Source of the DNA: Agromyces sp. Root81
GTDB lineage: Bacteria; Actinomycetota; Actinomycetes; Actinomycetales; Microbacteriaceae
Direction of reading: 5' to 3'
DNA length: 64,000 bases
NCBI RefSeq assembly: GCF_001429165.1
Contig: NZ_LMIR01000001.1
Span: 394,875 to 458,874 of the forward strand
In this document: positions 1 to 64,000 of the stretch, in pieces
Layout: each line of letters opens with the position of its first letter
Position numbering within the stretch: the stretch's first letter is position 1
Made by a program: the position numbers and the translations under genes
Notes under the pieces: model-generated
Told to the model about the DNA's origin: nothing
The model's input: only the letters and a program-made list of their open reading frames with translations
Databases searched by the model: none

Positions 1-287
1 TGGCGCAGCGCGCTGCCCGCGGCGAGACGGAGGCTCGCGGCATCCGCTCGATCGCCGATCCCGACCACTGCGACGACGCGCGGTCCGTCTGCCGGCCCGG
101 GAACGCGGATGAGCTCTTCGGCAGCGCCGCCGGCGTCGAGCGCCTCGAGCACGGGAGCCACCCATTCGAAACCCGCCTCGGCGAGGAGCTCGGGCCCGTC
201 GGTGCCCTTCCGGGCAGCGAGCAGGACGACGTCGGCGTCGGATGCGGAGGCGGGGGAGTCGGTCACGGTGAGGGTGGGAACAGCCAT
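1..287 (-). CDS. pepA: Leucyl aminopeptidase (M17), N-terminal part
   Basis: The frame opens with ATG at 287 on the minus strand and is still open at the window edge, giving 95 residues. It resembles the N-terminal, non-catalytic domain of M17 leucyl aminopeptidases, with the strand VVLLAARKG near the start and VVAVVGIGD around residues 74-82. The zinc-binding catalytic domain lies outside the window, so activity cannot be judged. M17 enzymes remove N-terminal residues from peptides in the cytoplasm. The gene is divergent from the PAC2 gene at 375, and both have a -10 hexamer 6 nt before the start codon. Confidence 0.75.
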   Translation of the reverse strand, partial: MAVPTLTVTDSPASASDADVVLLAARKGTDGPELLAEAGFEWVAPVLEALDAGGAAEELIRVPGPADGPRVVAVVGIGDRADAASLRLAAGSALR

Positions 288-293
288 GGAGCG

Positions 294-299
294 ATCGTA
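294..299 (-). promoter_or_regulatory. -10 element of pepA (leaderless)
   Basis: TACGAT on the minus strand, followed by 6 nt and then ATG at 287. A transcript initiating 6-7 nt after the hexamer would begin at the start codon. Confidence 0.5.
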
Positions 300-362
300 C
301 GTGTTCGCTCTGGGCATCACGGCGTCGGACGTCGATCCGGGGGAGGTCCCGGCGGGCCTCAG

Positions 363-368
363 TAGGCT
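363..368 (+). promoter_or_regulatory. -10 element of the PAC2 gene (leaderless)
   Basis: TAGGCT followed by 6 nt and the ATG at 375; no ribosome binding site is visible upstream of this start. Confidence 0.5.
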
Positions 369-374
369 GGAACC

Positions 375-1301
375 ATGCGCGATCCCCGTTCCCTGTACGA
401 GCTGAACCCCGATGTGTCGGTGCCCACCGGGCTGCCGCTCGTCGCGGGGCTCACGGGCTACGCCGATGCCGGTGCCGCCGTCGCGCAGACCACCGAGTAC
501 CTGCTCTCGACGCTCGACAGCACGGTCGTGGCCTCCTTCGACGCCGACGAGCTGCTGGACTACCGTGCCCGCCGGCCGATCATCCTCTTCGAGGCCGACC
601 ACCTCGCCGACTACACGCCGCCGCGGCTGAGCCTCGACCTGGCCGTCGACGAGCTCGGCCAGCAGTTCCTGCTGCTCACCGGCTTCGAGCCCGACTACCA
701 GTGGCAGCGGTTCAGCTCGGCCGTGCTCGAACTCATCGAGCGGTTCGAGGTGTCGTCGACCACGTGGATCAACTCCATCCCCATGCCGGTGCCGCACACG
801 CGGCCCGTCGGCGTCACCGTGAGCGGCAACCGCACCGAGCTGATCGAGGCGATGTCGATCTGGCGGCCGACGACGCAGGTTCCGGCGAACGTGCTGCATC
901 TCGTCGAGTTCCGGCTCCAGGAGCTGGACCACCCGACCACCGGATTCGTACTGCTGATTCCGCACTACCTCTCCGACGCCGAGTACCCCTCTGCGGCGAT
1001 CACCGCGCTCGAGGCGATCAGTGCAGCGACCGGTCGCATCTTCCCGACCGATGCACTGCGCGAGCAGGGGCGCGACTTCGTCGCCCGCATCGACGAGCAG
1101 GTTGCGGAGAACGGCGAGCTGGCCAAGCTCGTCGGCACCCTCGAACAACGCCACGACGCCTACATGGAGGGCACGACGCTTCGATCGCCGCTCACCGATG
1201 AAGACGGTGAGCTGCCCTCCGCCGACGAGATCGCCGCAGAGCTCGAGAAGTTCCTCGCGTTCCGACGGGCCACCGACGACGACACGCCGCGCGGGCTGTA
1301 G
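375..1301 (+). CDS. PAC2 family (proteasome assembly chaperone-like) protein
   Basis: 308 residues. The N-terminal segment, with GLTGYADAGAAVAQ near residues 25-38, and the segment ILFEADH are typical of the actinobacterial PAC2 family, named after the eukaryotic proteasome assembly chaperone 2. The C-terminus is acidic and helical. Bacterial PAC2 proteins are common in Actinobacteria, but their molecular role is not established. The ATG is chosen because the -10 hexamer TAGGCT sits just 6 nt upstream. The gene is monocistronic and is followed by the sigA promoter and leader. Confidence 0.85.
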   Translation: MRDPRSLYELNPDVSVPTGLPLVAGLTGYADAGAAVAQTTEYLLSTLDSTVVASFDADELLDYRARRPIILFEADHLADYTPPRLSLDLAVDELGQQFLLLTGFEPDYQWQRFSSAVLELIERFEVSSTTWINSIPMPVPHTRPVGVTVSGNRTELIEAMSIWRPTTQVPANVLHLVEFRLQELDHPTTGFVLLIPHYLSDAEYPSAAITALEAISAATGRIFPTDALREQGRDFVARIDEQVAENGELAKLVGTLEQRHDAYMEGTTLRSPLTDEDGELPSADEIAAELEKFLAFRRATDDDTPRGL

Positions 1302-1390
1302 CGCCAGGGGAATGCCCGCCGGGGCTCGACTGTTGTAGAGAACGCAGGGCGAGACAGCCTCGATCAGGCGTGATGCGGTGCGCAGGTCTG

Positions 1391-1396
1391 TATAAT
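1391..1396 (+). promoter_or_regulatory. sigA promoter -10 element
   Basis: A perfect TATAAT. There is no good -35 hexamer at 16-18 nt upstream (the 17-nt position reads GCGTGA). Predicted transcription start is near 1403, the first base of the leader stem described next. Confidence 0.6.
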
Positions 1397-1402
1397 GGTG
1401 GC

Positions 1403-1468
1403 AGGACCCGTTCTGGTCCGCTGGCGTGGTGAACACCGTGCCGATGAAGCGGACTTGACATGGGTCCT
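1403..1468 (+). promoter_or_regulatory. Structured 5' leader of sigA (nested stems)
   Basis: Three coaxial stems can be read directly. P1: AGGACCC 1403-1409 pairs with GGGTCCT 1462-1468. P2: GTCCGCT 1416-1422 pairs with AGCGGAC 1448-1454. P3: 1423-1430 pairs with 1435-1442 around the loop GAAC (eight pairs, two of them G-U). A competing hairpin, GGACC 1404-1408 with GGTCC 1415-1419, uses bases of both P1 and P2. The element starts at the predicted transcription start and lies 85 nt before the sigA ATG. I do not recognise it as a named RNA family; cis-regulatory leader or short RNA is inference. Confidence 0.55.
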
Positions 1469-1552
1469 CATAGTGTCCGAAAACGACCGGGCCGAGTGCA
1501 TGAGCCGAGTCCGCGAGGGCACACGGGCACGACGGTAGGAGAGGTTCAACGA

Positions 1553-2839
<1,287 letters not shown>

Positions 2840-2846
2840 GCCGCCG

Positions 2847-4103
2847 GTGCGCTACGCGCCGGCGATCCTCGTCGGCAGACTCACCCGATTCGCCGCCCGG
2901 CTGCGCAAGCCCGGCGGCGGATCGGCTGTTCCGGGCCTCATCGTCAACCGCATCGCCCCGAAGTACCTGAAGCGCACGCTCTCGGGCTTCCCGCAGGGGC
3001 TCGTCGTCGTCTCGGGCTCGAGCGGCAAGTCGACGACCACGAAGATGCTCGTCGCGATACTCCGCGCCCACGACGTCGACGTGTTCACCAACCCGTCGAC
3101 GGCGAACATCAGCCAGGGCCTCACCTCCGCACTGCTCGAGCAGGCCGACTGGCGCGGGCGCGTGCCCGGCGACGTCGCGGTGCTCGAGATGGACGAGGGC
3201 CATGGTGCGCTCGTCATGCAGGGCGTCGACGCCCGAGTCGTGTGCCTGACGAACGTCATGGTCGACCAGATCGACCGGTTCCACGACTCCGAGATGGTCG
3301 CCTCCATGCTCGCCCGCATCGCGGCGCGGGCCGGCGAGTCGATCGTCGTGAACGCCGACGACGCCTATCTCGAACGGCTCGCCGCACGAGTGCGGCCGGG
3401 CGTCGCGGTCCACCGCTTCGGCGTCACCGACGCGGTGTTCGCGGCATCACCGCGCGGCCTCGGCTACACCCAGACGAGCGATGCCCGACTGTCGAGCGGC
3501 ACCGACGTGCTCGTGCAGACGGTCGACGGTGCGTCCGCGGTGCTCGATGACGCCGGGGCATCCGTCTCGATCGGTCTTCCGGCGCGCGGCGTGCACTACG
3601 CCGTCGATGCGGCGGCCGCTTACGCCACCGCCAAGGCGGTGCTCGGCGAACGCTTCTCGAGCTCGACAGCTGCCGATGCGCTGAGCGCGATCCCTGCCGT
3701 GTTCGGGCGGGGAGAGCGCACCACGGTTCGCGGACAGGACGTCGAGTTCGTGCTCGTGCAGAACCCGTCGAGCTATCAGTTGAACGTCGACAGCATCGCA
3801 CCGGGCACCGAGCAGATCCTCTTCGCGATCGGTTCCGACGTGCGCGACCCGTCGTACTTCTGGCCGACGGATGCAGCGTCACTCGAGCGGGTCTCGATCG
3901 TGACGGGCTCGAAGTCCGCCGAGGCGGCGCTCATGCTCGCCTACGACGGTGTCGAGATCGACCGTGTGGAGCCCGACCTCGGCAGTGCCCTCGACGACTT
4001 CCTCGCGATGCCGGCGCCGGCATCCGGCGTCAAGACGATCGTCTTCACCGCCGATGCGATGCGGCGCACCCGCACCCACCTCGGACTCGCTGGAGCAGAA
4101 TGA
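2847..4103 (+). CDS. murT: MurT-like lipid II amidotransferase ligase subunit, atypical
   Basis: 418 residues, GTG start. A Mur ligase central domain with P-loop GSSGKSTTT (about residues 58-66) is followed by a DUF1727 domain. MurT activates the D-Glu alpha-carboxyl of lipid II with ATP, and its partner GatD supplies ammonia to make D-isoglutamine. Two features depart from the family. The insertion that normally carries a four-cysteine zinc ribbon has no cysteines here; the only Cys visible in the protein is in VVCLTN. In DUF1727 the usual NPAG and DGRDVSWLWD-type motifs read NPSS and DVRDPSYFWPTD. The last base pairs overlap the gatD start as ATGA, implying translational coupling. The fold call is firm; the reaction is uncertain. 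Confidence 0.8.
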   Translation: MRYAPAILVGRLTRFAARLRKPGGGSAVPGLIVNRIAPKYLKRTLSGFPQGLVVVSGSSGKSTTTKMLVAILRAHDVDVFTNPSTANISQGLTSALLEQADWRGRVPGDVAVLEMDEGHGALVMQGVDARVVCLTNVMVDQIDRFHDSEMVASMLARIAARAGESIVVNADDAYLERLAARVRPGVAVHRFGVTDAVFAASPRGLGYTQTSDARLSSGTDVLVQTVDGASAVLDDAGASVSIGLPARGVHYAVDAAAAYATAKAVLGERFSSSTAADALSAIPAVFGRGERTTVRGQDVEFVLVQNPSSYQLNVDSIAPGTEQILFAIGSDVRDPSYFWPTDAASLERVSIVTGSKSAEAALMLAYDGVEIDRVEPDLGSALDDFLAMPAPASGVKTIVFTADAMRRTRTHLGLAGAE

Positions 4104-4837
4104 CCCTCACGATCGTCTCGTTGCTTCCCCGACTGCAGAACACGAACGGCGACGCCGAGAACGCCCGGGTGCTCGCGACGCGGGCTCGATGGGCCGGGCT
4201 CGACGCCACGGTCGTCGAGGTCGAGACGGCGGAGCAGCTTCCGCAGCGGGTCGACGCGATCGTGCTCGGCTCGGGCAGCGACTCGTCGCTCGACGAGAGC
4301 CGCGAACTGCTCCTCACGATGCACGACGAGTTCCGCCGGTGGGGTACCGAGGGCGTCCCGATCCTCTCGATCGGCACCGGCTGGGAGCTGCTCAGCTGGG
4401 GCATCGAGCTCGCGAGCGGCCGCAGCATCGAGGGTCTCGGCATCCTGCCCGGCCGCGCGGTTCCGCGCGCGAACCGCGTGACCGGTGATGTGGTGGTGAA
4501 GAGCCCGCGCTTCGGCGTGCTCGTCGGCTTCGAGAACCACGCACGCGACTACGTCGGCGCCGAGGCGTCCCCGCTGGGTCGCCTCCGTGCCGGGCACGGC
4601 AACGGGCGTGACTCGGGCCAGGAGGGTGCGGTCATGGGCGACGTCTACGGCACCCACCTGCACGGACCGGTGCTCGCGAAGAACCCCGAGTTCGCCGACC
4701 GGCTCCTCGAGACCATGGCCACTCGTGCCGGGCTCGAGTACATGCCGGGCGCGCGTGCCCAGACGGTCGATGCCTACGCGTCGGCCGCTCGTGCTGCGCA
4801 GCTGACTGCAGCCGGCGTCTCGATTCCCGAGGCCTGA
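4100..4837 (+). CDS. gatD: GatD-like class I glutamine amidotransferase, no nucleophile Cys
   Basis: 245 residues, overlapping murT by 4 nt. The type I glutamine amidotransferase fold is recognisable: the N-terminal SLLPRLQNTNGDAENA segment, VLGSGSD, and YGTHLHGPVLAKNPEFAD with the expected catalytic His near residue 191. At the nucleophile elbow, where GatD normally reads ICGGYQLL, this protein reads IGTGWELL, so the catalytic cysteine is a glycine; no cysteine occurs anywhere in the protein. Glutaminase activity is therefore unlikely by the known mechanism. It may be a structural partner of MurT, or the pair may use another amine donor. Confidence 0.75.
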   Translation: MTLTIVSLLPRLQNTNGDAENARVLATRARWAGLDATVVEVETAEQLPQRVDAIVLGSGSDSSLDESRELLLTMHDEFRRWGTEGVPILSIGTGWELLSWGIELASGRSIEGLGILPGRAVPRANRVTGDVVVKSPRFGVLVGFENHARDYVGAEASPLGRLRAGHGNGRDSGQEGAVMGDVYGTHLHGPVLAKNPEFADRLLETMATRAGLEYMPGARAQTVDAYASAARAAQLTAAGVSIPEA

Positions 4838-4847
4838 GCCGGAAACG

Positions 4848-4877
4848 ACGAACGCCCCGGCGAGCCGGGGCGTTCGT
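4848..4877. terminator. Bidirectional terminator between gatD and the DUF7455 gene
   Basis: A perfect 13-bp stem (4848-4860 with 4865-4877) with a CGAG loop, between two convergent genes. There is no strong T tract. Confidence 0.75.
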
Positions 4878-4889
4878 GGAGTCGGTCGG

Positions 4890-5126
4890 TCAGTGACGGT
4901 CGTCGGCGAGCAGCTTGCTCGACTCGTCGTGCCAGCTGTGCGCGATCTGCGAGAGCTTCTCCTGGTGCTTGCGGCCGTGGTGGGCGCAGAACAGCAGTTC
5001 GCCGCTCGCGACGACGACGCGGATGTACGCCTGGGCGCCGCACGCATCGCATCGGTCGAGCGCGGTGAGCTCGTAAGGGGTCTCGAGTTCATCGACCGCA
5101 CCGGTGGTCTCGGTGGACTGGGTCAT
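4890..5126 (-). CDS. DUF7455 family small zinc-binding protein
   Basis: 78 residues. The core reads LDRCDACGAQAYIR and LLFCAHHGRKH, a Cys/His set suited to binding one zinc ion. This family is widespread in Actinobacteria and typically sits next to a type II topoisomerase B gene, as here with parE on the other strand. The function is not known. The start is supported by a GGAGGA-type site just upstream on the minus strand. Confidence 0.85.
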   Translation of the reverse strand: MTQSTETTGAVDELETPYELTALDRCDACGAQAYIRVVVASGELLFCAHHGRKHQEKLSQIAHSWHDESSKLLADDRH

Positions 5127-5257
5127 GGCTCCTCCTTCGTGCTCATGCTCGGTGTTCCGTTCATCAATGAAAACACGAGAGCGGCCCTGTTCCTTCCGTT
5201 GGGCCGGGCATTTCGCTCAGCGCGTAGTGGCTGAGCGGATGTGTCGGCGCGGCTCAG

Positions 5258-5263
5258 TAGGCT
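5258..5263 (+). promoter_or_regulatory. -10 element of parE (near-leaderless)
   Basis: TAGGCT, 8 nt before the GTG at 5272. Confidence 0.4.
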
Positions 5264-5271
5264 TGTTCGAC

Positions 5272-7350
<2,079 letters not shown>

Positions 7351-7384
7351 GGTACGGCGTCGACTCGCCCCGCTTCACGACGTG

Positions 7385-7420
7385 CCGCTGGGCCCGGTCG
7401 AATACGACCGAGCCCAGCGG
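7385..7420. terminator. Terminator between parE and the protease gene
   Basis: A 16-bp stem with one mismatch (7385-7400 with 7405-7420), loop AATA, between convergent genes. Confidence 0.7.
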
Positions 7421-7451
7421 ACTCTGACAGCGCTCCGACGAGAGCGGTGAC

Positions 7452-8267
7452 TCAGTTGCCGTAGAGTGCGACGGCCCCAGTGCGGTCGGAGTTCGTCATC
7501 GTCAGATCGTCGGACGAACCGTTGCACTGCGGGTAGTGCATGATCGATGCCGAGTCGTACGGCGTCAGCGGACGCCAGTTGTTGTCTTCGAAGCACGTGC
7601 CCGATTCAGGGCGCGTGTGCTCGTGCCGGAACCCGAGGGTGTGGCCGAGTTCGTGGCCGAGGATGTTGGTCGGCGTCCAGGCGCCCGAGCCCCAGATCGA
7701 GTCGTCGATGAGCACGTTCTGCTGACGGTCGGGCGTGCTCGGGAAGAACGCGCGGGCGATGTACTGCGAGGTCTGCACCGGCTCGACCGAGAACAGTACC
7801 GACTTGTTGCGCGTCGTGCACTGGCCGTCGGCGCTGCTCACGTACACGAAGTCGATCTTCGATGACGCGGACTCCCAGAGGGCCGCGCCGCTCGCCATCG
7901 CGTTGACGACGTCGGCGTGACGCGTGCCGAACTTCGTGCTGACGCAATAGGTGAGGTCGCCGACCTGCGAGGCCGACCACTTGTCGTCGGCGCCGTTGAC
8001 CGTGTTGACGATGAGACCGTCGGTCGGCGTCTCGGGACCGGCGAGCAGGTCGTAGAACTTCCGCAGGTCGCCCTTGTCCGAGATCACCTCGTCACCGTTG
8101 ACGATGTAGCTGCCATCGACGTCTCGGTAGGTCGATTCCGCGAACTCCTGGTAGGAGGGAACGTCGGAGTCGTCGAGCGGGGTTGCGCCGGCGGCCGGGA
8201 TTACCGTGCCGACAGCGAGCGCGGCGGCCGCGGTGGCGGCGAGCGCGAGTGTTCTCGTGATTCGCAT
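7452..8267 (-). CDS. Secreted HExxH zinc metalloprotease (M57/astacin-like)
   Basis: 271 residues. An N-terminal signal peptide (MRITRTLALAATAAAALAVG, cleavage probably near AGA) indicates export. The catalytic motif is HELGHTLGFRHEH near residues 205-217, which supplies three zinc His and the catalytic Glu. A Met-turn-like ASIMHYP follows near residue 242. The layout fits small secreted peptidases of the M57/M12 group (metzincin-like). Four cysteines (YCVS, GQCT, GTCF and PQCN) could form disulfides outside the cell. It stands alone; two dyad elements lie upstream (8336-8373). Confidence 0.8.
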   Translation of the reverse strand: MRITRTLALAATAAAALAVGTVIPAAGATPLDDSDVPSYQEFAESTYRDVDGSYIVNGDEVISDKGDLRKFYDLLAGPETPTDGLIVNTVNGADDKWSASQVGDLTYCVSTKFGTRHADVVNAMASGAALWESASSKIDFVYVSSADGQCTTRNKSVLFSVEPVQTSQYIARAFFPSTPDRQQNVLIDDSIWGSGAWTPTNILGHELGHTLGFRHEHTRPESGTCFEDNNWRPLTPYDSASIMHYPQCNGSSDDLTMTNSDRTGAVALYGN

Positions 8268-8335
8268 GCAGTGTGCTCCTTCTGAAACGAGCGATCTCCG
8301 TTCGCCTGGTCGGCGAGCGGCTTCGGATCCAGAGA

Positions 8336-8373
8336 ACAGGCGTCGTTGCCTGTGGACGGGCGTCGTTGCCTGT
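8336..8373. promoter_or_regulatory. Tandem dyad operator upstream of the protease gene
   Basis: ACAGGC-N6-GCCTGT at 8336-8353 (perfect dyad) and ACGGGC-N6-GCCTGT at 8356-8373 (one mismatch) share the core GTCGTTGCCTGT and are exactly 20 bp apart, placing them on the same DNA face. They lie about 70-105 bp upstream of the protease start, in the 195-bp gap 8268-8462. Confidence 0.5.
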
Positions 8374-8462
8374 CCCCCGAAGTAGGCACAACGTAGCCTG
8401 CACGATTCGATCGTGTCAAGGATTTCAGGGCGTGCCGCTCGTCCGCATCGACGCGTGACGTT

Positions 8463-9812
8463 TCACCCCGCCGTCGGTCGGATGTTCTGGTTCAGGTGGA
8501 AGACGTTGCCGGGATCGTACGCGTCCTTGACGGCGGTCAGTCGTGTCAGTTGATCGGTCGAGTACGCACGCCGGAGCCCTGCGTCTCCATCATCGCCGAG
8601 CACGTTGACATACGCGCCGCTCGAGTACTCGTCCATCGTGCTCGCGTAGCGTCGAGCGGCCGCCATCCGCGGCGCATCCTCGTCGGGCGAGCGCCAGCGG
8701 GAGGCGGCCACGAACTCGAACGCCGTGTCGCGCCTCGAGAAGGCGGTGGCGTCCCCGGGAACATCTGCGATGGCCCCGCCGTATGCCTGCAGGCTGACGT
8801 CGGGGAGCAGCTCGCCGTCGCGAGCGAGGAGTGCCTCGATGAGGTCGTCGTCGAGCGCACGGAAGTAGTGCCCCTTCCAATAGCGGCGCCATGCGTGACC
8901 CTCGGTGTCGTCCTCGCGGGTCTGCAGCTGCAGGTAGCTGAGCGAATCGACCGATCTCGCAGCGGGCGCGGCGGCCCGGTCGAGGCGCTGCTCGAGCTCG
9001 ACGATCTCCTCACGAGCAACGATGGGATCACCGACCCACACGAACCCGAGCGCCACCGTTCCGCCTGAGATCGTCGCGGTGAAGGTCGATTCGCGTGGCG
9101 CGTCGATGCTGAGGTCGCGCCAGGCGCGCATCGCGGTCGCGGCCGCCACAGCGTCCGCGACATGCTCGATCGGGTAGTGGAACTCGACGGCGATCGCGTC
9201 GCCGGGTTCGGGGTGCAGGGCGAACTCGAACTCGGTGACGACGCCGAAGTTGCCACCGCCGCCTCGCAACGCCCAGTCGAGTTCGGAATGGGAGTCGCGG
9301 TCGATTCGCAGTCGCTCACCGGTCGCCGTGACGAGCTCGAACGCGACCACGTTGTCGCAGGCGAGCCCGTGACGTCTCGCGAGCCACCCCATTCCGCCAC
9401 CGAGGGTGAGTCCGCCGACACCGGTGTGCGAGACGTTCCCCGCCGTCGTCGCGAGGCCGTGCCGCTGCGATTCGCGGTCGAGCGCGCCGAGGAGAGCGCC
9501 GCCCTGCACTCGCGCGCGACGCCCGGTCGGGTCGACCTGCACGTCGCCCATCGGCCGAAGGTCGATCATGACGCCGTCGTCGGGCACGGCATGTCCGACG
9601 ATCCCGTGCCCGCCGCAGCGCACGCCGATCTCGAGCTCGTTCCGGGTGGCGAACTGCACGGCGGTGGCGACGTCGGCTGTGTCTGCGCACCGCACGATGT
9701 AACGCGGCCGCCGGTCGATCATGCCGTTCCAGACGGCACGGGCCGCGTCGTAGCCGTCATGCCCGGGCTCCAACACGGTGCCGGCGATGTCGCGCAAGGT
9801 CGTGTGCGCCAT
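8463..9812 (-). CDS. FAD-linked (BBE-type) oxidoreductase
   Basis: 449 residues. An N-terminal PCMH-type FAD-binding domain contains VRCGGHGIVGHAV (about residues 63-75), where the His can attach FAD covalently, and GVGGLTLGGGMGWLARRHG. The C-terminal BBE segment reads YDPGNVFHLNQNI. In the bicovalent members a Cys precedes GVGG; here the same position reads GNVSHTGVGG without Cys, so only the His linkage is possible. Substrate unknown. No signal peptide, so cytosolic. It lies downstream of parC on the same strand with a 114-nt gap. Confidence 0.9.
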   Translation of the reverse strand: MAHTTLRDIAGTVLEPGHDGYDAARAVWNGMIDRRPRYIVRCADTADVATAVQFATRNELEIGVRCGGHGIVGHAVPDDGVMIDLRPMGDVQVDPTGRRARVQGGALLGALDRESQRHGLATTAGNVSHTGVGGLTLGGGMGWLARRHGLACDNVVAFELVTATGERLRIDRDSHSELDWALRGGGGNFGVVTEFEFALHPEPGDAIAVEFHYPIEHVADAVAAATAMRAWRDLSIDAPRESTFTATISGGTVALGFVWVGDPIVAREEIVELEQRLDRAAAPAARSVDSLSYLQLQTREDDTEGHAWRRYWKGHYFRALDDDLIEALLARDGELLPDVSLQAYGGAIADVPGDATAFSRRDTAFEFVAASRWRSPDEDAPRMAAARRYASTMDEYSSGAYVNVLGDDGDAGLRRAYSTDQLTRLTAVKDAYDPGNVFHLNQNIRPTAG

Positions 9813-9926
9813 GAATGGCTCTCCCGTTCCCCGTGAGCCGGGTGCATGAACGAGTGAGGCGCTCGTCGGCCGGCACGGCCGAATATGCCCCTCTGCCGCG
9901 CCGGCGTCAAGCCCTGGAGCGCGGCG

Positions 9927-12401
9927 TCAGCCGATGCGCGTACCGATCGCGCCGACGACCGCCTCGAGGGGCTGGCCCGACGCGTCACGCTTCGCGCCGC
10001 TGTCGGGCAGGGTGCGCGCCGTGCCGTCGGGACCGACCGCCAGTGCGGGGGAGCGGCCGACCCAGGCGAGGTGCAATGCGTCCTCGCCCTTCAGGAAGCG
10101 CTGTGCACGCACGCCACCGGTCGCGCGGCCCTTGGCCGGGAACTCGTCGAAGTCGCTGACCTTCGCGCTGCCAGGGTCGGTGCCGAGCAGGGTGTCGGTC
10201 GTCGCCGCGATCGTGACGACGACCGCCTCGGGCACGTCGTCTGCTGCGATGCTCGTGAAGTGCACGACATGCGCGCCGCTGCCGAGGTTGATGCCGGCCA
10301 TGCCGCCGGCGGGGCAGCCCTGCGGCCGCACGATCGCGGCGGGGAAGCGCAGCAGTTGCGCGTCGGTGGCGACGAACACGAGCTCGTCGGTCTCATCGCC
10401 CTGCACGGCTCCGACGACCTCGTCGCCGGCCTTCAGCCCGATCACCTCGAACTCCGGCTTGTTCGGGTATGCCCCGGTGGCGACACGCTTGACGACGCCC
10501 TGTTTCGTTCCGAGCGCGATGGAGCGGTCGGAATCGAGCGAGACGATCGCGAGGACCTTCTCGTCGCGGTTCGGCAACGCGAGGTAGTCGCCGATCTTGA
10601 CGCCGGCGCCGAGCTGCACCGAGGTCGGCGGCAGCATCGGCAGATCGACGGGCGTGAAGCGGATGAGTCGGCCGAGGCTCGTGACGGCGCCGATCTCGGC
10701 GCGGCTCGTCGTGTCGAGGGTCGAGCGGATCGCGTCGTGCTTGCTGCGACGGGCGGGAACGGTGATGACGGGCGCGCCCTCGTCGCCGACCGGCAGGTCG
10801 ACGCGTGCGATGCGCCCGGTGGCCGAGAGGAAGACCCGGCACGGGACATCTGCGACCTCGAGCACGGCGGCGGCGCGCTTGGCGGCGGCGCCGGCGATGC
10901 TCGGGCGAGCGTCGGTGAGGAGCGTCCGCCGTGGGGTGCCGAAGCGCTCGGCGATCTCGGCGAGCTCGTCGGAGACGAGGGCTTCGATGCGGTGGCGGCT
11001 GGCGAGCAGCGCCTCGAGCTCTTCGATCTCGGCGCGCAGCTTGTCGCGCTCGGCCTCGAGTTCGATGCGCGAGAACTTCGTGAGACGGCGCAGCTGCAGC
11101 TCGAGGATGTAGTCGGCCTGCACCTGGCTGAGGTCGAAGACCTCGATCAGTCGTGCACGGGCGGCGGCGGTGTCGTCGCTGCCGCGGATGAGCTGGATGA
11201 CCTCGTCGATGTCGAGGATCGCGATGAGGAGGCCGTCGACGAGGTGCAGACGCTCGCGCCGGCGGGCGAGCCGGTACTCGGAGCGACGGGTGACGACGGA
11301 GATGCGGTGCGCCACGTAGACCTGGAGGAGCTCGCGCAGGCCGAGCGTCTGCGGGCCGCCGTCGACGAGTGCGACGTTGTTGATGTTGAACGAGTCCTCG
11401 AGCGGCGTGAGCCGGTAGAGCTGTTCGAGCACGGCGTCGGGGCTGAAGCCTGTCTTGATACCGATGACGAGCCGCAACCCGTTCGTGCGGTCGGTGAGGT
11501 CGGTGACGTCGGAGATGCCGTTGATCTTCTTGGCGTTGACGCCGTCCTTGATCTTCTCGATGACCTTCTCGGGGCCGACGAGGTAGGGCAGTTCGGTGAC
11601 GACGAGGCCCGTCTTGCGGGCGGTGATCGACTCGACGCTGACCCTGGCGCGGGTTTTGAAGCTGCCACGGCCGGTGGCGTAGGCGTCCTTGATGCCCGAG
11701 AGGCCGACGATCGTGCCGCCCGTGGGAAGGTCGGGACCGGGCACGAACTCCATGAGTTCGTCGAGCGTCGCGTTCGGGTGCGCGATGAGATGCCGTGCGG
11801 CGCCGACGACCTCGATGAGGTTGTGCGGGGCCATATTGGTCGCCATGCCGACCGCGATGCCGCTGGCGCCGTTGACGAGCAGGTTCGGGTAGGCGGCGGG
11901 GAGCACCTCGGGCTGGGTGAGCTGGTTGTCGTAGTTCGGCACGAAGTCGACGACGTTCTCGTCGAGTCCCTCGGTCATCGCGAGCGCGGGGGAGGCGAGG
12001 CGGGCCTCGGTGTAGCGCGACGCGGCGGGGCCGTCGTCGAGCGAGCCGAAGTTGCCGTGACCGTCGACGAGCGGCACTCGCAGGGTGAAGGCCTGCGCCA
12101 TGCGCACGAGGGTGTCGTAGATCGCCGTGTCGCCGTGCGGGTGGAGCTTTCCCATGACCTCGCCGACGACGCGCGCCGACTTCACGTGGCCGCGATCGGG
12201 CCGGAGCCCCATCTCGTTCATCTGGTACAGGATGCGCCGCTGCACGGGCTTGAGACCGTCGCGGGCGTCGGGCAGCGCTCGCGAGTAGATGACGGAGTAC
12301 GCGTACTCGAGGAACGAGCCCTGCATCTCTGCGGCGACGTCGACGTCTTCGATGCGCTCGACGATCGGGTCTTCAGCGGGCTGATTCTTTGCTCGGGTCA
12401 T
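9927..12401 (-). CDS. parC: DNA topoisomerase IV subunit A
   Basis: 824 residues from ATG 12401. The winged-helix and tower core includes [19 protein letters not shown] near residue 42 and the catalytic Tyr in [11 protein letters not shown]. It makes the transient double-strand break and pairs with ParE at 5272. The C-terminal beta-pinwheel shows blade-like repeats such as [13 protein letters not shown], but I see no canonical GyrA box, so ParC is favoured over GyrA. The upstream open frame to 12758 overlaps the divergent gene at 12476 and is not used. Confidence 0.9.
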
Positions 12402-12475
12402 CCGTCGTCTCTGGGGCGGGCGTGCCGTGCACGCAGGGAACAGGGGCGCGCCCGGCCTATGCCAGACTGGGCGCG

Positions 12476-13624
12476 ATGTCTGCCATGCTACCGGTGCCCG
12501 CCGACACCGCCCCGCGCCTTGCCGGAGTGCTCGGCAGTTCGATGTCCGCCGTCCAGGGCGTCCCGAACGATCTGGGCCTGCCGCAGGCGACGGCCGTCGT
12601 CGTCGTGCTCGTCGACGGGCTCGGCGCCTCGAACATCCAGACGCGGGCGGGTCACGCCAGGTTCCTCGCCTCACGCATGGCCAAGCGCGATGTGCTCCGC
12701 ACGGTCTTCCCGTCGACGACCGCGGCGGCGATCGCGACGTTCGCGACGGGCCGTGCACCCGGCGAACATGGACTCGTCGGCTACCGCGTGCTCGACGCCG
12801 CCCACGATCGGCTCGTGAACCAGTTGAGCGGATGGGACGCCGGCATGCGCCCCGAGGTCTGGCAGCGCGTGCCGACCCTCTTCGAGACGATGCGGGCGGC
12901 GGGCATCCCGAGCTACGCGATCGGCGCGGCCCGCTACGCCGACTCGGGCTTCACGAACGCCGTGCTGCGCGGGGCCGAATACCGCTCGGGAGCCTCGATC
13001 GCCGACCGCTTCGCCGAGGCCGATCGCATCCTCGCCACGGGCGAGCACGCGGTCGTCTACCTGTACGTCCCGGAACTCGACCAGGCCGCGCACGCGCACG
13101 GCTGGGAGTCCGACAAGTGGCTGGGCCAGCTCGAGACGCTTGACAGCGAACTCGCGGCCTTCGAGCGACGGATGCCCCGTGGCGCCGGTCTCCTCGTCAC
13201 CGCCGACCACGGCGTCGTCGACGTGCCGGCGCATCGCCACGTGTTCGTCGACGACCGGCCCGAGCTGCTCGTCGGCGTGCGGTATGTCGGGGGAGAGCCG
13301 CGGTGCCTCGCCCTCTACTTCGAACCCGGGCTCGAGGCATCCGCTCGCACCGCGCTCGTCGAGCGCTGGCGTGAAGCCGAAGGGCACCGCTCGTGGGTGC
13401 TGAGCCGCGACGAGGCGATCGAGGCGGGGCTCTACGGTCCCGTCGACGACGAGGTGCGCGATCGCATCGGCGACGTCATCGTCGCCGCACGGGCGGGCAT
13501 CGCGTACTACGACGGCAGGGAGGCGAACCGTCAGGCCGAGGCCATGATCGGGCAGCACGGGTCGCTCAGCGACGAGGAGACCCGGGTGCCGCTCATCCGC
13601 GGGGGAGTCTTCAGCCGCAACTGA
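12476..13624 (+). CDS. Alkaline phosphatase family / nucleotide pyrophosphatase-phosphodiesterase
   Basis: 382 residues from ATG 12476. The type I phosphodiesterase fold shows the metal-binding [13 protein letters not shown], the nucleophile Thr in [29 protein letters not shown] and TADHGVVDV. These are the two-metal and nucleophile motifs of the alkaline phosphatase superfamily. No signal peptide is visible, so the enzyme is probably cytosolic. Substrate unknown; phosphodiesters or nucleotide sugars are typical. It diverges from parC with 74 nt between the starts. Confidence 0.85.
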
Positions 13625-13683
13625 TGCGGGGGACGTTCACGGAAGCTCGAGGCGGGCGATGACGCCGCCCCGAGCCATCCGGA

Positions 13684-14268
13684 TCATTCTGGGTAGTTCC
13701 AGCGCTTGACCTGCGGCTTCGGCAGGCGGAGCGGGCGGAGCTGCAGCGCGCGCATCGCGGCGTACCAGCGAACGCGCTCGACCTTGTCGGCGCCGAACTT
13801 CGCGGCGAGCTTCTTCGTGAGGATGAAGCCGAGCACGACGGAGTCGATGACCGCGACGAGGAAGAAGGCCCAGAGCGAGAGGATGCCGATGGACTGCACC
13901 TCGGGGCTCGGCACGAACGTCAGCAGGATCACGGCGAACATCACGGGGATGAGGATCTCGCCGATGCTGAACCGCGCGTCGACGTAGTCGCGCACGAACT
14001 TCTTCTGCGGGCCGCGGTCGCGAGCCGGCAGGTAGCGCTCGTCGCCGACAGCCATGCCGACGCGGGCGCGTTCGCGCGACTCCGCCGCCTTGGCACGGGC
14101 CTGCTTCGCCGCTTCCTTGCGGTCGTTCGGCACGAGCGGACGCTTGCGCGCCGCCTCCTGCTGCGCCCGGCTCGGCGTGGGAGCACCCTTGCCGGCCTTC
14201 AGGCGAGCCTGGGTCTCTTCGAGCGTCTCGGCGCTCGGTTCTTCGGTGTTGTTCGGGTTCTTGGCCAC
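13684..14268 (-). CDS. DUF3043 integral membrane protein
   Basis: 194 residues from GTG 14268, which has a GAGG site upstream; the longer ATG frame would overlap the divergent dipeptidase start. The first half is very charged with many Lys/Arg/Ala (RKRPLVPNDRKEAAKQARAKAAE). Two membrane helices lie near residues 110-155 (ILIPVMFAVILLTFV; FFLVAVIDSVVLGFIL). This is the actinobacterial DUF3043 family, of unknown function. The dipeptidase is on the opposite strand. Confidence 0.85.
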   Translation of the reverse strand: MAKNPNNTEEPSAETLEETQARLKAGKGAPTPSRAQQEAARKRPLVPNDRKEAAKQARAKAAESRERARVGMAVGDERYLPARDRGPQKKFVRDYVDARFSIGEILIPVMFAVILLTFVPSPEVQSIGILSLWAFFLVAVIDSVVLGFILTKKLAAKFGADKVERVRWYAAMRALQLRPLRLPKPQVKRWNYPE

Positions 14269-14292
14269 GGGATTCCTCGAATCGGTTCCCCT

Positions 14293-14298
14293 TAAGAT
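14293..14298 (+). promoter_or_regulatory. -10 element of the M20 dipeptidase gene (leaderless)
   Basis: TAAGAT, 7 nt before ATG 14306. No ribosome binding site is present. Confidence 0.5.
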
Positions 14299-14305
14299 TA
14301 CCGGC

Positions 14306-15748
14306 ATGACCGAGTCTCATCCCGCCGCCGGCGGAACTTCCGACCCCTCCTCCACGAGCGACGCCCTGCGCGGTGCCGTCGAAGCCGCCTTCCCAGCCAC
14401 GATCGCCGATCTCACGCGGCTCGTGAAGATCCCCTCGGTGTCGTGGGCCGCGTTCGACGACGCGCACGTCGAGGCGAGCGCCGATGCCGTCGCCGAGCTC
14501 GTGCGCGGGCTCGGCGTCTTCGACCTCGTCGAGATCCGCCGTGCCGCGATCGGCGAGGGCGAGGGCGCGGATGCCCCGCTCGGCAAGCCTGCGGTCGTGG
14601 CGCGCCGCGCCGCCCGCAACGGGCGGCCGACGGTGCTGCTCTACGCGCACCACGACGTGCAGCCCCCCGGAGAGGACGCGGACTGGGAGTCCGCGCCGTT
14701 CGAGCCGACGCTCCGCGGCGACCGCCTGTACGGACGCGGCGCGGCCGACGACAAGGCCGGCGTGATGGCCCACATCGGCGCCATCCGCGCGCTCACCGAG
14801 GTGCTCGGCACCGACTTCGACCTCGGCATCGCCCTCTTCATCGAGGGGGAGGAGGAGTCGGGCTCGCTCTCGTTCGCCAACTTCCTGCGCGAGAACCGAG
14901 AGCTGCTCGAGGCGGATGCGATCGTCGTCGCCGATTCGGGCAACTGGGACCTCGAGACGCCCGCGCTGACGGTCGCGCTCCGCGGAGCCGTGGCCTTCCG
15001 CATGCGGGTGTCCACGCTCGCGCACGCCTCGCACTCCGGCATGTACGGCGGCGCGGTGCCCGACGCGATGCTTGCGGCCATCCAGCTGCTCGCGACGCTG
15101 CACGACGCCGACGGCTCCGTCGCGGTGGCCGGGCTGACGTCGGCGGACCTCGAGACGCCGGCCTACGACGAGGCGCAGCTCCGCGCCGAGACCGGCCTGC
15201 TCGACGGCGTCTCGCCGATCGGGCGCGGCGAGATCCTCTCGCGCATCTGGGCGCAGCCCGCGATCACCGTCACCGGCATCGACGCGCCCACAGTGGCCAA
15301 TGCCTCCAACACGCTCGTCCCGAGCGTCGCGGTGCGCGTCAGCGCCCGAGTCGCGCCCGGCCAGCGCGATGTCGACGCACTCGCGGCGATCCGCAGCCAC
15401 CTGGAGCAGCACGCGCCGTTCGGCGCGCAGCTCGAGTTCGATGCGGTCGAGCTCGGCAACCCGTTCCTCGTGGACACCTCGGGATGGGCGGTCGCAGAGT
15501 CGAACGCGGCGATGGCGGAGGCCTGGGGCAAGGAGCCGGTCGAGATCGGCGTCGGCGGCTCGATCCCGTTCATCGCGGAGCTCGTCGCCGAGTTCCCCGC
15601 CGCGCAGATCCTGGTGACCGGCGTCGAGGACCCCGACTCGCGGGCGCACAGCCCCAACGAGTCGTTGCACCTCGGCGTCTTCCAGCGTGCGCTGCTGAGC
15701 GAGGCGCTGTTCCTCGCCCGACTCGACGCGCGGTCCGAAGATTCCTGA
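14306..15748 (+). CDS. M20 family dipeptidase/peptidase
   Basis: 480 residues. Two-zinc M20 motifs in order: LLYAHHDVQP with the first His and Asp, GRGAADDKAGVMAHI with the bridging Asp, and FIEGEEESGS with the catalytic Glu pair; the lid domain follows and the C-terminal His is in EDPDSRAHSPNES. Enzymes of this type hydrolyse dipeptides or N-acyl amino acids in the cytoplasm. The start is fixed by the -10 element 7 nt upstream. The next gene is erpA, 79 nt downstream. Confidence 0.92.
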   Translation: MTESHPAAGGTSDPSSTSDALRGAVEAAFPATIADLTRLVKIPSVSWAAFDDAHVEASADAVAELVRGLGVFDLVEIRRAAIGEGEGADAPLGKPAVVARRAARNGRPTVLLYAHHDVQPPGEDADWESAPFEPTLRGDRLYGRGAADDKAGVMAHIGAIRALTEVLGTDFDLGIALFIEGEEESGSLSFANFLRENRELLEADAIVVADSGNWDLETPALTVALRGAVAFRMRVSTLAHASHSGMYGGAVPDAMLAAIQLLATLHDADGSVAVAGLTSADLETPAYDEAQLRAETGLLDGVSPIGRGEILSRIWAQPAITVTGIDAPTVANASNTLVPSVAVRVSARVAPGQRDVDALAAIRSHLEQHAPFGAQLEFDAVELGNPFLVDTSGWAVAESNAAMAEAWGKEPVEIGVGGSIPFIAELVAEFPAAQILVTGVEDPDSRAHSPNESLHLGVFQRALLSEALFLARLDARSEDS

Positions 15749-15827
15749 GAGCGCGCAGGATGCGGTCTCCGCTCCGGCGGTTACCATAGAAGAAGGTTCC
15801 GCGTTCCCTGACGCACCGAGGAGAGAC

Positions 15828-16178
15828 ATGAGCGACACGATCACCGAGACCGCGCACGGCGTGAAGCTGAGCGACCCCGCCGCCGACAAGGTGCGCAGCC
15901 TTCTCGAGCAGGAGGGTCGCGACGACCTCCGTCTGCGCGTTGCGGTGCAGCCCGGCGGTTGCTCGGGCCTCATCTACCAGCTCTACTTCGACGAGCGCCT
16001 GCTCGACGGCGACGCCGTCGTGGACTTCGAGGGCGTCGAGGTGGTCGTCGACAAGATGAGCGTGCCGTACCTCGACGGTGCCTCGATCGACTTCGAGGAC
16101 ACCATCCAGAAGCAGGGATTCACGATCGACAATCCGAGCGCTCAGGGCAGCTGCGCGTGTGGTGACTCGTTCCACTGA
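15828..16178 (+). CDS. erpA: Iron-sulfur cluster insertion protein (ErpA/IscA-like)
   Basis: 116 residues, A-type carrier (HesB/IscA family). The three cluster-ligand cysteines are in QPGGCSGLIYQ and QGSCACGDSF at the C-terminus. It delivers Fe-S clusters to apo-proteins; the location directly upstream of the cytochrome oxidase and bc1 block, which needs a Rieske centre, is the usual one in Actinobacteria. A GGAGAG site lies before the ATG and a strong terminator follows. Confidence 0.92.
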   Translation: MSDTITETAHGVKLSDPAADKVRSLLEQEGRDDLRLRVAVQPGGCSGLIYQLYFDERLLDGDAVVDFEGVEVVVDKMSVPYLDGASIDFEDTIQKQGFTIDNPSAQGSCACGDSFH

Positions 16179-16196
16179 GCCACCGGGAAACACTCC

Positions 16197-16226
16197 GAAG
16201 GGAGGTCGCTGATGCGACCTCCCTTC
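16197..16226 (+). terminator. Rho-independent terminator after erpA
   Basis: A perfect 13-bp stem (16197-16209 with 16214-16226), loop TGAT, followed by GTTGTTT. Confidence 0.85.
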
Positions 16227-16376
16227 GTTGTTTCCGCCGATCGAGCCGGAAATCGGTGATTCGACGCGCCCGACACCGGGCCTGAGTGCACACCCCGGGG
16301 GTCGAGTCGGAGTAGGCTAGACAACGATCACCGCGCTTCACTGTGAAGCGCCTTCGAGTCTCCCGAAAGGTTACCG

Positions 16377-17270
16377 GTGCGCAACAACCGCCGTCTCCGA
16401 TGGGCTGCAATCCCGATCGCAGCGTCGCTCAGTCTCGTCCTCGCAGGGTGCACACAGGCCCAGCTGAACGGATTCCTCCCCGGATTCGTCGAGGGGGAGG
16501 CGCCGGTAACGAACCATACCGAGCGTGTCTCAGGCCTCTGGGTCACCTCGTGGATCGTGCTGCTGATCGTGGGTGTCATCACCTGGGGTCTGACGATCTG
16601 GGCCGTCATCGCCTACCGTCGCCGCAAGGGCCAGACCGGCCTGCCGGTCCAGCTCCGCTACAACATGCCGATCGAGATCTTCTACACGGTGATCCCGCTG
16701 ATCCTCGTGCTCGGTTTCTTCGCCTTCACGGCACGCGACCAGCAGGCGATCGAGCAGCGCTTCGCTGAAGAGGACATCGACGTCAAGGTCGAGGTCATCG
16801 CCAAGCAGTGGGCATGGGACTTCAACTACGTCAACGAAGACGTGTACTCGCCCGGCATCCAGGGCCAGCTCTCCGAAGAGGGGCCCAAGGGCTCGCTCGT
16901 CCAGGAGGAGCTGCCGACCCTGTACCTGCCCGTCGGTGCGAACGTCGAGATCGAACTCGAATCGCGCGACGTCATCCACTCGTTCTGGGTCGTGGACTTC
17001 CTCTACAAGAAGGACATGTTCCCGGGCAAGACCAACTACATGTCGTTCGTGCCCGAGCGCGAGGGCACCTTCGCCGGCAAGTGCGCCGAGCTCTGCGGTG
17101 AGTACCACTCGCTCATGCTCTTCAACGTCGAGGTCGTCTCTCAGGCCGAGTACGACGACTACATCGAGTCGCTTCGCGACGCCGGCCAGGAAGGCCAGCT
17201 GTCGAACGAGTACGACCGCAACCAGAACCTGCCCGGAACGGGCGCGCCCGAATTGAAAGAGGAGCACTAA
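16377..17270 (+). CDS. ctaC: Cytochrome c oxidase subunit II (aa3 type)
   Basis: 297 residues, GTG start with GAAAGG upstream. A lipoprotein signal ends in the lipobox LVLAGC (Cys 25). Two transmembrane helices follow at about 60-85 and 100-120. The periplasm-side cupredoxin domain carries the CuA site CAELCGEYHSLM near residues 240-251 plus the upstream His in VIHSFWV. It accepts electrons from the bc1 complex (QcrC). It is the first gene of ctaC-ctaD-ctaF. Confidence 0.96.
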   Translation: MRNNRRLRWAAIPIAASLSLVLAGCTQAQLNGFLPGFVEGEAPVTNHTERVSGLWVTSWIVLLIVGVITWGLTIWAVIAYRRRKGQTGLPVQLRYNMPIEIFYTVIPLILVLGFFAFTARDQQAIEQRFAEEDIDVKVEVIAKQWAWDFNYVNEDVYSPGIQGQLSEEGPKGSLVQEELPTLYLPVGANVEIELESRDVIHSFWVVDFLYKKDMFPGKTNYMSFVPEREGTFAGKCAELCGEYHSLMLFNVEVVSQAEYDDYIESLRDAGQEGQLSNEYDRNQNLPGTGAPELKEEH

Positions 17271-17276
17271 GCCGCG

Positions 17277-19013
17277 ATGAGCACCACGACCGCACCGGCT
17301 CGCCCCTCAGCGAGCACGCTTCCGTTCGGCGCTTCCAAGGTCGAACGCAAGGGCAACATCCTCGTCAAGTGGATCACGTCCACCGATCACAAGGTCATCG
17401 GGTACATGTACCTGATCACCGCGTTCATCTACTTCTGCATCGGCGGCGTCATGGCGCTGATCATCAGGGCACAGCTCTTCGAGCCGGGCCTCGAGATCAT
17501 CCAGACGCGTGAGCAGTACAACCAGCTCTTCACGATGCACGGCACGATCATGCTGCTGATGTTCGCGACCCCGCTCTTCGCGGGCTTCGCGAACGTACTC
17601 ATGCCGCTCCAGATCGGTGCGCCCGACGTCGCGTTCCCGCGACTGAACGCCTTCGCGTACTGGCTCTTCAACTTCGGTTCGCTGATGGCCGTGGCCGGCT
17701 TCTTCACCCCGCAGGGCGCCGCGTCGTTCGGTTGGTTCGCCTATCAACCGCTCGCATCGACGACGTTCTCACCAGGTGTCGGCGGCAACCTCTGGATGCT
17801 CGGTCTCGGTCTCTCGGGCTTCGGCACGATCCTCGGTGCGGTGAACTTCATCACCACCATCATCACGATGCGTGCCCCGGGCATGACGATGTTCCGCATG
17901 CCGATCTTCACGTGGAACACCCTCGTGACCTCGATCCTCGTGCTCATGGCCTTCCCGGTGCTCGCCGCGGCGCTCCTGGCCGCGGGTGCCGACCGCATCT
18001 TCGGAGCCCACGTGTACGACCCCGCCAACGGCGGCGTCATCCTGTGGCAGCACCTCTTCTGGTTCTTCGGCCACCCCGAGGTGTACATCATCGCCTTGCC
18101 GTTCTTCGGCATCGTCTCCGAGATCTTCCCGGTCTTCAGCCGCAAGCCGATCTTCGGATACAAGACGCTGATCTACGCGACCATCGCGATCGCCGCGCTC
18201 TCGGTCACGGTGTGGGCGCACCACATGTACGTCACCGGTTCGGTCCTGCTGCCGTTCTTCGCGCTCATGACGATGCTGATCGCCGTGCCCACAGGTGTGA
18301 AGATCTTCAACTGGATCGGCACGATGTGGCGGGGCTCGATCACGTTCGAGACGCCGCTCATCTGGTCGCTCGGCTTCCTCATCACCTTCGTGTTCGGTGG
18401 CCTCACCGGTGTCATCCTCGCGTCGCCGCCGCTCGACTTCCACGTGTCCGACACGTACTTCGTCGTCGCTCACTTCCACTACGTCGTCTTCGGTACCGTC
18501 GTGTTCGCGATGTTCGCCGGCTTCTACTTCTGGTGGCCGAAGTGGACCGGCAAGATGCTGAATGAGACGCTCGGCAAGTGGCACTTCTGGCTGCTCTTCA
18601 TCGGCTTCCACACCACGTTCCTCATCCAGCACTGGCTCGGAGTCGTGGCGATGCCCCGCCGGTACTACTCGTACCTGCCTGAAGACAACATCACCTGGAT
18701 GAACCAGCTGTCGACCATCGGCGCCGGGATCCTGGCGGTCTCGATGATCCCGTTCTTCCTGAACGTCTACATCACTGCTCGTCGGGCACCGAAGGTGACC
18801 GTGAACGACCCGTGGGGCTACGGCGGATCGCTCGAGTGGGCGACCAGCTGCCCGCCGCCGCGTCACAACTTCACGTCGATTCCGCGCATCCGTTCGGAGC
18901 GTCCCGCGTTCGACCTCAACCACCCCGAGGCCGGCATCCCGGTCGGCATCGGTCCGGCGAAGGATGCACCGCAGTCGCCAACGTATGACGCTGCTTCGGA
19001 GGAGATCAAGTAA
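17277..19013 (+). CDS. ctaD: Cytochrome c oxidase subunit I
   Basis: 578 residues with about twelve transmembrane helices. Haem a/a3 and CuB ligands are visible in [12 protein letters not shown], the cross-link region [26 protein letters not shown] and [12 protein letters not shown]. It is the catalytic subunit reducing oxygen and pumping protons. It starts 7 nt after ctaC and ends overlapping ctaF by 1 nt (TAATG). Confidence 0.98.
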
Positions 19014-19435
19014 TGCGCGCCAACGTCAACCTCTTCTGGATCCTGACGGTCTTCCTCGCGATCGTCGCGGCGGTGTACGGCTTCTGGTCGGCAGCCGAGT
19101 CGGTCACGGGGCAGCCCGAGTGGGCGGGCACCATCACCATCGCCCTCACGGCGATACTGAGCGCGTTCATCGCGTTCTACCTCGGTCGTGTGCACAAGGC
19201 ACAGGGCGCCGAGCTGCCTGAGGACCGCCTCGACGCGAACATCGACGACGGCGACCCCGAGCTCGGCTTCTTCAGCCCGTGGAGCTGGTGGCCGATCGTG
19301 CTCGCCGGCGCAGCGTCGCTGATGTTCCTCGGACTCGCTGTCGGCTTCTGGATCTCGTTCATCGCCGTCGGACTCGGCATCATCGCCCTCGTCGGCTGGG
19401 TGTACGAGTACTACCGCGGCAACTTCGCCCGCTGA
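19013..19435 (+). CDS. ctaF: Actinobacterial cytochrome c oxidase subunit IV
   Basis: 140 residues with four predicted membrane helices: two at the N-terminus (FWILTVFLAIVAAVYGFW; ITIALTAILSAFIAFYLG) and two at the C-terminus after the loop PEDRLDANIDDGDPELGFFSP. This matches CtaF, a subunit specific to actinobacterial aa3 oxidases. Its start overlaps the ctaD stop. A strong terminator lies 18 nt after its stop. Confidence 0.95.
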   Translation: MRANVNLFWILTVFLAIVAAVYGFWSAAESVTGQPEWAGTITIALTAILSAFIAFYLGRVHKAQGAELPEDRLDANIDDGDPELGFFSPWSWWPIVLAGAASLMFLGLAVGFWISFIAVGLGIIALVGWVYEYYRGNFAR

Positions 19436-19452
19436 TCTCAGCCGGCTGATCG

Positions 19453-19485
19453 AACGGCCCCGTGCGCATCGCGCACGGGGCCGTT
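19453..19485 (+). terminator. Rho-independent terminator after ctaF
   Basis: A perfect 15-bp GC-rich stem (19453-19467 with 19471-19485) with a 3-nt loop; the 3' arm ends in a short T run. Confidence 0.9.
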
Positions 19486-19644
19486 TTCCGTGTGTGTGTG
19501 GGCTCATTGACGGCGGCATGAACGGGAGAGTAACGTCCGTTTCGCGGTCGTGTTGACCTCGCACTGGTGGGTCAGTGTGCAGCCCGGTCGCATCCAGAGC
19601 GAATCATCGGCATGGCAGCATTCTCGGCCTGCAAGGAGATCATG

Positions 19645-20157
19645 ATGAGACGGCGACTCTCGAACCTGACTGCAGCGCTGTGCGCGGTGGTCGTTCTCGC
19701 AGGATGCGCAGAGGCGGCTGCTTCCGCCGGTGTCGCGCCGCTCATCCGCGAAGCCCTGCCGTCGATCGAGGCATCATCGCAGCAGGAGAGCGAGCTGGAG
19801 GACGGCGTGACGGAAGAGGAGTATCGCGCAGCCTTCACCCGGTTCGAAGCATGCATGGACGACGCCGGCTCTCCTCTGGTCCGGGTTCACCGGAACGACT
19901 CCATGATCGAGTACTCGATGCGGGCTGAGGCGTACGACGCAGGCGTGAGCGACCGGTGCTACATCGCCGAGTTCCAGCAGGTCGACGAGCGGTGGCAGTT
20001 CCTGAACAAGGACGAATCCGTCGCGAATCGTGCCAACCGAGCGTGCCTGACCGCAGCCGGTGTGACACCGAAGACGACAACCGAGGACGTCTGGGCGCAG
20101 ATCCTCGAATCAGGTCTGGACCCGACGAAGTGCGCGCAGGAGTACGGCCCCGAATAG
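19645..20157 (+). CDS. Putative lipoprotein, unknown function
   Basis: 170 residues. AAGGAG ends 6 nt before ATG 19645, which I prefer to the adjacent ATG at 19642. The signal peptide ends in lipobox VVLAGC. The mature part is acidic and has three further cysteines (FEACMDD, DRCYIAE, NRACLTA) plus one near the end (PTKCAQE), which could form two disulfides. I do not recognise the family. It lies between the two respiratory operons but nothing shows a respiratory role. Confidence 0.7.
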   Translation: MRRRLSNLTAALCAVVVLAGCAEAAASAGVAPLIREALPSIEASSQQESELEDGVTEEEYRAAFTRFEACMDDAGSPLVRVHRNDSMIEYSMRAEAYDAGVSDRCYIAEFQQVDERWQFLNKDESVANRANRACLTAAGVTPKTTTEDVWAQILESGLDPTKCAQEYGPE

Positions 20158-20196
20158 GAATCAGGTCGGGTCGTCCGCTTCTCGCCGAGGTGCCGG

Positions 20197-21084
20197 CTAC
20201 GCCCGTGCGAACGCGACGACGTCGATCGATACGGTGACGGCGAGGTCACCATGGGAAGTCCCGCCATCGCTGCGATGATGTGCGGCCGGTCCCATGTCGA
20301 CCAGCAACTCGCGAATGCCGACATCGGTGGTGAGTCGGTACTCGACCCTCGTCGTCTGCAGCGGGGTGAAGCCCACCGCGCTGAACTGCGTCGTGACGAG
20401 CTCGGCCTTGCCCTCGGGGACGTCGAGCGCAGCGCCCAGACGTCGCAGTTCGATGAAGTGGTCGGCTGTCGGCACGACGATGAGCAGGAGGCCACCAGTG
20501 CGCACGATGCGCGCGAACTCGGGAGGATTGCGTGGGGCGAAGACGTTGATGGCGACATCGGCGCTGACGTCGCGGAGGGGGAGCGGACGCCAGAGGTCGA
20601 GCACGACTCCGGTCGAGCCGGGCACGGCGCGCATGGCCATGCGTACGGCCGTCGGTGAACGGTCGGCGAGCAGCACGGAGCCGCTCTCCACCGCTGCTGC
20701 CAGGCCGTGAGCATAGTAGCCCGTGCCGCAACCGAGATCTGCGATCCTCAGGTCGGACTGCGTTCCGACGACGTCGGCATCCGCACTCGACCCGATCGGG
20801 GGAGGAGCGTCGTCGTCTCCGCGCGCGATCGAACCACGCACGGATGCGACGAGAGCGTCGACGATCGGCGCATAGGCGCCGGACTCGAGAAGGCCGGCGC
20901 GGGCCTCGAGCATGTGACGATCATCGCCGACGGTGCGAGGCGCTTTCGGGGGAAGCAGCGTGACGGCGCCGTGCTTGGCAAGGTCGAAGCGATGCCCGAG
21001 CGAGCAGCCGAGGACCCGGTCGGTGATCGGTTCGAGGTCGTGAAAGCAGTTCGGGCACCGCAGCCACGTCGAGTCGATCGACAT
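20197..21084 (-). CDS. RlmA-type rRNA (guanine-N1) methyltransferase-like protein
   Basis: 295 residues from ATG 21084. An N-terminal zinc finger (RCPNCFHDLEP with CSLGHRFDLAKHG) is followed by a SAM-binding Rossmann domain with motif I IADLGCGTGYYAHGLA and INVFAPRNPPEFARIVRTGG. This domain order is that of RlmA(I)/RlmA(II), which methylate a guanine of 23S rRNA. Which position is modified, or whether it confers resistance to a drug, cannot be read from sequence. The start lies 33 nt after the qcrB stop on the same strand. Confidence 0.8.
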   Translation of the reverse strand: MSIDSTWLRCPNCFHDLEPITDRVLGCSLGHRFDLAKHGAVTLLPPKAPRTVGDDRHMLEARAGLLESGAYAPIVDALVASVRGSIARGDDDAPPPIGSSADADVVGTQSDLRIADLGCGTGYYAHGLAAAVESGSVLLADRSPTAVRMAMRAVPGSTGVVLDLWRPLPLRDVSADVAINVFAPRNPPEFARIVRTGGLLLIVVPTADHFIELRRLGAALDVPEGKAELVTTQFSAVGFTPLQTTRVEYRLTTDVGIRELLVDMGPAAHHRSDGGTSHGDLAVTVSIDVVAFARA

Positions 21085-21116
21085 GGCGCGGTGCCCGAAT
21101 CCGTCTGACGGGATCG

Positions 21117-22724
21117 TCAGTGGTGGGTGTCGTGGCCGGACTCGAGCTCGCCCCTCGTGACCGGCGCGATGCGGTCTTCGAAGAACCAGCGCGAGAACGA
21201 TGCGCGCAGACGCTGTCCGACCGTGATCTTGCCACGCGCGTTCGGACGGATCATGAGCGGCGCGTAGCTCTCGTAGCTGACGAGCTTCCAGCGGTCGTAC
21301 TCGTCGAGGGGCTGGTGCACCTCGATGAACTCGCCGCCCGGCAGCTTCACGATGCGTCCGGACTCGTAACCGTGCAGCACGATCTCGCGGTCCTTCTTCT
21401 GCAGCGCGATGCAGACGCGCTTCGCGATGAAGTAGGCGACGAACGGGCCGATGATGACGACGGCCTGGAGTGCGTGGATGACGCCCTCCATAGTGAGCGA
21501 GAAGTGCGTCGCCAGGATGTCGGAGCTCGCCGCAGCCCAGAGGCCTGCGTAGAACGTGACACCTGCTGCACCGATCGCCGTGCGGGTCGGAGCGTTGCGC
21601 GGACGGTCTGCGATGTGGTGCTCGCGCCTGTCGCCCTTGATCCAGGCCTCGATGAACGGGTAGATCAGCACCAGCACGATGAACACACCGATGACGATGA
21701 GCGGCACGAGGATGTTGAACGACCACGTGCGGTCGAGCCAGACGAACTCCCAGCCCGGCGGGATGAGTCGCAGGGCGCCGTCGGCGAAGCCGATGTACCA
21801 GTCGGGCTGGGTACCGGCGGAGACGGGGGAGGGGTCGTACGGGCCGTAGTTCCAGATCGGGTTGATCGTGAACATCGAGGCGATGAGCGCGAGCACACCG
21901 AAGATGATGAAGAAGAACCCGCCGGCCTTGGCCGCGTAGATCGGGAGGATGGGCGGGCCGACCGCGTTCTGCTGGGTCTTGCCCGGGCCGGCGTACTGCG
22001 TGTGCTTGTGCACGACGACGAACACCAGGTGGAGCGCGACCAGGGCGACGACGAGCGCCGGAAGCAGCAGGATGTGCAGCGTGTAGAGACGGCCGACGAT
22101 CTGGGTGCCGGGGAACTCGCCGCCGAAGAGCAGGAACGAGGTCCAGGTTCCGATCAGCGGGATGCCCTTGACCATGCCGTCGATGATGCGGAGGCCGTTG
22201 CCCGAGAGCAGGTCGTCGGGGAGCGAGTAGCCGGTGAAGCCCTCGGCCATCGCGAGGATGAAGAGAGTGAATCCGATCACCCAGTTCAGCTCGCGCGGCT
22301 TGCGGAACGCACCCGTGAAGAAGATGCGCAGCATGTGCAGGCCGATGGCCGCAACGAAGAGCAGCGCAGCCCAGTGGTGCATCTGGCGCACGAAGAGGCC
22401 GCCGCGGATGTCGAAGGAGATGTCGAGTGTCGACGCCATGGCGACCGACATCTCGACGCCCTTGAGCGGCACGTACGAACCGTCGTAATGCACCTCGACC
22501 ATCGAGGCCTGGAAGAAGAACGTCAGGAAGGTGCCCGAGATGAGCACGACGACGAAGCTGAAGAGCGCAACCTCGCCGAGCAGGAACGACCAGTGGTCGG
22601 GGAAGGCCTTACGACCGAGTTCCTTGACGAATCCCGCGATGCTCGTGCGCTCGTTGACGTACACGGACGCAGCTGACGTGAACGACCGCTTCTGCGGCGC
22701 GGTTGCGGACGGTGCGGTGGTCAA
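21117..22724 (-). CDS. qcrB: Cytochrome bc1 complex cytochrome b subunit
   Basis: 535 residues, about eight membrane helices in the N-terminal two thirds and a long C-terminal extension with one or two more helices, as in Actinobacteria. Haem b ligands are in RQMHHWAALLFVAAIGLHMLR (one His pair) and YTLHILLLPALVVALVALHL (second pair); the quinol-site motif appears as PDWYIGFADG. It oxidises menaquinol. The start overlaps the qcrA stop by 4 nt. Confidence 0.97.
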   Translation of the reverse strand: MTTAPSATAPQKRSFTSAASVYVNERTSIAGFVKELGRKAFPDHWSFLLGEVALFSFVVVLISGTFLTFFFQASMVEVHYDGSYVPLKGVEMSVAMASTLDISFDIRGGLFVRQMHHWAALLFVAAIGLHMLRIFFTGAFRKPRELNWVIGFTLFILAMAEGFTGYSLPDDLLSGNGLRIIDGMVKGIPLIGTWTSFLLFGGEFPGTQIVGRLYTLHILLLPALVVALVALHLVFVVVHKHTQYAGPGKTQQNAVGPPILPIYAAKAGGFFFIIFGVLALIASMFTINPIWNYGPYDPSPVSAGTQPDWYIGFADGALRLIPPGWEFVWLDRTWSFNILVPLIVIGVFIVLVLIYPFIEAWIKGDRREHHIADRPRNAPTRTAIGAAGVTFYAGLWAAASSDILATHFSLTMEGVIHALQAVVIIGPFVAYFIAKRVCIALQKKDREIVLHGYESGRIVKLPGGEFIEVHQPLDEYDRWKLVSYESYAPLMIRPNARGKITVGQRLRASFSRWFFEDRIAPVTRGELESGHDTHH

Positions 22725-23797
22725 TTGCGCTCCCAGAAGCTCGGGCCGACGGGTTCTTTGAAGTCGTGCTGCGCGATGAGGTATCCCTCATCGTCGACGG
22801 CGATCGCAAGCTGGGGCAAGGGACGCGCTGCCGGGCCGAAGATGACCTCGCAGTGGTTGGCGACGTCGAACTGCGACTGGTGGCACGGGCACAGCAGGTG
22901 GTGCGTGTGCTGTTCGTACAGTGCCACAGGGCATCCGACGTGGGTGCAGATCTTGGAGTACGCGACGATGCCCTCGTACGACCAGTTCTCCTTGCCGGGA
23001 GCCTCGTTGAGCTCGCTCGGCTCGAGGCGCATGAGCAGCACCGCTGCCTTGGCCTTCTCTTCGAGCTTGCCGTGCTCGAGGTCCTGGAGGCCCTCGGGGA
23101 TGACGTGGAACGCGCTGCCGATCGTGACATCGGCGGCCTTGATGGGCACGCCGGACGGGTCGAGCGCGAGGCGGGTGCCCTTCTTCCACATCGTGTGGCT
23201 GAGCAGCTCGACCGGCACCTGGTCCTGCGGTGCGAAGCCGCGGAAGAGGACGACGGCCGGCAGCGGGAAGACGAGCAGCGCACCGATGAGGCTGTTGCGG
23301 ATCGCAGCACGGCGGGTGAAGCCGGACTCCTGGTCCGAATCGGTGAACACCTTGACCGCAGCAGCCTGGGTCTCGGGCGAACCGCCGATCGGGTGACGCT
23401 CGTCGATGAGTTCGACGTCCGCCATGATCGCCTTGCCCCAGTGCACAACGCCGAAGCCGATGGCGAGCAGGGCGAGCGTGGCACCGAGGCCGAAGAACAT
23501 GTTGTTCAGGCGGACCGCGCCGACGTCGTTCGACTCGATCGGGAACAGCATGTACGCAGCGATCGCCCAGACGCTTCCGAGGATCGACAGGTAGAACAGC
23601 GTGTAGACGGTACGCTGGGCACGCTTCTCACGCTTCGGGTTCTCGTCGGTGACTCGGGTGCGGTGCGGCGGGAAGCCGGGGTTCTCGAACGAGTCGGCTG
23701 CGATGACCGCAGTACCCGGCGAGACGGCAATGTCGTGCGCGGCGTGCGACGAGTCGGCAGCGGCGAGCTCTGCGCCGCTGTGGTCGTCCTGTGCCAT
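22721..23797 (-). CDS. qcrA: Cytochrome bc1 complex Rieske iron-sulfur subunit
   Basis: 358 residues. Three N-terminal membrane helices (actinobacterial form) are followed by the Rieske domain with cluster ligands in CTHVGCPVALYE and LLCPCHQSQFD. It transfers electrons from menaquinol to the haem c subunit. GGAGAA lies before the ATG. It lies between qcrC and qcrB in a four-gene minus-strand operon starting at ctaE. Confidence 0.97.
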   Translation of the reverse strand: MAQDDHSGAELAAADSSHAAHDIAVSPGTAVIAADSFENPGFPPHRTRVTDENPKREKRAQRTVYTLFYLSILGSVWAIAAYMLFPIESNDVGAVRLNNMFFGLGATLALLAIGFGVVHWGKAIMADVELIDERHPIGGSPETQAAAVKVFTDSDQESGFTRRAAIRNSLIGALLVFPLPAVVLFRGFAPQDQVPVELLSHTMWKKGTRLALDPSGVPIKAADVTIGSAFHVIPEGLQDLEHGKLEEKAKAAVLLMRLEPSELNEAPGKENWSYEGIVAYSKICTHVGCPVALYEQHTHHLLCPCHQSQFDVANHCEVIFGPAARPLPQLAIAVDDEGYLIAQHDFKEPVGPSFWERN

Positions 23798-23835
23798 GGT
23801 TCTCCTTCTTCAGTACTTCTGTGCCGGGGCGTGCG

Positions 23836-24630
23836 CTAGTTGGACTTCGCCGTGATCCACACGGTGATCGCGACGATCGCGCCGAGACCGAAGATCCAGA
23901 TGAACAGACCCTCTGCGACCGGCCCGAGGGAGCCGAGTTCGATACCGCCGGGCGAGCGGTTGTCCTGCAGGTACTTGAGGTACGTGATGACATCGCGCTT
24001 GTCTTCGGGCGAGATGTTCAGGTCGTTGAAGACCGGCATGTTCTGCGGGCCGGTGACCATGGCCTCGTAGATGTGCACGCCCGAGACGTCGGTCAGCGGG
24101 GGAGCGAACTTGCCTTCGGTGAGCGCACCACCGGCACCGGCCACGTTATGGCACATCGCGCAGTTGATGCGGAAGAGCTCTGCGCCGTTCGCCGCGTCGC
24201 CGCCGCCGTTGACGAGGTGGTCGCTGGGGATCTCGGGGCCGGGGCCGAGCGACGCGACGTAGTAGGCCAGCTGCTGGATCTGCTCGTCGGTGAACTGCAC
24301 GGGCTTCTGCTGCGCCTGCGGGCCCTGCATCTGCATCGGCATGCGGCCGGTGCCGACCTGGAAGTCGACGGCGGCCGCGCCGACGCCGATGAGGCTCGGG
24401 CCTTCGCCGGTGCCTTCGGCGGACATTCCATGGCAGGTCGCGCAGTTGGCCTGGAAGAGCTTCTTGCCCTCTTCGATGGTCTGCTGCGAGTTCGGGTCCA
24501 CTTCGGCCTGCGCGATGGTGCCGCTGCTCAGCGCGGCGTATGCACCACCGGTGAAGACGAGGCCGAGTGCGAGGAGCGCGACGGTGGCGAGCGGGTGCCG
24601 ACGTCCGGTGCGTCGCTTCTGGCGAGTCAT
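23836..24630 (-). CDS. qcrC: Cytochrome bc1 complex di-haem cytochrome c subunit
   Basis: 264 residues from ATG 24630, which has AGGAAG upstream; an ATG at 24654 has no comparable site. One N-terminal membrane anchor follows a twin-basic stretch (RRTGRRHP). Two CxxCH haem sites are present, CATCHGMSAEG and CAMCHNVAGAGG, and one C-terminal helix. Two covalent haems let QcrC pass electrons directly to CtaC, with no soluble cytochrome c, as in the bc1-aa3 supercomplex. Confidence 0.96.
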   Translation of the reverse strand: MTRQKRRTGRRHPLATVALLALGLVFTGGAYAALSSGTIAQAEVDPNSQQTIEEGKKLFQANCATCHGMSAEGTGEGPSLIGVGAAAVDFQVGTGRMPMQMQGPQAQQKPVQFTDEQIQQLAYYVASLGPGPEIPSDHLVNGGGDAANGAELFRINCAMCHNVAGAGGALTEGKFAPPLTDVSGVHIYEAMVTGPQNMPVFNDLNISPEDKRDVITYLKYLQDNRSPGGIELGSLGPVAEGLFIWIFGLGAIVAITVWITAKSN

Positions 24631-24679
24631 GGGTATCTTCCTGTTCACGGGCATGCTGTGCTGACGCTCCTGATGCGAC

Positions 24680-25309
24680 TTACTTGAGGACGTAGATGAC
24701 GAGGAACAGCCCGATCCACACGACGTCGACGAAGTGCCAGTAGTACGAGATGGCGATCGCGCTGGTCGCCTCGCGGTGTCCGAAGTTCTTGACCGCGAAG
24801 ACGCGGCCGATCACGAAGAGGAAGGCGATCAGACCACCGGTCACGTGCAGGCCGTGGAAGCCGGTCGTGAGGTAGAACGCCGAACCGTAGGCGTTGGAGT
24901 CGATCGCGATGCCCTCGGAGACCAGGGTCGCGTACTCCCAGATCTGGCCGGCGACGAAGATCGCGCCCATGGCGTAGGTGAGGAAGAACCACTCGACCAC
25001 GCCCCACTGGGTCGGCTTCCATCCCGTGGCGTACGGCTGGAGCCGCTCTGCCGCGAAGACGCCGAACTGGCAGGTGAAGGAGGAGAGCACGAGGATGATC
25101 GTGTTGGTCAGCGAGAACGGAAGGTTCAGCCGATCCGCCTCGAAGGCCCAGAGCTCTGGTGATGTCGACCGCAGCGTGAAGTAGATCGCGAAGAGTCCCG
25201 CGAAGAACATGACCTCGCTGCCGAGCCAGACGATCGTTCCCACCGCTACGGTGTTCGGTCGTTTGATCAGGGGCGCGCTCGCCTGATAAGTGATTGAGGT
25301 GCTCGTCAC
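24680..25309 (-). CDS. ctaE: Cytochrome c oxidase subunit III
   Basis: 209 residues with five membrane helices, e.g. [18 protein letters not shown] and [18 protein letters not shown]. First gene of ctaE-qcrC-qcrA-qcrB. GTG start, with both AGGAGG adjoining it and a CATAAT -10-like hexamer 6 nt upstream. The gene is divergent from trpD across 138 bp, a conserved arrangement in Actinobacteria. Confidence 0.96.
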
Positions 25310-25315
25310 CCTCCT

Positions 25316-25321
25316 ATTATG
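25316..25321 (-). promoter_or_regulatory. Possible -10 element of ctaE
   Basis: CATAAT on the minus strand, 6 nt from the GTG start. Because AGGAGG also lies directly before the GTG, a leadered transcript from further upstream is equally possible. Confidence 0.35.
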
Positions 25322-25435
25322 GCTGAAACGAGGGCTGAGTTTTCGTCATCCGGGGGAGTCGTGTCGCTCTCGTCGGGTAAGGCGAACCTAAGTTGCGCTG
25401 TGCGAAGGCCGCGAATCCGCCGTGAATCCCGCAGA

Positions 25436-25441
25436 TAGGAT
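25436..25441 (+). promoter_or_regulatory. -10 element of trpD (leaderless)
   Basis: TAGGAT, 6 nt before ATG 25448. No ribosome binding site is present. Confidence 0.5.
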
Positions 25442-25447
25442 CGACGC

Positions 25448-26500
25448 ATGCCCGCAGGACAGAACTGGCCAGACGTTTTGAATTCCCTTCTCGAGGGGTC
25501 CGATCTGAGTGTTTCGGATGCCGCGTGGTGCATGGAACAGGTCATGACGGGCGCGATCAGCGAAGCCCAGCTGGCCGGATTCCTCATCGCCCTCCGCGTG
25601 AAGGGGGAGACCGTCGACGAGATCGTCGGCTTCCGCGACGCGATCCTCGACCACGCGGTGGCGTTGCCGGTCGACCCCATGGCGCTCGACATCGTCGGAA
25701 CCGGCGGCGACCGTTTCGGCACGGTCAACGTGTCGACGATGGCATCGATCGTCGCAGCGGCATCCGGTGTTCCGGTGATCAAGCACGGCAACCGCGCCGC
25801 GAGTTCGTCATCGGGTTCGTCGGACGTGCTCGCCGCACTCGGCCTCGATCTCGACCTGCCGGCCGAGCGGGTCGCCGGTGTGCTCGGCGAGGCGGGCATC
25901 ACGTTCGCCTACGCGGCCGCGTTCCATCCGGGCTTCCGTCATGCCGGTCGGGTCCGCGCCGAGCTCGGCGTTCCGACCGTCTTCAACTTCCTCGGTCCGC
26001 TCGTCAACCCCGCCCGTCCGGAGGCCTCGGCGGTCGGGGTGGCGCAGCTCGACCGGGTTCCGCTCATCGTCGGCGTCTTCCAGACCCGTGGGGCGACGGC
26101 GCTCGTCTTCCGCGGCGACGACGGACTCGACGAACTGACGACGACCGGACACAGTCACATGTGGGAGGTCTCGCTCGGCACTGTCAAGGAGCACGACCTC
26201 GACCCGCGTGATCTCGGCATCGCCCGCGCGACGATCGATCAGCTCGCGGGCGGCGACGCCCAGCACAACGCCGGCGTCGTGCGCGACGTCCTGGCCGGGG
26301 CCCGCGGTCCGGTTCGCGACATCGTGGTGCTGAACGCAGCCGCCGGACTCGTCGCGTTCGAACTGGCCAAGGACCCGAGTCAGTTCCAGCGCGCGATCCT
26401 CGAGCGGTTCACCGAGAAGATCGCCGTCGCCGAAGCGGCGATCGACAGCGGCGCAGCGGCGCGCAAGCTCGACGAGTGGATCACGGCCACGAAGTCCTGA
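25448..26500 (+). CDS. trpD: Anthranilate phosphoribosyltransferase
   Basis: 350 residues. Signature segments: DIVGTGGDRFGTVNVST (PRPP and Mg binding), IKHGNRAASSSSGSSDVL, FNFLGPLVNPARP. It joins anthranilate to PRPP in the second step of tryptophan synthesis. The other trp genes are not in the window; a solitary trpD beside ctaE is common in Actinobacteria. A terminator-like hairpin separates it from convergent glpK. Confidence 0.95.
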   Translation: MPAGQNWPDVLNSLLEGSDLSVSDAAWCMEQVMTGAISEAQLAGFLIALRVKGETVDEIVGFRDAILDHAVALPVDPMALDIVGTGGDRFGTVNVSTMASIVAAASGVPVIKHGNRAASSSSGSSDVLAALGLDLDLPAERVAGVLGEAGITFAYAAAFHPGFRHAGRVRAELGVPTVFNFLGPLVNPARPEASAVGVAQLDRVPLIVGVFQTRGATALVFRGDDGLDELTTTGHSHMWEVSLGTVKEHDLDPRDLGIARATIDQLAGGDAQHNAGVVRDVLAGARGPVRDIVVLNAAAGLVAFELAKDPSQFQRAILERFTEKIAVAEAAIDSGAAARKLDEWITATKS

Positions 26501-26513
26501 CCGGTCACGGAAA

Positions 26514-26547
26514 GCGGCGGCGGAACCGAACCCGGTCCCGCCGCCGC
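26514..26547. terminator. Hairpin between trpD and glpK
   Basis: A 15-bp stem with one mismatch (26514-26528 with 26533-26547), between convergent genes. Confidence 0.65.
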
Positions 26548-26552
26548 ATCCG

Positions 26553-28067
26553 TCATCGCACGTCGTCGTCGACCCAGTCGAAGGTCTTCGTGACGGCCTT
26601 CTTCCAGAGCCGGATCTGACGTTCGCGCTCGGCGGGATCCATCGTCGGCTCCCAGCGCGAGTCCTCCTGCCAGTTGGCACGCAGCTCGTCGAGGCTCGAC
26701 CAGAAACCGACCGCGAGACCGGCCGCGTACGCAGCGCCGAGCGCGGTCGTCTCCGCCACGACCGGTCGCACAACGGGCACGCCGAGGATGTCGGCCTGGA
26801 ACTGCATGAGGGTGTTGTTGGCGATCATGCCGCCATCCACCTTGAGTTCGGTCAGATCGACCCCGGAGTCGGCGTTCACCGCGTCGAGGACCTCGCGCGT
26901 CTGGAACGCCGTCGCCTCGAGTGCAGCGCGGGCGATGTGACCCTTGTTCACGAACCTGGTCAGGCCGACGAGCGCGCCGCGGGCGTCGGAGCGCCAGTAC
27001 GGCGCGAACAGGCCCGAGAACGCGGGCACGAAGTACGCACCGCCGTTGTCCTCGACCGTCTTCGCGAGCTCCTCCACTTCTGGAGCACTCGAGAACATGC
27101 CGAGGTTGTCGCGGAGCCACTGGATGAGCGAACCCGTGACCGCGATCGAACCCTCGAGCGCGTAATGGGGGGCGTCGTCGCCGAGCTTGTACCCGAGCGT
27201 GGTGAGCAGGCCGTTCTTCGAGTGGACGATCTCCTCGCCCGTGTTGAAGATCAGGAAGTTGCCCGTGCCGTACGTGTTCTTCGATTCGCCCGCGTCGAAT
27301 GCGGCCTGGCCGAAGGTGGCGGCCTGCTGGTCGCCGAGGATGCCGGCGACCGGCACTTCGCGGAGGAGGCTCGACGGCTCGACCGTGCCGTAGACCTCGG
27401 AGGACGCCTTGATCTCGGGGAGCATCGACTTCGGCACGCCGAACGCGGCGAGGATGTCGTCGCGCCACTGGAGCGTCTCGAGGTCCATGAACATCGTGCG
27501 CGACGCGTTCGTGACATCGGTCGCGTGCACGCCGCCCTCATGGCCGCCCGTGAGGTTCCAGAGCACCCAGGTGTCGGTCGTGCCGAACAGCAGGTCGCCG
27601 GCCTCGGCACGCTCGCGCGCGCCGGGCACGTTCTCGAGGATCCAGACGATCTTCGTGCCCGAGAAGTAGGTCGCCAGCGGCAGTCCGACGATCGGCTTGA
27701 ACCGCTCGACGCCGCCGTCGGCCGCGAGGCGGTCGACGATCGACTGGGTGCGCGTGTCCTGCCAGACGATCGCGTTGTACACCGGCTCACCGGTGTTCTT
27801 GTCCCACACCACCGAGGTCTCGCGCTGGTTGGTGATACCCACGGCGGCGATGTCGTGCCGGGTGAGGTCGGCCCTGCCGAGGGCCTGGCCGATCACCTCG
27901 CGCGTGTTGTGCCAGATCTCCATCGGGTCGTGCTCGACCCAGCCTGCCTTGGGGAGGATCTGCTCGTGCTCGAGCTGCCCGGTCGAGACGATGGACCCGG
28001 CCTTGTCGAAGATGATCGCGCGCGACGAGGTCGTGCCCTGGTCGATCGCGAGGATGTAGTCGGCCAT
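26553..28067 (-). CDS. glpK: Glycerol kinase
   Basis: 504 residues, FGGY family. The N-terminal ATPase motif is [13 protein letters not shown], and the substrate region has [11 protein letters not shown] and [15 protein letters not shown]; the C-terminal FGGY signature has [13 protein letters not shown]. It phosphorylates glycerol to glycerol 3-phosphate. It follows glpF with 93 nt between, containing a strong stem-loop (28120-28162). The stop lies 6 nt from a hairpin. Confidence 0.96.
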
Positions 28068-28119
28068 TCGGTTTCTCTCTCAATCTGCTCAGCCGGCCGA
28101 GGCCGGCATACGTACCGGG

Positions 28120-28162
28120 GATGAGGGCGGGGCCGGCCCGTCGGGTCGGCCCCGCCCTCATC
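28120..28162 (-). promoter_or_regulatory. Stem-loop between glpF and glpK, overlapping the glpF stop
   Basis: A perfect 16-bp stem (28120-28135 with 28147-28162) whose arm includes the glpF stop codon. There is no T tract, so a partial terminator or a barrier to 3' exonucleases that sets the glpF:glpK ratio is more likely than a full terminator. Confidence 0.5.
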
Positions 28163-28946
28163 AGGTGATGATGGGAAGCAGCGGGATCGCCAGCCATCCG
28201 GCGAGCAGGCCGCCGATGACCGGGCCGACCACGGGCACCCACGAGTACGACCAGTCGCTGCCGCCCTTGCCGTGGATCGGCAGGATCGCATGAGCGATGC
28301 GCGGTCCGAGGTCACGGGCCGGGTTGATCGCGTAGCCCGTCGGGCCACCGAGCGAGACGCCGATACCGATCACGAGCAGCGCCACGGGCAGCGCGCCGAG
28401 CGCGGCGAGTCCGCCGTCGCCTTGCCTGCCGCCGCCGAAGCCGATCACGACGAACACCAGCACGAAGGTGCCGATGATCTCGGTCACGAGGTTCCAGGCG
28501 TAGTTGCGGATGCCGGGGCCCGTCGAGAAGACGCCGAGCTTCGAGGCCGGCTGGGGCTCCGCATCGAAGTGCTGCTTGTACGCGAGCCACACGATCACGG
28601 CGCCGATGATCGCTCCGATGAACTGGGCGCCGATGTAGGCGCTCACGGAGACGGGGTCGACCGGCACAGTGAGGCCGAGCCCTGCGTTGCCGAACTCGGT
28701 GGCGCCGTTTGCGACGAGACCCAGCGTGACTGCGGGGTTGATGTGCGCGCCCGATGCGTACGCGACGATGACACCGGCGAAGACCGCGAGGCCCCAGCCG
28801 ATGGTCACCATGAGGAATCCGCCGTTGAAGCCCTTCGTCTTGGCGAGGGCCACGTTGGCCACGACACCACAGCCGAGGAGCACGAGCATCGCGGTACCGA
28901 CGAGCTCGCTGAGGAACAACACTCCGAGATTGTCCACGTTGACCAT
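28161..28946 (-). CDS. glpF: Glycerol facilitator / aquaporin (MIP family)
   Basis: 261 residues, six membrane helices and two NPA half-helices: GAHINPAVTLG and GYAINPARDLGPR. The Asp after the second NPAR and the wide-pore context are typical of aquaglyceroporins. It lets glycerol diffuse into the cell for GlpK. It is divergent from dhaK across 207 bp, which presumably holds promoters for both units; I could not identify a specific operator there. Confidence 0.93.
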   Translation of the reverse strand: MVNVDNLGVLFLSELVGTAMLVLLGCGVVANVALAKTKGFNGGFLMVTIGWGLAVFAGVIVAYASGAHINPAVTLGLVANGATEFGNAGLGLTVPVDPVSVSAYIGAQFIGAIIGAVIVWLAYKQHFDAEPQPASKLGVFSTGPGIRNYAWNLVTEIIGTFVLVFVVIGFGGGRQGDGGLAALGALPVALLVIGIGVSLGGPTGYAINPARDLGPRIAHAILPIHGKGGSDWSYSWVPVVGPVIGGLLAGWLAIPLLPIIT

Positions 28947-29153
28947 CCATCCTTTTCGCTAGCCCGAGGGCTTCGCCCAGGGGCGGAACACTGCCCACGA
29001 TACTCAGACCGGCATCGGCGGGGAATGGGGGCGGCGAGATTTCGCACAGCCCCTTACGGTTGAGAGCACGTCGGGCGTAGGTTGGCGGGGGAATGCTGCG
29101 TCGACGTCGATGCACGGCTGCACCGCGCCCGGCAGCTGAGGGGAAGGGATGTC

Positions 29154-30155
<1,002 letters not shown>

Positions 30156-30177
30156 ACGGATCGAAGGGGGAATCTCG

Positions 30178-30825
30178 GTGGGATTGGACATCACCTGGGC
30201 GGTGGACTGGGTCAGACGGAGCGCGCAGGTCATTTCGGAGCATCGTGTCGCGCTGATCACGCTCGATCGCGAGATCGGCGACGGCGATCACGGCGAGAAC
30301 ATGGATCGGGGCTTTCAGGCGGTGCTGCCGAAGCTCGACGACCTCGCCGCCGGTTCGACGCCCGGTGATGTGCTGAAGCTCGTCGCGACGACGCTCATCT
30401 CGACGGTCGGCGGCGCGGCCGGGCCGTTGTACGGCACGGCGTACCTGAAGGCCGCTGCGGCCGCCGGAAGCGCCGTCTCGCTCGACGGCCCGGCGGTCGC
30501 CGCCATCCTGAGGGCGGCGCGCGATGGCGTCGTGGCCCGCGGCAAAGCGGAATCCGGCGACAAGACCATGATCGACGCGTGGACTCCCGCCGTCGAGGCA
30601 GCGGATGCCGCAGCGGCCGCCGGCACCGATTCGGCCGGGGTGCTCGACGCCGCCGCCGAGGCCGCCGAGGCCGGCGCACTGGCCACCGAACCGCTCGTCG
30701 CTCGCAAGGGTCGCGCCAGCTACCTCGGCGAGCGCTCGGCCGGACATCGCGACCCGGGTGCCGAATCGAGTGCGCTCCTCCTCAGAGCGGCCGCCGAATC
30801 AGCGGCGGCTTCCGCTGGGGCCTGA
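30178..30825 (+). CDS. dhaL: Dihydroxyacetone kinase ADP-binding subunit DhaL
   Basis: 215 residues from GTG 30178, with AGGGGGAAT upstream. The Mg-ADP-binding Asp cluster is in DREIGDGDHGENM, and the conserved GTAYLKAA and SGDKTMIDAW segments follow. DhaL holds ADP permanently and is rephosphorylated by DhaM. It starts 22 nt after dhaK. Confidence 0.94.
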   Translation: MGLDITWAVDWVRRSAQVISEHRVALITLDREIGDGDHGENMDRGFQAVLPKLDDLAAGSTPGDVLKLVATTLISTVGGAAGPLYGTAYLKAAAAAGSAVSLDGPAVAAILRAARDGVVARGKAESGDKTMIDAWTPAVEAADAAAAAGTDSAGVLDAAAEAAEAGALATEPLVARKGRASYLGERSAGHRDPGAESSALLLRAAAESAAASAGA

Positions 30826-30826
30826 C

Positions 30827-31564
30827 ATGGGCACGCCAGGCAAGGTCGGCATCGTCTTCGTCTCGCACTCGGCGGGCATCGCCGACGGGCTCGTCCAGCT
30901 CGCGCGCCAGATGGCGCCGACGGCGACGTTGTTCGCCGCCGGTGGCACCGACGACGGCCGCATCGGCACGAGTTTCGATCTCGTGACCGCCGGCATCGCC
31001 GAGGCCGATTCCGGCTCGGGCGTGGTCGTGCTGTGCGACCTCGGGTCTGCCATCCTCACGGCGGAGACCGCCCTCGACTTCCTCGACGACGAGAGCCGCG
31101 ACCGCGTGCGCATCGTCGACGCACCGCTCGTGGAGGGTGGCGTCGCAGCCGCGGTGGCCGCCGAATCGGGCGATGCGCTCGATCGCGTCGTCGCCGCGGC
31201 GGAGTCCGCGCGATGGGCCGCGGGCGACGGTGAACCGACCGGTGCAACAGTGGTCGGCGCGAATGCGGGAGGAACGACGGATACCGCGGCACCCCAGCCC
31301 GCGGCATCCGGCTACACCCGAAGCATCCGTCTCGTGAACTCCGACGGCCTGCACGCGCGACCGGCTGCCGAACTCGTGAAACTCGCGAGCACCTTTCCGC
31401 AGAAGGTCACCGTGAACGGCACCGACGCCAAGAGCCTGCTCGGCATCATGTCGCTGGGACTCACGAAGGGAGCCCAGGTCGACATCACGAGCAAGGACCT
31501 CAGCGGACGTGAAGCGGTCGACGCGTTGGCGGCACTCGCCGAATCGGGCTTCGGGGAGGCCTGA
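30827..31564 (+). CDS. dhaM: DhaM: PTS EIIA-like phosphotransferase fused to HPr
   Basis: 245 residues. Residues 1-130 form the mannose-type EIIA fold with the phospho-His in VFVSHSAGIADG. Residues 160-245 form an HPr domain with NSDGLHARPAAELV (phospho-His) and KSLLGIMSLGL. Phosphate passes from PEP via enzyme I to HPr, DhaM and then DhaL-ADP. No enzyme I domain is attached, so a genomic enzyme I is required. It starts 1 nt after the dhaL stop. Its stop faces the SDR stop 15 nt away within the dyad TGACCG-N6-CGGTCA. Confidence 0.93.
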   Translation: MGTPGKVGIVFVSHSAGIADGLVQLARQMAPTATLFAAGGTDDGRIGTSFDLVTAGIAEADSGSGVVVLCDLGSAILTAETALDFLDDESRDRVRIVDAPLVEGGVAAAVAAESGDALDRVVAAAESARWAAGDGEPTGATVVGANAGGTTDTAAPQPAASGYTRSIRLVNSDGLHARPAAELVKLASTFPQKVTVNGTDAKSLLGIMSLGLTKGAQVDITSKDLSGREAVDALAALAESGFGEA

Positions 31565-31576
31565 CCGCAGAGCCGG

Positions 31577-32341
31577 TCAGTTGCCGCCGGCGACGCGGAT
31601 GTCGGCACCCGAGGTGTAGGCGGCATCCGCCGAGAAGAGGTAGGCGACTGCGCCGGCGATCTCGTGCGGCTCGCCGGCCCGTCGCATCGGGATGTTCGGA
31701 GCCCGTTCCTCGGGCGCGTTCGGACGACCGGCCGCAGCATGGATCTCGGTGTGCGTGGTGCCGGGGGAGACCGTGTTCACCCGTACGCCGACCGGACCGA
31801 ACTCCTTCGAGGTGCCGGTCGTGAGCGCATTGAGCGCCGCCTTGCTCATGGCGTAAGGGATGTACGTGTTCGGAGCGCCGCTCCGCGCCGCTCCGGAGGA
31901 GATGTTCACGATGCTGCCGCCGGCCCCGCCGCGATCGGTGGCCATGTGCGCGATCGCCGCGCGAGTGAGCACGATGGGCGCGAGCACGTTCACCCGGAAC
32001 AACTCGTCGCTCTCCTCGATGCTCGCGTCGAGGAACCCGCTGATGCGGCCGGTGATGCCGGCGTTGTTGACGAGACCGGTCACGCGGCCGAACTCGGCGA
32101 TCGCCGCCGGGATGACCGTGGCTGCGGCCTCGAGGTCGCCGAGATCGATCTGCAGGAGCAGCACTCGCGCACCGGATGCCGCGCATCGACGCGCCACCGC
32201 GTCGGCCTCGTCGCGGCGCTCACGGAACGTCAGCACGAGATCGTGACCGTCTGCGGCGAGGCGTTCGGCGATCGCAGCGCCGATTCCGCGGCTCGCACCG
32301 GTGATGATCGTGACCGGGCGTGTGGCTGGGACATCCGTCAT
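31577..32341 (-). CDS. SDR family oxidoreductase (glucose dehydrogenase/FabG-like)
   Basis: 254 residues. NAD(P) motif TGASRGIGAAIAE, NNAG at LVNNAGITG, catalytic Ser in VNISSGAA and YAMSK for Tyr/Lys, and ADIRVAGGN at the end. Basic residues after the second strand (TFRERRDEA) suggest NADP(H) preference. Substrate unknown. The -10 hexamer 6 nt upstream supports the ATG at 32341. Confidence 0.88.
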   Translation of the reverse strand: MTDVPATRPVTIITGASRGIGAAIAERLAADGHDLVLTFRERRDEADAVARRCAASGARVLLLQIDLGDLEAAATVIPAAIAEFGRVTGLVNNAGITGRISGFLDASIEESDELFRVNVLAPIVLTRAAIAHMATDRGGAGGSIVNISSGAARSGAPNTYIPYAMSKAALNALTTGTSKEFGPVGVRVNTVSPGTTHTEIHAAAGRPNAPEERAPNIPMRRAGEPHEIAGAVAYLFSADAAYTSGADIRVAGGN

Positions 32342-32347
32342 GCCTTC

Positions 32348-32353
32348 ACCCTA
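32348..32353 (-). promoter_or_regulatory. -10 element of the SDR gene (leaderless)
   Basis: TAGGGT on the minus strand, 6 nt from ATG 32341. Confidence 0.45.
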
Positions 32354-32424
32354 TTCGCGCGTACCGGCACCTGCACGCGCCTGCCCTGGCCAGATGACAC
32401 TGGCGCGCGCCCACATCGCGGGCG

Positions 32425-32430
32425 TACCAT
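32425..32430 (+). promoter_or_regulatory. -10 element of the gene at 32438 (leaderless)
   Basis: TACCAT, 7 nt before ATG 32438. Confidence 0.4.
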
Positions 32431-32437
32431 CGGGCGC

Positions 32438-32767
32438 ATGGCACGCGACACAGCGAGCCGCGAAGACGGCAATGCGTTCACGCACTTCTTCGACCGGATC
32501 GACCGGGCGTTGCTGCCCGTGTTCGGTCCGCCGCCGCTGACGGCGGACGACGGGGTGCTCGAGCCGAACGATGGAAAGGCGTGTCCGATCTGCGGACACC
32601 CCATGTTCGAGCACGTCATCGATCACTCCTCCTCCAACACCGTGCTGGTCTGCCCGACCGACGAGCGGCTGCCGGAGCACGAGGTCGAGGGACCGTACAA
32701 CGAGCTCGGAATGCCGGCCACCGGCCGGCGACTCGAGAAGTACGCCGAACGCCACGCCGTGAACTAG
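32438..32767 (+). CDS. Small zinc-ribbon-like protein, unknown function
   Basis: 109 residues. CPICGHPMFEHVIDH near residue 50 and LVCPTDERLP about 20 residues later give Cys/His positions for one metal site. The rest is a charged N-terminus (THFFDRIDRALLPVF) and a polar tail. I do not recognise the family. The codon pattern is that of the neighbours, and the start is supported by a -10 element 7 nt upstream. Confidence 0.65.
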   Translation: MARDTASREDGNAFTHFFDRIDRALLPVFGPPPLTADDGVLEPNDGKACPICGHPMFEHVIDHSSSNTVLVCPTDERLPEHEVEGPYNELGMPATGRRLEKYAERHAVN

Positions 32768-32834
32768 CGGGAACTCTCGGCCGCCGATCGTCGGTGACGA
32801 GCGTTTCGTGGCGCCTACGGGCGTCGGCGGAGCT

Positions 32835-33497
32835 TCATGACGACCGGACCGCGGTCGAGGTGATCGCGGTCGTCAGGTCGCTCATCCGCGTGATCACCAC
32901 GTCCGCCTTGCCCAGCAGCGGAGCCGGCGTGAGACCCGCGTACCCGACGACGGTCATCCCAGCTGCCCGGGCGGCCTCGACTCCGGCCGGGCTGTCTTCG
33001 ACGACGACGCAGGCTCCGGGCCGATACCCCATCGAAGCCGCGGCGTGGAGGAAGAGGTCGGGTGCCGGCTTGCCGCGCTCGACATCTTCCGCGCTGTAGA
33101 TGCGGCCTCGGAAGTTGTCCCAGAGTCCGGTCAGGTTCAGCGAGTGCCTGATCGCGTCGTGACTTCCAGAAGACCCGACGCACGTCGCCGATCCGGCGGC
33201 CTGCAGCGCTGAGATCGCCTGATTGATTCCCGGAACAGGTGCGAGTTCGCGTTCGAACAGGGCCCGGTGCGCATTCCGCCGCAGCTCGAGCCAGCCGTCG
33301 GGAACCGCCCGGCCGATGTGCCGCTCCACGTTGGCGACGAAATCACCAGTGCTCCGGCCGAGATGCTCGTCGTAGATCTCTGGGACGGTGATCGGCCACC
33401 CCAGCTCGGCGATCATCTCGAGATCGACCCGTTGCAGCAGTCGCTCGCTGTCGACGAGTACGCCATCGCAGTCGAAGATGATCAGCTCGCCGGTCAT
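32835..33497 (-). CDS. HAD family hydrolase (beta-phosphoglucomutase-like)
   Basis: 220 residues. HAD motif I FDCDGVLVDSE, cap domain following, motif II Ser in CVGSSGSHD, motif III Lys in GKPAPDLF, motif IV VVVEDSPAGVEAA. The cap type and motif I variant fit the phosphatase/beta-phosphoglucomutase branch. Substrate cannot be assigned. Monocistronic with a -10 hexamer 7 nt from the ATG. Confidence 0.88.
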   Translation of the reverse strand: MTGELIIFDCDGVLVDSERLLQRVDLEMIAELGWPITVPEIYDEHLGRSTGDFVANVERHIGRAVPDGWLELRRNAHRALFERELAPVPGINQAISALQAAGSATCVGSSGSHDAIRHSLNLTGLWDNFRGRIYSAEDVERGKPAPDLFLHAAASMGYRPGACVVVEDSPAGVEAARAAGMTVVGYAGLTPAPLLGKADVVITRMSDLTTAITSTAVRSS

Positions 33498-33504
33498 GGT
33501 CGCG

Positions 33505-33510
33505 ACGATA
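33505..33510 (-). promoter_or_regulatory. -10 element of the HAD gene (leaderless)
   Basis: TATCGT on the minus strand, 7 nt from ATG 33497. Confidence 0.45.
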
Positions 33511-33540
33511 GCAGGGACAGCGGGGGAGCGGTGGTCGGCA

Positions 33541-33834
33541 TCACCAGGGCCTGGTGTCCTTGCCGTCGAGCCAGAGCCGGCCGATGCTGGTCGGCGGTTC
33601 GGGCGTCGTCTCGGCGTTCTTGATGTCGATGGTGTCGCGGTGCTTGATGACCTGGGCGATGGCCATGGCGTGGCCGTGCCCGAGTGCGTACTCGGATTTC
33701 AGCCACGCGATGACCTCGCCGGTCTTGGTGCCGGCGCTGCCGAGTCCGCATTCATCGGCGAGTTCGATGAAGCGGCGCGGCGTGAGGCCCGTCGAGGTTT
33801 CGACGTTGTCGAGGTATGCCTGTCCTTTGGACAT
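33541..33834 (-). CDS. DUF4287 domain protein
   Basis: 97 residues, spanning the whole DUF4287 domain: QAYLDNVETSTGLTPRRFIEL, GTKTGEVIAWLKSEYALGHGHAMAI. Function unknown; proteins of this family often sit beside SRPBCC or RibD-type reductase genes, and here it follows one by 10 nt on the same strand. GAGC-type site before the ATG is weak. Confidence 0.85.
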   Translation of the reverse strand: MSKGQAYLDNVETSTGLTPRRFIELADECGLGSAGTKTGEVIAWLKSEYALGHGHAMAIAQVIKHRDTIDIKNAETTPEPPTSIGRLWLDGKDTRPW

Positions 33835-33844
33835 GTTCGTGCTC

Positions 33845-34396
33845 CTATTCGTGGTGCGTGCTCGGGCGGTGGACAGTCAGCTGGACGCCGCGTTCGAGCG
33901 TGCGCGACTCGACGAGTTCGAGGTCGACACGCGGCCCGGCGTAGGTGTCGAACAGGCGTCGGCCTTCGCCGAGAACGACCGGGTGAGTGAGGATGCGGAG
34001 CTCGTCGAGGAGGCCGCCCGCGATCAGGGATTCGACGAGACGGATGCTTCCAGCCACGGTGACCCGGCCTTCCCCGCTCTCCTTCAGCGCAGCGAGGTCG
34101 TCGAAGCCCACCACCTCGGAGTTGTGCCAGGTCGGAGAGCCGAGCGTGCTCGACACGACGATCTTCGGCATCGCGTTGAGCTGACGGGCGAGGGGCACGT
34201 CGTCGCCGCGATCGGGCCACGAGCCGGCGAACACCTCGTAGGTTCGGCGGCCCAGCAAGAGCGCGGATGCCTCGCCCTGCTCGCGTGTCACCTCGGCGAG
34301 CATCTCTTGGCCCACCCAGGGGAAGTGCCATGTCTCGGGGGCTTCGACGACGAGGTCGAGGCTCGCGAACAGTTCCGCGGTGATCGTCCTGGTCAT
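33845..34396 (-). CDS. Dihydrofolate reductase family (RibD C-terminal-like) protein
   Basis: 183 residues from ATG 34396; a GTG at 34405 would overlap the upstream stop. RibD_C/DHFR fold: ALLLGRRTYEVFAGSWPD, IVVSSTL, VTVAGSIRLVESLIAGGLLDEL and PVVLGEGRRLFD. Proteins of this family bind NADPH; the substrate is unknown. It sits between an alpha/beta hydrolase and a DUF4287 gene, with a 1-nt gap to the hydrolase, so the three form an operon divergent from a TetR regulator. Confidence 0.87.
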   Translation of the reverse strand: MTRTITAELFASLDLVVEAPETWHFPWVGQEMLAEVTREQGEASALLLGRRTYEVFAGSWPDRGDDVPLARQLNAMPKIVVSSTLGSPTWHNSEVVGFDDLAALKESGEGRVTVAGSIRLVESLIAGGLLDELRILTHPVVLGEGRRLFDTYAGPRVDLELVESRTLERGVQLTVHRPSTHHE

Positions 34397-34397
34397 G

Positions 34398-35204
34398 TCA
34401 GGCACTCACAGCGATCGAACGGATGACGGGAGCGACCGCGTCTGCCGGAAGCTGGTGGTCTCCACCGGGCACGATGACCAGCTCGCTTCCGGGTACGACC
34501 TCGGCGAATGCCTCAGCGCCGGATCGGATGGACGGGAACGTCGATTCGCCGACCAGGACCGTGATGGGAACGGGGATCGGCACGTAGCGTTCGAGCGCGG
34601 CGACATCGCCCGACATGGTGTCGCCCATGATGCGTGCGTCGTAGCGCAGGGTGCCGGCGAAGGGCTCCACTGCGGCGATGAACGGTGACGCCATCATCTG
34701 GTCGACCATCTCCGGCGGCAGTCCGACTGCCTCGAGCGAGAAGTACCGAAGGGCTCCGAGCCGATCGCCGGCGGCTGCGAACGCATCGAGCCGCGCGATG
34801 TAGTCCACCGGAATCGGCGGACGCGCGTCGTCGGCGATGAACGGCGGCTCGAAGGCGGCGACCGCTGCGACCGGCACACCGGCGAGCGCGGCCTCGAGCG
34901 CGAGGACGGCACCGGAGGACTCGCCGAGCAGGATCGCGTTTCCGCCGACGTGTTCGACGAGCGCGGCGATGTCCTCGATCTCGCGTTCGATGGCGTACGT
35001 CTCGGCATCACCGCTCTCGCCGCGACCGCGGCGATCGTAGGTGAGGACGCGGAGACCACCGGTCGCGGCCAGCGCCGCGGGACCGGAGGAGATGGCTCGG
35101 TAGGCAGTTGCACCGTGCACATAGATCACCACAGGGGCATCCGTCGTGCCGAGGTCGTCGAACCCGATCCGCGTGCCATCTGCGGAGTGGATGAACTGAG
35201 TCAT
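34398..35204 (-). CDS. Alpha/beta hydrolase
   Basis: 268 residues. Oxyanion region YVHGATAYR, nucleophile elbow LGESSGAVLAL (Ser near residue 96), and a catalytic His in VPGGDHQLPAD near residue 250. Substrate unknown. It is the first gene after the divergent promoter region with four GTAC-containing dyads (35222-35272), so TetR repression of this operon is likely. Confidence 0.87.
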   Translation of the reverse strand: MTQFIHSADGTRIGFDDLGTTDAPVVIYVHGATAYRAISSGPAALAATGGLRVLTYDRRGRGESGDAETYAIEREIEDIAALVEHVGGNAILLGESSGAVLALEAALAGVPVAAVAAFEPPFIADDARPPIPVDYIARLDAFAAAGDRLGALRYFSLEAVGLPPEMVDQMMASPFIAAVEPFAGTLRYDARIMGDTMSGDVAALERYVPIPVPITVLVGESTFPSIRSGAEAFAEVVPGSELVIVPGGDHQLPADAVAPVIRSIAVSA

Positions 35205-35221
35205 GAGAACTTCCCTTCATA

Positions 35222-35272
35222 TGAACGGTACCGTTCAGTACGGTACTGAGTGGTACAGTACTGGCAGGTACC
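35222..35272. promoter_or_regulatory. TetR operator array in the hydrolase/tetR divergent region
   Basis: TGAACGGTACCGTTCA (35222-35237) is a perfect 16-bp palindrome. TCAGTAC-G-GTACTGA (35235-35249) is a second perfect dyad overlapping it by 3 nt. GTAC-A-GTAC (35253-35261) and GGTACC (35267-35272) follow, the last abutting the GGAGGAG ribosome binding site of tetR. The array lies between the divergent starts 35204 and 35287. Confidence 0.7.
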
Positions 35273-35286
35273 GGAGGAGTCAAGTG

Positions 35287-35901
35287 ATGATTACCAATCC
35301 ACGTGTCGAGGCGACGCGGGCCCGAATCCTGAACGCCGCCCTGGATGCATTCGTCCTCGACGGGTACACGGGCGCGAGTACTGACGTGATCGCAGCAGCT
35401 GCGGCGGCATCGAAGCAGACCGTCTACAAGTACTTCGGCGACAAGGAGGGGCTCTTCCGAGCGCTGATCTCAGACGTCGTCGACCGGGTGCACGATTCCA
35501 TCGTGCGCCTCGACATCGACGCCTACGAGGATGGGGAAGCGGTCGTGCGGGCGCTTGCCAGGCTGCTCACCGACTCGGTGCTCGACCGTCGTGTCCAACG
35601 ATTCCGTCGCCTCGTGATCGCTGAGGCTGCTCGCTTCCCCGACATCGGCCGCGCGTACTACGAAGGAGCGTTCGAGCACACGCTCGGCCGCATGGCCGAC
35701 CTGCTCGCCAGTGCGAGCGAGCGGGGCCTGCTGCACATCGACGAGCCGCGAATCGCTGCGAATCAGCTGGCCGGGCTGCTGCTCTGGATCCCCAGCAACC
35801 GGATCATGATGACCGGCCGGTTCGATGCCATCTCCGAAGCGGAGGTCGAGTCCGGGTTGGAGTCGGGCGTTCGCGTGTTCCTGGCGGCGTTCAGAGATTG
35901 A
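35287..35901 (+). CDS. TetR/AcrR family transcriptional regulator
   Basis: 204 residues from ATG 35287, with GGAGGAG upstream; GTG 35284 is an alternative. The helix-turn-helix is ATRARILNAALDAFV to KQTVYKYFGDKEGLFRAL (about residues 9-56), and the ligand-binding half is all-helical. It most likely represses itself and the divergent hydrolase/reductase/DUF4287 operon through the GTAC dyads. Inducer unknown. Confidence 0.9.
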   Translation: MITNPRVEATRARILNAALDAFVLDGYTGASTDVIAAAAAASKQTVYKYFGDKEGLFRALISDVVDRVHDSIVRLDIDAYEDGEAVVRALARLLTDSVLDRRVQRFRRLVIAEAARFPDIGRAYYEGAFEHTLGRMADLLASASERGLLHIDEPRIAANQLAGLLLWIPSNRIMMTGRFDAISEAEVESGLESGVRVFLAAFRD

Positions 35902-35986
35902 CCTCACGCGGGGGAGCGGCTCACGATCCCGTAACGGAAGCTGTGAAAGCGCACACTGAGCTTCGACGGCTCGACAAGCTGGGGGC

Positions 35987-36322
35987 GTGACGTCCATCAC
36001 CGAGGCGAGCAGGGTGTGGCAGCCGATCGCGGCGACCGCCGCAGTCATGATGGTCACGGTGTTCCTCATCTCGCTGATGCCGGAGATCTGCCCGGCGATC
36101 GATCCCGCACCAGCGAGCTGCCGCTCCGACGCGCGGGGATCGACCGCCGTGGGCGTCGGGCTCCTGGTCGCTGTCGTGGCCACCACCGGGGTCGTATCGA
36201 CGTACGCCGTACCATTCCGTTGGCGATATCGGGCGATGACCACGGCGATGATCGCCGTCGTGCTGGCAGGCGTCATCGCGATGATCGCGACCCTGTTCGC
36301 GTCGGGCTTCATCGTCATCTGA
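35987..36322 (+). CDS. Small membrane protein, unknown function
   Basis: 111 residues, GTG start. Three predicted membrane helices: IAATAAVMMVTVFLISLMP, VGVGLLVAVVATTGVVST and AMIAVVLAGVIAMIATLF, with two cysteines (EICPA, ASCRS) in the first loop. No family recognised. The hydrophobic pattern argues for this frame over the antisense frame. Confidence 0.55.
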   Translation: MTSITEASRVWQPIAATAAVMMVTVFLISLMPEICPAIDPAPASCRSDARGSTAVGVGLLVAVVATTGVVSTYAVPFRWRYRAMTTAMIAVVLAGVIAMIATLFASGFIVI

Positions 36323-36460
36323 TCGCCGGGGGAGTGAGCGTACGTTGACGGAACGGTGGGACGTCACGGACTCAGCAGATCAAGGAGATCGAACTTGCTC
36401 GGGAGCAGCTCCGGCCGCGTTGGGGATGGGGCTGCCTCGTTGGAGTGTGAAACTGGTTCG

Positions 36461-37195
36461 ATGACCGCCATCCTGCCCGAGCCGATCGACCTCGTCGGTT
36501 CCGCCGTGAAACTGACTCCGATGTCGGCTGCGGACATCCCCGGCCTCTACCGGGCCCTCGCCCGCAGGGAGGTTTTCGAGGGCGGATACGGTGGCGGCAT
36601 CGCGGCACTGCCGACCGATCTCGTCGCCTTCCGGGCGTTCGTCGCCGCGTACTATCTCGACGGTGCTGCGCCGTCGCTGGCTTGGACCATCCGGAATCTG
36701 ACCGGGACAGGGGAACCCAGGATCGTCGGGGCAACCTGGATGGGGGAGTTCGATCTCGGGAACGAGAGTGTGCACCTCGGAGCCACCGCATACAGTCCAG
36801 AGGAATGGGGAACGGTCGTGAACCCCGAAACCAAGCTGCTGACGCTCGGGCTCGCGTTCGGCCACGGCTTCAGTCGGGTGAAGATACAAGCGGATTCAGT
36901 GAACTCACGATCCCGCAGCGCGATAGAACGACTGGGCGCCGAGTTCGAGGGAGTCCTGCGGCGCGACCAGAAGAGAGCGGATGGCAGTTGGCGGGACACA
37001 GCCGTCTACTCCGTGCTGGCGGACGAGTGGCCCACTGTCAAGGCGGGTCTCGAGCAGCGGATCGCCGCGATAGCCAGCCGCGCCACGGGTGGCGAGCCAC
37101 GTCGCGAAGAAAGGTCGACGATCGAGGGAATTTCTCCGCATCGCTCGATACCTGCCCGAGAGCGCCCCTCACTTCGGCATACTCGTCTCACCTGA
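36461..37195 (+). CDS. GNAT family N-acetyltransferase
   Basis: 244 residues. Start of the domain VKLTPMSAADIPGLYRAL; acetyl-CoA region NPETKLLTLGLAFGHGFSRVKIQADSVN and RSRSAIERLGAEFEG, typical of the RimJ/RimL-like branch. The GNAT fold ends near residue 200; the remaining 40 residues (EPRREERSTIEG onwards) look non-conserved and run into the frame of the remnant at 37089, so the true end may have been altered. Confidence 0.75.
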   Translation: MTAILPEPIDLVGSAVKLTPMSAADIPGLYRALARREVFEGGYGGGIAALPTDLVAFRAFVAAYYLDGAAPSLAWTIRNLTGTGEPRIVGATWMGEFDLGNESVHLGATAYSPEEWGTVVNPETKLLTLGLAFGHGFSRVKIQADSVNSRSRSAIERLGAEFEGVLRRDQKRADGSWRDTAVYSVLADEWPTVKAGLEQRIAAIASRATGGEPRREERSTIEGISPHRSIPARERPSLRHTRLT

Positions 37196-37530
37196 CCGAA
37201 GACGAGAACGGGGTACGACGCAACGCCCGCCAAGATCTCTCGCTCGGCACGATCACCCCCGAGCAGTACAACGCCCTCATCGAGTCGGTCTACACCGGCT
37301 ATGCATCCCTGACGGCATTCCCCGAATCGCAACGCGGCCTTCGCGATGAGTTCGAGGCGATCGTGGCGTTCATCGAAGACAACCCCGACACCGCCACCGC
37401 CACCGCCACCGCCACCGGAGCCAGGTTCACCCCCACCGCCCCTGGGTACTACGAGGTACTCACCCCTGTGCGCGAAGCGTGCGCATCGAATCTCTCCGAA
37501 CTCGCGATCTTCTCGACCACAGGCGGCTGA
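37089..37530 (+). pseudogene. Frameshifted gene remnant with a hexanucleotide repeat
   Basis: Coding-like codon use is seen in one frame over about 37120-37185 (EFLRIARYLPESAPHFGILVS) and then in the +1 frame over about 37186-37400 (TEDENGVRRNARQDL, TPEQYNALIESVYTGY, FEAIVAFIEDNPD). No start codon precedes the second part. A CCGCCA repeat (37391-37414) follows and the frame stops at 37530. I do not recognise the family. Either a frameshifted gene or the C-terminal end of one lost upstream. Confidence 0.4.
37391..37418 (+). repeat. CCGCCA hexanucleotide tandem repeat
   Basis: Four complete CCGCCA units plus a partial one, encoding alternating Thr-Ala in the open frame; a short repeat of this kind can change length by slippage without changing frame. 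Confidence 0.8.
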
Positions 37531-37540
37531 GCCGCACCGG

Positions 37541-38953
37541 TCATGCGAAGGCGAATATCGGCGGGAAGGCGAACACGAGGATCGCCGCCCAGCCGAGGTA
37601 GACCGGGAGGTATCCGGTCTGCCAGGACTCGACACGTCCGAACGGCACGCGCCGGCGCACGAAGCCGATCTGCAGCCACGTGGCCCATGCGAGGTTTGCG
37701 AGGAGGATGAGGTTGAGTCCGAGCGAGGCCGTCTTGTTCGCGCTGAACCCGAACTCGCCGGTCCGGGCGATCATCGCGACGAGCACGATGATGTCGACGA
37801 CGAGCGCGGCAGCGAGCATGAGCACCTGCAGTCGATCGAACCAGCCGGGAGGAGCTGCGGGGTCGCGAGCCGAGATCGAGTACACGAGGAGCGCGACGAC
37901 CACGACGAGTACGAGGTCGAAGGCGATGAGCAGGTCGCGGCTGCCGTCGACGAGGTTCCATTGCATGACGGATGCCACGATGAGCGCGAGCATCATGAGT
38001 GTGAAGAGCGGGGTGAACACCTTCGTGAGCACCGGGGCGATGTTCTCGATGACGTGCTGCTTCGCGCCAACGAGCCAGGCGGAGACGAGGACCGCGCCCG
38101 CTGCACCGCACGGCAGCACCCACTCGCCGATGAACGGCGTGACGTCGACCTGGATCGAAGCGAACACGGCGATGGTGAGCCCGCTCAGGGCACCGCCAAC
38201 GATCGCGATGAGCACGTAATAGACGAGCCACTCGCCACTGAAGCGCAGGAAGTCCATCCGGGTGCGATCGCTCCGCCAGACGCCACCGGCGTCGACGATG
38301 CCCGTGACGAGCCAGAGTCCGACGATCGAGCCGATGGTCGCGAGCACGGCGGTCGCGGAGTTCTGCGTTGCGACCGTGACGGTCGAAGATCCTCCGTCGA
38401 ACGGGTAGAAGTTCAGTGCGAGCGCCGCGACTGCGAAGGCCGCGGCGACGCCGAGAAGCGTGCCGACGGGCGGTCGCCGCCGCCAGGCGAACCACGCGGC
38501 CAGGAACGGGAGTACGAGGACGGCGATGTTCCGGAAGACGAGTTCGGGATCGTCGGTGAGCAGCTCGGTCGCCTTCACCGCGATCCCGGCGCCGACGCCG
38601 AGCAGGAGGGCGACCACGAGCCCGTTGGCGCGGCGCACGAACGGCATCGTGCCGTTCGCGGCATCCGCGCCCTCGATGTCCGACGAGTCATGGAGAACGA
38701 GCTGCTTCCAGAGCCGGCCCGAATGCTCCGCGGCATACTCGCGCGAGAGCTCATCCATGCTGCCGAGTCGCTTGACGGCAATGAGGAACGCCTCGTCATC
38801 GGTGAGCCCCGCTGTCGTGAGGGCCTCGACACGATCGCGGAGGTGCGATTCGAGTTCGTCGACGTCGCAGAGGCTCAGGGCGTCGCGCCGCTCGATCCAG
38901 GCGCGCCATGAAGCGATGAGCTCGTCGAGCGCGGGGGACTGTTCGGTCGTCAT
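37541..38953 (-). CDS. Permease-prefix-domain membrane protein
   Basis: 470 residues. The first 80 residues form a soluble helical domain (DVDELESHLRDRVEALTTAGL, DEAFLIAVKRLGSMDELSREYA) known as a permease prefix domain. Ten to twelve membrane helices follow. This protein type is typically encoded directly downstream of a PadR regulator, as here (3-nt gap). Transport substrate unknown; the soluble domain may link the membrane part to regulation. Confidence 0.8.
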   Translation of the reverse strand: MTTEQSPALDELIASWRAWIERRDALSLCDVDELESHLRDRVEALTTAGLTDDEAFLIAVKRLGSMDELSREYAAEHSGRLWKQLVLHDSSDIEGADAANGTMPFVRRANGLVVALLLGVGAGIAVKATELLTDDPELVFRNIAVLVLPFLAAWFAWRRRPPVGTLLGVAAAFAVAALALNFYPFDGGSSTVTVATQNSATAVLATIGSIVGLWLVTGIVDAGGVWRSDRTRMDFLRFSGEWLVYYVLIAIVGGALSGLTIAVFASIQVDVTPFIGEWVLPCGAAGAVLVSAWLVGAKQHVIENIAPVLTKVFTPLFTLMMLALIVASVMQWNLVDGSRDLLIAFDLVLVVVVALLVYSISARDPAAPPGWFDRLQVLMLAAALVVDIIVLVAMIARTGEFGFSANKTASLGLNLILLANLAWATWLQIGFVRRRVPFGRVESWQTGYLPVYLGWAAILVFAFPPIFAFA

Positions 38954-38956
38954 CGT

Positions 38957-39325
38957 TCAGTCCAGTCCGAGTGCGAGCCGCGGCCGCCGGTTGTCGGGAG
39001 CGTCGGGCCAGATCTGGTCGAGCACCCCACCGATCGTCGACCACTGCCGGCGATGCTCGGCGAGCGTCGACGCGCCCTGCTCGCTCAGGCGATAGTGCTT
39101 GCGCGGCCGACCGCCGGGGGACTGGCGCCATTCGGAGTCGACGTGGCCGAGTCGCTCGAGCCGGTGCAGCAGGGGATAGAGCATGCCGTCGCTCCACTCG
39201 AGCTCACCGCCTGAAAGCTCGGTGATCCGCTGCAGGATCGCATAGCCGTACGACTCGCCCTCGGCCAGGATGCCGAGGACCACCGGGGTGGCCGCCGCAG
39301 CCACCAGGTCCTTGCCGATGCGCAT
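38957..39325 (-). CDS. PadR family transcriptional regulator
   Basis: 122 residues. Winged helix: TPVVLGILAEGESYGYAILQRI and SDGMLYPLLHRLERLGHVDSEW, with GGRPRKHYRLSEQG as the wing. It probably represses itself and the downstream membrane protein. The 12-bp direct repeats and the inverted half at 39349-39388 just upstream are the likely binding site. GGAGC lies 6 nt before the ATG. Confidence 0.92.
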   Translation of the reverse strand: MRIGKDLVAAAATPVVLGILAEGESYGYAILQRITELSGGELEWSDGMLYPLLHRLERLGHVDSEWRQSPGGRPRKHYRLSEQGASTLAEHRRQWSTIGGVLDQIWPDAPDNRRPRLALGLD

Positions 39326-39348
39326 GCGAGCTCCAACGCTACTTCAGC

Positions 39349-39388
39349 GATACCTAGAGCATCTAGATACCTAGAGCTGCAAGGTATC
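39349..39388. promoter_or_regulatory. Probable PadR operator
   Basis: GATACCTAGAGC occurs exactly twice, at 39349-39360 and 39366-39377 (17-bp period), and GGTATC at 39383-39388 is the inverted complement of GATACC. The cluster starts 24 bp upstream of padR. Confidence 0.6.
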
Positions 39389-39621
39389 ATTGGAGGGTGC
39401 TCCGCGCCACTGTGTGCGTCGTTATCCGTCGCACATGCCGACCCCGAGCCACATCGTGGTGAACGGATTCCGCACAGACTTCACAAAGCTCGCTCCGGGC
39501 TTGCGTCATTCGGGACGCGCTCACCGGTCCTCGTCGCGGTCGGGTCGCACGCGGAGCTCGACCGTCGGGCCGGCACCGGGTGTGCGTTGGTGGGGGACCG
39601 GGTCACGGGCACATGGTCGAC
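39389..39621. other. Intergenic stretch between the padR operator and the S4 gene
   Basis: Together with the operator this is a 308-bp gap without a gene. I see no credible coding frame, hairpin or repeat in this part; the open frames here have no recognisable content. Confidence 0.6.
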
Positions 39622-39627
39622 TAACAT
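39622..39627 (+). promoter_or_regulatory. -10 element of the S4-domain gene (leaderless)
   Basis: TAACAT, 6 nt before ATG 39634. Confidence 0.45.
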
Positions 39628-39633
39628 TCGGGG

Positions 39634-39861
39634 ATGACGAATCCGGCTCCTATCGACGACGTCCCAATCGGTGGTGAGGTCATTCGCCTCGGGCAGTTCC
39701 TGAAGTTCGCTGGGCTCTTCGACTCCGGAGGAAACGTGAAGGAGGCCATCATCGACGGCAATGTGGCCGTGAACGGAGAGGTCGATCGCCGACGCGGACG
39801 ACAGCTGCAGCTCGGAGACATCGTCAGCTTCGATGGACGCAGGGTTCGCGTTTGCCCGTGA
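39634..39861 (+). CDS. RNA-binding S4 domain protein (YbcJ-like)
   Basis: 75 residues, almost entirely an S4 domain: RLGQFLKFAGLFDSGGNVKEAI, DGNVAVNGEVDRRRGRQLQLGDIV. Small stand-alone S4 proteins of this type bind structured RNA, often ribosomal; the target is unknown. The following 250 bp to 40111 hold no recognisable gene. Confidence 0.88.
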   Translation: MTNPAPIDDVPIGGEVIRLGQFLKFAGLFDSGGNVKEAIIDGNVAVNGEVDRRRGRQLQLGDIVSFDGRRVRVCP

Positions 39862-40111
39862 AGCTACTGATGCGGCGGAGCTAGGGACCACCACGCGCAG
39901 AGTCGGTGATTCGCCGTCGAACATGCGCGATGAGGGGTGACATGCGGGGGAGTTCCGGTTGGAGTTGCCGCGTCTAGCACTTCGTCTCGTACCTGGTCAT
40001 GACGACCCCGCCGGGAAACGTCCGCGTCTCCATCAGATTGTTCCAGCCACGCTGCGACCCGCACACCGCGGGTCTCACAGGCTGCGGACTGCGGACTCGA
40101 GATAATGAAGC

Positions 40112-40381
40112 ATGTCTTCCTCCGTCGAACGCCGCTCCAATCCGGCGGCCTGGGCCGCGTTCTGGTTCGCGCTGGCCGGCCTCGTACTCATGCCCATCCC
40201 GCTGTTCATCGGGCTGATCCTCGGCGGTGTCCTCTCGATCATCGCCGCAATCCTCGCCGTGATCGCCCTCTTCAAGGGGCTCGCGCGCAGCGGCAAGGGC
40301 ATCGCGCCCGTCGTGTTCGCCGCAATCTTCATCGCGCTCACCTGGGGCGGCATCTCGGTTGGGGGCGGCATCGTCTGGTAG
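40112..40381 (+). CDS. DUF4190-like small membrane protein
   Basis: 89 residues, two to three helices: AWAAFWFALAGLVLMPIPLF, GLILGGVLSIIAAILAVIAL and APVVFAAIFIALTWGGISV. The pattern matches short DUF4190-type proteins of Actinobacteria. GATAAT lies 5 nt before the ATG, so translation may be leaderless. Confidence 0.65.
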   Translation: MSSSVERRSNPAAWAAFWFALAGLVLMPIPLFIGLILGGVLSIIAAILAVIALFKGLARSGKGIAPVVFAAIFIALTWGGISVGGGIVW

Positions 40382-40470
40382 GTCTGGCGGGTCTCGGCGG
40401 GCTCGACCTCCAGGTGAGCGCCGGTGGGGGAGCGGATATGGGGCGCATGACTTTCAAGCGCGGCGATGGA

Positions 40471-41184
40471 TCACATCGCTTCAAACGAAGTCAGCACGTA
40501 ATCGAGCGCCCACGGATCGTAGGCCTTGGAGAGCTCACAGGTCCACTCGTACGCCGCGTGCGAATCAACCTCCAGCGTCCCGTGGAACCGTCGGGTCGGC
40601 GCGTCATGATCGCCTCTCACCGTTGCGTGAAGAGGCTCGACGCGATCGGGTGATGCGACCGCAGCGGCGAGGTCGATGCACGGCAGAGAGCTGTCACGGT
40701 TGACGAGATCGTCCGATTCTTCGATGTCGATCGAGTCGCGCGACGGTTCCGAGCAGGTCGTCCCGCAGACGGAGACTTCCTGTCCAGGTCCGGTATCGAC
40801 GAGTTCGGCACGCATGGTGCGGCTGTCGACGTCGACGCTCACTCGGCATGACCAATCGAGATACTCGTCATCGTCTTTGGCGAGGAGCGTGGTGCCGGAG
40901 ATCTCCCAGACTCGGTCCGCCCGCTCGACCTGGATGTCGGTGACCACTTCGTACAAGGGGATTTCCGTGCTCGCTCCGTGCTCAGGGTCGGCGGAGAAAT
41001 CGGCGCAAGCCTGAACCTTGCCCTGATCGCTTCCGCTGTACTCGACGAACGTGTCGCCACTGGCAGCCCAGTACGGAGCGCATCCGGCCATGAGCAATGC
41101 GACGGATGCCGCGAGCAATAGCTTTCCGTACCGCCGCCGATGCGATCGACCAATCCACGCCGGGTAGGCTCGCCACTTCGTCAT
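40471..41184 (-). CDS. Putative lipoprotein, unknown function
   Basis: 237 residues. Basic N-terminus (GRSHRRRYGK), signal helix LLLAASVALLMAGC with lipobox Cys near residue 35. The mature part has cysteines in VQACADF, WSCRVSV, VCGTTC, LPCIDL and WTCELS, suggesting several disulfides on the outer face. Family not recognised. CAGAAT lies 6 nt upstream of the ATG and could be its -10. Confidence 0.65.
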   Translation of the reverse strand: MTKWRAYPAWIGRSHRRRYGKLLLAASVALLMAGCAPYWAASGDTFVEYSGSDQGKVQACADFSADPEHGASTEIPLYEVVTDIQVERADRVWEISGTTLLAKDDDEYLDWSCRVSVDVDSRTMRAELVDTGPGQEVSVCGTTCSEPSRDSIDIEESDDLVNRDSSLPCIDLAAAVASPDRVEPLHATVRGDHDAPTRRFHGTLEVDSHAAYEWTCELSKAYDPWALDYVLTSFEAM

Positions 41185-41432
41185 GGAGTGATTCTGCCCG
41201 ATGGTCGATCGGCTTGCGGGATCCTACTGGGCGGTGGGACGAGCTTTGCGGCGTGGGCGGCATTCAGTCACGAACGTTGTCGCCCCGGCGAATTCTTGAC
41301 CGGCCAATCCTCTGAAGGAGTTCGCGCGCGGACGTCTCTAAGCTGAATTTCATTCCAGCAAGCCCGAATCCGTATGGCCAGGAGCTTGTCGCCCTATGGA
41401 CCGCGTTTCTGGAGGGCGACGCGGACCACGCA

Positions 41433-41774
41433 ATGACTGCCGAGTTCATCGATGTTCGCATTGCCGACTACGGACCTGAGGAGTTGGTCCACGACGGATT
41501 GCTTTTACTGAACGACGATTTGAATGCCGCTCGCGAAGGCGATCCCACCTCGAGGAAGAGGTTCGACGCTTGGCAGGCTGAGGCAGAGTTGTTTGATGAT
41601 GATCCCGCGCTTTGGAATCGCAACTGGGCCTTCAACTATTCGCTGAGGGTCCTGCCGAATCTCAAGCGGGCCACTCGTGTGGATTTCTTGAACGCGATGC
41701 GCGACAAACTGTCGGACGTGGACGTCGAAGAGATCACGAAGCAGTTTGACAGCGTCACACTCCATCGTCAGTGA
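41433..41774 (+). CDS. Hypothetical protein with possible lost start codon
   Basis: 113 residues from the first ATG. The frame is open upstream to 41316 and reads like protein (about 30 residues including NFIPASPNPYGQELVALWTAF) but has no ATG, GTG or TTG; GAAGGAG lies at 41314-41320. Codon use is looser than in the neighbours (TTG, CTT and TTA Leu codons), suggesting recent acquisition. The sequence is acidic, with no membrane segment and no recognised domain. The 3' end overlaps the convergent peptide gene by 20 nt. Confidence 0.5.
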   Translation: MTAEFIDVRIADYGPEELVHDGLLLLNDDLNAAREGDPTSRKRFDAWQAEAELFDDDPALWNRNWAFNYSLRVLPNLKRATRVDFLNAMRDKLSDVDVEEITKQFDSVTLHRQ

Positions 41775-41886
41775 ATGCGGGTCGGGCTGCATCAGCGACG
41801 AGAGCCTCTCGCAGGTAGGCGGTCAGATCGATTGGCTGGGTGGCGGGCAGGTCGATAGCGGCGGGATCGATCGGCTGAACATTCAT
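41755..41886 (-). CDS. 43-residue peptide downstream of the ECF sigma gene
   Basis: Starts ATG 41886 with GGAG 7 nt upstream, 29 nt after the sigma stop. Pro/Asp-rich N-terminal half (QPIDPAAIDLPATQPIDL) and a short amphipathic helix (YLREALVADAA). No Cys, no signal peptide. High GC at third positions supports coding. It is too short for family assignment; a small regulator of the sigma factor, a peptide precursor or a structural peptide are all possible. Confidence 0.55.
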   Translation of the reverse strand: MNVQPIDPAAIDLPATQPIDLTAYLREALVADAARPAFTDDGV

Positions 41887-41915
41887 GTGTGGACTCCTGT
41901 GTGCGTCGAGTGTTG

Positions 41916-42473
41916 CTACTGCTCGGTCACGGCGGTCGTTGTTCGCATCTCAGTGGCTGTTTGGCCGAGATGGTCGCGCAGCAGCTCACGGGCGCGGGCG
42001 TACCGTGAGCGCGCGGTCGATGCGGGGGTTCCTGTCACGGTGGCCGCGTCGACCAGGCTGAATCCGTCCCAGTGCACCAGTCGGACAAGTTCCTGGAGTT
42101 GGCGAGGCAGTCTCGCTATCGCGGCACGTATGTGCTCGGACTCCTCGAGCGACTCCACCTCGCTCGGTGTGACCAGCCTTGCGCGGGTGAGTTCATCGCG
42201 AAGCCGCTCGACGGCAGCGTGCCGGCGCCGGCTTGCGCGGTGGGAAGCAGACAGGACCCGGGACGCGATCCCGAATAGCCACTTTCGGGCATCTGTTTCG
42301 TCGGCGGGGAGGCGGTCGACTCGCTTCCAAGCGACGATCATGGTGTCGCTGAGCAGATCGGCCGCGTCGGCACGGGGCTCGGTGCGTCGTTCGAAGTAGG
42401 CGAGCAGATCGGATGAATTGGCGCGAAGTGCGCTGGTCAGCTCTGCCTCGCGGTGGCTCGATGCCCGGGTCAT
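41916..42473 (-). CDS. ECF-type RNA polymerase sigma factor
   Basis: 185 residues from ATG 42473, coupled to the upstream membrane protein by ATGA overlap. Region 2: SDLLAYFERRTEPRADAADLLSDTMIVAWKR. Region 4: RAAIARLPRQLQELVRLVHWDGFSLVDAATVTGTPASTARSRYARARELL. It probably directs transcription of a small regulon when released from a membrane partner. Confidence 0.9.
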   Translation of the reverse strand: MTRASSHREAELTSALRANSSDLLAYFERRTEPRADAADLLSDTMIVAWKRVDRLPADETDARKWLFGIASRVLSASHRASRRRHAAVERLRDELTRARLVTPSEVESLEESEHIRAAIARLPRQLQELVRLVHWDGFSLVDAATVTGTPASTARSRYARARELLRDHLGQTATEMRTTTAVTEQ

Positions 42474-43015
42474 CGCTCGCCCCCGTCGCAAAGGCCGCCC
42501 GATTCGATGGACAGATCCTTGGTTGGGAGGCCTAGGCTCGCGACGTGCTCGACGGTCAGCTCGTAGATGGCCGTGCTGCGCGCCACGGACTCAGGGTTCC
42601 TCGGTCCTCCACCGTCCTGGATCTGTTCGGCAAGTTGCGCGCTGATGTCGACGGCGCGGATATCGAGAGTCGCGAGGTACTCCCGAGCAGCGTGTAGCGA
42701 GTCCGAATCCGAGTCCTGTTTCGAGGCTGACACGACGCGGAATCCTTCATTGCAGAGCTCTTCGCCCCGCGAGTAGGACGTCGTGTTGTCCGTCCACCCG
42801 AACCACGCGAGCACGCCGGGCGTCGCCGCGGCGATCGAGGCGCCACCCGCAAGTGCGAACACGATGAAGCTGCCGGCTATCATCGGACGCCATCGACGTT
42901 TGACGGTGACCGGATGTGCGCTCACCAGGTCATCCAGCGCAAAGGTCAGATTTGGGCTGCGCTCGGCCAGCTCGGGCTGCGAGCGACGCAGCAGTTCGTC
43001 CAGATCATCGGTCAC
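42470..43015 (-). CDS. Single-pass membrane protein, possible anti-sigma factor
   Basis: 181 residues. Cytosolic N-terminus of about 45 residues (TDDLDELLRRSQPELAERSPN), one helix (RPMIAGSFIVFALAGGASIAAAT) and an extracytoplasmic part with two cysteines (EELCNEG, GGLCDGG). The topology is that of anti-sigma factors, but no zinc motif is visible and, unusually, the gene precedes the sigma gene (4-nt overlap). Confidence 0.6.
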   Translation of the reverse strand: MTDDLDELLRRSQPELAERSPNLTFALDDLVSAHPVTVKRRWRPMIAGSFIVFALAGGASIAAATPGVLAWFGWTDNTTSYSRGEELCNEGFRVVSASKQDSDSDSLHAAREYLATLDIRAVDISAQLAEQIQDGGGPRNPESVARSTAIYELTVEHVASLGLPTKDLSIESGGLCDGGER

Positions 43016-43258
43016 CGCGTGGCCCCGTCCATTTCGTTCGACTTACACATACATGTCCGCTGGTGCCCGAAACGTCCATGCCGACCGTAACCAGCCTTCC
43101 CGAATCTGCATTTCTCGCAGTTAGGGGATCTACTGATGGTGAAGTCTCACAACCGATTTTCCACAAAGCTCGCTCACGCTTGACGCGTTAAGGGCACCGT
43201 CACCGGGGCATCGTCGCGGGCGGGTCATACGGGAATCTCGGCCGGCTGGTTGTCCTAG
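43016..43258. other. Non-coding stretch upstream of the ECF operon
   Basis: Part of a 353-bp gap (43016-43368). It presumably holds the promoter of the minus-strand ECF operon. I see no recognisable gene, strong hairpin or operator. The remaining part of the gap contains the integrase remnant described next. Confidence 0.5.
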
Positions 43259-43330
43259 GGCGTGACTCCCAATGTCGTGCGGCGCCTGCTCGGGCACGCC
43301 AGCATGGCCTTCGATATCTGGCTGACGTGA
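43259..43330 (+). pseudogene. Tyrosine recombinase (integrase) C-terminal remnant
   Basis: The short frame reads GVTPNVVRRLLGHASMAFDIW and stops. It matches the box around the conserved His-Ala-Ser before the catalytic Tyr of phage-type integrases (usual form VxxVVQRxLGHASxxMTxDxY). Nothing of the rest of the enzyme remains upstream. It marks the left side of the decayed mobile region. Confidence 0.55.
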
Positions 43331-43368
43331 CTCGAGCCGAGCTGAGCGGAGTTCCCTTCTTGTAATCG

Positions 43369-44022
43369 TCACCGGGACGCGTGAAGCAGACGGATGATCT
43401 CGTCAGTGGTGCGGACGTCACCATAGCTGCGGTAGACGGTGTGGAGCGAGGCATTGTGGTCCTCGTCGCGCGCGGCAGCGCACGCGTCAGCAGCCAGGAT
43501 GACCCGGAGGTCCTGAGTGCTGGCGTCGCGCACAGTCGCTTCGACGCAGACGTTGGTTACGGCACCCGTGACAACGAGGGTCTCGATGTGGCGAGCCGCG
43601 AGAAGGTCGGGGAGCGGACTGCGACCGGGAGCGAACGCGCTGTGTGCGGTCTTTTCCACGGCGAGATCACCTTCGGCGTATGCCAGTTCGTGCCAGAGCC
43701 GCGTGCTCGGATCACCGGTGCCGCCGGAACGTGCGTAGACTTCGGCGGCCTCTTCGCCGAGAAACTCGAGATCCTTCGCGGTCGGCGCGCGATATCCCGG
43801 GACGACCCATGCCACGGTGCCCGCAGTGTCGCGGACTGTTGCGGCGAGCCGGTTCACCCTCGGCACGATTCCGCGAGCATACCGAGACTGCTCAACGAAG
43901 AACGGGACGAGATCGATCACCACGAGAGCGGTTCGCCGCGGATCAACGTGCTCGTAGGCATGGCGTCGCCCGCGGCGCTGTTCCTGACGGCGATACTCGC
44001 GTTCCGCGATGAACCCAGTCAT
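43369..44022 (-). CDS. Isochorismatase-like cysteine hydrolase
   Basis: 217 residues from ATG 44022. Catalytic triad Asp in LVVIDLVPFFV, Lys in VEKTAHSAF and Cys in TGAVTNVCVEATVRDA, with the cis-peptide segment before it. Family members hydrolyse amides or vinyl ethers; substrate unknown. The start codon overlaps the stop of the degraded kinase upstream (ATGA), so the gene may have been translationally coupled to it. Confidence 0.9.
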   Translation of the reverse strand: MTGFIAEREYRRQEQRRGRRHAYEHVDPRRTALVVIDLVPFFVEQSRYARGIVPRVNRLAATVRDTAGTVAWVVPGYRAPTAKDLEFLGEEAAEVYARSGGTGDPSTRLWHELAYAEGDLAVEKTAHSAFAPGRSPLPDLLAARHIETLVVTGAVTNVCVEATVRDASTQDLRVILAADACAAARDEDHNASLHTVYRSYGDVRTTDEIIRLLHASR

Positions 44023-44719
44023 GGTCGATGCCGTCGTCGGGCAGAGAGGCGGGCATCGACATCGTCTGATTCTAGGACGCGTGTCTTCGTGCTCGCGTCC
44101 GCGCACTTGCGGACGTTCGTGAGACCCTCCTGAGCCGCCCGGAACAGCGACTCGTCCGCCTCCGTACGGATCGGGCGTGGCCGACCGCGCACTTCGAGCT
44201 CGGTCGGAACGCCCGCCTCGGTCGCCTCGGTGGCGAGGGTCTGCCGCGCAACCGCTCGTGCGGCTCAGCGAACTCAGCCCGGACCTTGCGTTCTCGCACG
44301 AGGAGCTCTGTCACCACGACCGTGAAGGTCGTGACGGCGAGAGTCCCGAGGCCCTCGCGGAGGACGTGCGGCCACTCCATGCCGAGGTGCGCGAGCGGGA
44401 TCACGGCAGCCACGACGGCCGCGACCGGCAGCGGCAGGAGCAGGACGCTCTGCGAGACGAGGACCACGAGAAGCAGGACGGCGCCGACCGCCGCCCCGGA
44501 GAGCGAGAACACCACGAAGCCGAGCGGCAGCTGCACGCAGACGAATCCCACCGCCCACCAGACCGAGCGCTCCTGGACGAAGCAGAACCCGAAGATCGCG
44601 ATCACGGAATACACGAGCCCGACGAGCAGCGTCGCCAAGGGCTGCTGCTCGAAGCTCGCGGACCCGAGCGGCAGCGTCACGTACGCGACGACGGTGACGA
44701 TGGCCAGCGCCCACTGCAC
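44019..44719 (-). pseudogene. Degraded two-component sensor histidine kinase
   Basis: The first 155 residues form an intact sensor part with about five membrane helices and the start of the linker (VRERKVRAEFAEPHERLR). The DHp domain with the phospho-acceptor His is missing. After a shift of frame near 44238 the DNA reads TEAGVPTELEVRG and LFRAAQEGLTNVRK, the beginning of the NarL-type HATPase domain, and then stops at 44019. Internal deletion of about 110 codons plus frameshift and C-terminal loss: cannot signal. Confidence 0.8.
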
Positions 44720-44856
44720 GATTCCACTGTGGCGCGCGTGGTCTTCCGGGTCAACCGCCGCGCGTCGCAGGACGGAGCCAGCGCAGTGTTAGGGCCCTCG
44801 TCTTAATCGCGATCCTGGCGGTCGTGACAACCGCCAGGGAGTTGATTCCTCTCGGC

Positions 44857-44884
44857 TTGACGCGTACCCATATGGGTATATGAT
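44857..44884 (+). promoter_or_regulatory. ArsR-controlled leaderless promoter
   Basis: TTGACG (44857-44862), 16-nt spacer, TATGAT (44879-44884), then 6 nt to ATG 44891. The perfect palindrome TACCCATATGGGTA (44865-44878) fills the spacer between the hexamers, so a bound repressor would block RNA polymerase. Confidence 0.7.
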
Positions 44885-44890
44885 GACTGC

Positions 44891-45232
44891 ATGGCACGAG
44901 CAGCGACGACGTCGGATGTCTTCAACGCGATCGCCGAGCCGCGGCGCCGGGAGATCCTGGTGCTGTTGCGGGCGGGTGAGCGGCCGGTGACCGAGTTGGC
45001 CCAGGAGCTGGGGATGCCCCAGCCTGGGGCGTCCAAACACCTGCGGGTGCTTCGGGAGGTCGGGCTGGTGCGGGACCGCAAGTCAGGCAAGCAGCGGCTG
45101 TACAGCCTTGACGCCCGCGAGCTGCGAGCGGTTCATGAGTGGACCGGCGGGTTCGAGCGGTTCTGGAACGAGAGCTTCGACCGGCTGGACACGTATTTGC
45201 AGGACATCAAGCAGGCAAAGCAGGAGGAGTAG
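44891..45232 (+). CDS. ArsR family transcriptional regulator
   Basis: 113 residues. Winged helix with NAIAEPRRREILVLLRAGERPVTELAQELG and QPGASKHLRVLREVGLVRDRKSGKQRLY. No metal-binding Cys cluster; the short C-terminal helix is typical of the subgroup that controls SRPBCC genes. It starts a three-gene operon (SRPBCC gene after 3 nt, then the reductase overlapping by 1 nt). Autorepression through the spacer palindrome is likely. Confidence 0.93.
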   Translation: MARAATTSDVFNAIAEPRRREILVLLRAGERPVTELAQELGMPQPGASKHLRVLREVGLVRDRKSGKQRLYSLDARELRAVHEWTGGFERFWNESFDRLDTYLQDIKQAKQEE

Positions 45233-45235
45233 CTG

Positions 45236-45742
45236 ATGAACAGGACAGAACAAGGAATGCCGGCGCAGTCCGCGACGGCCGACCGCGAGATTGTGATCTC
45301 CCGGGTCATCGACGCCCCACGGGAGCTGGTGTTCGAGGCGTTCACCGAGGTGCGGCATCTGTCGCGGTGGTGGGGGCCGGAAGGATTCACCACCACCACG
45401 CGGTTCTTCGAGTTCCGCGTCGACGGGGAGTGGGACTTCGTGATGCACGGACCGGACGGGACGGACTACCAGGAGTGGATCACCTGGACCGAGATCGTCC
45501 CGTCGGGGCGGATCGCGTGGCTCCACGGCGAGTCCCGAGACGACCCGAACGCCTTCGAGTCGATGCTCACGTTCGAGCCGGCCGGAGACGAGACCCGGAT
45601 CGAGATGCGCACGGTGTTCCCCACCAAGGAGCTGCGCGACGAGGCGGTCGACAAGTACCACGCGATCGAGGGCGGCCAGCAGACCCTGAGCAACCTGGTT
45701 GCCTACGTCACCGAGATTGTTCGGAAGAGAGCTGAAAGCTAA
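45236..45742 (+). CDS. SRPBCC (AHSA1-like) protein
   Basis: 168 residues. START/Bet v 1-like fold: REIVISRVIDAPRELVFEAFTE, HLSRWWGPEGFTTTT, and EMRTVFPTKELRDEAV at the end. The family has a hydrophobic cavity; the ligand is unknown. It is the second gene of the ArsR operon and ends overlapping the reductase gene (TAATG). Confidence 0.93.
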   Translation: MNRTEQGMPAQSATADREIVISRVIDAPRELVFEAFTEVRHLSRWWGPEGFTTTTRFFEFRVDGEWDFVMHGPDGTDYQEWITWTEIVPSGRIAWLHGESRDDPNAFESMLTFEPAGDETRIEMRTVFPTKELRDEAVDKYHAIEGGQQTLSNLVAYVTEIVRKRAES

Positions 45743-46362
45743 TGGCCGGCAGGGTTTTCTTCAGCGTGTCGATGTCGCTGGACGGGTTTATCGCGCCGGA
45801 GTCCACCGAGGACTTGATGGGGCAGCAGTGGGTGGAACTGCAGCGGTGGGCCTTCCCGCTGCGGTTCTTCCGGGAGAACTTGAAGCTCGGCAAGGGCGGC
45901 GAGGAGGGACGTGACAACGACATCGCGCGGGAGACGTTCGAGCGCACCGGCGCGAGCATCATGGGCAAGCGCATGTTCGACGCCGGCGAGCAGATGTGGC
46001 CGGAGGAGGCGCCGTTCCACACGCCGGTCTTCGTCGTGACGCACGAGCAGCGTGACCCTTGGGAGCGGCCGGGTGGGACCACATTCCACTTCGTCAACGA
46101 CGGCATCGTGCCCGCGCTCGACCAGGCCCGCGAGGCCGCCGGCGACCGAGACGTCCGCATCGCCGGCGGCGGCGCGACCATCCTGGAGTACGTGAACGCC
46201 GGCCTGATCGACGAGTTCACCATTGCGCTATCACCCGTGCTGTTCGGCTCCGGAATCCGCCTTTTCGAGGGCGTGGACGCGGGCCGCGTGGCCCTGGTCC
46301 CGGTCCGCGCGGAGCCCTCCCCGAGGGTGACGCACCTGACCTACGCCGTCCGGGAGCGGTAA
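45742..46362 (+). CDS. Dihydrofolate reductase family (RibD C-terminal-like) protein
   Basis: 206 residues. FFSVSMSLDGFIAPE at the N-terminus, SIMGKRMFDAGEQMWPE, VRIAGGGATILEYVNAGLIDEF and PVLFGSGIRLFEGVD. It is likely an NADPH-binding reductase of unknown substrate. Third gene of the ArsR/SRPBCC/reductase unit; a parallel unit with a fused ArsR-SRPBCC lies at 51482-52923. Confidence 0.92.
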   Translation: MAGRVFFSVSMSLDGFIAPESTEDLMGQQWVELQRWAFPLRFFRENLKLGKGGEEGRDNDIARETFERTGASIMGKRMFDAGEQMWPEEAPFHTPVFVVTHEQRDPWERPGGTTFHFVNDGIVPALDQAREAAGDRDVRIAGGGATILEYVNAGLIDEFTIALSPVLFGSGIRLFEGVDAGRVALVPVRAEPSPRVTHLTYAVRER

Positions 46363-46487
46363 CTGTCTCGACCTCAGCGCTCCATCAACTGTGAGTCACT
46401 ACGACAAATGGCCAGGTTCTCGCGACGCTACGTGGCCGTCTCGGACGCCGCAAGGGGGTCCCTCTGCGCCCGTCGGTCTGACCCGCG

Positions 46488-46976
46488 TCAGAGCTTGTAG
46501 CCGATCGCGCGCAGCAGGTCCTTGCGGTCCGCGACATCCTGCTCGTTCTCGACACCGACCGGGGGTTCGCCGTCGATCACTCCTGCCACGCCGCGGCCGG
46601 CGTCGGTGACGGCGACGAGGATCTGCACCGGATTCGCCGTGGCGCAGTAGATCGAGCACACCTCTGGCACCGCTTTGACCTGGTTGAGCACGTTCACGGG
46701 GAACCCGTCACGCAACATGATCACGAAGGAGTGCCCGGCACCGACGGCCATCGCTGCCGCGACCGCGAGGTCCACGAGTGGGCCGTCGTTGCCGGTGCGC
46801 CTGACCAGCCGCGCACCGGAAGCTTCACAGAACGCGACTCCGAACTTCAGGGTGCCGCCGACCCCGGCGAGCACCTCGTGCAGGTCTTCGACCGTCTTGA
46901 TGAAATGAGATTGACCGACGATGACGTTCACGTCGTCCGGCTTCTCGAGCGGGACGACCTCGATGTCGACAGTCAC
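46488..46976 (-). CDS. Adenosine-specific kinase family (DUF355-like) protein
   Basis: 162 residues, close to full family length. The highly conserved blocks VNVIVGQSHFIKTVEDLHE, KFGVAFCEASGARLVR, GHSFVIMLRDGFPVNVLN, EVCSIYCATANPVQI and the terminal RKDLLRAIGYKL identify the family, first described from Thermoplasma as adenosine-specific kinase. It is found mainly in archaea and thermophiles, so its presence here suggests transfer. GTG start with AGGAGG upstream. Confidence 0.9.
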   Translation of the reverse strand: MTVDIEVVPLEKPDDVNVIVGQSHFIKTVEDLHEVLAGVGGTLKFGVAFCEASGARLVRRTGNDGPLVDLAVAAAMAVGAGHSFVIMLRDGFPVNVLNQVKAVPEVCSIYCATANPVQILVAVTDAGRGVAGVIDGEPPVGVENEQDVADRKDLLRAIGYKL

Positions 46977-47184
46977 GGTGATCCTCCTTCGACGCCGTCA
47001 GCATAGACCCGCACCAGTGCCGCCGCGCGGGCGTCGGCTTCGATCAGGCCCCTGTACCTGCGTCTGCTTCGCCCAAACGGCTGAACGCCGAGCGATCGCC
47101 GCTCGCCCGGTTGCCGGTCCGCCACCGGACCTCTCATCGGCGTTGGCTCTGGCCGGCGACGATGTCCGAGACGAGACTTCGCGC

Positions 47185-47505
47185 ATGAACGCACTACTGA
47201 TCGGATACGCACGCGTGTCCACATACGAACAAGACCTCACCGCACAACGGATCGCCCTCGAGCGACTCGGCGTCGATCCCGACTACATCTTCACCGACCA
47301 CGGGCTAACAGGAACCAACCGTGCCCGGCCCGGCCTCCGCGAAGCCCTCGCCGCCTGCCGAAACGGCGACACCCTCGTCGTTGCAAAGCTCGACCGGCTC
47401 GCGCGCTCACTCCGTGACGCGAAGGACATCGTCGACGAGCTCACCGCGAAGCACGTCAAACTCAGCATCGGAGGCTCCCCCCACGACCCGCTCGACCCAG
47501 TGGGA
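47185..47505 (+). pseudogene. Truncated serine resolvase/invertase (N-terminal catalytic domain)
   Basis: The first 107 residues are intact: LIGYARVSTYEQDL with the nucleophile Ser, GLTGTNRARPGLREAL, KLDRLARSLRDAKD and GGSPHDPLDPVG. At about 47506 similarity stops in mid-domain and the frame runs on into the antisense of the neighbouring XRE gene. The long E-helix and DNA-binding domain are missing, so the enzyme cannot act. Confidence 0.85.
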
Positions 47506-47766
47506 CCGCAGTCGGCACATCGTGCGGGTGCCGACGGCCGTGAACGTCACGAGGTCGTTCACTTCGCACTGCAGGATGTCGCACAGTGCAACCAAGACCT
47601 TGAACGCGATGCGCTCGGGGTCTTGGGCCACGAGGCGGTATACCTGCGACGTCGAGAGGGTGATGCCGCGTTCACGGAGTGGCTCGACGAGCTCGGTGCT
47701 GTTTTTGATCCGGCGCTTTGCCATCAGCTCGCGGATGCGCCACTGGTACTCGATCTCGCGTCTCAT
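47407..47766 (-). CDS. XRE family regulator with replaced C-terminus
   Basis: 119 residues. HTH of the Cro/CI type: RIRELMAKRRIKNSTELVEPL, ITLSTSQVYRLV and FKVLVALCDILQCEVNDLVT. Residues 1-86 belong to the family; from about 47508 onwards the frame reads antisense to the resolvase fragment. The ATG overlaps the stop of the integrase fragment by 4 nt, the usual int-xre arrangement in actinobacterial elements. DNA binding may be retained. Confidence 0.65.
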   Translation of the reverse strand: MRREIEYQWRIRELMAKRRIKNSTELVEPLRERGITLSTSQVYRLVAQDPERIAFKVLVALCDILQCEVNDLVTFTAVGTRTMCRLRSHWVERVVGGASDAEFDVLRGELVDDVLRVTE

Positions 47767-48193
47767 GAGCCGCCCTTCTTCTGCTTTCGACTGTGCCGCA
47801 GCGGCGGCAGCGGCGGGAGCTTGAGTCTCTTCGGTGGAAGTGGGGGAGTGGACCCCGTAGCGGCGAGAGACTCACGATGGACTCGCGCGAGTTCTTCGAT
47901 TTGAAAGTCCGCGGCGGGCAGTGTGTAGATCGACGTGGTTGCAGCATGTTCGTGGCCGAGCTGCATTTGTACGAACTTCAGGTCGTATCGGAACTCCGTC
48001 AGGAGGTGAGTCGCGTACGAGCGACGCAGCGAGTGAAAGTCCAAGCCGGCGGGGAACCCGAGCTCATCCAGAGCGTGAACTCAGTGATCACCTGCGAGAA
48101 CACCTGACCGAACATCGCCGCGGATTGCTCAGCCGAGTCGTACGCAGGGCTCGTGGAGAAGCTGCAGAACGCCTCGACCTGGTACGTGCGCAC
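47763..48193 (-). pseudogene. Tyrosine recombinase with internal deletion
   Basis: The 5' part (from 48193, one frame) reads TYQVEAFCSFSTSPAYDSAEQ, the core-binding domain. The 3' part (another frame, from about 48080) reads LDELGFPAGLDFHSLRRSYATHL and QLGHEHAATTSIYT, the catalytic domain with the second Arg box, His and nucleophile Tyr. The middle of the catalytic domain, including the first Arg and Lys, is deleted and a frameshift marks the junction. It forms the upstream member of an int-xre pair. Confidence 0.75.
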
Positions 48194-48239
48194 GGGCTTT
48201 CAACAAAGTGCAAAACCTGACCTTTGCCTCTTCTCGTTC

Positions 48240-48300
48240 CGACATAATGTGCATTATCGGCGCTCCGAGATAGCGACATGATCAGTGAGCGACAGCTGAT
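48240..48300. repeat. Dyads beside the integrase remnant, possible recombination site
   Basis: ATAATG-TG-CATTAT (48244-48257) is a near-perfect dyad flanked by CGACAT; CGACAT recurs at 48274-48279 and CGACAG at 48290-48295. GATCAG-N10-CTGATC follows. Repeated short motifs around an AT-rich dyad resemble a resolvase res region, but this is inference. Confidence 0.25.
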
Positions 48301-48370
48301 CTGACCGTTCAATTGGACGGGATCACAGAGCCGGTTCAAGCCACCTGCGCAGCTGCGGCTAGGAAGCATC

Positions 48371-48376
48371 TACGCT
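48371..48376 (+). promoter_or_regulatory. -10 element of the P-loop kinase gene (leaderless)
   Basis: TACGCT, 7 nt before ATG 48384. Confidence 0.45.
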
Positions 48377-48383
48377 CGAAATC

Positions 48384-48911
48384 ATGATCGACTTCTTGAT
48401 CGTTGTAAACGGCATTCCGGGTGCAGGCAAGACGACGTTGGCCAGTTCGCTCGCACGAGACCTCGCGCTTCCTTTGGTCGCAAAGGATGCGATCAAAGAG
48501 GCGCTCAGCGACGCGATGAATGTCCCGTTGCCGACGTCACAGCTGGGAGCGGTCGCCGCTGAGAACGTCTGGGCGATCGCTGGGATGCTCAGCGGAACGG
48601 TCATCGTCGAATCCTTCTGGGCGGCAGGTCGCGACGACTCGTATTTTCGTCGCGGCTTCACCGCGCTGGGTGCACCGCGTGGCGTCGAGATCTGGTGCCA
48701 CACCTCGCTCGAAGTTGCACGGGAACGGTTCCTCACGCGTGATCGCCACATTGCGCATTCCGACGCTGGGCGCCTTCCAGAGTGGGAGGCGCTCAGCTCG
48801 TCCGCAGCTCCGATCTCAGGCCTGCCTGTGATCGCAGTTGAGACGACAACGGCGGTGGATGTGCCGTCATTGGTCGAGACGCTGACGGAGCACATCGCAG
48901 CCTTGCAGTGA
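48384..48911 (+). CDS. P-loop kinase-like protein (AAA_33 type)
   Basis: 175 residues. Walker A VNGIPGAGKTTLASSLA at the N-terminus, followed by LVAKDAIKEALSD; a lid-like Arg segment RERFLTRDRHIAHSD. The architecture is of small zeta-toxin/chloramphenicol-kinase-like phosphotransferases. Substrate unknown; no antitoxin partner is adjacent. Confidence 0.8.
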   Translation: MIDFLIVVNGIPGAGKTTLASSLARDLALPLVAKDAIKEALSDAMNVPLPTSQLGAVAAENVWAIAGMLSGTVIVESFWAAGRDDSYFRRGFTALGAPRGVEIWCHTSLEVARERFLTRDRHIAHSDAGRLPEWEALSSSAAPISGLPVIAVETTTAVDVPSLVETLTEHIAALQ

Positions 48912-48999
48912 TCACACCGTCGCCGAACTCGAGCGCCTCTTTTCGAGTACGAGGCTCTTTCGGAAGCATGATTGCGAGTTTCACCTGATGAGTGGCACA

Positions 49000-49809
49000 T
49001 TACTCGTGTCGGATCCGACCGTCAGCGGACACAAGTTCCAGCACACGCCTACTGACGTCCTCGTAGATGGTCAGCTGTGAAGCGGTGAGCTTGTTGAACC
49101 AATCGGTCGCGATCCGAAAGATCAGTGCACGCACGAGGTACTGCGAGAAATGTTCGGAAGGTTCGATCGTCTCGAGCAACGAAACGGGCGCTCCTTCGAA
49201 GCACGCTCCGTCCACAGCGACGATCGCTACGGAGTACTTGACGGGCCGCCAGTACAGTGTGAGATCGATAACCGACGGCACATGCATCTCATCGAACAGG
49301 ACGTTCCCGCTGAGATCTCCATGGACGATGCCCGGAGGCTCCGAGATGGCCAGACGCGCGGCGAGCAGATCCGCGAGAAACGGTGCGCCGTCGATATCGG
49401 CGGGTTCGCGCTCACCCCACGCGAGACGATCAGCGCGGGACCATGCGTGAGTCCGCTCATCGAGAAAGGCCGGTCGATCGACTCCTCGGAACTGGTCTGC
49501 AAACTCGAAAGCGACCCTCGCGATTTCTGTCCACTTGCCCGCTCGGTGCTCGCCTTCGAGCACGGGAGACGCCGTCCACCCGTCGACGACCAGCTCCCCC
49601 GCCCGACTCATGATCGGTAGGCTCAGTCGGATCTCCGCGGCATTCACGTTCCTCGACGCGAGGTGCAACCAGTCGAGCTCTTCGGGCAGCACATCGAGAG
49701 GTTTGAGTAGGACGTTCCCGACACGCCACGCAGTCCCCCTACCGCCTGTCAGCCTCGCAGCCGGGCCGGTGGCGCCGAACGCATCGAGGACGTGAGCTGG
49801 CGGGCGCAT
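49000..49809 (-). CDS. TIGR02569-like (aminoglycoside phosphotransferase fold) protein
   Basis: 269 residues. Kinase-like fold with catalytic loop GIVHGDLSGNVLFD and metal-binding VIDLTLYWRPV. N-terminal GGRGTAWRVGNVLLKP is the nucleotide-binding part. This matches the actinobacterial TIGR02569 family of unknown function rather than a known resistance enzyme. One of three phosphotransferase-fold genes in 49-58.6 kb. -10 hexamer 6 nt from the ATG. Confidence 0.82.
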   Translation of the reverse strand: MRPPAHVLDAFGATGPAARLTGGRGTAWRVGNVLLKPLDVLPEELDWLHLASRNVNAAEIRLSLPIMSRAGELVVDGWTASPVLEGEHRAGKWTEIARVAFEFADQFRGVDRPAFLDERTHAWSRADRLAWGEREPADIDGAPFLADLLAARLAISEPPGIVHGDLSGNVLFDEMHVPSVIDLTLYWRPVKYSVAIVAVDGACFEGAPVSLLETIEPSEHFSQYLVRALIFRIATDWFNKLTASQLTIYEDVSRRVLELVSADGRIRHE

Positions 49810-49815
49810 GCCGCG

Positions 49816-49821
49816 ATGCTA
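49816..49821 (-). promoter_or_regulatory. -10 element of the TIGR02569-like gene (leaderless)
   Basis: TAGCAT on the minus strand, 6 nt from ATG 49809. Confidence 0.45.
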
Positions 49822-49876
49822 TCGGCCTCGCAGGCGCCGGTATCGCCCGTATCTGCGCGCATTGGCGAAGCGACTA

Positions 49877-50590
49877 TCACTCGCTTTCGCTCGCGATGTG
49901 CTCAGCTGCGCTGAGCACAGTGCGCCCCCTCGAGCCGGGGCCGGCGCCATCGGCGAGGATAGCGCGGATCCCGAGCCGTTCGGCGCCCTCCACGTCGGCA
50001 ATCGGATTGTCACCCACCATCCAGACGTCGCTGTGGGCGTGCACGCCGACCTTCGCAAGCGCGAACTCAAAGATGCGCGGATTGGGCTTCTCGGCGCCCA
50101 CCGCGGCACTCGTGATCGTCAGGTCGACGAAGTCCGCCAGTCCGAGGGCTTCGACCAGCTGCGGAAGCTCGGGACCGTGATTGCTGAGAATCACATTGCG
50201 GTATCCGGCGCTGCGCGTGGTCGAAAGCGCCTCGAGGGAACCGTCGATCAATTCCCACGCGTCCTGGCGGTAGAACTCCTCACGGACTCGATCCGCCGCA
50301 GCGCGGGCGGTGCTCGGATGTACCCCGGCGCCGTGGTACGCCGCGAGGAACGTCGGTCGAAGTGACCACCACCATCCGTCAGGAGTTCGCGCATCGACCA
50401 CCTCATCGGGCGTGTGCCAGGGGAACCCGGTCGAGAGCCCTGGTCGAAGACGATCGAGCGTCACGTTCGCCTTCGGGTCCACCACCGTGAGCGCGTCGAG
50501 GAGCGCCCCAGCCCACAGATCGTCACGCCGAGCGAGCGTCCCGTCGAAGTCCCAGAACACGACAGAGGATGTCACGGGGCGCGGGCTCAC
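49877..50590 (-). CDS. HAD family hydrolase
   Basis: 237 residues, GTG start. Motif I VFWDFDGTLARRD, motif II VILSNHGPEL, motif III Lys in GAEKPNPRIFEFAL, motif IV WMVGDNPIADVEGA. Cap of C1 type between motifs I and II. Phosphatase of unknown substrate. It is minus-strand like its neighbours but has its own -10 element. Confidence 0.88.
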   Translation of the reverse strand: MSPRPVTSSVVFWDFDGTLARRDDLWAGALLDALTVVDPKANVTLDRLRPGLSTGFPWHTPDEVVDARTPDGWWWSLRPTFLAAYHGAGVHPSTARAAADRVREEFYRQDAWELIDGSLEALSTTRSAGYRNVILSNHGPELPQLVEALGLADFVDLTITSAAVGAEKPNPRIFEFALAKVGVHAHSDVWMVGDNPIADVEGAERLGIRAILADGAGPGSRGRTVLSAAEHIASESE

Positions 50591-50596
50591 GGTCCA

Positions 50597-50602
50597 ACTG
50601 TA
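50597..50602 (-). promoter_or_regulatory. -10 element of the HAD gene at 49877 (leaderless)
   Basis: TACAGT on the minus strand, 6 nt from GTG 50590. Confidence 0.45.
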
Positions 50603-50641
50603 TGGTCCTCTCCCCCATCGTCGCCACGAGCTCGCGGGTGT

Positions 50642-51151
50642 TCAGTCGCGACCGTGAGCGCCCCGGACCATGTGGATCGACCGCACTCCCTCCACGTTCT
50701 GCACAGCACTGTCGCGAACGAAGCCGTGCTTCAGGTAGAACGCCTGCGCTCGCGGATTGGGATCAGCCACCCACAGCGCCACTGATTCGTGCGGCTCGAC
50801 GACGCAGTTCAGCAGGGCCGCCCCGGCGCCGGTTCCGTGCTCGGCCGCGAGCACGTACAGAACGTAGAGATGCGAACTCCATTCGGATGCCTGCGCCTCC
50901 GGCGGGCCCGCCATCGCGACTCCGATCACCGCACCGTCGCGTTCGGCCAGCGCGACTCGGTTCGCCCGATACCGCTCATCGACGAGGGCGGCCGTCCAGA
51001 ACCGTTCGCGAGCCGCGACGAGACCCGGATCGTCGAGCACATCGTCGGACATCAACCCGCGGTAGGTCTCTCGCCATGACGCGACGAGCACTCGCGCCAT
51101 GGCGGCGACGTCTTCGACCCGGGCCGGCCGGACCGTGAAGTGGGTATCCAT
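50642..51151 (-). CDS. GNAT family N-acetyltransferase
   Basis: 169 residues. VRPARVEDVAAMARVLVASWRETYRGL at the N-terminus, the acetyl-CoA segment YVLAAEHGTGAGAALLN and ALWVADPNPRAQAFYLKHGF at the C-terminus. Acceptor unknown. -10 hexamer 6 nt from the ATG. Confidence 0.9.
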   Translation of the reverse strand: MDTHFTVRPARVEDVAAMARVLVASWRETYRGLMSDDVLDDPGLVAARERFWTAALVDERYRANRVALAERDGAVIGVAMAGPPEAQASEWSSHLYVLYVLAAEHGTGAGAALLNCVVEPHESVALWVADPNPRAQAFYLKHGFVRDSAVQNVEGVRSIHMVRGAHGRD

Positions 51152-51157
51152 GGCCGC

Positions 51158-51163
51158 ACACTA
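51158..51163 (-). promoter_or_regulatory. -10 element of the GNAT gene (leaderless)
   Basis: TAGTGT on the minus strand, 6 nt from ATG 51151. Confidence 0.4.
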
Positions 51164-51192
51164 TCGGGGCGAATCAGAACCCGGGCGCAGAC

Positions 51193-51414
51193 TCACAGAC
51201 CGACGATCGGCGCCACGACGACTGCAGCGAGAATCGCGACTGTCACCACCGCGAGGACGAGCAGCGCTCGCGTGATGCGGCGCCTGCTCACCGTTCCTGC
51301 GGCGAACGAGGAATGCGACATGCGGTCGAGGTTCGGGAGCAGCGCTTGGTACGGCGGCTCGGCCTGACCCGTGATCGGGTCGCTGCGCCGTGCTGAGTCA
51401 TCCTCGTCTCGCAT
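51193..51414 (-). CDS. Small single-pass membrane protein, unknown function
   Basis: 73 residues. A charged N-terminal half (MRDEDDSARRSDPITG) and one C-terminal helix ITRALLVLAVVTVAILAAV preceded by RRR, suggesting a cytosolic N-terminus and a tail anchor. No family recognised; position between GNAT and reductase genes gives no clue. Confidence 0.5.
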   Translation of the reverse strand: MRDEDDSARRSDPITGQAEPPYQALLPNLDRMSHSSFAAGTVSRRRITRALLVLAVVTVAILAAVVVAPIVGL

Positions 51415-51481
51415 AGCCCCAGGATAACCTCTCGGCTGCTGGCCGACCTCGGCTCGTGCGCGACACGGTCACCGTCGCCAC

Positions 51482-52087
51482 TCAGTCGGCGGTGCGCAAC
51501 CGGTCATAGGTGAGGGCGATGACGCCGCGCTCACCGGTCACGTTGCTGCTGAGCCTCCAGCTCGTGGCCGGCAGTCCCTCGTCGAACAAGCGCAGACCGC
51601 CGCCAAGGATCTCGGGGAAGACCATGAACGAGAGCCGGTCGACCCTGTCGGCGAGGAGCAGGGCCTTGATCACGCTCGCGCTCGCGAAGACGACGATGTC
51701 GCCGCCCTCCTCGGCCTTCAACCGGTCGACGACGTTCGCGGCGGGCTCGTCGAAGATGCGAGTTCGCTCCCATGGCGCCTCGGAGAGCGTGCTGGACAGC
51801 ACGACCTTCTCCGCGTCGCGCAGCCAGGCGCCGTACGCGCGATCGCGCGGTTCCGCGTCCTCCTGCTCGGCGACCGCCGGCCAGTAGCTCATGAAGCCCT
51901 CGGCGTTCGTGCGGCCGAGCAGTGCCGTCGTGGCGGGCTCCCAGAGCCTGGTCAGGTGATCGCGCGACACGTCGAGCGTCACGTACGGCATCGCCCAGCC
52001 GAAGTCCTGCGGGCCTCCCGGCCCGATATAGGAACCGTCGATACTGAGGCAGGTGTTGACGACGACACGGCGTTCGGTGGTGTTCAT
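51482..52087 (-). CDS. Dihydrofolate reductase family (RibD C-terminal-like) protein
   Basis: 201 residues. VVVNTCLSIDGSYIGPGG at the N-terminus, TALLGRTNAEGFMSYWP, DIVVFASASVIKALLLADRVDRL and PEILGGGLRLFDEG. Probable NADPH-dependent enzyme of unknown substrate. The start overlaps the stop of the ArsR-SRPBCC gene by 4 nt, so it is translationally coupled to its likely regulator. Confidence 0.9.
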   Translation of the reverse strand: MNTTERRVVVNTCLSIDGSYIGPGGPQDFGWAMPYVTLDVSRDHLTRLWEPATTALLGRTNAEGFMSYWPAVAEQEDAEPRDRAYGAWLRDAEKVVLSSTLSEAPWERTRIFDEPAANVVDRLKAEEGGDIVVFASASVIKALLLADRVDRLSFMVFPEILGGGLRLFDEGLPATSWRLSSNVTGERGVIALTYDRLRTAD

Positions 52088-52923
52088 GCTTCTTCCTCAT
52101 TGGTGATCGAGTTCGCCGCGACGATCGCGGCAAGGTTGTGCAAGCACTGCTCCCACCCGAGACGGATGCCTGCGATGAACTCCGCCGATGGAACCGTGCT
52201 GTCGGTGATGCGCAGGCGCACCTCGAGGTCGGTCGACTCCCCCGCGGCGGCGAGAGTGTACGTGTAGTGCCCGGTGAAGGCCGCACCGCCATCGGGCAGC
52301 ACTGGCGAGAGCTGGAACGCGAGTCGCTCGTTCGCCGTGACGGCCTCGATGACCCCCTCGGCGCGTCCGATCACGCCGTCGGCTCCGGAGCGATCGTCGA
52401 CGTCGGTGTACTCCTGCAGCAGTCGGTCGCCCGGGTGGGTGCCGAACTCGATGCGTGCGAGCCGAAGATCCCCGGTCGTCCACCATTCGGCGAGCAGTGC
52501 CGGGTCGGTGAGATGGCTCCAGATCACCTCGCGAGATGCCCGGAGCCTTCGGCGGAACACGTACTCGCGTTCGTCTGCCCATCCCTCGTCGGCGGCCGCT
52601 GTGGTTTCCGCATCGATCGCGGCGACGTACTGAACGAATGCGTCGCGCCCGCCGCGATTGGTGTCGGCGAGGGCCGCGACCCGCCTCAACTCGGCGATGA
52701 CCGCGTGCAGCACCTCGGTCTGCAGTGCGTAGATGCGCCGTTGGCCGGATCGCCGCGAGATGACGAGCCCCGCCCGTTCCAAGGTCTGCAGGTGCTTGCT
52801 GGCCTGCGGCTGTCGCAATCCGGTGAGCTCCCCCACCACCCCGACCGAGCGGGGTCGCTCCGCGAGGAGTTCGATGATCCTCCACCGGGCGGCGTCTGCG
52901 AGTGCGGCGAGCTGTTCGTGCAT
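52084..52923 (-). CDS. ArsR-SRPBCC fusion regulator
   Basis: 279 residues from ATG 52923; upstream in-frame ATGs at 52944-52938 fall inside the promoter. Residues 1-90: ArsR winged helix (LAALADAARWRIIELLAERP, LRQPQASKHLQTLERAGLV). Residues 120-275: SRPBCC domain (YVFRRRLRASREVIWSHLTDPALLAEWW). The fusion implies that ligand binding in the SRPBCC cavity controls DNA binding. The pair with the reductase at 51482 parallels the separate genes at 44891-46362. Confidence 0.9.
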   Translation of the reverse strand: MHEQLAALADAARWRIIELLAERPRSVGVVGELTGLRQPQASKHLQTLERAGLVISRRSGQRRIYALQTEVLHAVIAELRRVAALADTNRGGRDAFVQYVAAIDAETTAAADEGWADEREYVFRRRLRASREVIWSHLTDPALLAEWWTTGDLRLARIEFGTHPGDRLLQEYTDVDDRSGADGVIGRAEGVIEAVTANERLAFQLSPVLPDGGAAFTGHYTYTLAAAGESTDLEVRLRITDSTVPSAEFIAGIRLGWEQCLHNLAAIVAANSITNEEEA

Positions 52924-52930
52924 AGCCTGA

Positions 52931-52959
52931 GTATTCATCATCATGAATATTCACGTCAA
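52931..52959 (-). promoter_or_regulatory. Leaderless promoter of the ArsR-SRPBCC gene
   Basis: On the minus strand TTGACG (52959-52954), 17-nt spacer, GAATAC (52936-52931), then 7 nt to ATG 52923. The dyad TATTCAT-N4-ATGAATA (52932-52949) covers the spacer and the -10. Confidence 0.55.
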
Positions 52960-53000
52960 GGACTATTTATGACGGCCGCTCCCCCGACGGCCGCTTTCCT

Positions 53001-53879
53001 TCAGGCCCCGTCGACACGAGGGGCGTGAGCCGCGGCATCCGCTGTTGCAGCCCAGCTCGCCAGCAGTTTCAGTGCGTCGTCCGACACCGAGTTCGGCTCG
53101 GCGGTGAAGATCGAGAGCTTGAGCCCGGGGTCGGCGGGGAGCTCCATCGCCTCGAAGCTCAGCTCGAGGTCGCCGACGACGGGATGGTGGAGGCGCTTGA
53201 CCCCGGTGCGGTGGTAGCGCACGTTGTGAGCCGCCCAGAGCGTGCGGAAGTGTTCACTCCGCGTCGAGAGCTCGCCGACGAGATCGGTGAGCCGCTTGTC
53301 GTACGGGTTGCGGCCGGCTTCGCCGCGGAGGGCTGCGACGACGTCCTGGGTGACGCGATCCCAATCGGGATAGAACTCCTGAGCGACCGGATCGAGGAAG
53401 GCGAACCTCGCGCCATTCGGCTGCGACGCGGCGAAGACCACGGAATAGAGGGCCCGACCGAGCGGATTCGCGGCGAGGTAGTCGGTGCGGGCGGTGCTGA
53501 TGATCGCGGGCGCCTCGGTGATCGCATCCAGCACGCGCTGCAGACTCGGGCGAATCTCACCCGTCTTCGCGCGCGGGCGGCGCGAGGTCGGCGAGGCGTT
53601 GGCGGCCCGGGCGAGGTCGAACAGGTGGGCGGACTCGGCGTCGTCGAGCTGCAGCGCCCTGGCGAGTGATTCGAGCACAGTGTCGGATGCCCCGGCGAGA
53701 TTGCCGCGCTCGAGACGCGTGTAATAGTCGACACTCACACCGGCGAGCATCGACACCTCTTCGCGGCGCAGTCCTGACACCCTGCGGTTGCCGCCGTACG
53801 CCGGTAGGCCCGCCTCCTCAGGCGTGATGCGGGCGCGTCTCGTGCGAAGGAACTCGCGCACCTCGCCTCGGTTGTCCAT
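53001..53879 (-). CDS. XRE family regulator with MmyB-type ligand domain
   Basis: 292 residues from ATG 53879. N-terminal HTH: VREFLRTRRARITPEEAGLP and VSGLRREEVSMLAGVSVDYYTRLERG. C-terminal MmyB-like domain: YLAANPLGRALYS, RFAFLDPVAQEFYPDWD, LELSFEAMELPADPGLKLSIFTAEP. This family commonly controls a divergent oxidoreductase, here the aldo/keto reductase at 53980. -10 hexamer 6 nt from the ATG. Confidence 0.92.
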   Translation of the reverse strand: MDNRGEVREFLRTRRARITPEEAGLPAYGGNRRVSGLRREEVSMLAGVSVDYYTRLERGNLAGASDTVLESLARALQLDDAESAHLFDLARAANASPTSRRPRAKTGEIRPSLQRVLDAITEAPAIISTARTDYLAANPLGRALYSVVFAASQPNGARFAFLDPVAQEFYPDWDRVTQDVVAALRGEAGRNPYDKRLTDLVGELSTRSEHFRTLWAAHNVRYHRTGVKRLHHPVVGDLELSFEAMELPADPGLKLSIFTAEPNSVSDDALKLLASWAATADAAAHAPRVDGA

Positions 53880-53885
53880 GACACG

Positions 53886-53891
53886 AGCGTA
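53886..53891 (-). promoter_or_regulatory. -10 element of the XRE/MmyB regulator gene (leaderless)
   Basis: TACGCT on the minus strand, 6 nt from ATG 53879. Confidence 0.45.
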
Positions 53892-53979
53892 TGCCGCCGT
53901 GTCGCCGTGAGGGAGGTACTGCCAGTACTCGTCACGACGGGGACTCCCCCGGTATTTCCGCGGGGTGTCTGATGGAGCC

Positions 53980-54864
53980 ATGACTCCCACGACCGTCACC
54001 CTCAACAACGGCGTCACGATGCCGGCGCTCGGCTTCGGCGTCTTCCAGACCCCGCCCGAGGTCACGACGCAGGCGGTCGTGACCGCCCTCGCCACGGGCT
54101 ACCGCCTCATCGACACGGCAGCCGCATACGGGAACGAGCGCGGCGTCGGTGACGCCATCCGCAACTCCGGCCTGGCCCGCGACGACGTCTTCATCGAGAC
54201 CAAGGTCTGGATCAGCGACTACGGCTACGACGAGACGCTGCACGCGTTCGAGAAGAGCGCCCGCAAACTCGGCGTGGACACGATCGACCTGTTCATCCTC
54301 CATCAGGCGCTGCCGAGCGAGTTCGACAGGACGGTCGACGCGTACCGCGCGCTCGAACGCCTGCTCGCTGAAGGTCGGGTGCGCGCCATCGGCGTCAGCA
54401 ACTTCATGCCCGATCACCTCGACACGCTGCTCGAGCGCACCGAGGTCGTGCCCGCCGTGAACCAGGTCGAGATGCACCCGTACTTCAGCCAGCCGGCCGT
54501 GCGGACGGCCGACACCGAGCGCGGCATCCTCACCCAGGCGTGGTCCCCCATCGGCGGCATCACCTCCTATCGTGGCGACTCGAGCCGCAGCACCTTCAAT
54601 GAGCCGGTCATCGTCGGCATCGGCGAGCAGTACGGCAAGTCGGCGGCGCAGGTGATGCTGCGCTGGCATCTGCAGCAGGGTCGCTCAGCGATCCCCAAGT
54701 CGGTACGCGCTGAGCGCATCGCCGAGAACTTCGACGTGTTCGACTTCGAGCTGACTGGCGAACAGCTCGCCGCGATCGATGCGCTCGACACGGGCGTGCG
54801 CGGCGGCCCCGAGCCTGAGCACATCACGCTCGCGACGTCCGGGCGGGTCATCCCCGAAGACTGA
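53980..54864 (+). CDS. Aldo/keto reductase
   Basis: 294 residues. Catalytic Asp and Tyr in RLIDTAAAYGNERG, Lys in VFIETKVWI, His in DLFILHQALP; NADPH-binding C-terminal IPKSVRAERIAENFDVFDF. It reduces aldehydes or ketones; substrate unknown. Divergent from the XRE/MmyB gene with 100 bp between the starts. GATGGAG precedes the ATG. Confidence 0.94.
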   Translation: MTPTTVTLNNGVTMPALGFGVFQTPPEVTTQAVVTALATGYRLIDTAAAYGNERGVGDAIRNSGLARDDVFIETKVWISDYGYDETLHAFEKSARKLGVDTIDLFILHQALPSEFDRTVDAYRALERLLAEGRVRAIGVSNFMPDHLDTLLERTEVVPAVNQVEMHPYFSQPAVRTADTERGILTQAWSPIGGITSYRGDSSRSTFNEPVIVGIGEQYGKSAAQVMLRWHLQQGRSAIPKSVRAERIAENFDVFDFELTGEQLAAIDALDTGVRGGPEPEHITLATSGRVIPED

Positions 54865-54908
54865 GCGACGCGGCTGTCAGGCCGGGTGCCGGTCGCGCGA
54901 GTGCCCCC

Positions 54909-54914
54909 TACGAT
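54909..54914 (+). promoter_or_regulatory. -10 element of the phosphotransferase gene (leaderless)
   Basis: TACGAT, 6 nt before ATG 54921. Confidence 0.45.
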
Positions 54915-54920
54915 GGTGCG

Positions 54921-55862
54921 ATGAACCATCACGTGCAGCAGCGCCTCGAATGGGCGGCGCTGCCGCCCGAGCTCACCGGTGAGATCGAGAGCCTGCTGGG
55001 AGCACCGGTCGTCGAGGCGCGCAGCCAGCCGAGCGGCTTCTCCTCCGGCAGTGCGGACCGCATCCGGACCGGCGACGGGGTTCGCGCTTTCGTGAAGGCG
55101 GCGCACGTCGATCACAACGCGGGAACGACAGCGCTGCACCGGCAAGAGCTCGCCTTCATGCGCGCCGCCCCGAGCGGCCTGCCCTCCCCTGAGCTGCTCG
55201 GCGGGATCGAGCACGACGGCTGGGTCGCGCTCGTCTTCTCCGACATCGAAGGTTCCCATCCCGGCGCTCGTCTGGACGGATCGGATGTGCACCGCGTGCT
55301 GGACATGCTGCACGCCCTGCCACGTGTTCGCGGCAGCATGTCGATCGAGCTGCCGAACATCGCCGATGAGGTCTCGGCCGACAGCGAGAGCTGGGACGCG
55401 ATCGTCGCCGACGGCGCGGTCGACCACCTGCCCGAGTGGGCTCGCACCAACCTCGACCGGCTCGCGACGACTTCGAGCCGAGCCGGAGCGGCGGTCGCGG
55501 GCGATCACCTCGTGCACTTCGACTGCCGCGCCGACAACATGCTGCTCGACGATGGCGGCCGTGTCTGGCTCGTCGACTGGCCGTGGGCCGCGATCGGTGC
55601 GCCGTGGTTCGACGGCATGAGCTACCTGCTCGATGCGCGGCTCCGCGGCGAGACGTTCGACGCGGACTCAGTCATCGCCACCCACCCGATGTTCGACGGC
55701 GTCGCTCCGAGCGATCTCGACGCCGTGCTCGCGGCGACGACCGGCGCGTTCTTCAACAAGGCCCGACTCCCCTCGCCGGAGAACATGCCGACGCTCCGCG
55801 CATTCCAGCGACGCGAGGCGGTCGCCGGAATGGAATGGCTGAGAGAGCGCTGGGCGGAATAG
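54921..55862 (+). CDS. Aminoglycoside phosphotransferase-fold kinase
   Basis: 313 residues. Catalytic loop LVHFDCRADNMLLDD and metal-binding VDWPWAAIGAPWFD; N-lobe Lys in RAFVKAAHV. The Cys in place of the usual Leu in HGDL (here HFDCRADN) is seen in some phosphotransferase-family proteins. Substrate unknown; no resistance role can be claimed. A strong hairpin follows. Confidence 0.87.
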   Translation: MNHHVQQRLEWAALPPELTGEIESLLGAPVVEARSQPSGFSSGSADRIRTGDGVRAFVKAAHVDHNAGTTALHRQELAFMRAAPSGLPSPELLGGIEHDGWVALVFSDIEGSHPGARLDGSDVHRVLDMLHALPRVRGSMSIELPNIADEVSADSESWDAIVADGAVDHLPEWARTNLDRLATTSSRAGAAVAGDHLVHFDCRADNMLLDDGGRVWLVDWPWAAIGAPWFDGMSYLLDARLRGETFDADSVIATHPMFDGVAPSDLDAVLAATTGAFFNKARLPSPENMPTLRAFQRREAVAGMEWLRERWAE

Positions 55863-55921
55863 CGCGATCCGATCCGCCCTGCTGGCTCGATGGCCGCTCC
55901 CGTACGCTGTATCGAGACCAA

Positions 55922-55957
55922 CGGATGCCTCGGAAGAGCGACTCTCCGAGGCATCCG
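55922..55957 (+). terminator. Terminator after the phosphotransferase gene
   Basis: A perfect 12-bp stem (55922-55933 with 55946-55957) extended by an inner 4-bp helix; no T tract. Confidence 0.7.
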
Positions 55958-55985
55958 CCCTGCACCGGCGTGAGAGGCACTCCCC

Positions 55986-56654
55986 ATGGCGATGAAGAAC
56001 AGCACGAAGATCCAGCTCGCCGTGATCGGGGGTCTCGTGCTCGCCGCTGCAGGCATCATCATCGCCGTCACCGCGAACCAGGCTCCGGCGGCGGCGCCGG
56101 GCACCCCGGCTCCGACGACCCCCGTCGTCGCCGAGAACAGCCACCGCCTCGATGTCGCCGAGGGCAGCACCGTGACATTCACCGAGTTCCTCGACTTCGA
56201 GTGCGAGGTGTGCGGCGCGGTCAACCCGTTCGTCGAGGAGCTCCGCGCGGACTACGCCGGCGAGGTGACCTTCGTGACGCGGTACTTCCCGATGCCCGGG
56301 CACACGAACTCGCGCACCGCCGCGATCGCCGTCGAGGCCGCTGCACAGCAGGGCAAGTTCGAGGAGATGTACGACCGCATGTTCGAGACCCAGGCCGAGT
56401 GGGGCGAGCAGCAGGTCTCGAAGGCCGACGTGTTCCGCCAGTACGCCGCAGACCTCGGGGTCGACATGGACGCCTACGACGAGGCCGTCGCCGACCCCGC
56501 CACCGAAGCGCGGGTGCAGTACGACTTCGATGCCGCCGTGGCGCTCGGCGCCCAGGGCACACCGACGATCTTCATCAACGACGAGCTCGTTCCGCTGACG
56601 TCTCCCGACGACATCCGCGCGGCACTCGATCGCGCGCTCGCAGCGACGGAGTAG
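55986..56654 (+). CDS. DsbA-like thiol-disulfide protein, membrane anchored
   Basis: 222 residues. N-terminal signal anchor (LAVIGGLVLAAAGIIIAVTA), Pro/Ala-rich linker, then a thioredoxin-fold DsbA domain with FLDFECEVCGAVNPF (CEVC redox motif near residues 79-82) and the cis-Pro loop QGTPTIFIND. It probably forms or isomerises disulfides in exported proteins. Several exported proteins in the window are rich in Cys. Confidence 0.9.
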   Translation: MAMKNSTKIQLAVIGGLVLAAAGIIIAVTANQAPAAAPGTPAPTTPVVAENSHRLDVAEGSTVTFTEFLDFECEVCGAVNPFVEELRADYAGEVTFVTRYFPMPGHTNSRTAAIAVEAAAQQGKFEEMYDRMFETQAEWGEQQVSKADVFRQYAADLGVDMDAYDEAVADPATEARVQYDFDAAVALGAQGTPTIFINDELVPLTSPDDIRAALDRALAATE

Positions 56655-56670
56655 ACCGCCCGAGCATCGC

Positions 56671-57081
56671 TCAGCGCGCCTCCTGGATGCGGATCATGTT
56701 GCCCGCCGGGTCGCGCACCGCGCAATCGCGGACGCCCCACCCCTGTTCGAGCGGCTCCTGCACGATCTCCGCACCGGCCTCCTGCAGCCGCGCGAACGCG
56801 ACATCGAGATCGCTCGTGGCGAGGAGGATCCCGGCGTAGGTGCCCTTGGCCATCATCTCGACGATGAGGTCGCGTTCGTCGTCGGTGATCCCGGGGTCCG
56901 CGGCCGGCGGTTCGAGCACGATGGAGGTCGCGGGCTGATCGGGCGCACCGACCGTGATCCAGCGCATCCCCTCGTACTCGACATCGCTGCGGACCTCGAA
57001 TCCGAGGGCGTCGCGGTAGAAGGCCACGGATGCGTCGGGGTCCGTGTGCGGCAGGAAACTCGAGTGAATCGTGATGTCCAT
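56671..57081 (-). CDS. VOC family (glyoxalase-like) protein
   Basis: 136 residues, two beta-alpha-beta-beta-beta modules: HSSFLPHTDPDASVAFYRDALGFEV and ILLATSDLDVAFARLQEAG, with VRDPAGNMIRIQE at the end. The metal ligands typical of glyoxalase I are only partly visible. Function unknown. -10 hexamer 6 nt from the ATG. Confidence 0.9.
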   Translation of the reverse strand: MDITIHSSFLPHTDPDASVAFYRDALGFEVRSDVEYEGMRWITVGAPDQPATSIVLEPPAADPGITDDERDLIVEMMAKGTYAGILLATSDLDVAFARLQEAGAEIVQEPLEQGWGVRDCAVRDPAGNMIRIQEAR

Positions 57082-57087
57082 GGCGTC

Positions 57088-57093
57088 ACGCTA
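57088..57093 (-). promoter_or_regulatory. -10 element of the VOC gene (leaderless)
   Basis: TAGCGT on the minus strand, 6 nt from ATG 57081. Confidence 0.45.
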
Positions 57094-57133
57094 GCCGCCC
57101 GCTGCCGCTACCGCTTCTCGATTCCTGCCTGGT

Positions 57134-57817
57134 TCAGGCGACGGGCTCGACGATCGACCGTTCGCCGGGGATACCGGTCTCGACGGTGAGCGGCTGCGCC
57201 GAGTCGCTTCGCCACTCCCTGAAGCTCCTGAACGCCAATGGAAGACCTTCGGCGCTCGAGGGATCTGCCCGGTTCATCACCTGCAGGTGCACGTGAGGCT
57301 CGGTCGAGTTGCCGGAGTTGCCGCACTCGGCGATCGCCTGCCCGCTCGTCACCGTGTCGCCGACCTCGACTCGGATCGAACCGAGTCGCAGGTGTGCCAG
57401 TGAGACGAACACCCGTCCGTCGTTCAGTGCGATCGTCACCGTGTTTCCTGCAATGGCGTGCAAACCCTGCCGAAGGCGCGCTGCCTGCCCGATCGCGTAC
57501 GGCACCAGCGCGAGCTGCGATCGACGGCCCTCGTGATCGGGCTCGCCGTCGTGGAGGCCGACGACGACGCCGTCGGCGGGCGCGAGGACGGGGCGCCCGA
57601 ACCCGCGGAACCGCTCGGCGGGCTCGGTCGAGAACAGGGTGCGCCAGTCACGCCGCTCCGCCGATCGACGCCGCTCATCGACCGCCACGAAATCGATGGC
57701 GTACCGCTCGCCGAAGAGGTCGACCCCGTGGCTCGGCACCCGGCGGGCAGGGCTGTTCTGTGCCATCCACAGCCCGGTGAACGGCAGGGCCAGCACGGTC
57801 GCGGTCTCAGCCGTCAC
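57134..57817 (-). CDS. M23-type (LytM) peptidase domain protein
   Basis: 227 residues. The lysostaphin-like fold shows SHGVDLFGERYAIDF (His and Asp zinc ligands), VLAPADGVVVGLHDG, and TEPHVHLQVMN (His-x-His). No signal peptide or membrane helix, so an intracellular or unusual location is implied; similar short proteins with M23 motifs may not cleave peptidoglycan. It overlaps the upstream phosphotransferase by 4 nt. Confidence 0.8.
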   Translation of the reverse strand: MTAETATVLALPFTGLWMAQNSPARRVPSHGVDLFGERYAIDFVAVDERRRSAERRDWRTLFSTEPAERFRGFGRPVLAPADGVVVGLHDGEPDHEGRRSQLALVPYAIGQAARLRQGLHAIAGNTVTIALNDGRVFVSLAHLRLGSIRVEVGDTVTSGQAIAECGNSGNSTEPHVHLQVMNRADPSSAEGLPLAFRSFREWRSDSAQPLTVETGIPGERSIVEPVA

Positions 57818-58569
57818 CGTGCCGACCCCTCGAGAAGATGACGGAGGCGCTCGGCGTCACGGCGGTACATCGCGGCGTGCGCTGCGAGGTCGGCGCGCCC
57901 GGTCTCCCCCGCGCGGGCATCGGTGAATGCGGCGAGGTCCAGGAGCCGTTCGACCGCGGCCGCCAGCACAGCGGATGCCTCGTACGGCACGCCGTACGAC
58001 GAGATCAGCCGATCCAACCGCGCCATCCGCGGTTCACCGCCGCTCGCCTCGAGCTCGTCGAACCCTTCGGCATCCTCGGCGAATGGCGCGAGCCGATAGG
58101 CGAGGTACGCCAGGTCCCAGATGCGCGGCCCCGGCGACGCCATGTCGAAGTCGATCACACCGACGAGTCGATCGCCGTCGACCAGCAGGTTGTACGGCGC
58201 GAAGTCGTTGTGGCAGATCACCTCGACCGGCTCGTGCGCCGGTGATCTCCAGACGGCAGATTCGGCGTCGAACGCCAGGTCAACGTCGTGGATCCGTCGC
58301 AGCAGACGGCCGGCCTGCTCGAGCACCCCCGGCGACCAGCGCACGGCCGGGTCGGCGCGGTCGAGCATCGATCCTGAGAGGTAGCTGAGCACCTCCCGAC
58401 CGCGGTGGTCGCTCCCCCGCGGTTCGGGCACCTCCACGATTCCGCCGGTGCGAAGCGCCCGCAGCCATGCGTGCACCGTCGGGGTCCACTCGCCCGGCAC
58501 TCGGCGCACGGTGTCGCCGACCCGCACAACGGGCTCCATGTTTCCGCCGCTCAGGAGCTCTTCATCCAT
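57814..58569 (-). CDS. Phosphotransferase-fold kinase
   Basis: 251 residues from ATG 58569. Catalytic loop EVICHNDFAPYNLLVD and metal-binding GVIDFDMASPGPRIWDLA, then AYRLAPFAEDAEGFDELE. This is the APH/choline kinase fold. Substrate unknown. It is translationally coupled to the M23-type gene (4-nt overlap). Confidence 0.88.
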   Translation of the reverse strand: MDEELLSGGNMEPVVRVGDTVRRVPGEWTPTVHAWLRALRTGGIVEVPEPRGSDHRGREVLSYLSGSMLDRADPAVRWSPGVLEQAGRLLRRIHDVDLAFDAESAVWRSPAHEPVEVICHNDFAPYNLLVDGDRLVGVIDFDMASPGPRIWDLAYLAYRLAPFAEDAEGFDELEASGGEPRMARLDRLISSYGVPYEASAVLAAAVERLLDLAAFTDARAGETGRADLAAHAAMYRRDAERLRHLLEGSAR

Positions 58570-58702
58570 CTCCCGATCCTCGCACCCGAGCACGGTCGGT
58601 GCCGGGACATCCGAAGACTCGCGGATTCACATCCAACACTCAGCCGACGGTCGGCCATAGCCTGACCCTTGCGCGGCACCCGCCGCCGGAAGGGGACACA
58701 CC

Positions 58703-59314
58703 ATGTCTACGTCGCAACCCAGTGGGGTTTTCGCGTCATTCTCGCTCGACGCTTCGTCGCTCACGAAGTCGGCGATCAACACCATCCGCGCGACGCTCGG
58801 CATCAGCGGCGCCGTCGCGCTCATCTTCGGCCTCCTGATCACCTTCTGGCCGAAGAACTCCGCCGTCGTGATCACGGTGCTGTTCGGCCTCTACTTCCTG
58901 ATCGCCGGCATCGCCTACCTCGGACTCGGTGTCTTCTCGAAGGGCATCTCGGGCGGCGCACGCACGCTCGACATCATCCTCGGCCTGCTGTTCGTGATCG
59001 GCGGCATCATCGTGCTCGCCAACCCGAGCGAATCCGCGGTCTTCTTCGGGATCTTCCTCGGCATCCTCGTCGGCATCCTCTGGATCGTCGAGGGGATCGT
59101 CACCCTGGCTCAGTCGGGTGACGCAGGCTCACGCGGTTGGGCGATCTTCTTCGGCATCCTGAGCATCGTCGCCGGCATCGTGGTGCTGTTCTCGCCGCTG
59201 TGGGGAATCGCAATCCTCTTCATCATCGCCGGCATCAGCCTCATCGTGCTCGGCATCGTGCAGATCGTGCGCGCGTTCACCTTCGGACGCGGCGTCACGC
59301 CTGCGGCGGAATAG
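58703..59314 (+). CDS. HdeD/DUF308 family membrane protein
   Basis: 203 residues, six membrane helices in pairs: ISGAVALIFGLLITFWP, AVVITVLFGLYFLIAGIAYLG, LDIILGLLFVIGGIIVLANP and so on, the internal repeat typical of HdeD-like proteins. In enterobacteria HdeD relates to acid resistance; the role here is unknown. GGAAGGGG precedes the ATG and a strong terminator follows. Confidence 0.9.
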   Translation: MSTSQPSGVFASFSLDASSLTKSAINTIRATLGISGAVALIFGLLITFWPKNSAVVITVLFGLYFLIAGIAYLGLGVFSKGISGGARTLDIILGLLFVIGGIIVLANPSESAVFFGIFLGILVGILWIVEGIVTLAQSGDAGSRGWAIFFGILSIVAGIVVLFSPLWGIAILFIIAGISLIVLGIVQIVRAFTFGRGVTPAAE

Positions 59315-59324
59315 CCCGAACACT

Positions 59325-59364
59325 CGAAAGGCCCGCCGGAGCGATCGCTTCGGCGGGCCTTTCG
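59325..59364. terminator. Terminator between the HdeD-like and SDR genes
   Basis: A perfect 14-bp stem (59325-59338 with 59351-59364) with a 12-nt loop, between convergent genes. Confidence 0.8.
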
Positions 59365-59397
59365 CCGTCTCGGCTGAGCCGGCTCAGCAGAGCATGA

Positions 59398-60171
59398 TCA
59401 GGCGTCGCCCTCGCGAGCGAAGCCCGAGGTGTCGCCCACATAGCGCGTGTTCTCTGCCGGCACCGGGTCGACCGCGGCCGACGCCACCTCGGCTGCGAAC
59501 TCGGCGACGTTGAAGAGCCGGCCTGCGTCCTGCTTGCGGGCCTCGATCGCACCGGGGTTCGCCCGCTCGAGCAGGGTCGCCGTGATGGTGCCCTCGATCA
59601 TGTCGCCCGAGACGACGACGAACTCGAAGCCGGCGGCCTCGAGCTCGGGCCGCTTGGCGCGCAGCGCGTCTTCTCCGGCGCGCTTGGAGAGCGCCACGGC
59701 CTCGTACTCGGGCATCGTCGGGGTGGTGCGGATGAAGTGGGCCTGGTGGCTCGTGACGAACACGATCCGCGCGCCGGGTGCGAGGTGCGGCAGCGCGCCC
59801 TCGACGACGTTGACCTGCGCGTCACGGTTCAGCCGCATGGCGTAGTCCTCGCCCATGCCGGTCTCCATGCCGCCCGAGGCGTTGAGCACGAGGATGTCGA
59901 TCGGTCCGAGCTCGGCCGCGGCGCGCTCGAACATCGAGGCGACGGATGCCGCGTCGGTGAGGTCGGCGCCGACGGCGATTGCCGTGCCGCCGGCCGCGGT
60001 GATCTCGCCGACGACCTTCTCTGCGCGGGGCGCCTTGCTGCGGTAGTTGATGACGACGGAGGCGCCGGCCGCCGCGAGGTAGCGGGCGGTGTCGGCGCCG
60101 ATTCCACGCGAGGAGCCGGTGACGAGGGCGACGCGGCCGTCGAGCGATCCGGGGGCGAGCGGGTTGGTCAC
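59398..60171 (-). CDS. SDR family oxidoreductase with shifted Tyr-Lys motif
   Basis: 257 residues from GTG 60171, which has GGAG upstream. NAD(P) motif VTGSSRGIGADTARYLA, VLNASGGMETG (NAG-like), Ser in VFVTSHQAH. The catalytic Tyr/Lys are seen as YEAVALSKRAGED, a Y-x6-K spacing instead of Y-x3-K; a subset of actinobacterial SDRs shares this. Substrate unknown. Confidence 0.85.
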   Translation of the reverse strand: MTNPLAPGSLDGRVALVTGSSRGIGADTARYLAAAGASVVINYRSKAPRAEKVVGEITAAGGTAIAVGADLTDAASVASMFERAAAELGPIDILVLNASGGMETGMGEDYAMRLNRDAQVNVVEGALPHLAPGARIVFVTSHQAHFIRTTPTMPEYEAVALSKRAGEDALRAKRPELEAAGFEFVVVSGDMIEGTITATLLERANPGAIEARKQDAGRLFNVAEFAAEVASAAVDPVPAENTRYVGDTSGFAREGDA

Positions 60172-60305
60172 AGTGGAACTCCTCGAGGCTTGACGGACGA
60201 CGGTCCGCACGGAACAGGCGAACCGAGACTATCAAGTCCGCAGGGGCGTCCCACTGGGTCAGGCGCCCTGATAGTTTCAGTACAGGCCGTGCGAAGGAGA
60301 ACGAA

Positions 60306-60779
60306 TTGGATGTGCTGACCCAGTACGCGTGGATCGTCTGGCTGGTCTTGATACTGGCGTTCGCGACCATCGAGGTCTTCACGCTCGAGATGACGTTCCT
60401 CATGCTGGCTCTCGGCAGCGTCGCCGGGTTGCTCTCCGGTCTCTTCGGGATCCCGTGGTGGGCGCAGTTCATCATCGCCGCGCTCGTCGCGGTCGCGCTG
60501 ATCCTGACGCTCAGGCCGTCATTGCTGCGGATGCTGCGGCGCGGCGGCGATCCCGCACGGAGCAACATCGACGCGCTCATCGGCGCCGACGGCCAGGTGG
60601 TCCGCACCGTGACCCCGGCCGGCGGACAGGTGCGCCTGCAGAACGGCGACGTGTGGACGGCTCGACTGTCGCCCATCACCGAGCAGACAGATGTCGCGGT
60701 CGGCGAGCGTGTGCTCGTCACCGGCATCGACGGGGCGACGGCCGTCGTCGTCCCGATGGAGAGGAGCACTGGGGCCTGA
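60306..60779 (+). CDS. NfeD family membrane protein
   Basis: 157 residues, TTG start with AAGGAG 6 nt upstream. Membrane helices WIVWLVLILAFATIEVFTL, FLMLALGSVAGLLSGLFG and FIIAALVAVALILTL; a C-terminal OB-fold (ALIGADGQVVRTV, GDVWTARLSP, GERVLVTGIDG). NfeD proteins pair with SPFH proteins to organise membrane domains; the SPFH gene overlaps it by 1 nt. Confidence 0.93.
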   Translation: MDVLTQYAWIVWLVLILAFATIEVFTLEMTFLMLALGSVAGLLSGLFGIPWWAQFIIAALVAVALILTLRPSLLRMLRRGGDPARSNIDALIGADGQVVRTVTPAGGQVRLQNGDVWTARLSPITEQTDVAVGERVLVTGIDGATAVVVPMERSTGA

Positions 60780-61711
60780 TGGAAGTTTCCACGATCATCG
60801 CGACGGTCGTCATCGTCGCGATCGTCATCTTCGTCATCGTCGTGTTGGCGAAGTCGATCCGCATCATCCCCCAGGCGTACTCGGGCGTGGTCGAGCGGCT
60901 CGGCCGCTACCACAAGACCCTCAGCCCCGGACTCAACATCCTCGTGCCGTTCATCGACCGGCTGCGCCCGCTCGTCGACATGCGCGAGACGGTCGTCTCG
61001 TTCCCGCCGCAACCGGTCATCACCGAGGACAACCTCGTCGTCTCGATCGACACGGTCGTCTACTTCCAGGTGACCGACGCCCGGGCAGCGACCTACGAGA
61101 TCGCGAACTACCTCGGCGCCGTGGAGCAGCTCACCACGACGACCCTCCGCAACGTCGTCGGCGGGCTGAACCTCGAAGAGGCGCTCACCTCGCGCGACAA
61201 CATCAACGGCCAGCTGCGCATCGTCCTCGACGAGGCGACGGGCAAGTGGGGCATCCGTGTCGGGCGCGTCGAACTCAAGGCGATCGACCCGCCCCACTCG
61301 ATCCAGGATTCGATGGAGAAGCAGATGCGCGCCGAGCGGGACCGCCGCGCGCTCATCCTGACCGCCGAGGGCACCAAGCAGTCCGCGATCCTCACCGCGG
61401 AGGGTGCGCGTCAGGCCGCCATCCTCGAGGCCGAGGGTGATGCGAAGGCCGCTGTGCTCCGGGCTCAGGGTGAGGCCGAGGCGATCCTCACGGTCTTCGA
61501 CGCCATCCACAAGGGCGACGCCGACCCGAAGCTGCTCGGCTACCAGTACCTGCAGATGCTGCCGCAGATCGCCCAGGGCGAGTCGAACAAGCTCTGGATC
61601 GTGCCGAGCGAACTCACCGAGGCGCTCAAGGGCATCGGCAAGGCGTTCACTCCCACCGCACCGGCCCAGGCCGCGCCGGACGCCCCAGGGGCGACCGGTC
61701 CACGTCTCTGA
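60779..61711 (+). CDS. SPFH domain (stomatin/HflK-like) protein
   Basis: 310 residues. One N-terminal helix (IIATVVIVAIVIFVIVVLA), SPFH domain (IIPQAYSGVVERLGRYHKTL, PGLNILVPFIDRL, DTVVYFQVTDARAATYEI) and a coiled coil rich in Ala/Glu (ILTAEGTKQSAILTAEGARQ). It forms oligomeric membrane scaffolds with NfeD. The GDPD gene follows after 10 nt. Confidence 0.95.
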   Translation: MEVSTIIATVVIVAIVIFVIVVLAKSIRIIPQAYSGVVERLGRYHKTLSPGLNILVPFIDRLRPLVDMRETVVSFPPQPVITEDNLVVSIDTVVYFQVTDARAATYEIANYLGAVEQLTTTTLRNVVGGLNLEEALTSRDNINGQLRIVLDEATGKWGIRVGRVELKAIDPPHSIQDSMEKQMRAERDRRALILTAEGTKQSAILTAEGARQAAILEAEGDAKAAVLRAQGEAEAILTVFDAIHKGDADPKLLGYQYLQMLPQIAQGESNKLWIVPSELTEALKGIGKAFTPTAPAQAAPDAPGATGPRL

Positions 61712-61721
61712 GAGCCGGTTC

Positions 61722-62477
61722 GTGGTCTCCACCTATTTCGCGCCTCCGAGGCCGCGAGTGCTCGCGCACCGCGGCCTCGCGCTCGACGCACCAGAGAACA
61801 CCCTCCTCTCCTTCGCGAAGGCGGTCGCGATCGGCTCCGAGTTCGTGGAGACCGATGTGCACCTCACCGCGGACGGCGTCTCCGTCATCGCACACGACCC
61901 CACGCTGGACCGCGTCGCCGGCCGCGCGGCCGAGGTCTCGAAGCTCACGATGGCCGAGCTGCGCCGCATCGACCTCGGTCACGGCCAGGGGTTCTGCTCG
62001 CTCGAGGAGGCGCTCGACGCCTTCCCCGAGACGCGGTTCAACATCGACGTGAAGTCCGAAGACGCCGTCGAGGCGACCGTCGCGGCGATCGCCGCGGTGC
62101 GGGCCGATTCTCGCGTGCTCCTCACGAGCTTCTCCGAACGCCGGCGGCTCCGGCTCGCCGGACTCGTCCCCGATGCGGTGACCTCGGCCGGCGGAGCCGG
62201 AGTCATCCGTGCTCGTCTGGCTTCGCTCCTCGGCTCGAGCAGTCTGCTCGAGAACGCACTCCGCGGCGCGCGCGCCCTGCAGGTGCCGGAGCGGCTCGGC
62301 GCCGTGCCGCTCGTGACCGAGCGGTTCGTGGCCGCGGTGCATCGCGCGGGCGCAGAGGTGCACGTCTGGACCATCAACGACACCGCTGACATGACGAGAC
62401 TGCTCGACCTCGGTGTCGACGGGCTCGTGACCGACCGCGCCGACCTCGCACTCCCCCTCATCGCCGCACGAAGCTGA
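61722..62477 (+). CDS. Glycerophosphodiester phosphodiesterase
   Basis: 251 residues from GTG 61722. Catalytic His/Arg in VLAHRGLALDAPENTLLSF, metal-binding ETDVHLTADGVSVIAHDPTLDR, substrate Lys in FNIDVKSED, and WTINDTADMTRLLDLGVDG at the end. It hydrolyses glycerophosphodiesters to glycerol 3-phosphate and an alcohol. No signal peptide, so cytosolic. Confidence 0.92.
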   Translation: MVSTYFAPPRPRVLAHRGLALDAPENTLLSFAKAVAIGSEFVETDVHLTADGVSVIAHDPTLDRVAGRAAEVSKLTMAELRRIDLGHGQGFCSLEEALDAFPETRFNIDVKSEDAVEATVAAIAAVRADSRVLLTSFSERRRLRLAGLVPDAVTSAGGAGVIRARLASLLGSSSLLENALRGARALQVPERLGAVPLVTERFVAAVHRAGAEVHVWTINDTADMTRLLDLGVDGLVTDRADLALPLIAARS

Positions 62478-62560
62478 GAATTCCCCGGTAAACCTCAGGG
62501 TCCGGAAAGGGAATGCCCAGCTTGATCGTTTAGACATGTAGCGAGCGAGAGGAGTACGCC

Positions 62561-62926
62561 ATGGCGGACAGGAGCCTTCGAGGCATGCGCATCGGCGCAC
62601 AGAGCCTGCAGAGTGAAGACGGCGTGGTGTTCGCGGACCGTGCGGAGTACGCCTATCGCTGCGAGACCTGCGGTCGTGAGACCGTGATGACGTTCTCGGC
62701 CGAGGCCGAAGTGCCGGAGTCGTGGGAGTGCAAGCACTGCGGCGCATCCGCCGTGCTGCTCGTGGACTCGAAGCCGGTCGAGATCGACCGTTCGGGCGAG
62801 AAGGTCGCCCGCACCCACTGGGACATGCTGCTCGAGCGTCGCACCCGTGCCGAGCTCGAAGAGCTTCTCGAAGAGCGGCTCAGCTACCTGCGAGCCCGTC
62901 GCGGCCAGCAGAAGATCGGCGCTTAG
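62561..62926 (+). CDS. rbpA: RNA polymerase-binding protein RbpA
   Basis: 121 residues. N-terminal tail DRSLRGMRIGAQSLQ, RbpA core with CETCGRETVMTFS and WECKHCGA (four cysteines for zinc), basic linker and sigma-interacting helix HWDMLLERRTRAELEELLEERLSYLRARR. In Actinobacteria it stabilises open complexes formed with SigA (encoded at 1553). GAGAGGAG precedes the ATG. The 3' end overlaps the convergent lnt gene by 47 nt. Confidence 0.96.
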   Translation: MADRSLRGMRIGAQSLQSEDGVVFADRAEYAYRCETCGRETVMTFSAEAEVPESWECKHCGASAVLLVDSKPVEIDRSGEKVARTHWDMLLERRTRAELEELLEERLSYLRARRGQQKIGA

Positions 62927-64000
62927 GCAGCATCCGATCCGACGGCAAATCGCCGCCCCGGTCGCGAGACCGTCGGCGCGCGATGATTCCGGCTGCGACG
63001 AGTGCTGCCAGCGAACCGATCACGATCACGAACGGCACGCTCGAGCCGAGCACCACCGACGGCGTCAATCCGTCGCGCAGCTCGACATCGGTCACCATCG
63101 CACCCGGTTCGTAGGCCGGCAGCGAATCGATGGTGCTCCCTGACGGGTCGATCACCTGGCTCGTGCCGACGGTCGAGATGTTCACGACCGAGCGACCGGT
63201 CTCGATCGCCCGGAGCCGGGCGATCGCGAGCTGCTGCTGGTTCTCGTCGGTGCCGCGGAAGTCGGCGTTGTTCGTCTGGAGCATGTAGAGCTGGGCGCCA
63301 TCGCGGGCGCCCTCCCAGATGACGTCGTCGTAGATGACATCGAAGCAGATCGCGAGGCCGGTGACGGCGTCACCGAGATCGAAGACCGGCGCGTTCGTGC
63401 CCGGGGTGTATCCGCGCTGCACGAGGCCGATCAGGTCGGGCGCGAGGGCGTACCAGAAGTCCCGGTCGGGGATGTACTCGCCGAAGGGCACCGGGTGCCG
63501 CTTGTCGTAGAGGTCGACGGCGCCCTCCCCCGCCCGCCACAGCATCGAGGTGTTGAAGTACTCGTCGGCGCGCACCGTGACCGTGTTCAGCACGAGTGGC
63601 GCGTCGAGTTCTTCGCTCAGTCGGTCGAAGATGCCGGCAACGGAGGCGCTCCGCGTCGGATCGATGTCGGAGCCGCCCTCGGGCCAGAGCAGCACGTCGA
63701 TGCCGGGCTCGTCGAGGATCGGCTCGGTCGCCGCGAGTTGCGCGGCCAGCACATCGCCCGGCTCCCGCTCGTCGAAGTAGCCGGAGGGCCCGTCGCCCTG
63801 CACACTCGCGACCCGGAGTTCACCGGCGGGCGTGGTCTGCCAGGCGGGCACGAGCATCGTGACCGCGAGGAGCCCGACGACCGGCAGCACGGTGACCGGC
63901 CGACGCCACCCGGCAAGCCGCACCCACTCGATCACGCCGGCCACGATGGCGACCATCACGAAGCTCAGGCCGGTGGAGCCGACCCACGACACGACCTGGG
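62880..64000 (-). CDS. lnt: Apolipoprotein N-acyltransferase, C-terminal part
   Basis: 373 residues in the window; the frame is open at the right edge, so the N-terminal helices are outside. The nitrilase-like catalytic domain shows the Glu in LLWPEGGSDID, Lys in DLYDKRHPVPFGEYIPD and nucleophile Cys in GLAICFDVIYDD. One C-terminal helix (VPFVIVIGSLAALVAAGII) and a basic tail follow. It N-acylates lipoproteins such as CtaC and the two lipoproteins here. The tail overlaps rbpA by 47 nt in antisense. Confidence 0.93.
   Translation of the reverse strand, partial: QVVSWVGSTGLSFVMVAIVAGVIEWVRLAGWRRPVTVLPVVGLLAVTMLVPAWQTTPAGELRVASVQGDGPSGYFDEREPGDVLAAQLAATEPILDEPGIDVLLWPEGGSDIDPTRSASVAGIFDRLSEELDAPLVLNTVTVRADEYFNTSMLWRAGEGAVDLYDKRHPVPFGEYIPDRDFWYALAPDLIGLVQRGYTPGTNAPVFDLGDAVTGLAICFDVIYDDVIWEGARDGAQLYMLQTNNADFRGTDENQQQLAIARLRAIETGRSVVNISTVGTSQVIDPSGSTIDSLPAYEPGAMVTDVELRDGLTPSVVLGSSVPFVIVIGSLAALVAAGIIARRRSRDRGGDLPSDRMLPKRRSSAGRDGLAGS

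Follow-up and report, generated by a model that had tools for sequence, protein, structure and literature searches.

The MurT/GatD pair of Agromyces sp. Root81, found in a window of 64,000 nucleotides (the whole stretch of DNA analysed), has probably changed its reaction: it would join the cross-bridge amino acid to the α-carboxyl of D-Glu in type-B peptidoglycan, with GatD as a structural subunit. Five steps leading to this reading are shown, namely the loss of the glutaminase site, the retained ligase site, selection on the genes, the restriction to one lineage and the exclusive occupation of a chromosomal slot.

The murT-gatD locus

The two genes lie between sigA and parE and overlap by four bases (ATGA); coordinates are listed in Table 1. 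We distinguish four groups of pairs: group A comprises Cys-less GatD with a MurT as in the window, group B the Cys-type pairs of Microbacteriaceae, group C canonical zinc-ribbon pairs and group D pairs in which MurT has a separate origin and GatD lacks the triad.

Table 1. Features of the sigA-parE region, in window coordinates
Feature	Position	Strand	Remarks
sigA/rpoD	1460..2839	+	ORF; left border of slot; sigA lies 5′ of most group A loci
MurT-like Mur ligase, group A, without zinc ribbon	2847..4103	+	418 aa, GTG start
Walker A GSSGKSTTT, ATP binding	3015..3041	+	Lys61 invariant, 88/88 group A MurTs
Glu114, Mg-coordinating Glu by position (S. aureus E108)	3186..3188	+	88/88 group A
Asp334 = S. 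aureus MurT D349, third triad residue	3846..3848	+	kept; 88/88 group A
Cys-less GatD (putative pseudo-glutaminase subunit)	4100..4837	+	245 aa; from sequence, profile and model comparison
Nucleophile elbow SIGTGWELL	4367..4393	+	Gly92 (4373-4375) aligns to S. aureus Cys94
His188 = S. aureus GatD H189	4661..4663	+	kept in window; lost in part of sister lineages
parE (type IIA topoisomerase B)	5104..7350	+	right border of slot

The window MurT matches Pfam Mur_ligase_M (PF08245) with 49.1 bits (cut-off 24) and the window GatD matches GATase_3 (PF07685) with 66 bits (cut-off 27); the best PDB sequence matches of the pair are MurT and GatD from S. aureus and streptococci. MurT_C yielded 20.9 bits, below its cut-off of 25, and the equivalog scores were not reached by either protein (MurT against NF052464, 87 bits for a cut-off of 800; GatD against NF052463, 122 bits for a cut-off of 450). 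Judged by these scores, both are clear homologues that fall outside the curated lipid II isoglutaminyl synthase equivalogs. The pair shares gene order, folds, ATP/Mg residues and the Asp349 equivalent with the MurT/GatD pairs of S. aureus, S. pneumoniae and S. pyogenes, but differs from lipid II isoglutaminyl synthase in the Gly that replaces Cys in GatD, in a MurT without ribbon, in scores below the equivalog cut-offs and in the loss of the catalytic His in part of its relatives. Among the named relatives found, the closest in MurT, at 95 percent identity, belongs to Agromyces cerinus (locus L141).

A genome-wide search for GatD found no second copy in the Root81 genome, so that the second canonical pair that had been named as a refutation of the repurposing did not turn up there; a weak partial match on contig C4 belongs to what we take to be an anthranilate-synthase-like protein. 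The Pfam MurT_C search found no match in this genome and likewise missed the window's own MurT, so that it is of no use as a control for a second pair.

The glutaminase site of GatD

The window GatD contains no Cys in the whole protein. Its nucleophile elbow reads PILSIGTGWELL where the PDB alignments place LTICGGYQFL of S. aureus GatD, which bears out the observation of an altered elbow in a Cys-free protein made in an earlier sequence-only reading. Of the Cys-His site of class I glutamine amidotransferases the Cys is thus missing despite the PF07685 match. The partner His, which had been described as kept, is indeed present as the second His of GTHLHGP (GTYLHGP in S. aureus). The exchanges C94G and C94S are reported to abolish the activity of S. 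aureus GatD, and D349N in MurT to remove most or all of it (PMC6113224); since the window GatD naturally carries Gly at the former position, this supports a lost glutaminase. The predicted structure of the window GatD (pLDDT 96) superimposes on S. aureus GatD with a TM score of 0.90, so the protein keeps the predicted glutaminase fold without the glutaminase Cys.

Across the family the residue at the Cys place of Cys-less GatDs is Gly, Ala, Ser, Thr, Asn or, in a separate group, His, and the catalytic His is replaced too in 32 of 91 Cys-less Microbacteriaceae loci. Group D loci have His or Asn in place of the elbow Cys and Ile or Leu in place of the catalytic His (10/10), and their MurTs have Asn at the D349 position (5/5); as aligned, all three triad places are altered. 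A GatD that still frees ammonia from glutamine, by another nucleophile or by the kept His, would be in keeping with the retention of His188 and Asp334 in the window proteins, but the S. aureus exchanges, the replacement of His in about a third of the loci and the variability at the Cys place make this very improbable. The retention of Asp334 and His188 also weighs against a changed reaction.

The ligase site of MurT and the zinc ribbon

Lys61, Glu114, Asp116, Glu117 and Asp334 are each retained in 88/88 group A MurTs; the S. aureus counterpart of Glu114, E108, is described as coordinating Mg (PMC6113224). Two positions separate the groups: an Arg at position 139 is found in 14/14 group B but in 0/88 group A MurTs, whereas His250 is universal in group A (88/88) and present in 2/14 of group B. 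The model of the window MurT (pLDDT 90) reaches TM scores of up to 0.68 to MurF and 0.50-0.65 to MurT; being a single chain, it carries little information on domain opening. MurC-MurF attach an amino acid by way of an acyl phosphate, and they carry an N-terminal UDP-binding domain, which the window MurT with its 418 aa lacks. The latter shares Mur_ligase_M with them and its model resembles MurF, but unlike MurC-MurF it has a partner gene.

The absence of the four-Cys insertion from MurT, which had been put forward as a sign of repurposing, is real: the window MurT has no CxxC motif. However, the motif CxxC(10-30)CxxC is without a match also in 28/28 order-level MurTs that have Cys-type partners and in 14/14 of group B. 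It was found in 3/3 group C, 11/15 group D and 0/90 group A MurTs, and class-level MurTs have it in 19/29 and miss it in 10/29; the ribbon is described as confined to a subset of species (PMC6085368, PMC6113224). Since the ribbon is missing from Cys-type pairs of this order too, its absence is uninformative and we rejected it as a mark of repurposing. The absence is common to working-type pairs and hence older than the Cys loss in group A.

Maintenance of the gene pair

In seven overlapping Agromyces pairs dN/dS was 0.09-0.27 for gatD and 0.08-0.26 for murT, compared to 0.01-0.08 for sigA and 0.05-0.22 for parE as controls in the same pairs. By these ratios gatD is under purifying selection. 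Simple decay, with the amidation system no longer needed, would fit the lost catalytic residues and the 8/150 genomes that have neither the pair nor a CofE-like gene (see below), but dN/dS well below 1, on which we rejected it, makes decay the least credible explanation of all. It is further contradicted by the occurrence of the pair in the same slot of distant members, among them a genome of 0.93 Mb (927,303 bases; locus L104) and the 1.43-Mb genome of Rhodoluna lacicola, and by the single group A clade with intact MurT motifs. The loci, the dN/dS values and the MurT residues hence agree with the former argument that two subunits diverging together with their coupling kept speak against decay.

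Distribution of Cys-less pairs

A GatD match was obtained in 115/150 Microbacteriaceae genomes. In 110 loci of the family the elbow Cys was absent from 91 and present in 17, and two gave no elbow call (L038 and L110), both being without elbow Cys in a separate alignment. A further 80 named loci were collected with a group A MurT profile built from Cys-less pairs, so that their count shows spread and not frequency: the Cys was absent in 74/80 and the remaining six were not readable at first, of which Clavibacter michiganensis (L176) and Subtercola boreus (L184) were later read and lack it, leaving four loci (L164, L172, L174, L187) without a read. These named loci include Agromyces, Cryobacterium, Rathayibacter, Clavibacter, Curtobacterium, Leifsonia, Subtercola, Agreia and Pseudoclavibacter. 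Three carry titles from outside the family, a Micrococcales MAG, an 'Acidobacteria' MAG and a 'Planococcus' genome; the latter two fall among family rows in the parE tree. For the loci of genomes G112, G092 and G027 the elbow was readable for G112 only.

The murT-gatD pair is termed universal in Actinobacteria (PMC6085368), yet no recognisable pair was seen in 29/150 Microbacteriaceae genomes. Outside Microbacteriaceae, the elbow Cys was present in 78/78 loci read. Cys and His were both retained in 28/28 order-level and 30/30 class-level loci, and the Cys in 20/20 additional low-scoring order-level loci; this covers 48 of 73 strong matches at order level and the best-scoring 30 of 54 matching genomes outside the order. 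Cys-less GatD in lineages with ordinary A-type walls, which had been named as a refutation, was thus not seen among the loci read, A-type walls being assumed for these lineages.

Genes between sigA and parE

Group A pairs mostly lie between sigA and parE, and a truncated and a complete alanine-racemase-like gene are often found in the same slot. Some loci depart from this and show no sigA or parE in the stretch read, among them L012, L016, L054 and L082. Group B pairs had neither sigA nor parE in the stretch read in 14/14 loci. The slot table of the 150 family genomes lists 95 with group A, 21 CofE-like, 11 Cys-type only, 9 group D, 3 canonical zinc-ribbon only, 3 divergent group D and 8 with none; the 95 include G099 (a Cys-less pair), and five genomes were placed by MurT alone. 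The occupation of this slot by alternatives to MurT/GatD is a new finding.

A CofE-like protein was detected at E < 1e-100 in 21/150 genomes, and a recognised MurT/GatD in 0 of these 21, compared to 121 genomes with a recognised pair; the 29 genomes without a recognisable pair consist of these 21 and of 8 without a CofE-like protein. The Fisher value for this exclusivity, 6e-19 (computed with 120 genomes), ignores kinship, and swaps within genera are therefore the better evidence. Group A and CofE-like genes replace each other inside genera g7, g9, g13, g58, g77 and g84 (in g84 the group A genome also has a weak CofE-like match), group A and group D inside g38, g43, g49 and g68, and group D and CofE-like inside g59. 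Agromyces itself has a member, G274, that carries a CofE-like protein (L284). Sister species with different ligases offer a built-in control.

In 19/22 genomes (the 21 of the sample and Agromyces G274) no other recognised gene stands between sigA and the CofE-like gene; G020 has it 1.4 kb further on, and G044 and G094 have no sigA in the stretch read. Two of the slot proteins scored 49 and 30 bits against PF01996, and the score against the CofE equivalog, 30.6 bits, is far below its cut-off of 180.65. Studied CofE enzymes couple a carboxylate to an amino acid in an amide bond via an acyl phosphate, and their mechanism is described as strongly similar to that of MurD (PMC10861534). The CofE/FbiB F420-0:gamma-glutamyl ligase family (PF01996), which fills the same slot in pair-less genomes, is not homologous to the Mur ligases, and its studied CofE enzymes are GTP-dependent. 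The exclusive sharing of a slot with an amide ligase family favours an amino acid over ammonia as the substrate.

This bears on an ammonia-dependent amidase, in which GatD would be dead and MurT would still make isoglutamine from free ammonium. The nucleotide and Mg residues of MurT are retained, as such an enzyme would need, and there is precedent for an active enzyme whose glutaminase partner is dead: carbamoyl-phosphate synthetase I has a dead GATase domain that lost the catalytic Cys while fold and partner were kept. It uses free ammonia, however, and for the window pair we propose an amino acid. A carboxamide would block the carboxyl needed by the bridge, the slot alternative belongs to a family whose studied members couple amino acids, and the Arg of Cys-type MurT is missing throughout group A, so that we consider an amidase of this kind rather unlikely.

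Over 6 kb, 16 CofE-like loci contained ATP-grasp_ST (14), the racemase-like pair (11) and MurJ (2). The racemase-like genes and MurJ point to a wall precursor. ATP-grasp_ST and racemase-like genes would also suit other wall modifications, and a CofE homologue is reported from a wall-modification operon of S. pyogenes (PMC13059722), so the pair might link an amine to a different carboxyl of a wall precursor or polymer. We regard this as unlikely, if somewhat less so than the ammonia amidase, because the studied MurT/GatD targets exactly the α-carboxyl of D-Glu, as described in PMC6113224, and Cys-less pairs were, among the loci read, seen in the type-B family alone.

ATP-grasp_ST had no match in the Root81 genome and was rejected as an obligatory partner of the pair. 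Its absence from this genome weighs against a changed reaction, as do three genomes that combine a Cys-less with a Cys-type pair and three in which a weak CofE-like match (1e-37 to 1e-47; G053, G123, G147) stands alongside a pair. Among the 95 group A genomes, three also carry a Cys-type pair and one a weak CofE-like match.

Neither a Cys-less pair nor a CofE-like gene was found in 22/150 genomes (11 Cys-type only, 3 zinc-ribbon only, 8 none). In 20 slots no query gene separates sigA from parE, and the borders are at most about 0.7 kb apart (G019, G121, G051 and G062 among them); 19 of these slots belong to the 22 genomes, and the twentieth to a genome whose divergent pair lies elsewhere. Two further slots, the wide ones of G049 and G119, presumably contain an amino-acid ABC transporter only. 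The 22 genomes are the main weak point of the proposed reaction: if they build type-B walls, the ligase is not universal and another route exists.

Wall types and proposed reaction

Type-B peptidoglycan is a long-used taxonomic marker. In the scheme of Schleifer and Kandler its bridge site is the α-carboxyl of D-Glu. For Clavibacter the cross-bridge is described as attached on D-Glu (PMC9603630), and the α-carboxyl of D-Glu is the group amidated by S. aureus MurT/GatD (PMC6113224). Walls are given as B2γ for Agromyces aureus (PMC5217419), Subtercola and Agreia (PMC5945732) and Herbiconiux (PMC10011130), and as B2β for Frondihabitans (PMC5945732); for Rhodoluna lacicola, with a genome of 1 430 433 bp, a measured B2β wall with D-Ala-D-Dab is reported (PMC4156110). 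Leucobacter is given as type B (PMC4804768) with DAB and GABA (PMC4148977). A group A pair is present in each of Agromyces, Subtercola, Agreia, Frondihabitans, Herbiconiux, Clavibacter and Rhodoluna, a correspondence at genus level that for Clavibacter michiganensis extends to the species. In locus L110, taken as R. lacicola, the slot pair is the sole GatD match, and there is no CofE-like match. Among the open-licence PMC matches listed, none was found that joins MurT, GatD and Microbacteriaceae, and their titles and abstract starts name no enzyme that loads the type-B bridge.

An altered pair that is spread through a family with an unusual cross-link is a candidate for the enzyme that starts this cross-link. 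The exchange of a Mur-type ligase with dead glutaminase for a CofE-like enzyme points to amino-acid ligation and, together with the wall precursor suggested by the neighbouring genes, leads to the reading that MurT activates D-Glu2 and the bridge amino acid attacks. We infer the substrate, the amine, the product and the role of GatD from the distribution of the pair and the slot exchange. MurT would phosphorylate the α-carboxyl of D-Glu2 in the peptidoglycan precursor, and the amine of the cross-bridge amino acid, probably D-diaminobutyrate in Agromyces, would attack the acyl phosphate in place of glutamine-derived ammonia. The type-B (2-to-4) cross-bridge would begin with the bond formed in this way. 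GatD may have been retained as a structural, possibly substrate-shaping, subunit, and in other Microbacteriaceae the same step may be carried out by a group D MurT with a dead GatD or by a CofE-like ligase. The repurposing proposed from the sequence thus keeps its core, an amino acid instead of ammonia, which the sharing of the slot favours, and loses its zinc-ribbon argument.

A bolder version is possible but doubtful: three non-orthologous ligases, namely the Cys-less MurT/GatD, the deep-branching group D MurT with its independently dead GatD and the CofE-like protein, would swap in one slot, each starting the type-B bridge by joining a D-diamino acid or glycine onto D-Glu, and the old glutamine pocket of GatD would bind or position the amino acid. 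The slot offers concrete candidate genes in culturable bacteria.

Phylogeny of MurT and of the slot

A quick tree was built from 76 MurT rows, with group A thinned to 18 rows, half of the order and class rows kept and L221-L223 omitted. In it the group A MurTs form one clade (support 99) next to the Cys-type pairs of the order and the family. Group D MurTs form a second, deep clade (support 99), which contains the long divergent rows L106 and L230; L104 and L078 are long rows as well. A glutaminase subunit was apparently retained twice after the loss of its chemistry, the window pair being an example of a subunit that outlived it. The state of the slot changes at least 16 times on a parE tree built quickly from 121 rows, a rough count on one gene with 35/112 inner branches open; 27/183 parE loci were outside the length limits and 35/156 duplicate or crowded rows were omitted by hand.

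Group D pairs and the slot between sigA and parE

Cys-less MurT/GatD pairs of the window type (group A) are not the only diverged pairs in Microbacteriaceae. In the group D loci (L105, L107-L109 and L221-L229) MurT mostly carries the zinc-ribbon tetrad, the GatD elbow is of the THNALEVLG type and the triad (GatD Cys94, GatD His189 and MurT Asp349, S. aureus numbering) is altered at all three places. Group D is apparently a second, separate loss of the glutaminase site within the same family, and wherever the slot was read, group D pairs occupy the same one as group A. Two genomes hold two Cys-less pairs each (G122, L014 and L082; G113, L044 and L054); in the stretches read, neither sigA nor parE adjoins L082 or L054.

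Other genes in the slot

In L288 the truncated alanine-racemase-like gene encodes the C-terminal domain only, in L289 its catalytic Lys region appears degenerate, and in both a complete copy follows directly. The two genes look like a heterodimeric racemase, which perhaps supplies the D-diamino acid of the type-B peptidoglycan cross-bridge. The transporter-like genes of genus g50, which we take to encode an amino-acid ABC transporter, stand in slots that lack a ligase (L381 and L302, as read). A search of the Agromyces sp. Root81 genome for ATP-grasp_ST gave no matches.

Features in and beside the slot
Feature	Location	Strand	Context	Basis
Secreted-looking protein, HELGHTLGFRHEH metalloprotease motif present	window 7452-8267	-	adjoins parE	
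Putative amino-acid ABC transporter	L381:260-2622; L302:4019-6375		slot, genus g50	
ATP-grasp_ST protein	L105:2358-3359	opposite	slot, group D genome	PF14397
ATP-grasp_ST protein	L283:883-1899	opposite	slot, CofE-like genome	PF14397
Alanine-racemase-like genes, truncated then complete	L288:2072-3681; L289:2081-3807		same arrangement in many group A loci	
MurJ-type flippase	L295:929-2515		slot, after CofE-like gene	PF03023
MurJ-type flippase	L292:899-2479		slot, after CofE-like gene	tblastn

Slots of the Microbacteriaceae type were also seen in L205 ('Acidobacteria bacterium') and L216 ('Planococcus sp. APC 4015'). The parE tree places both among Microbacteriaceae, and their taxon labels look wrong.
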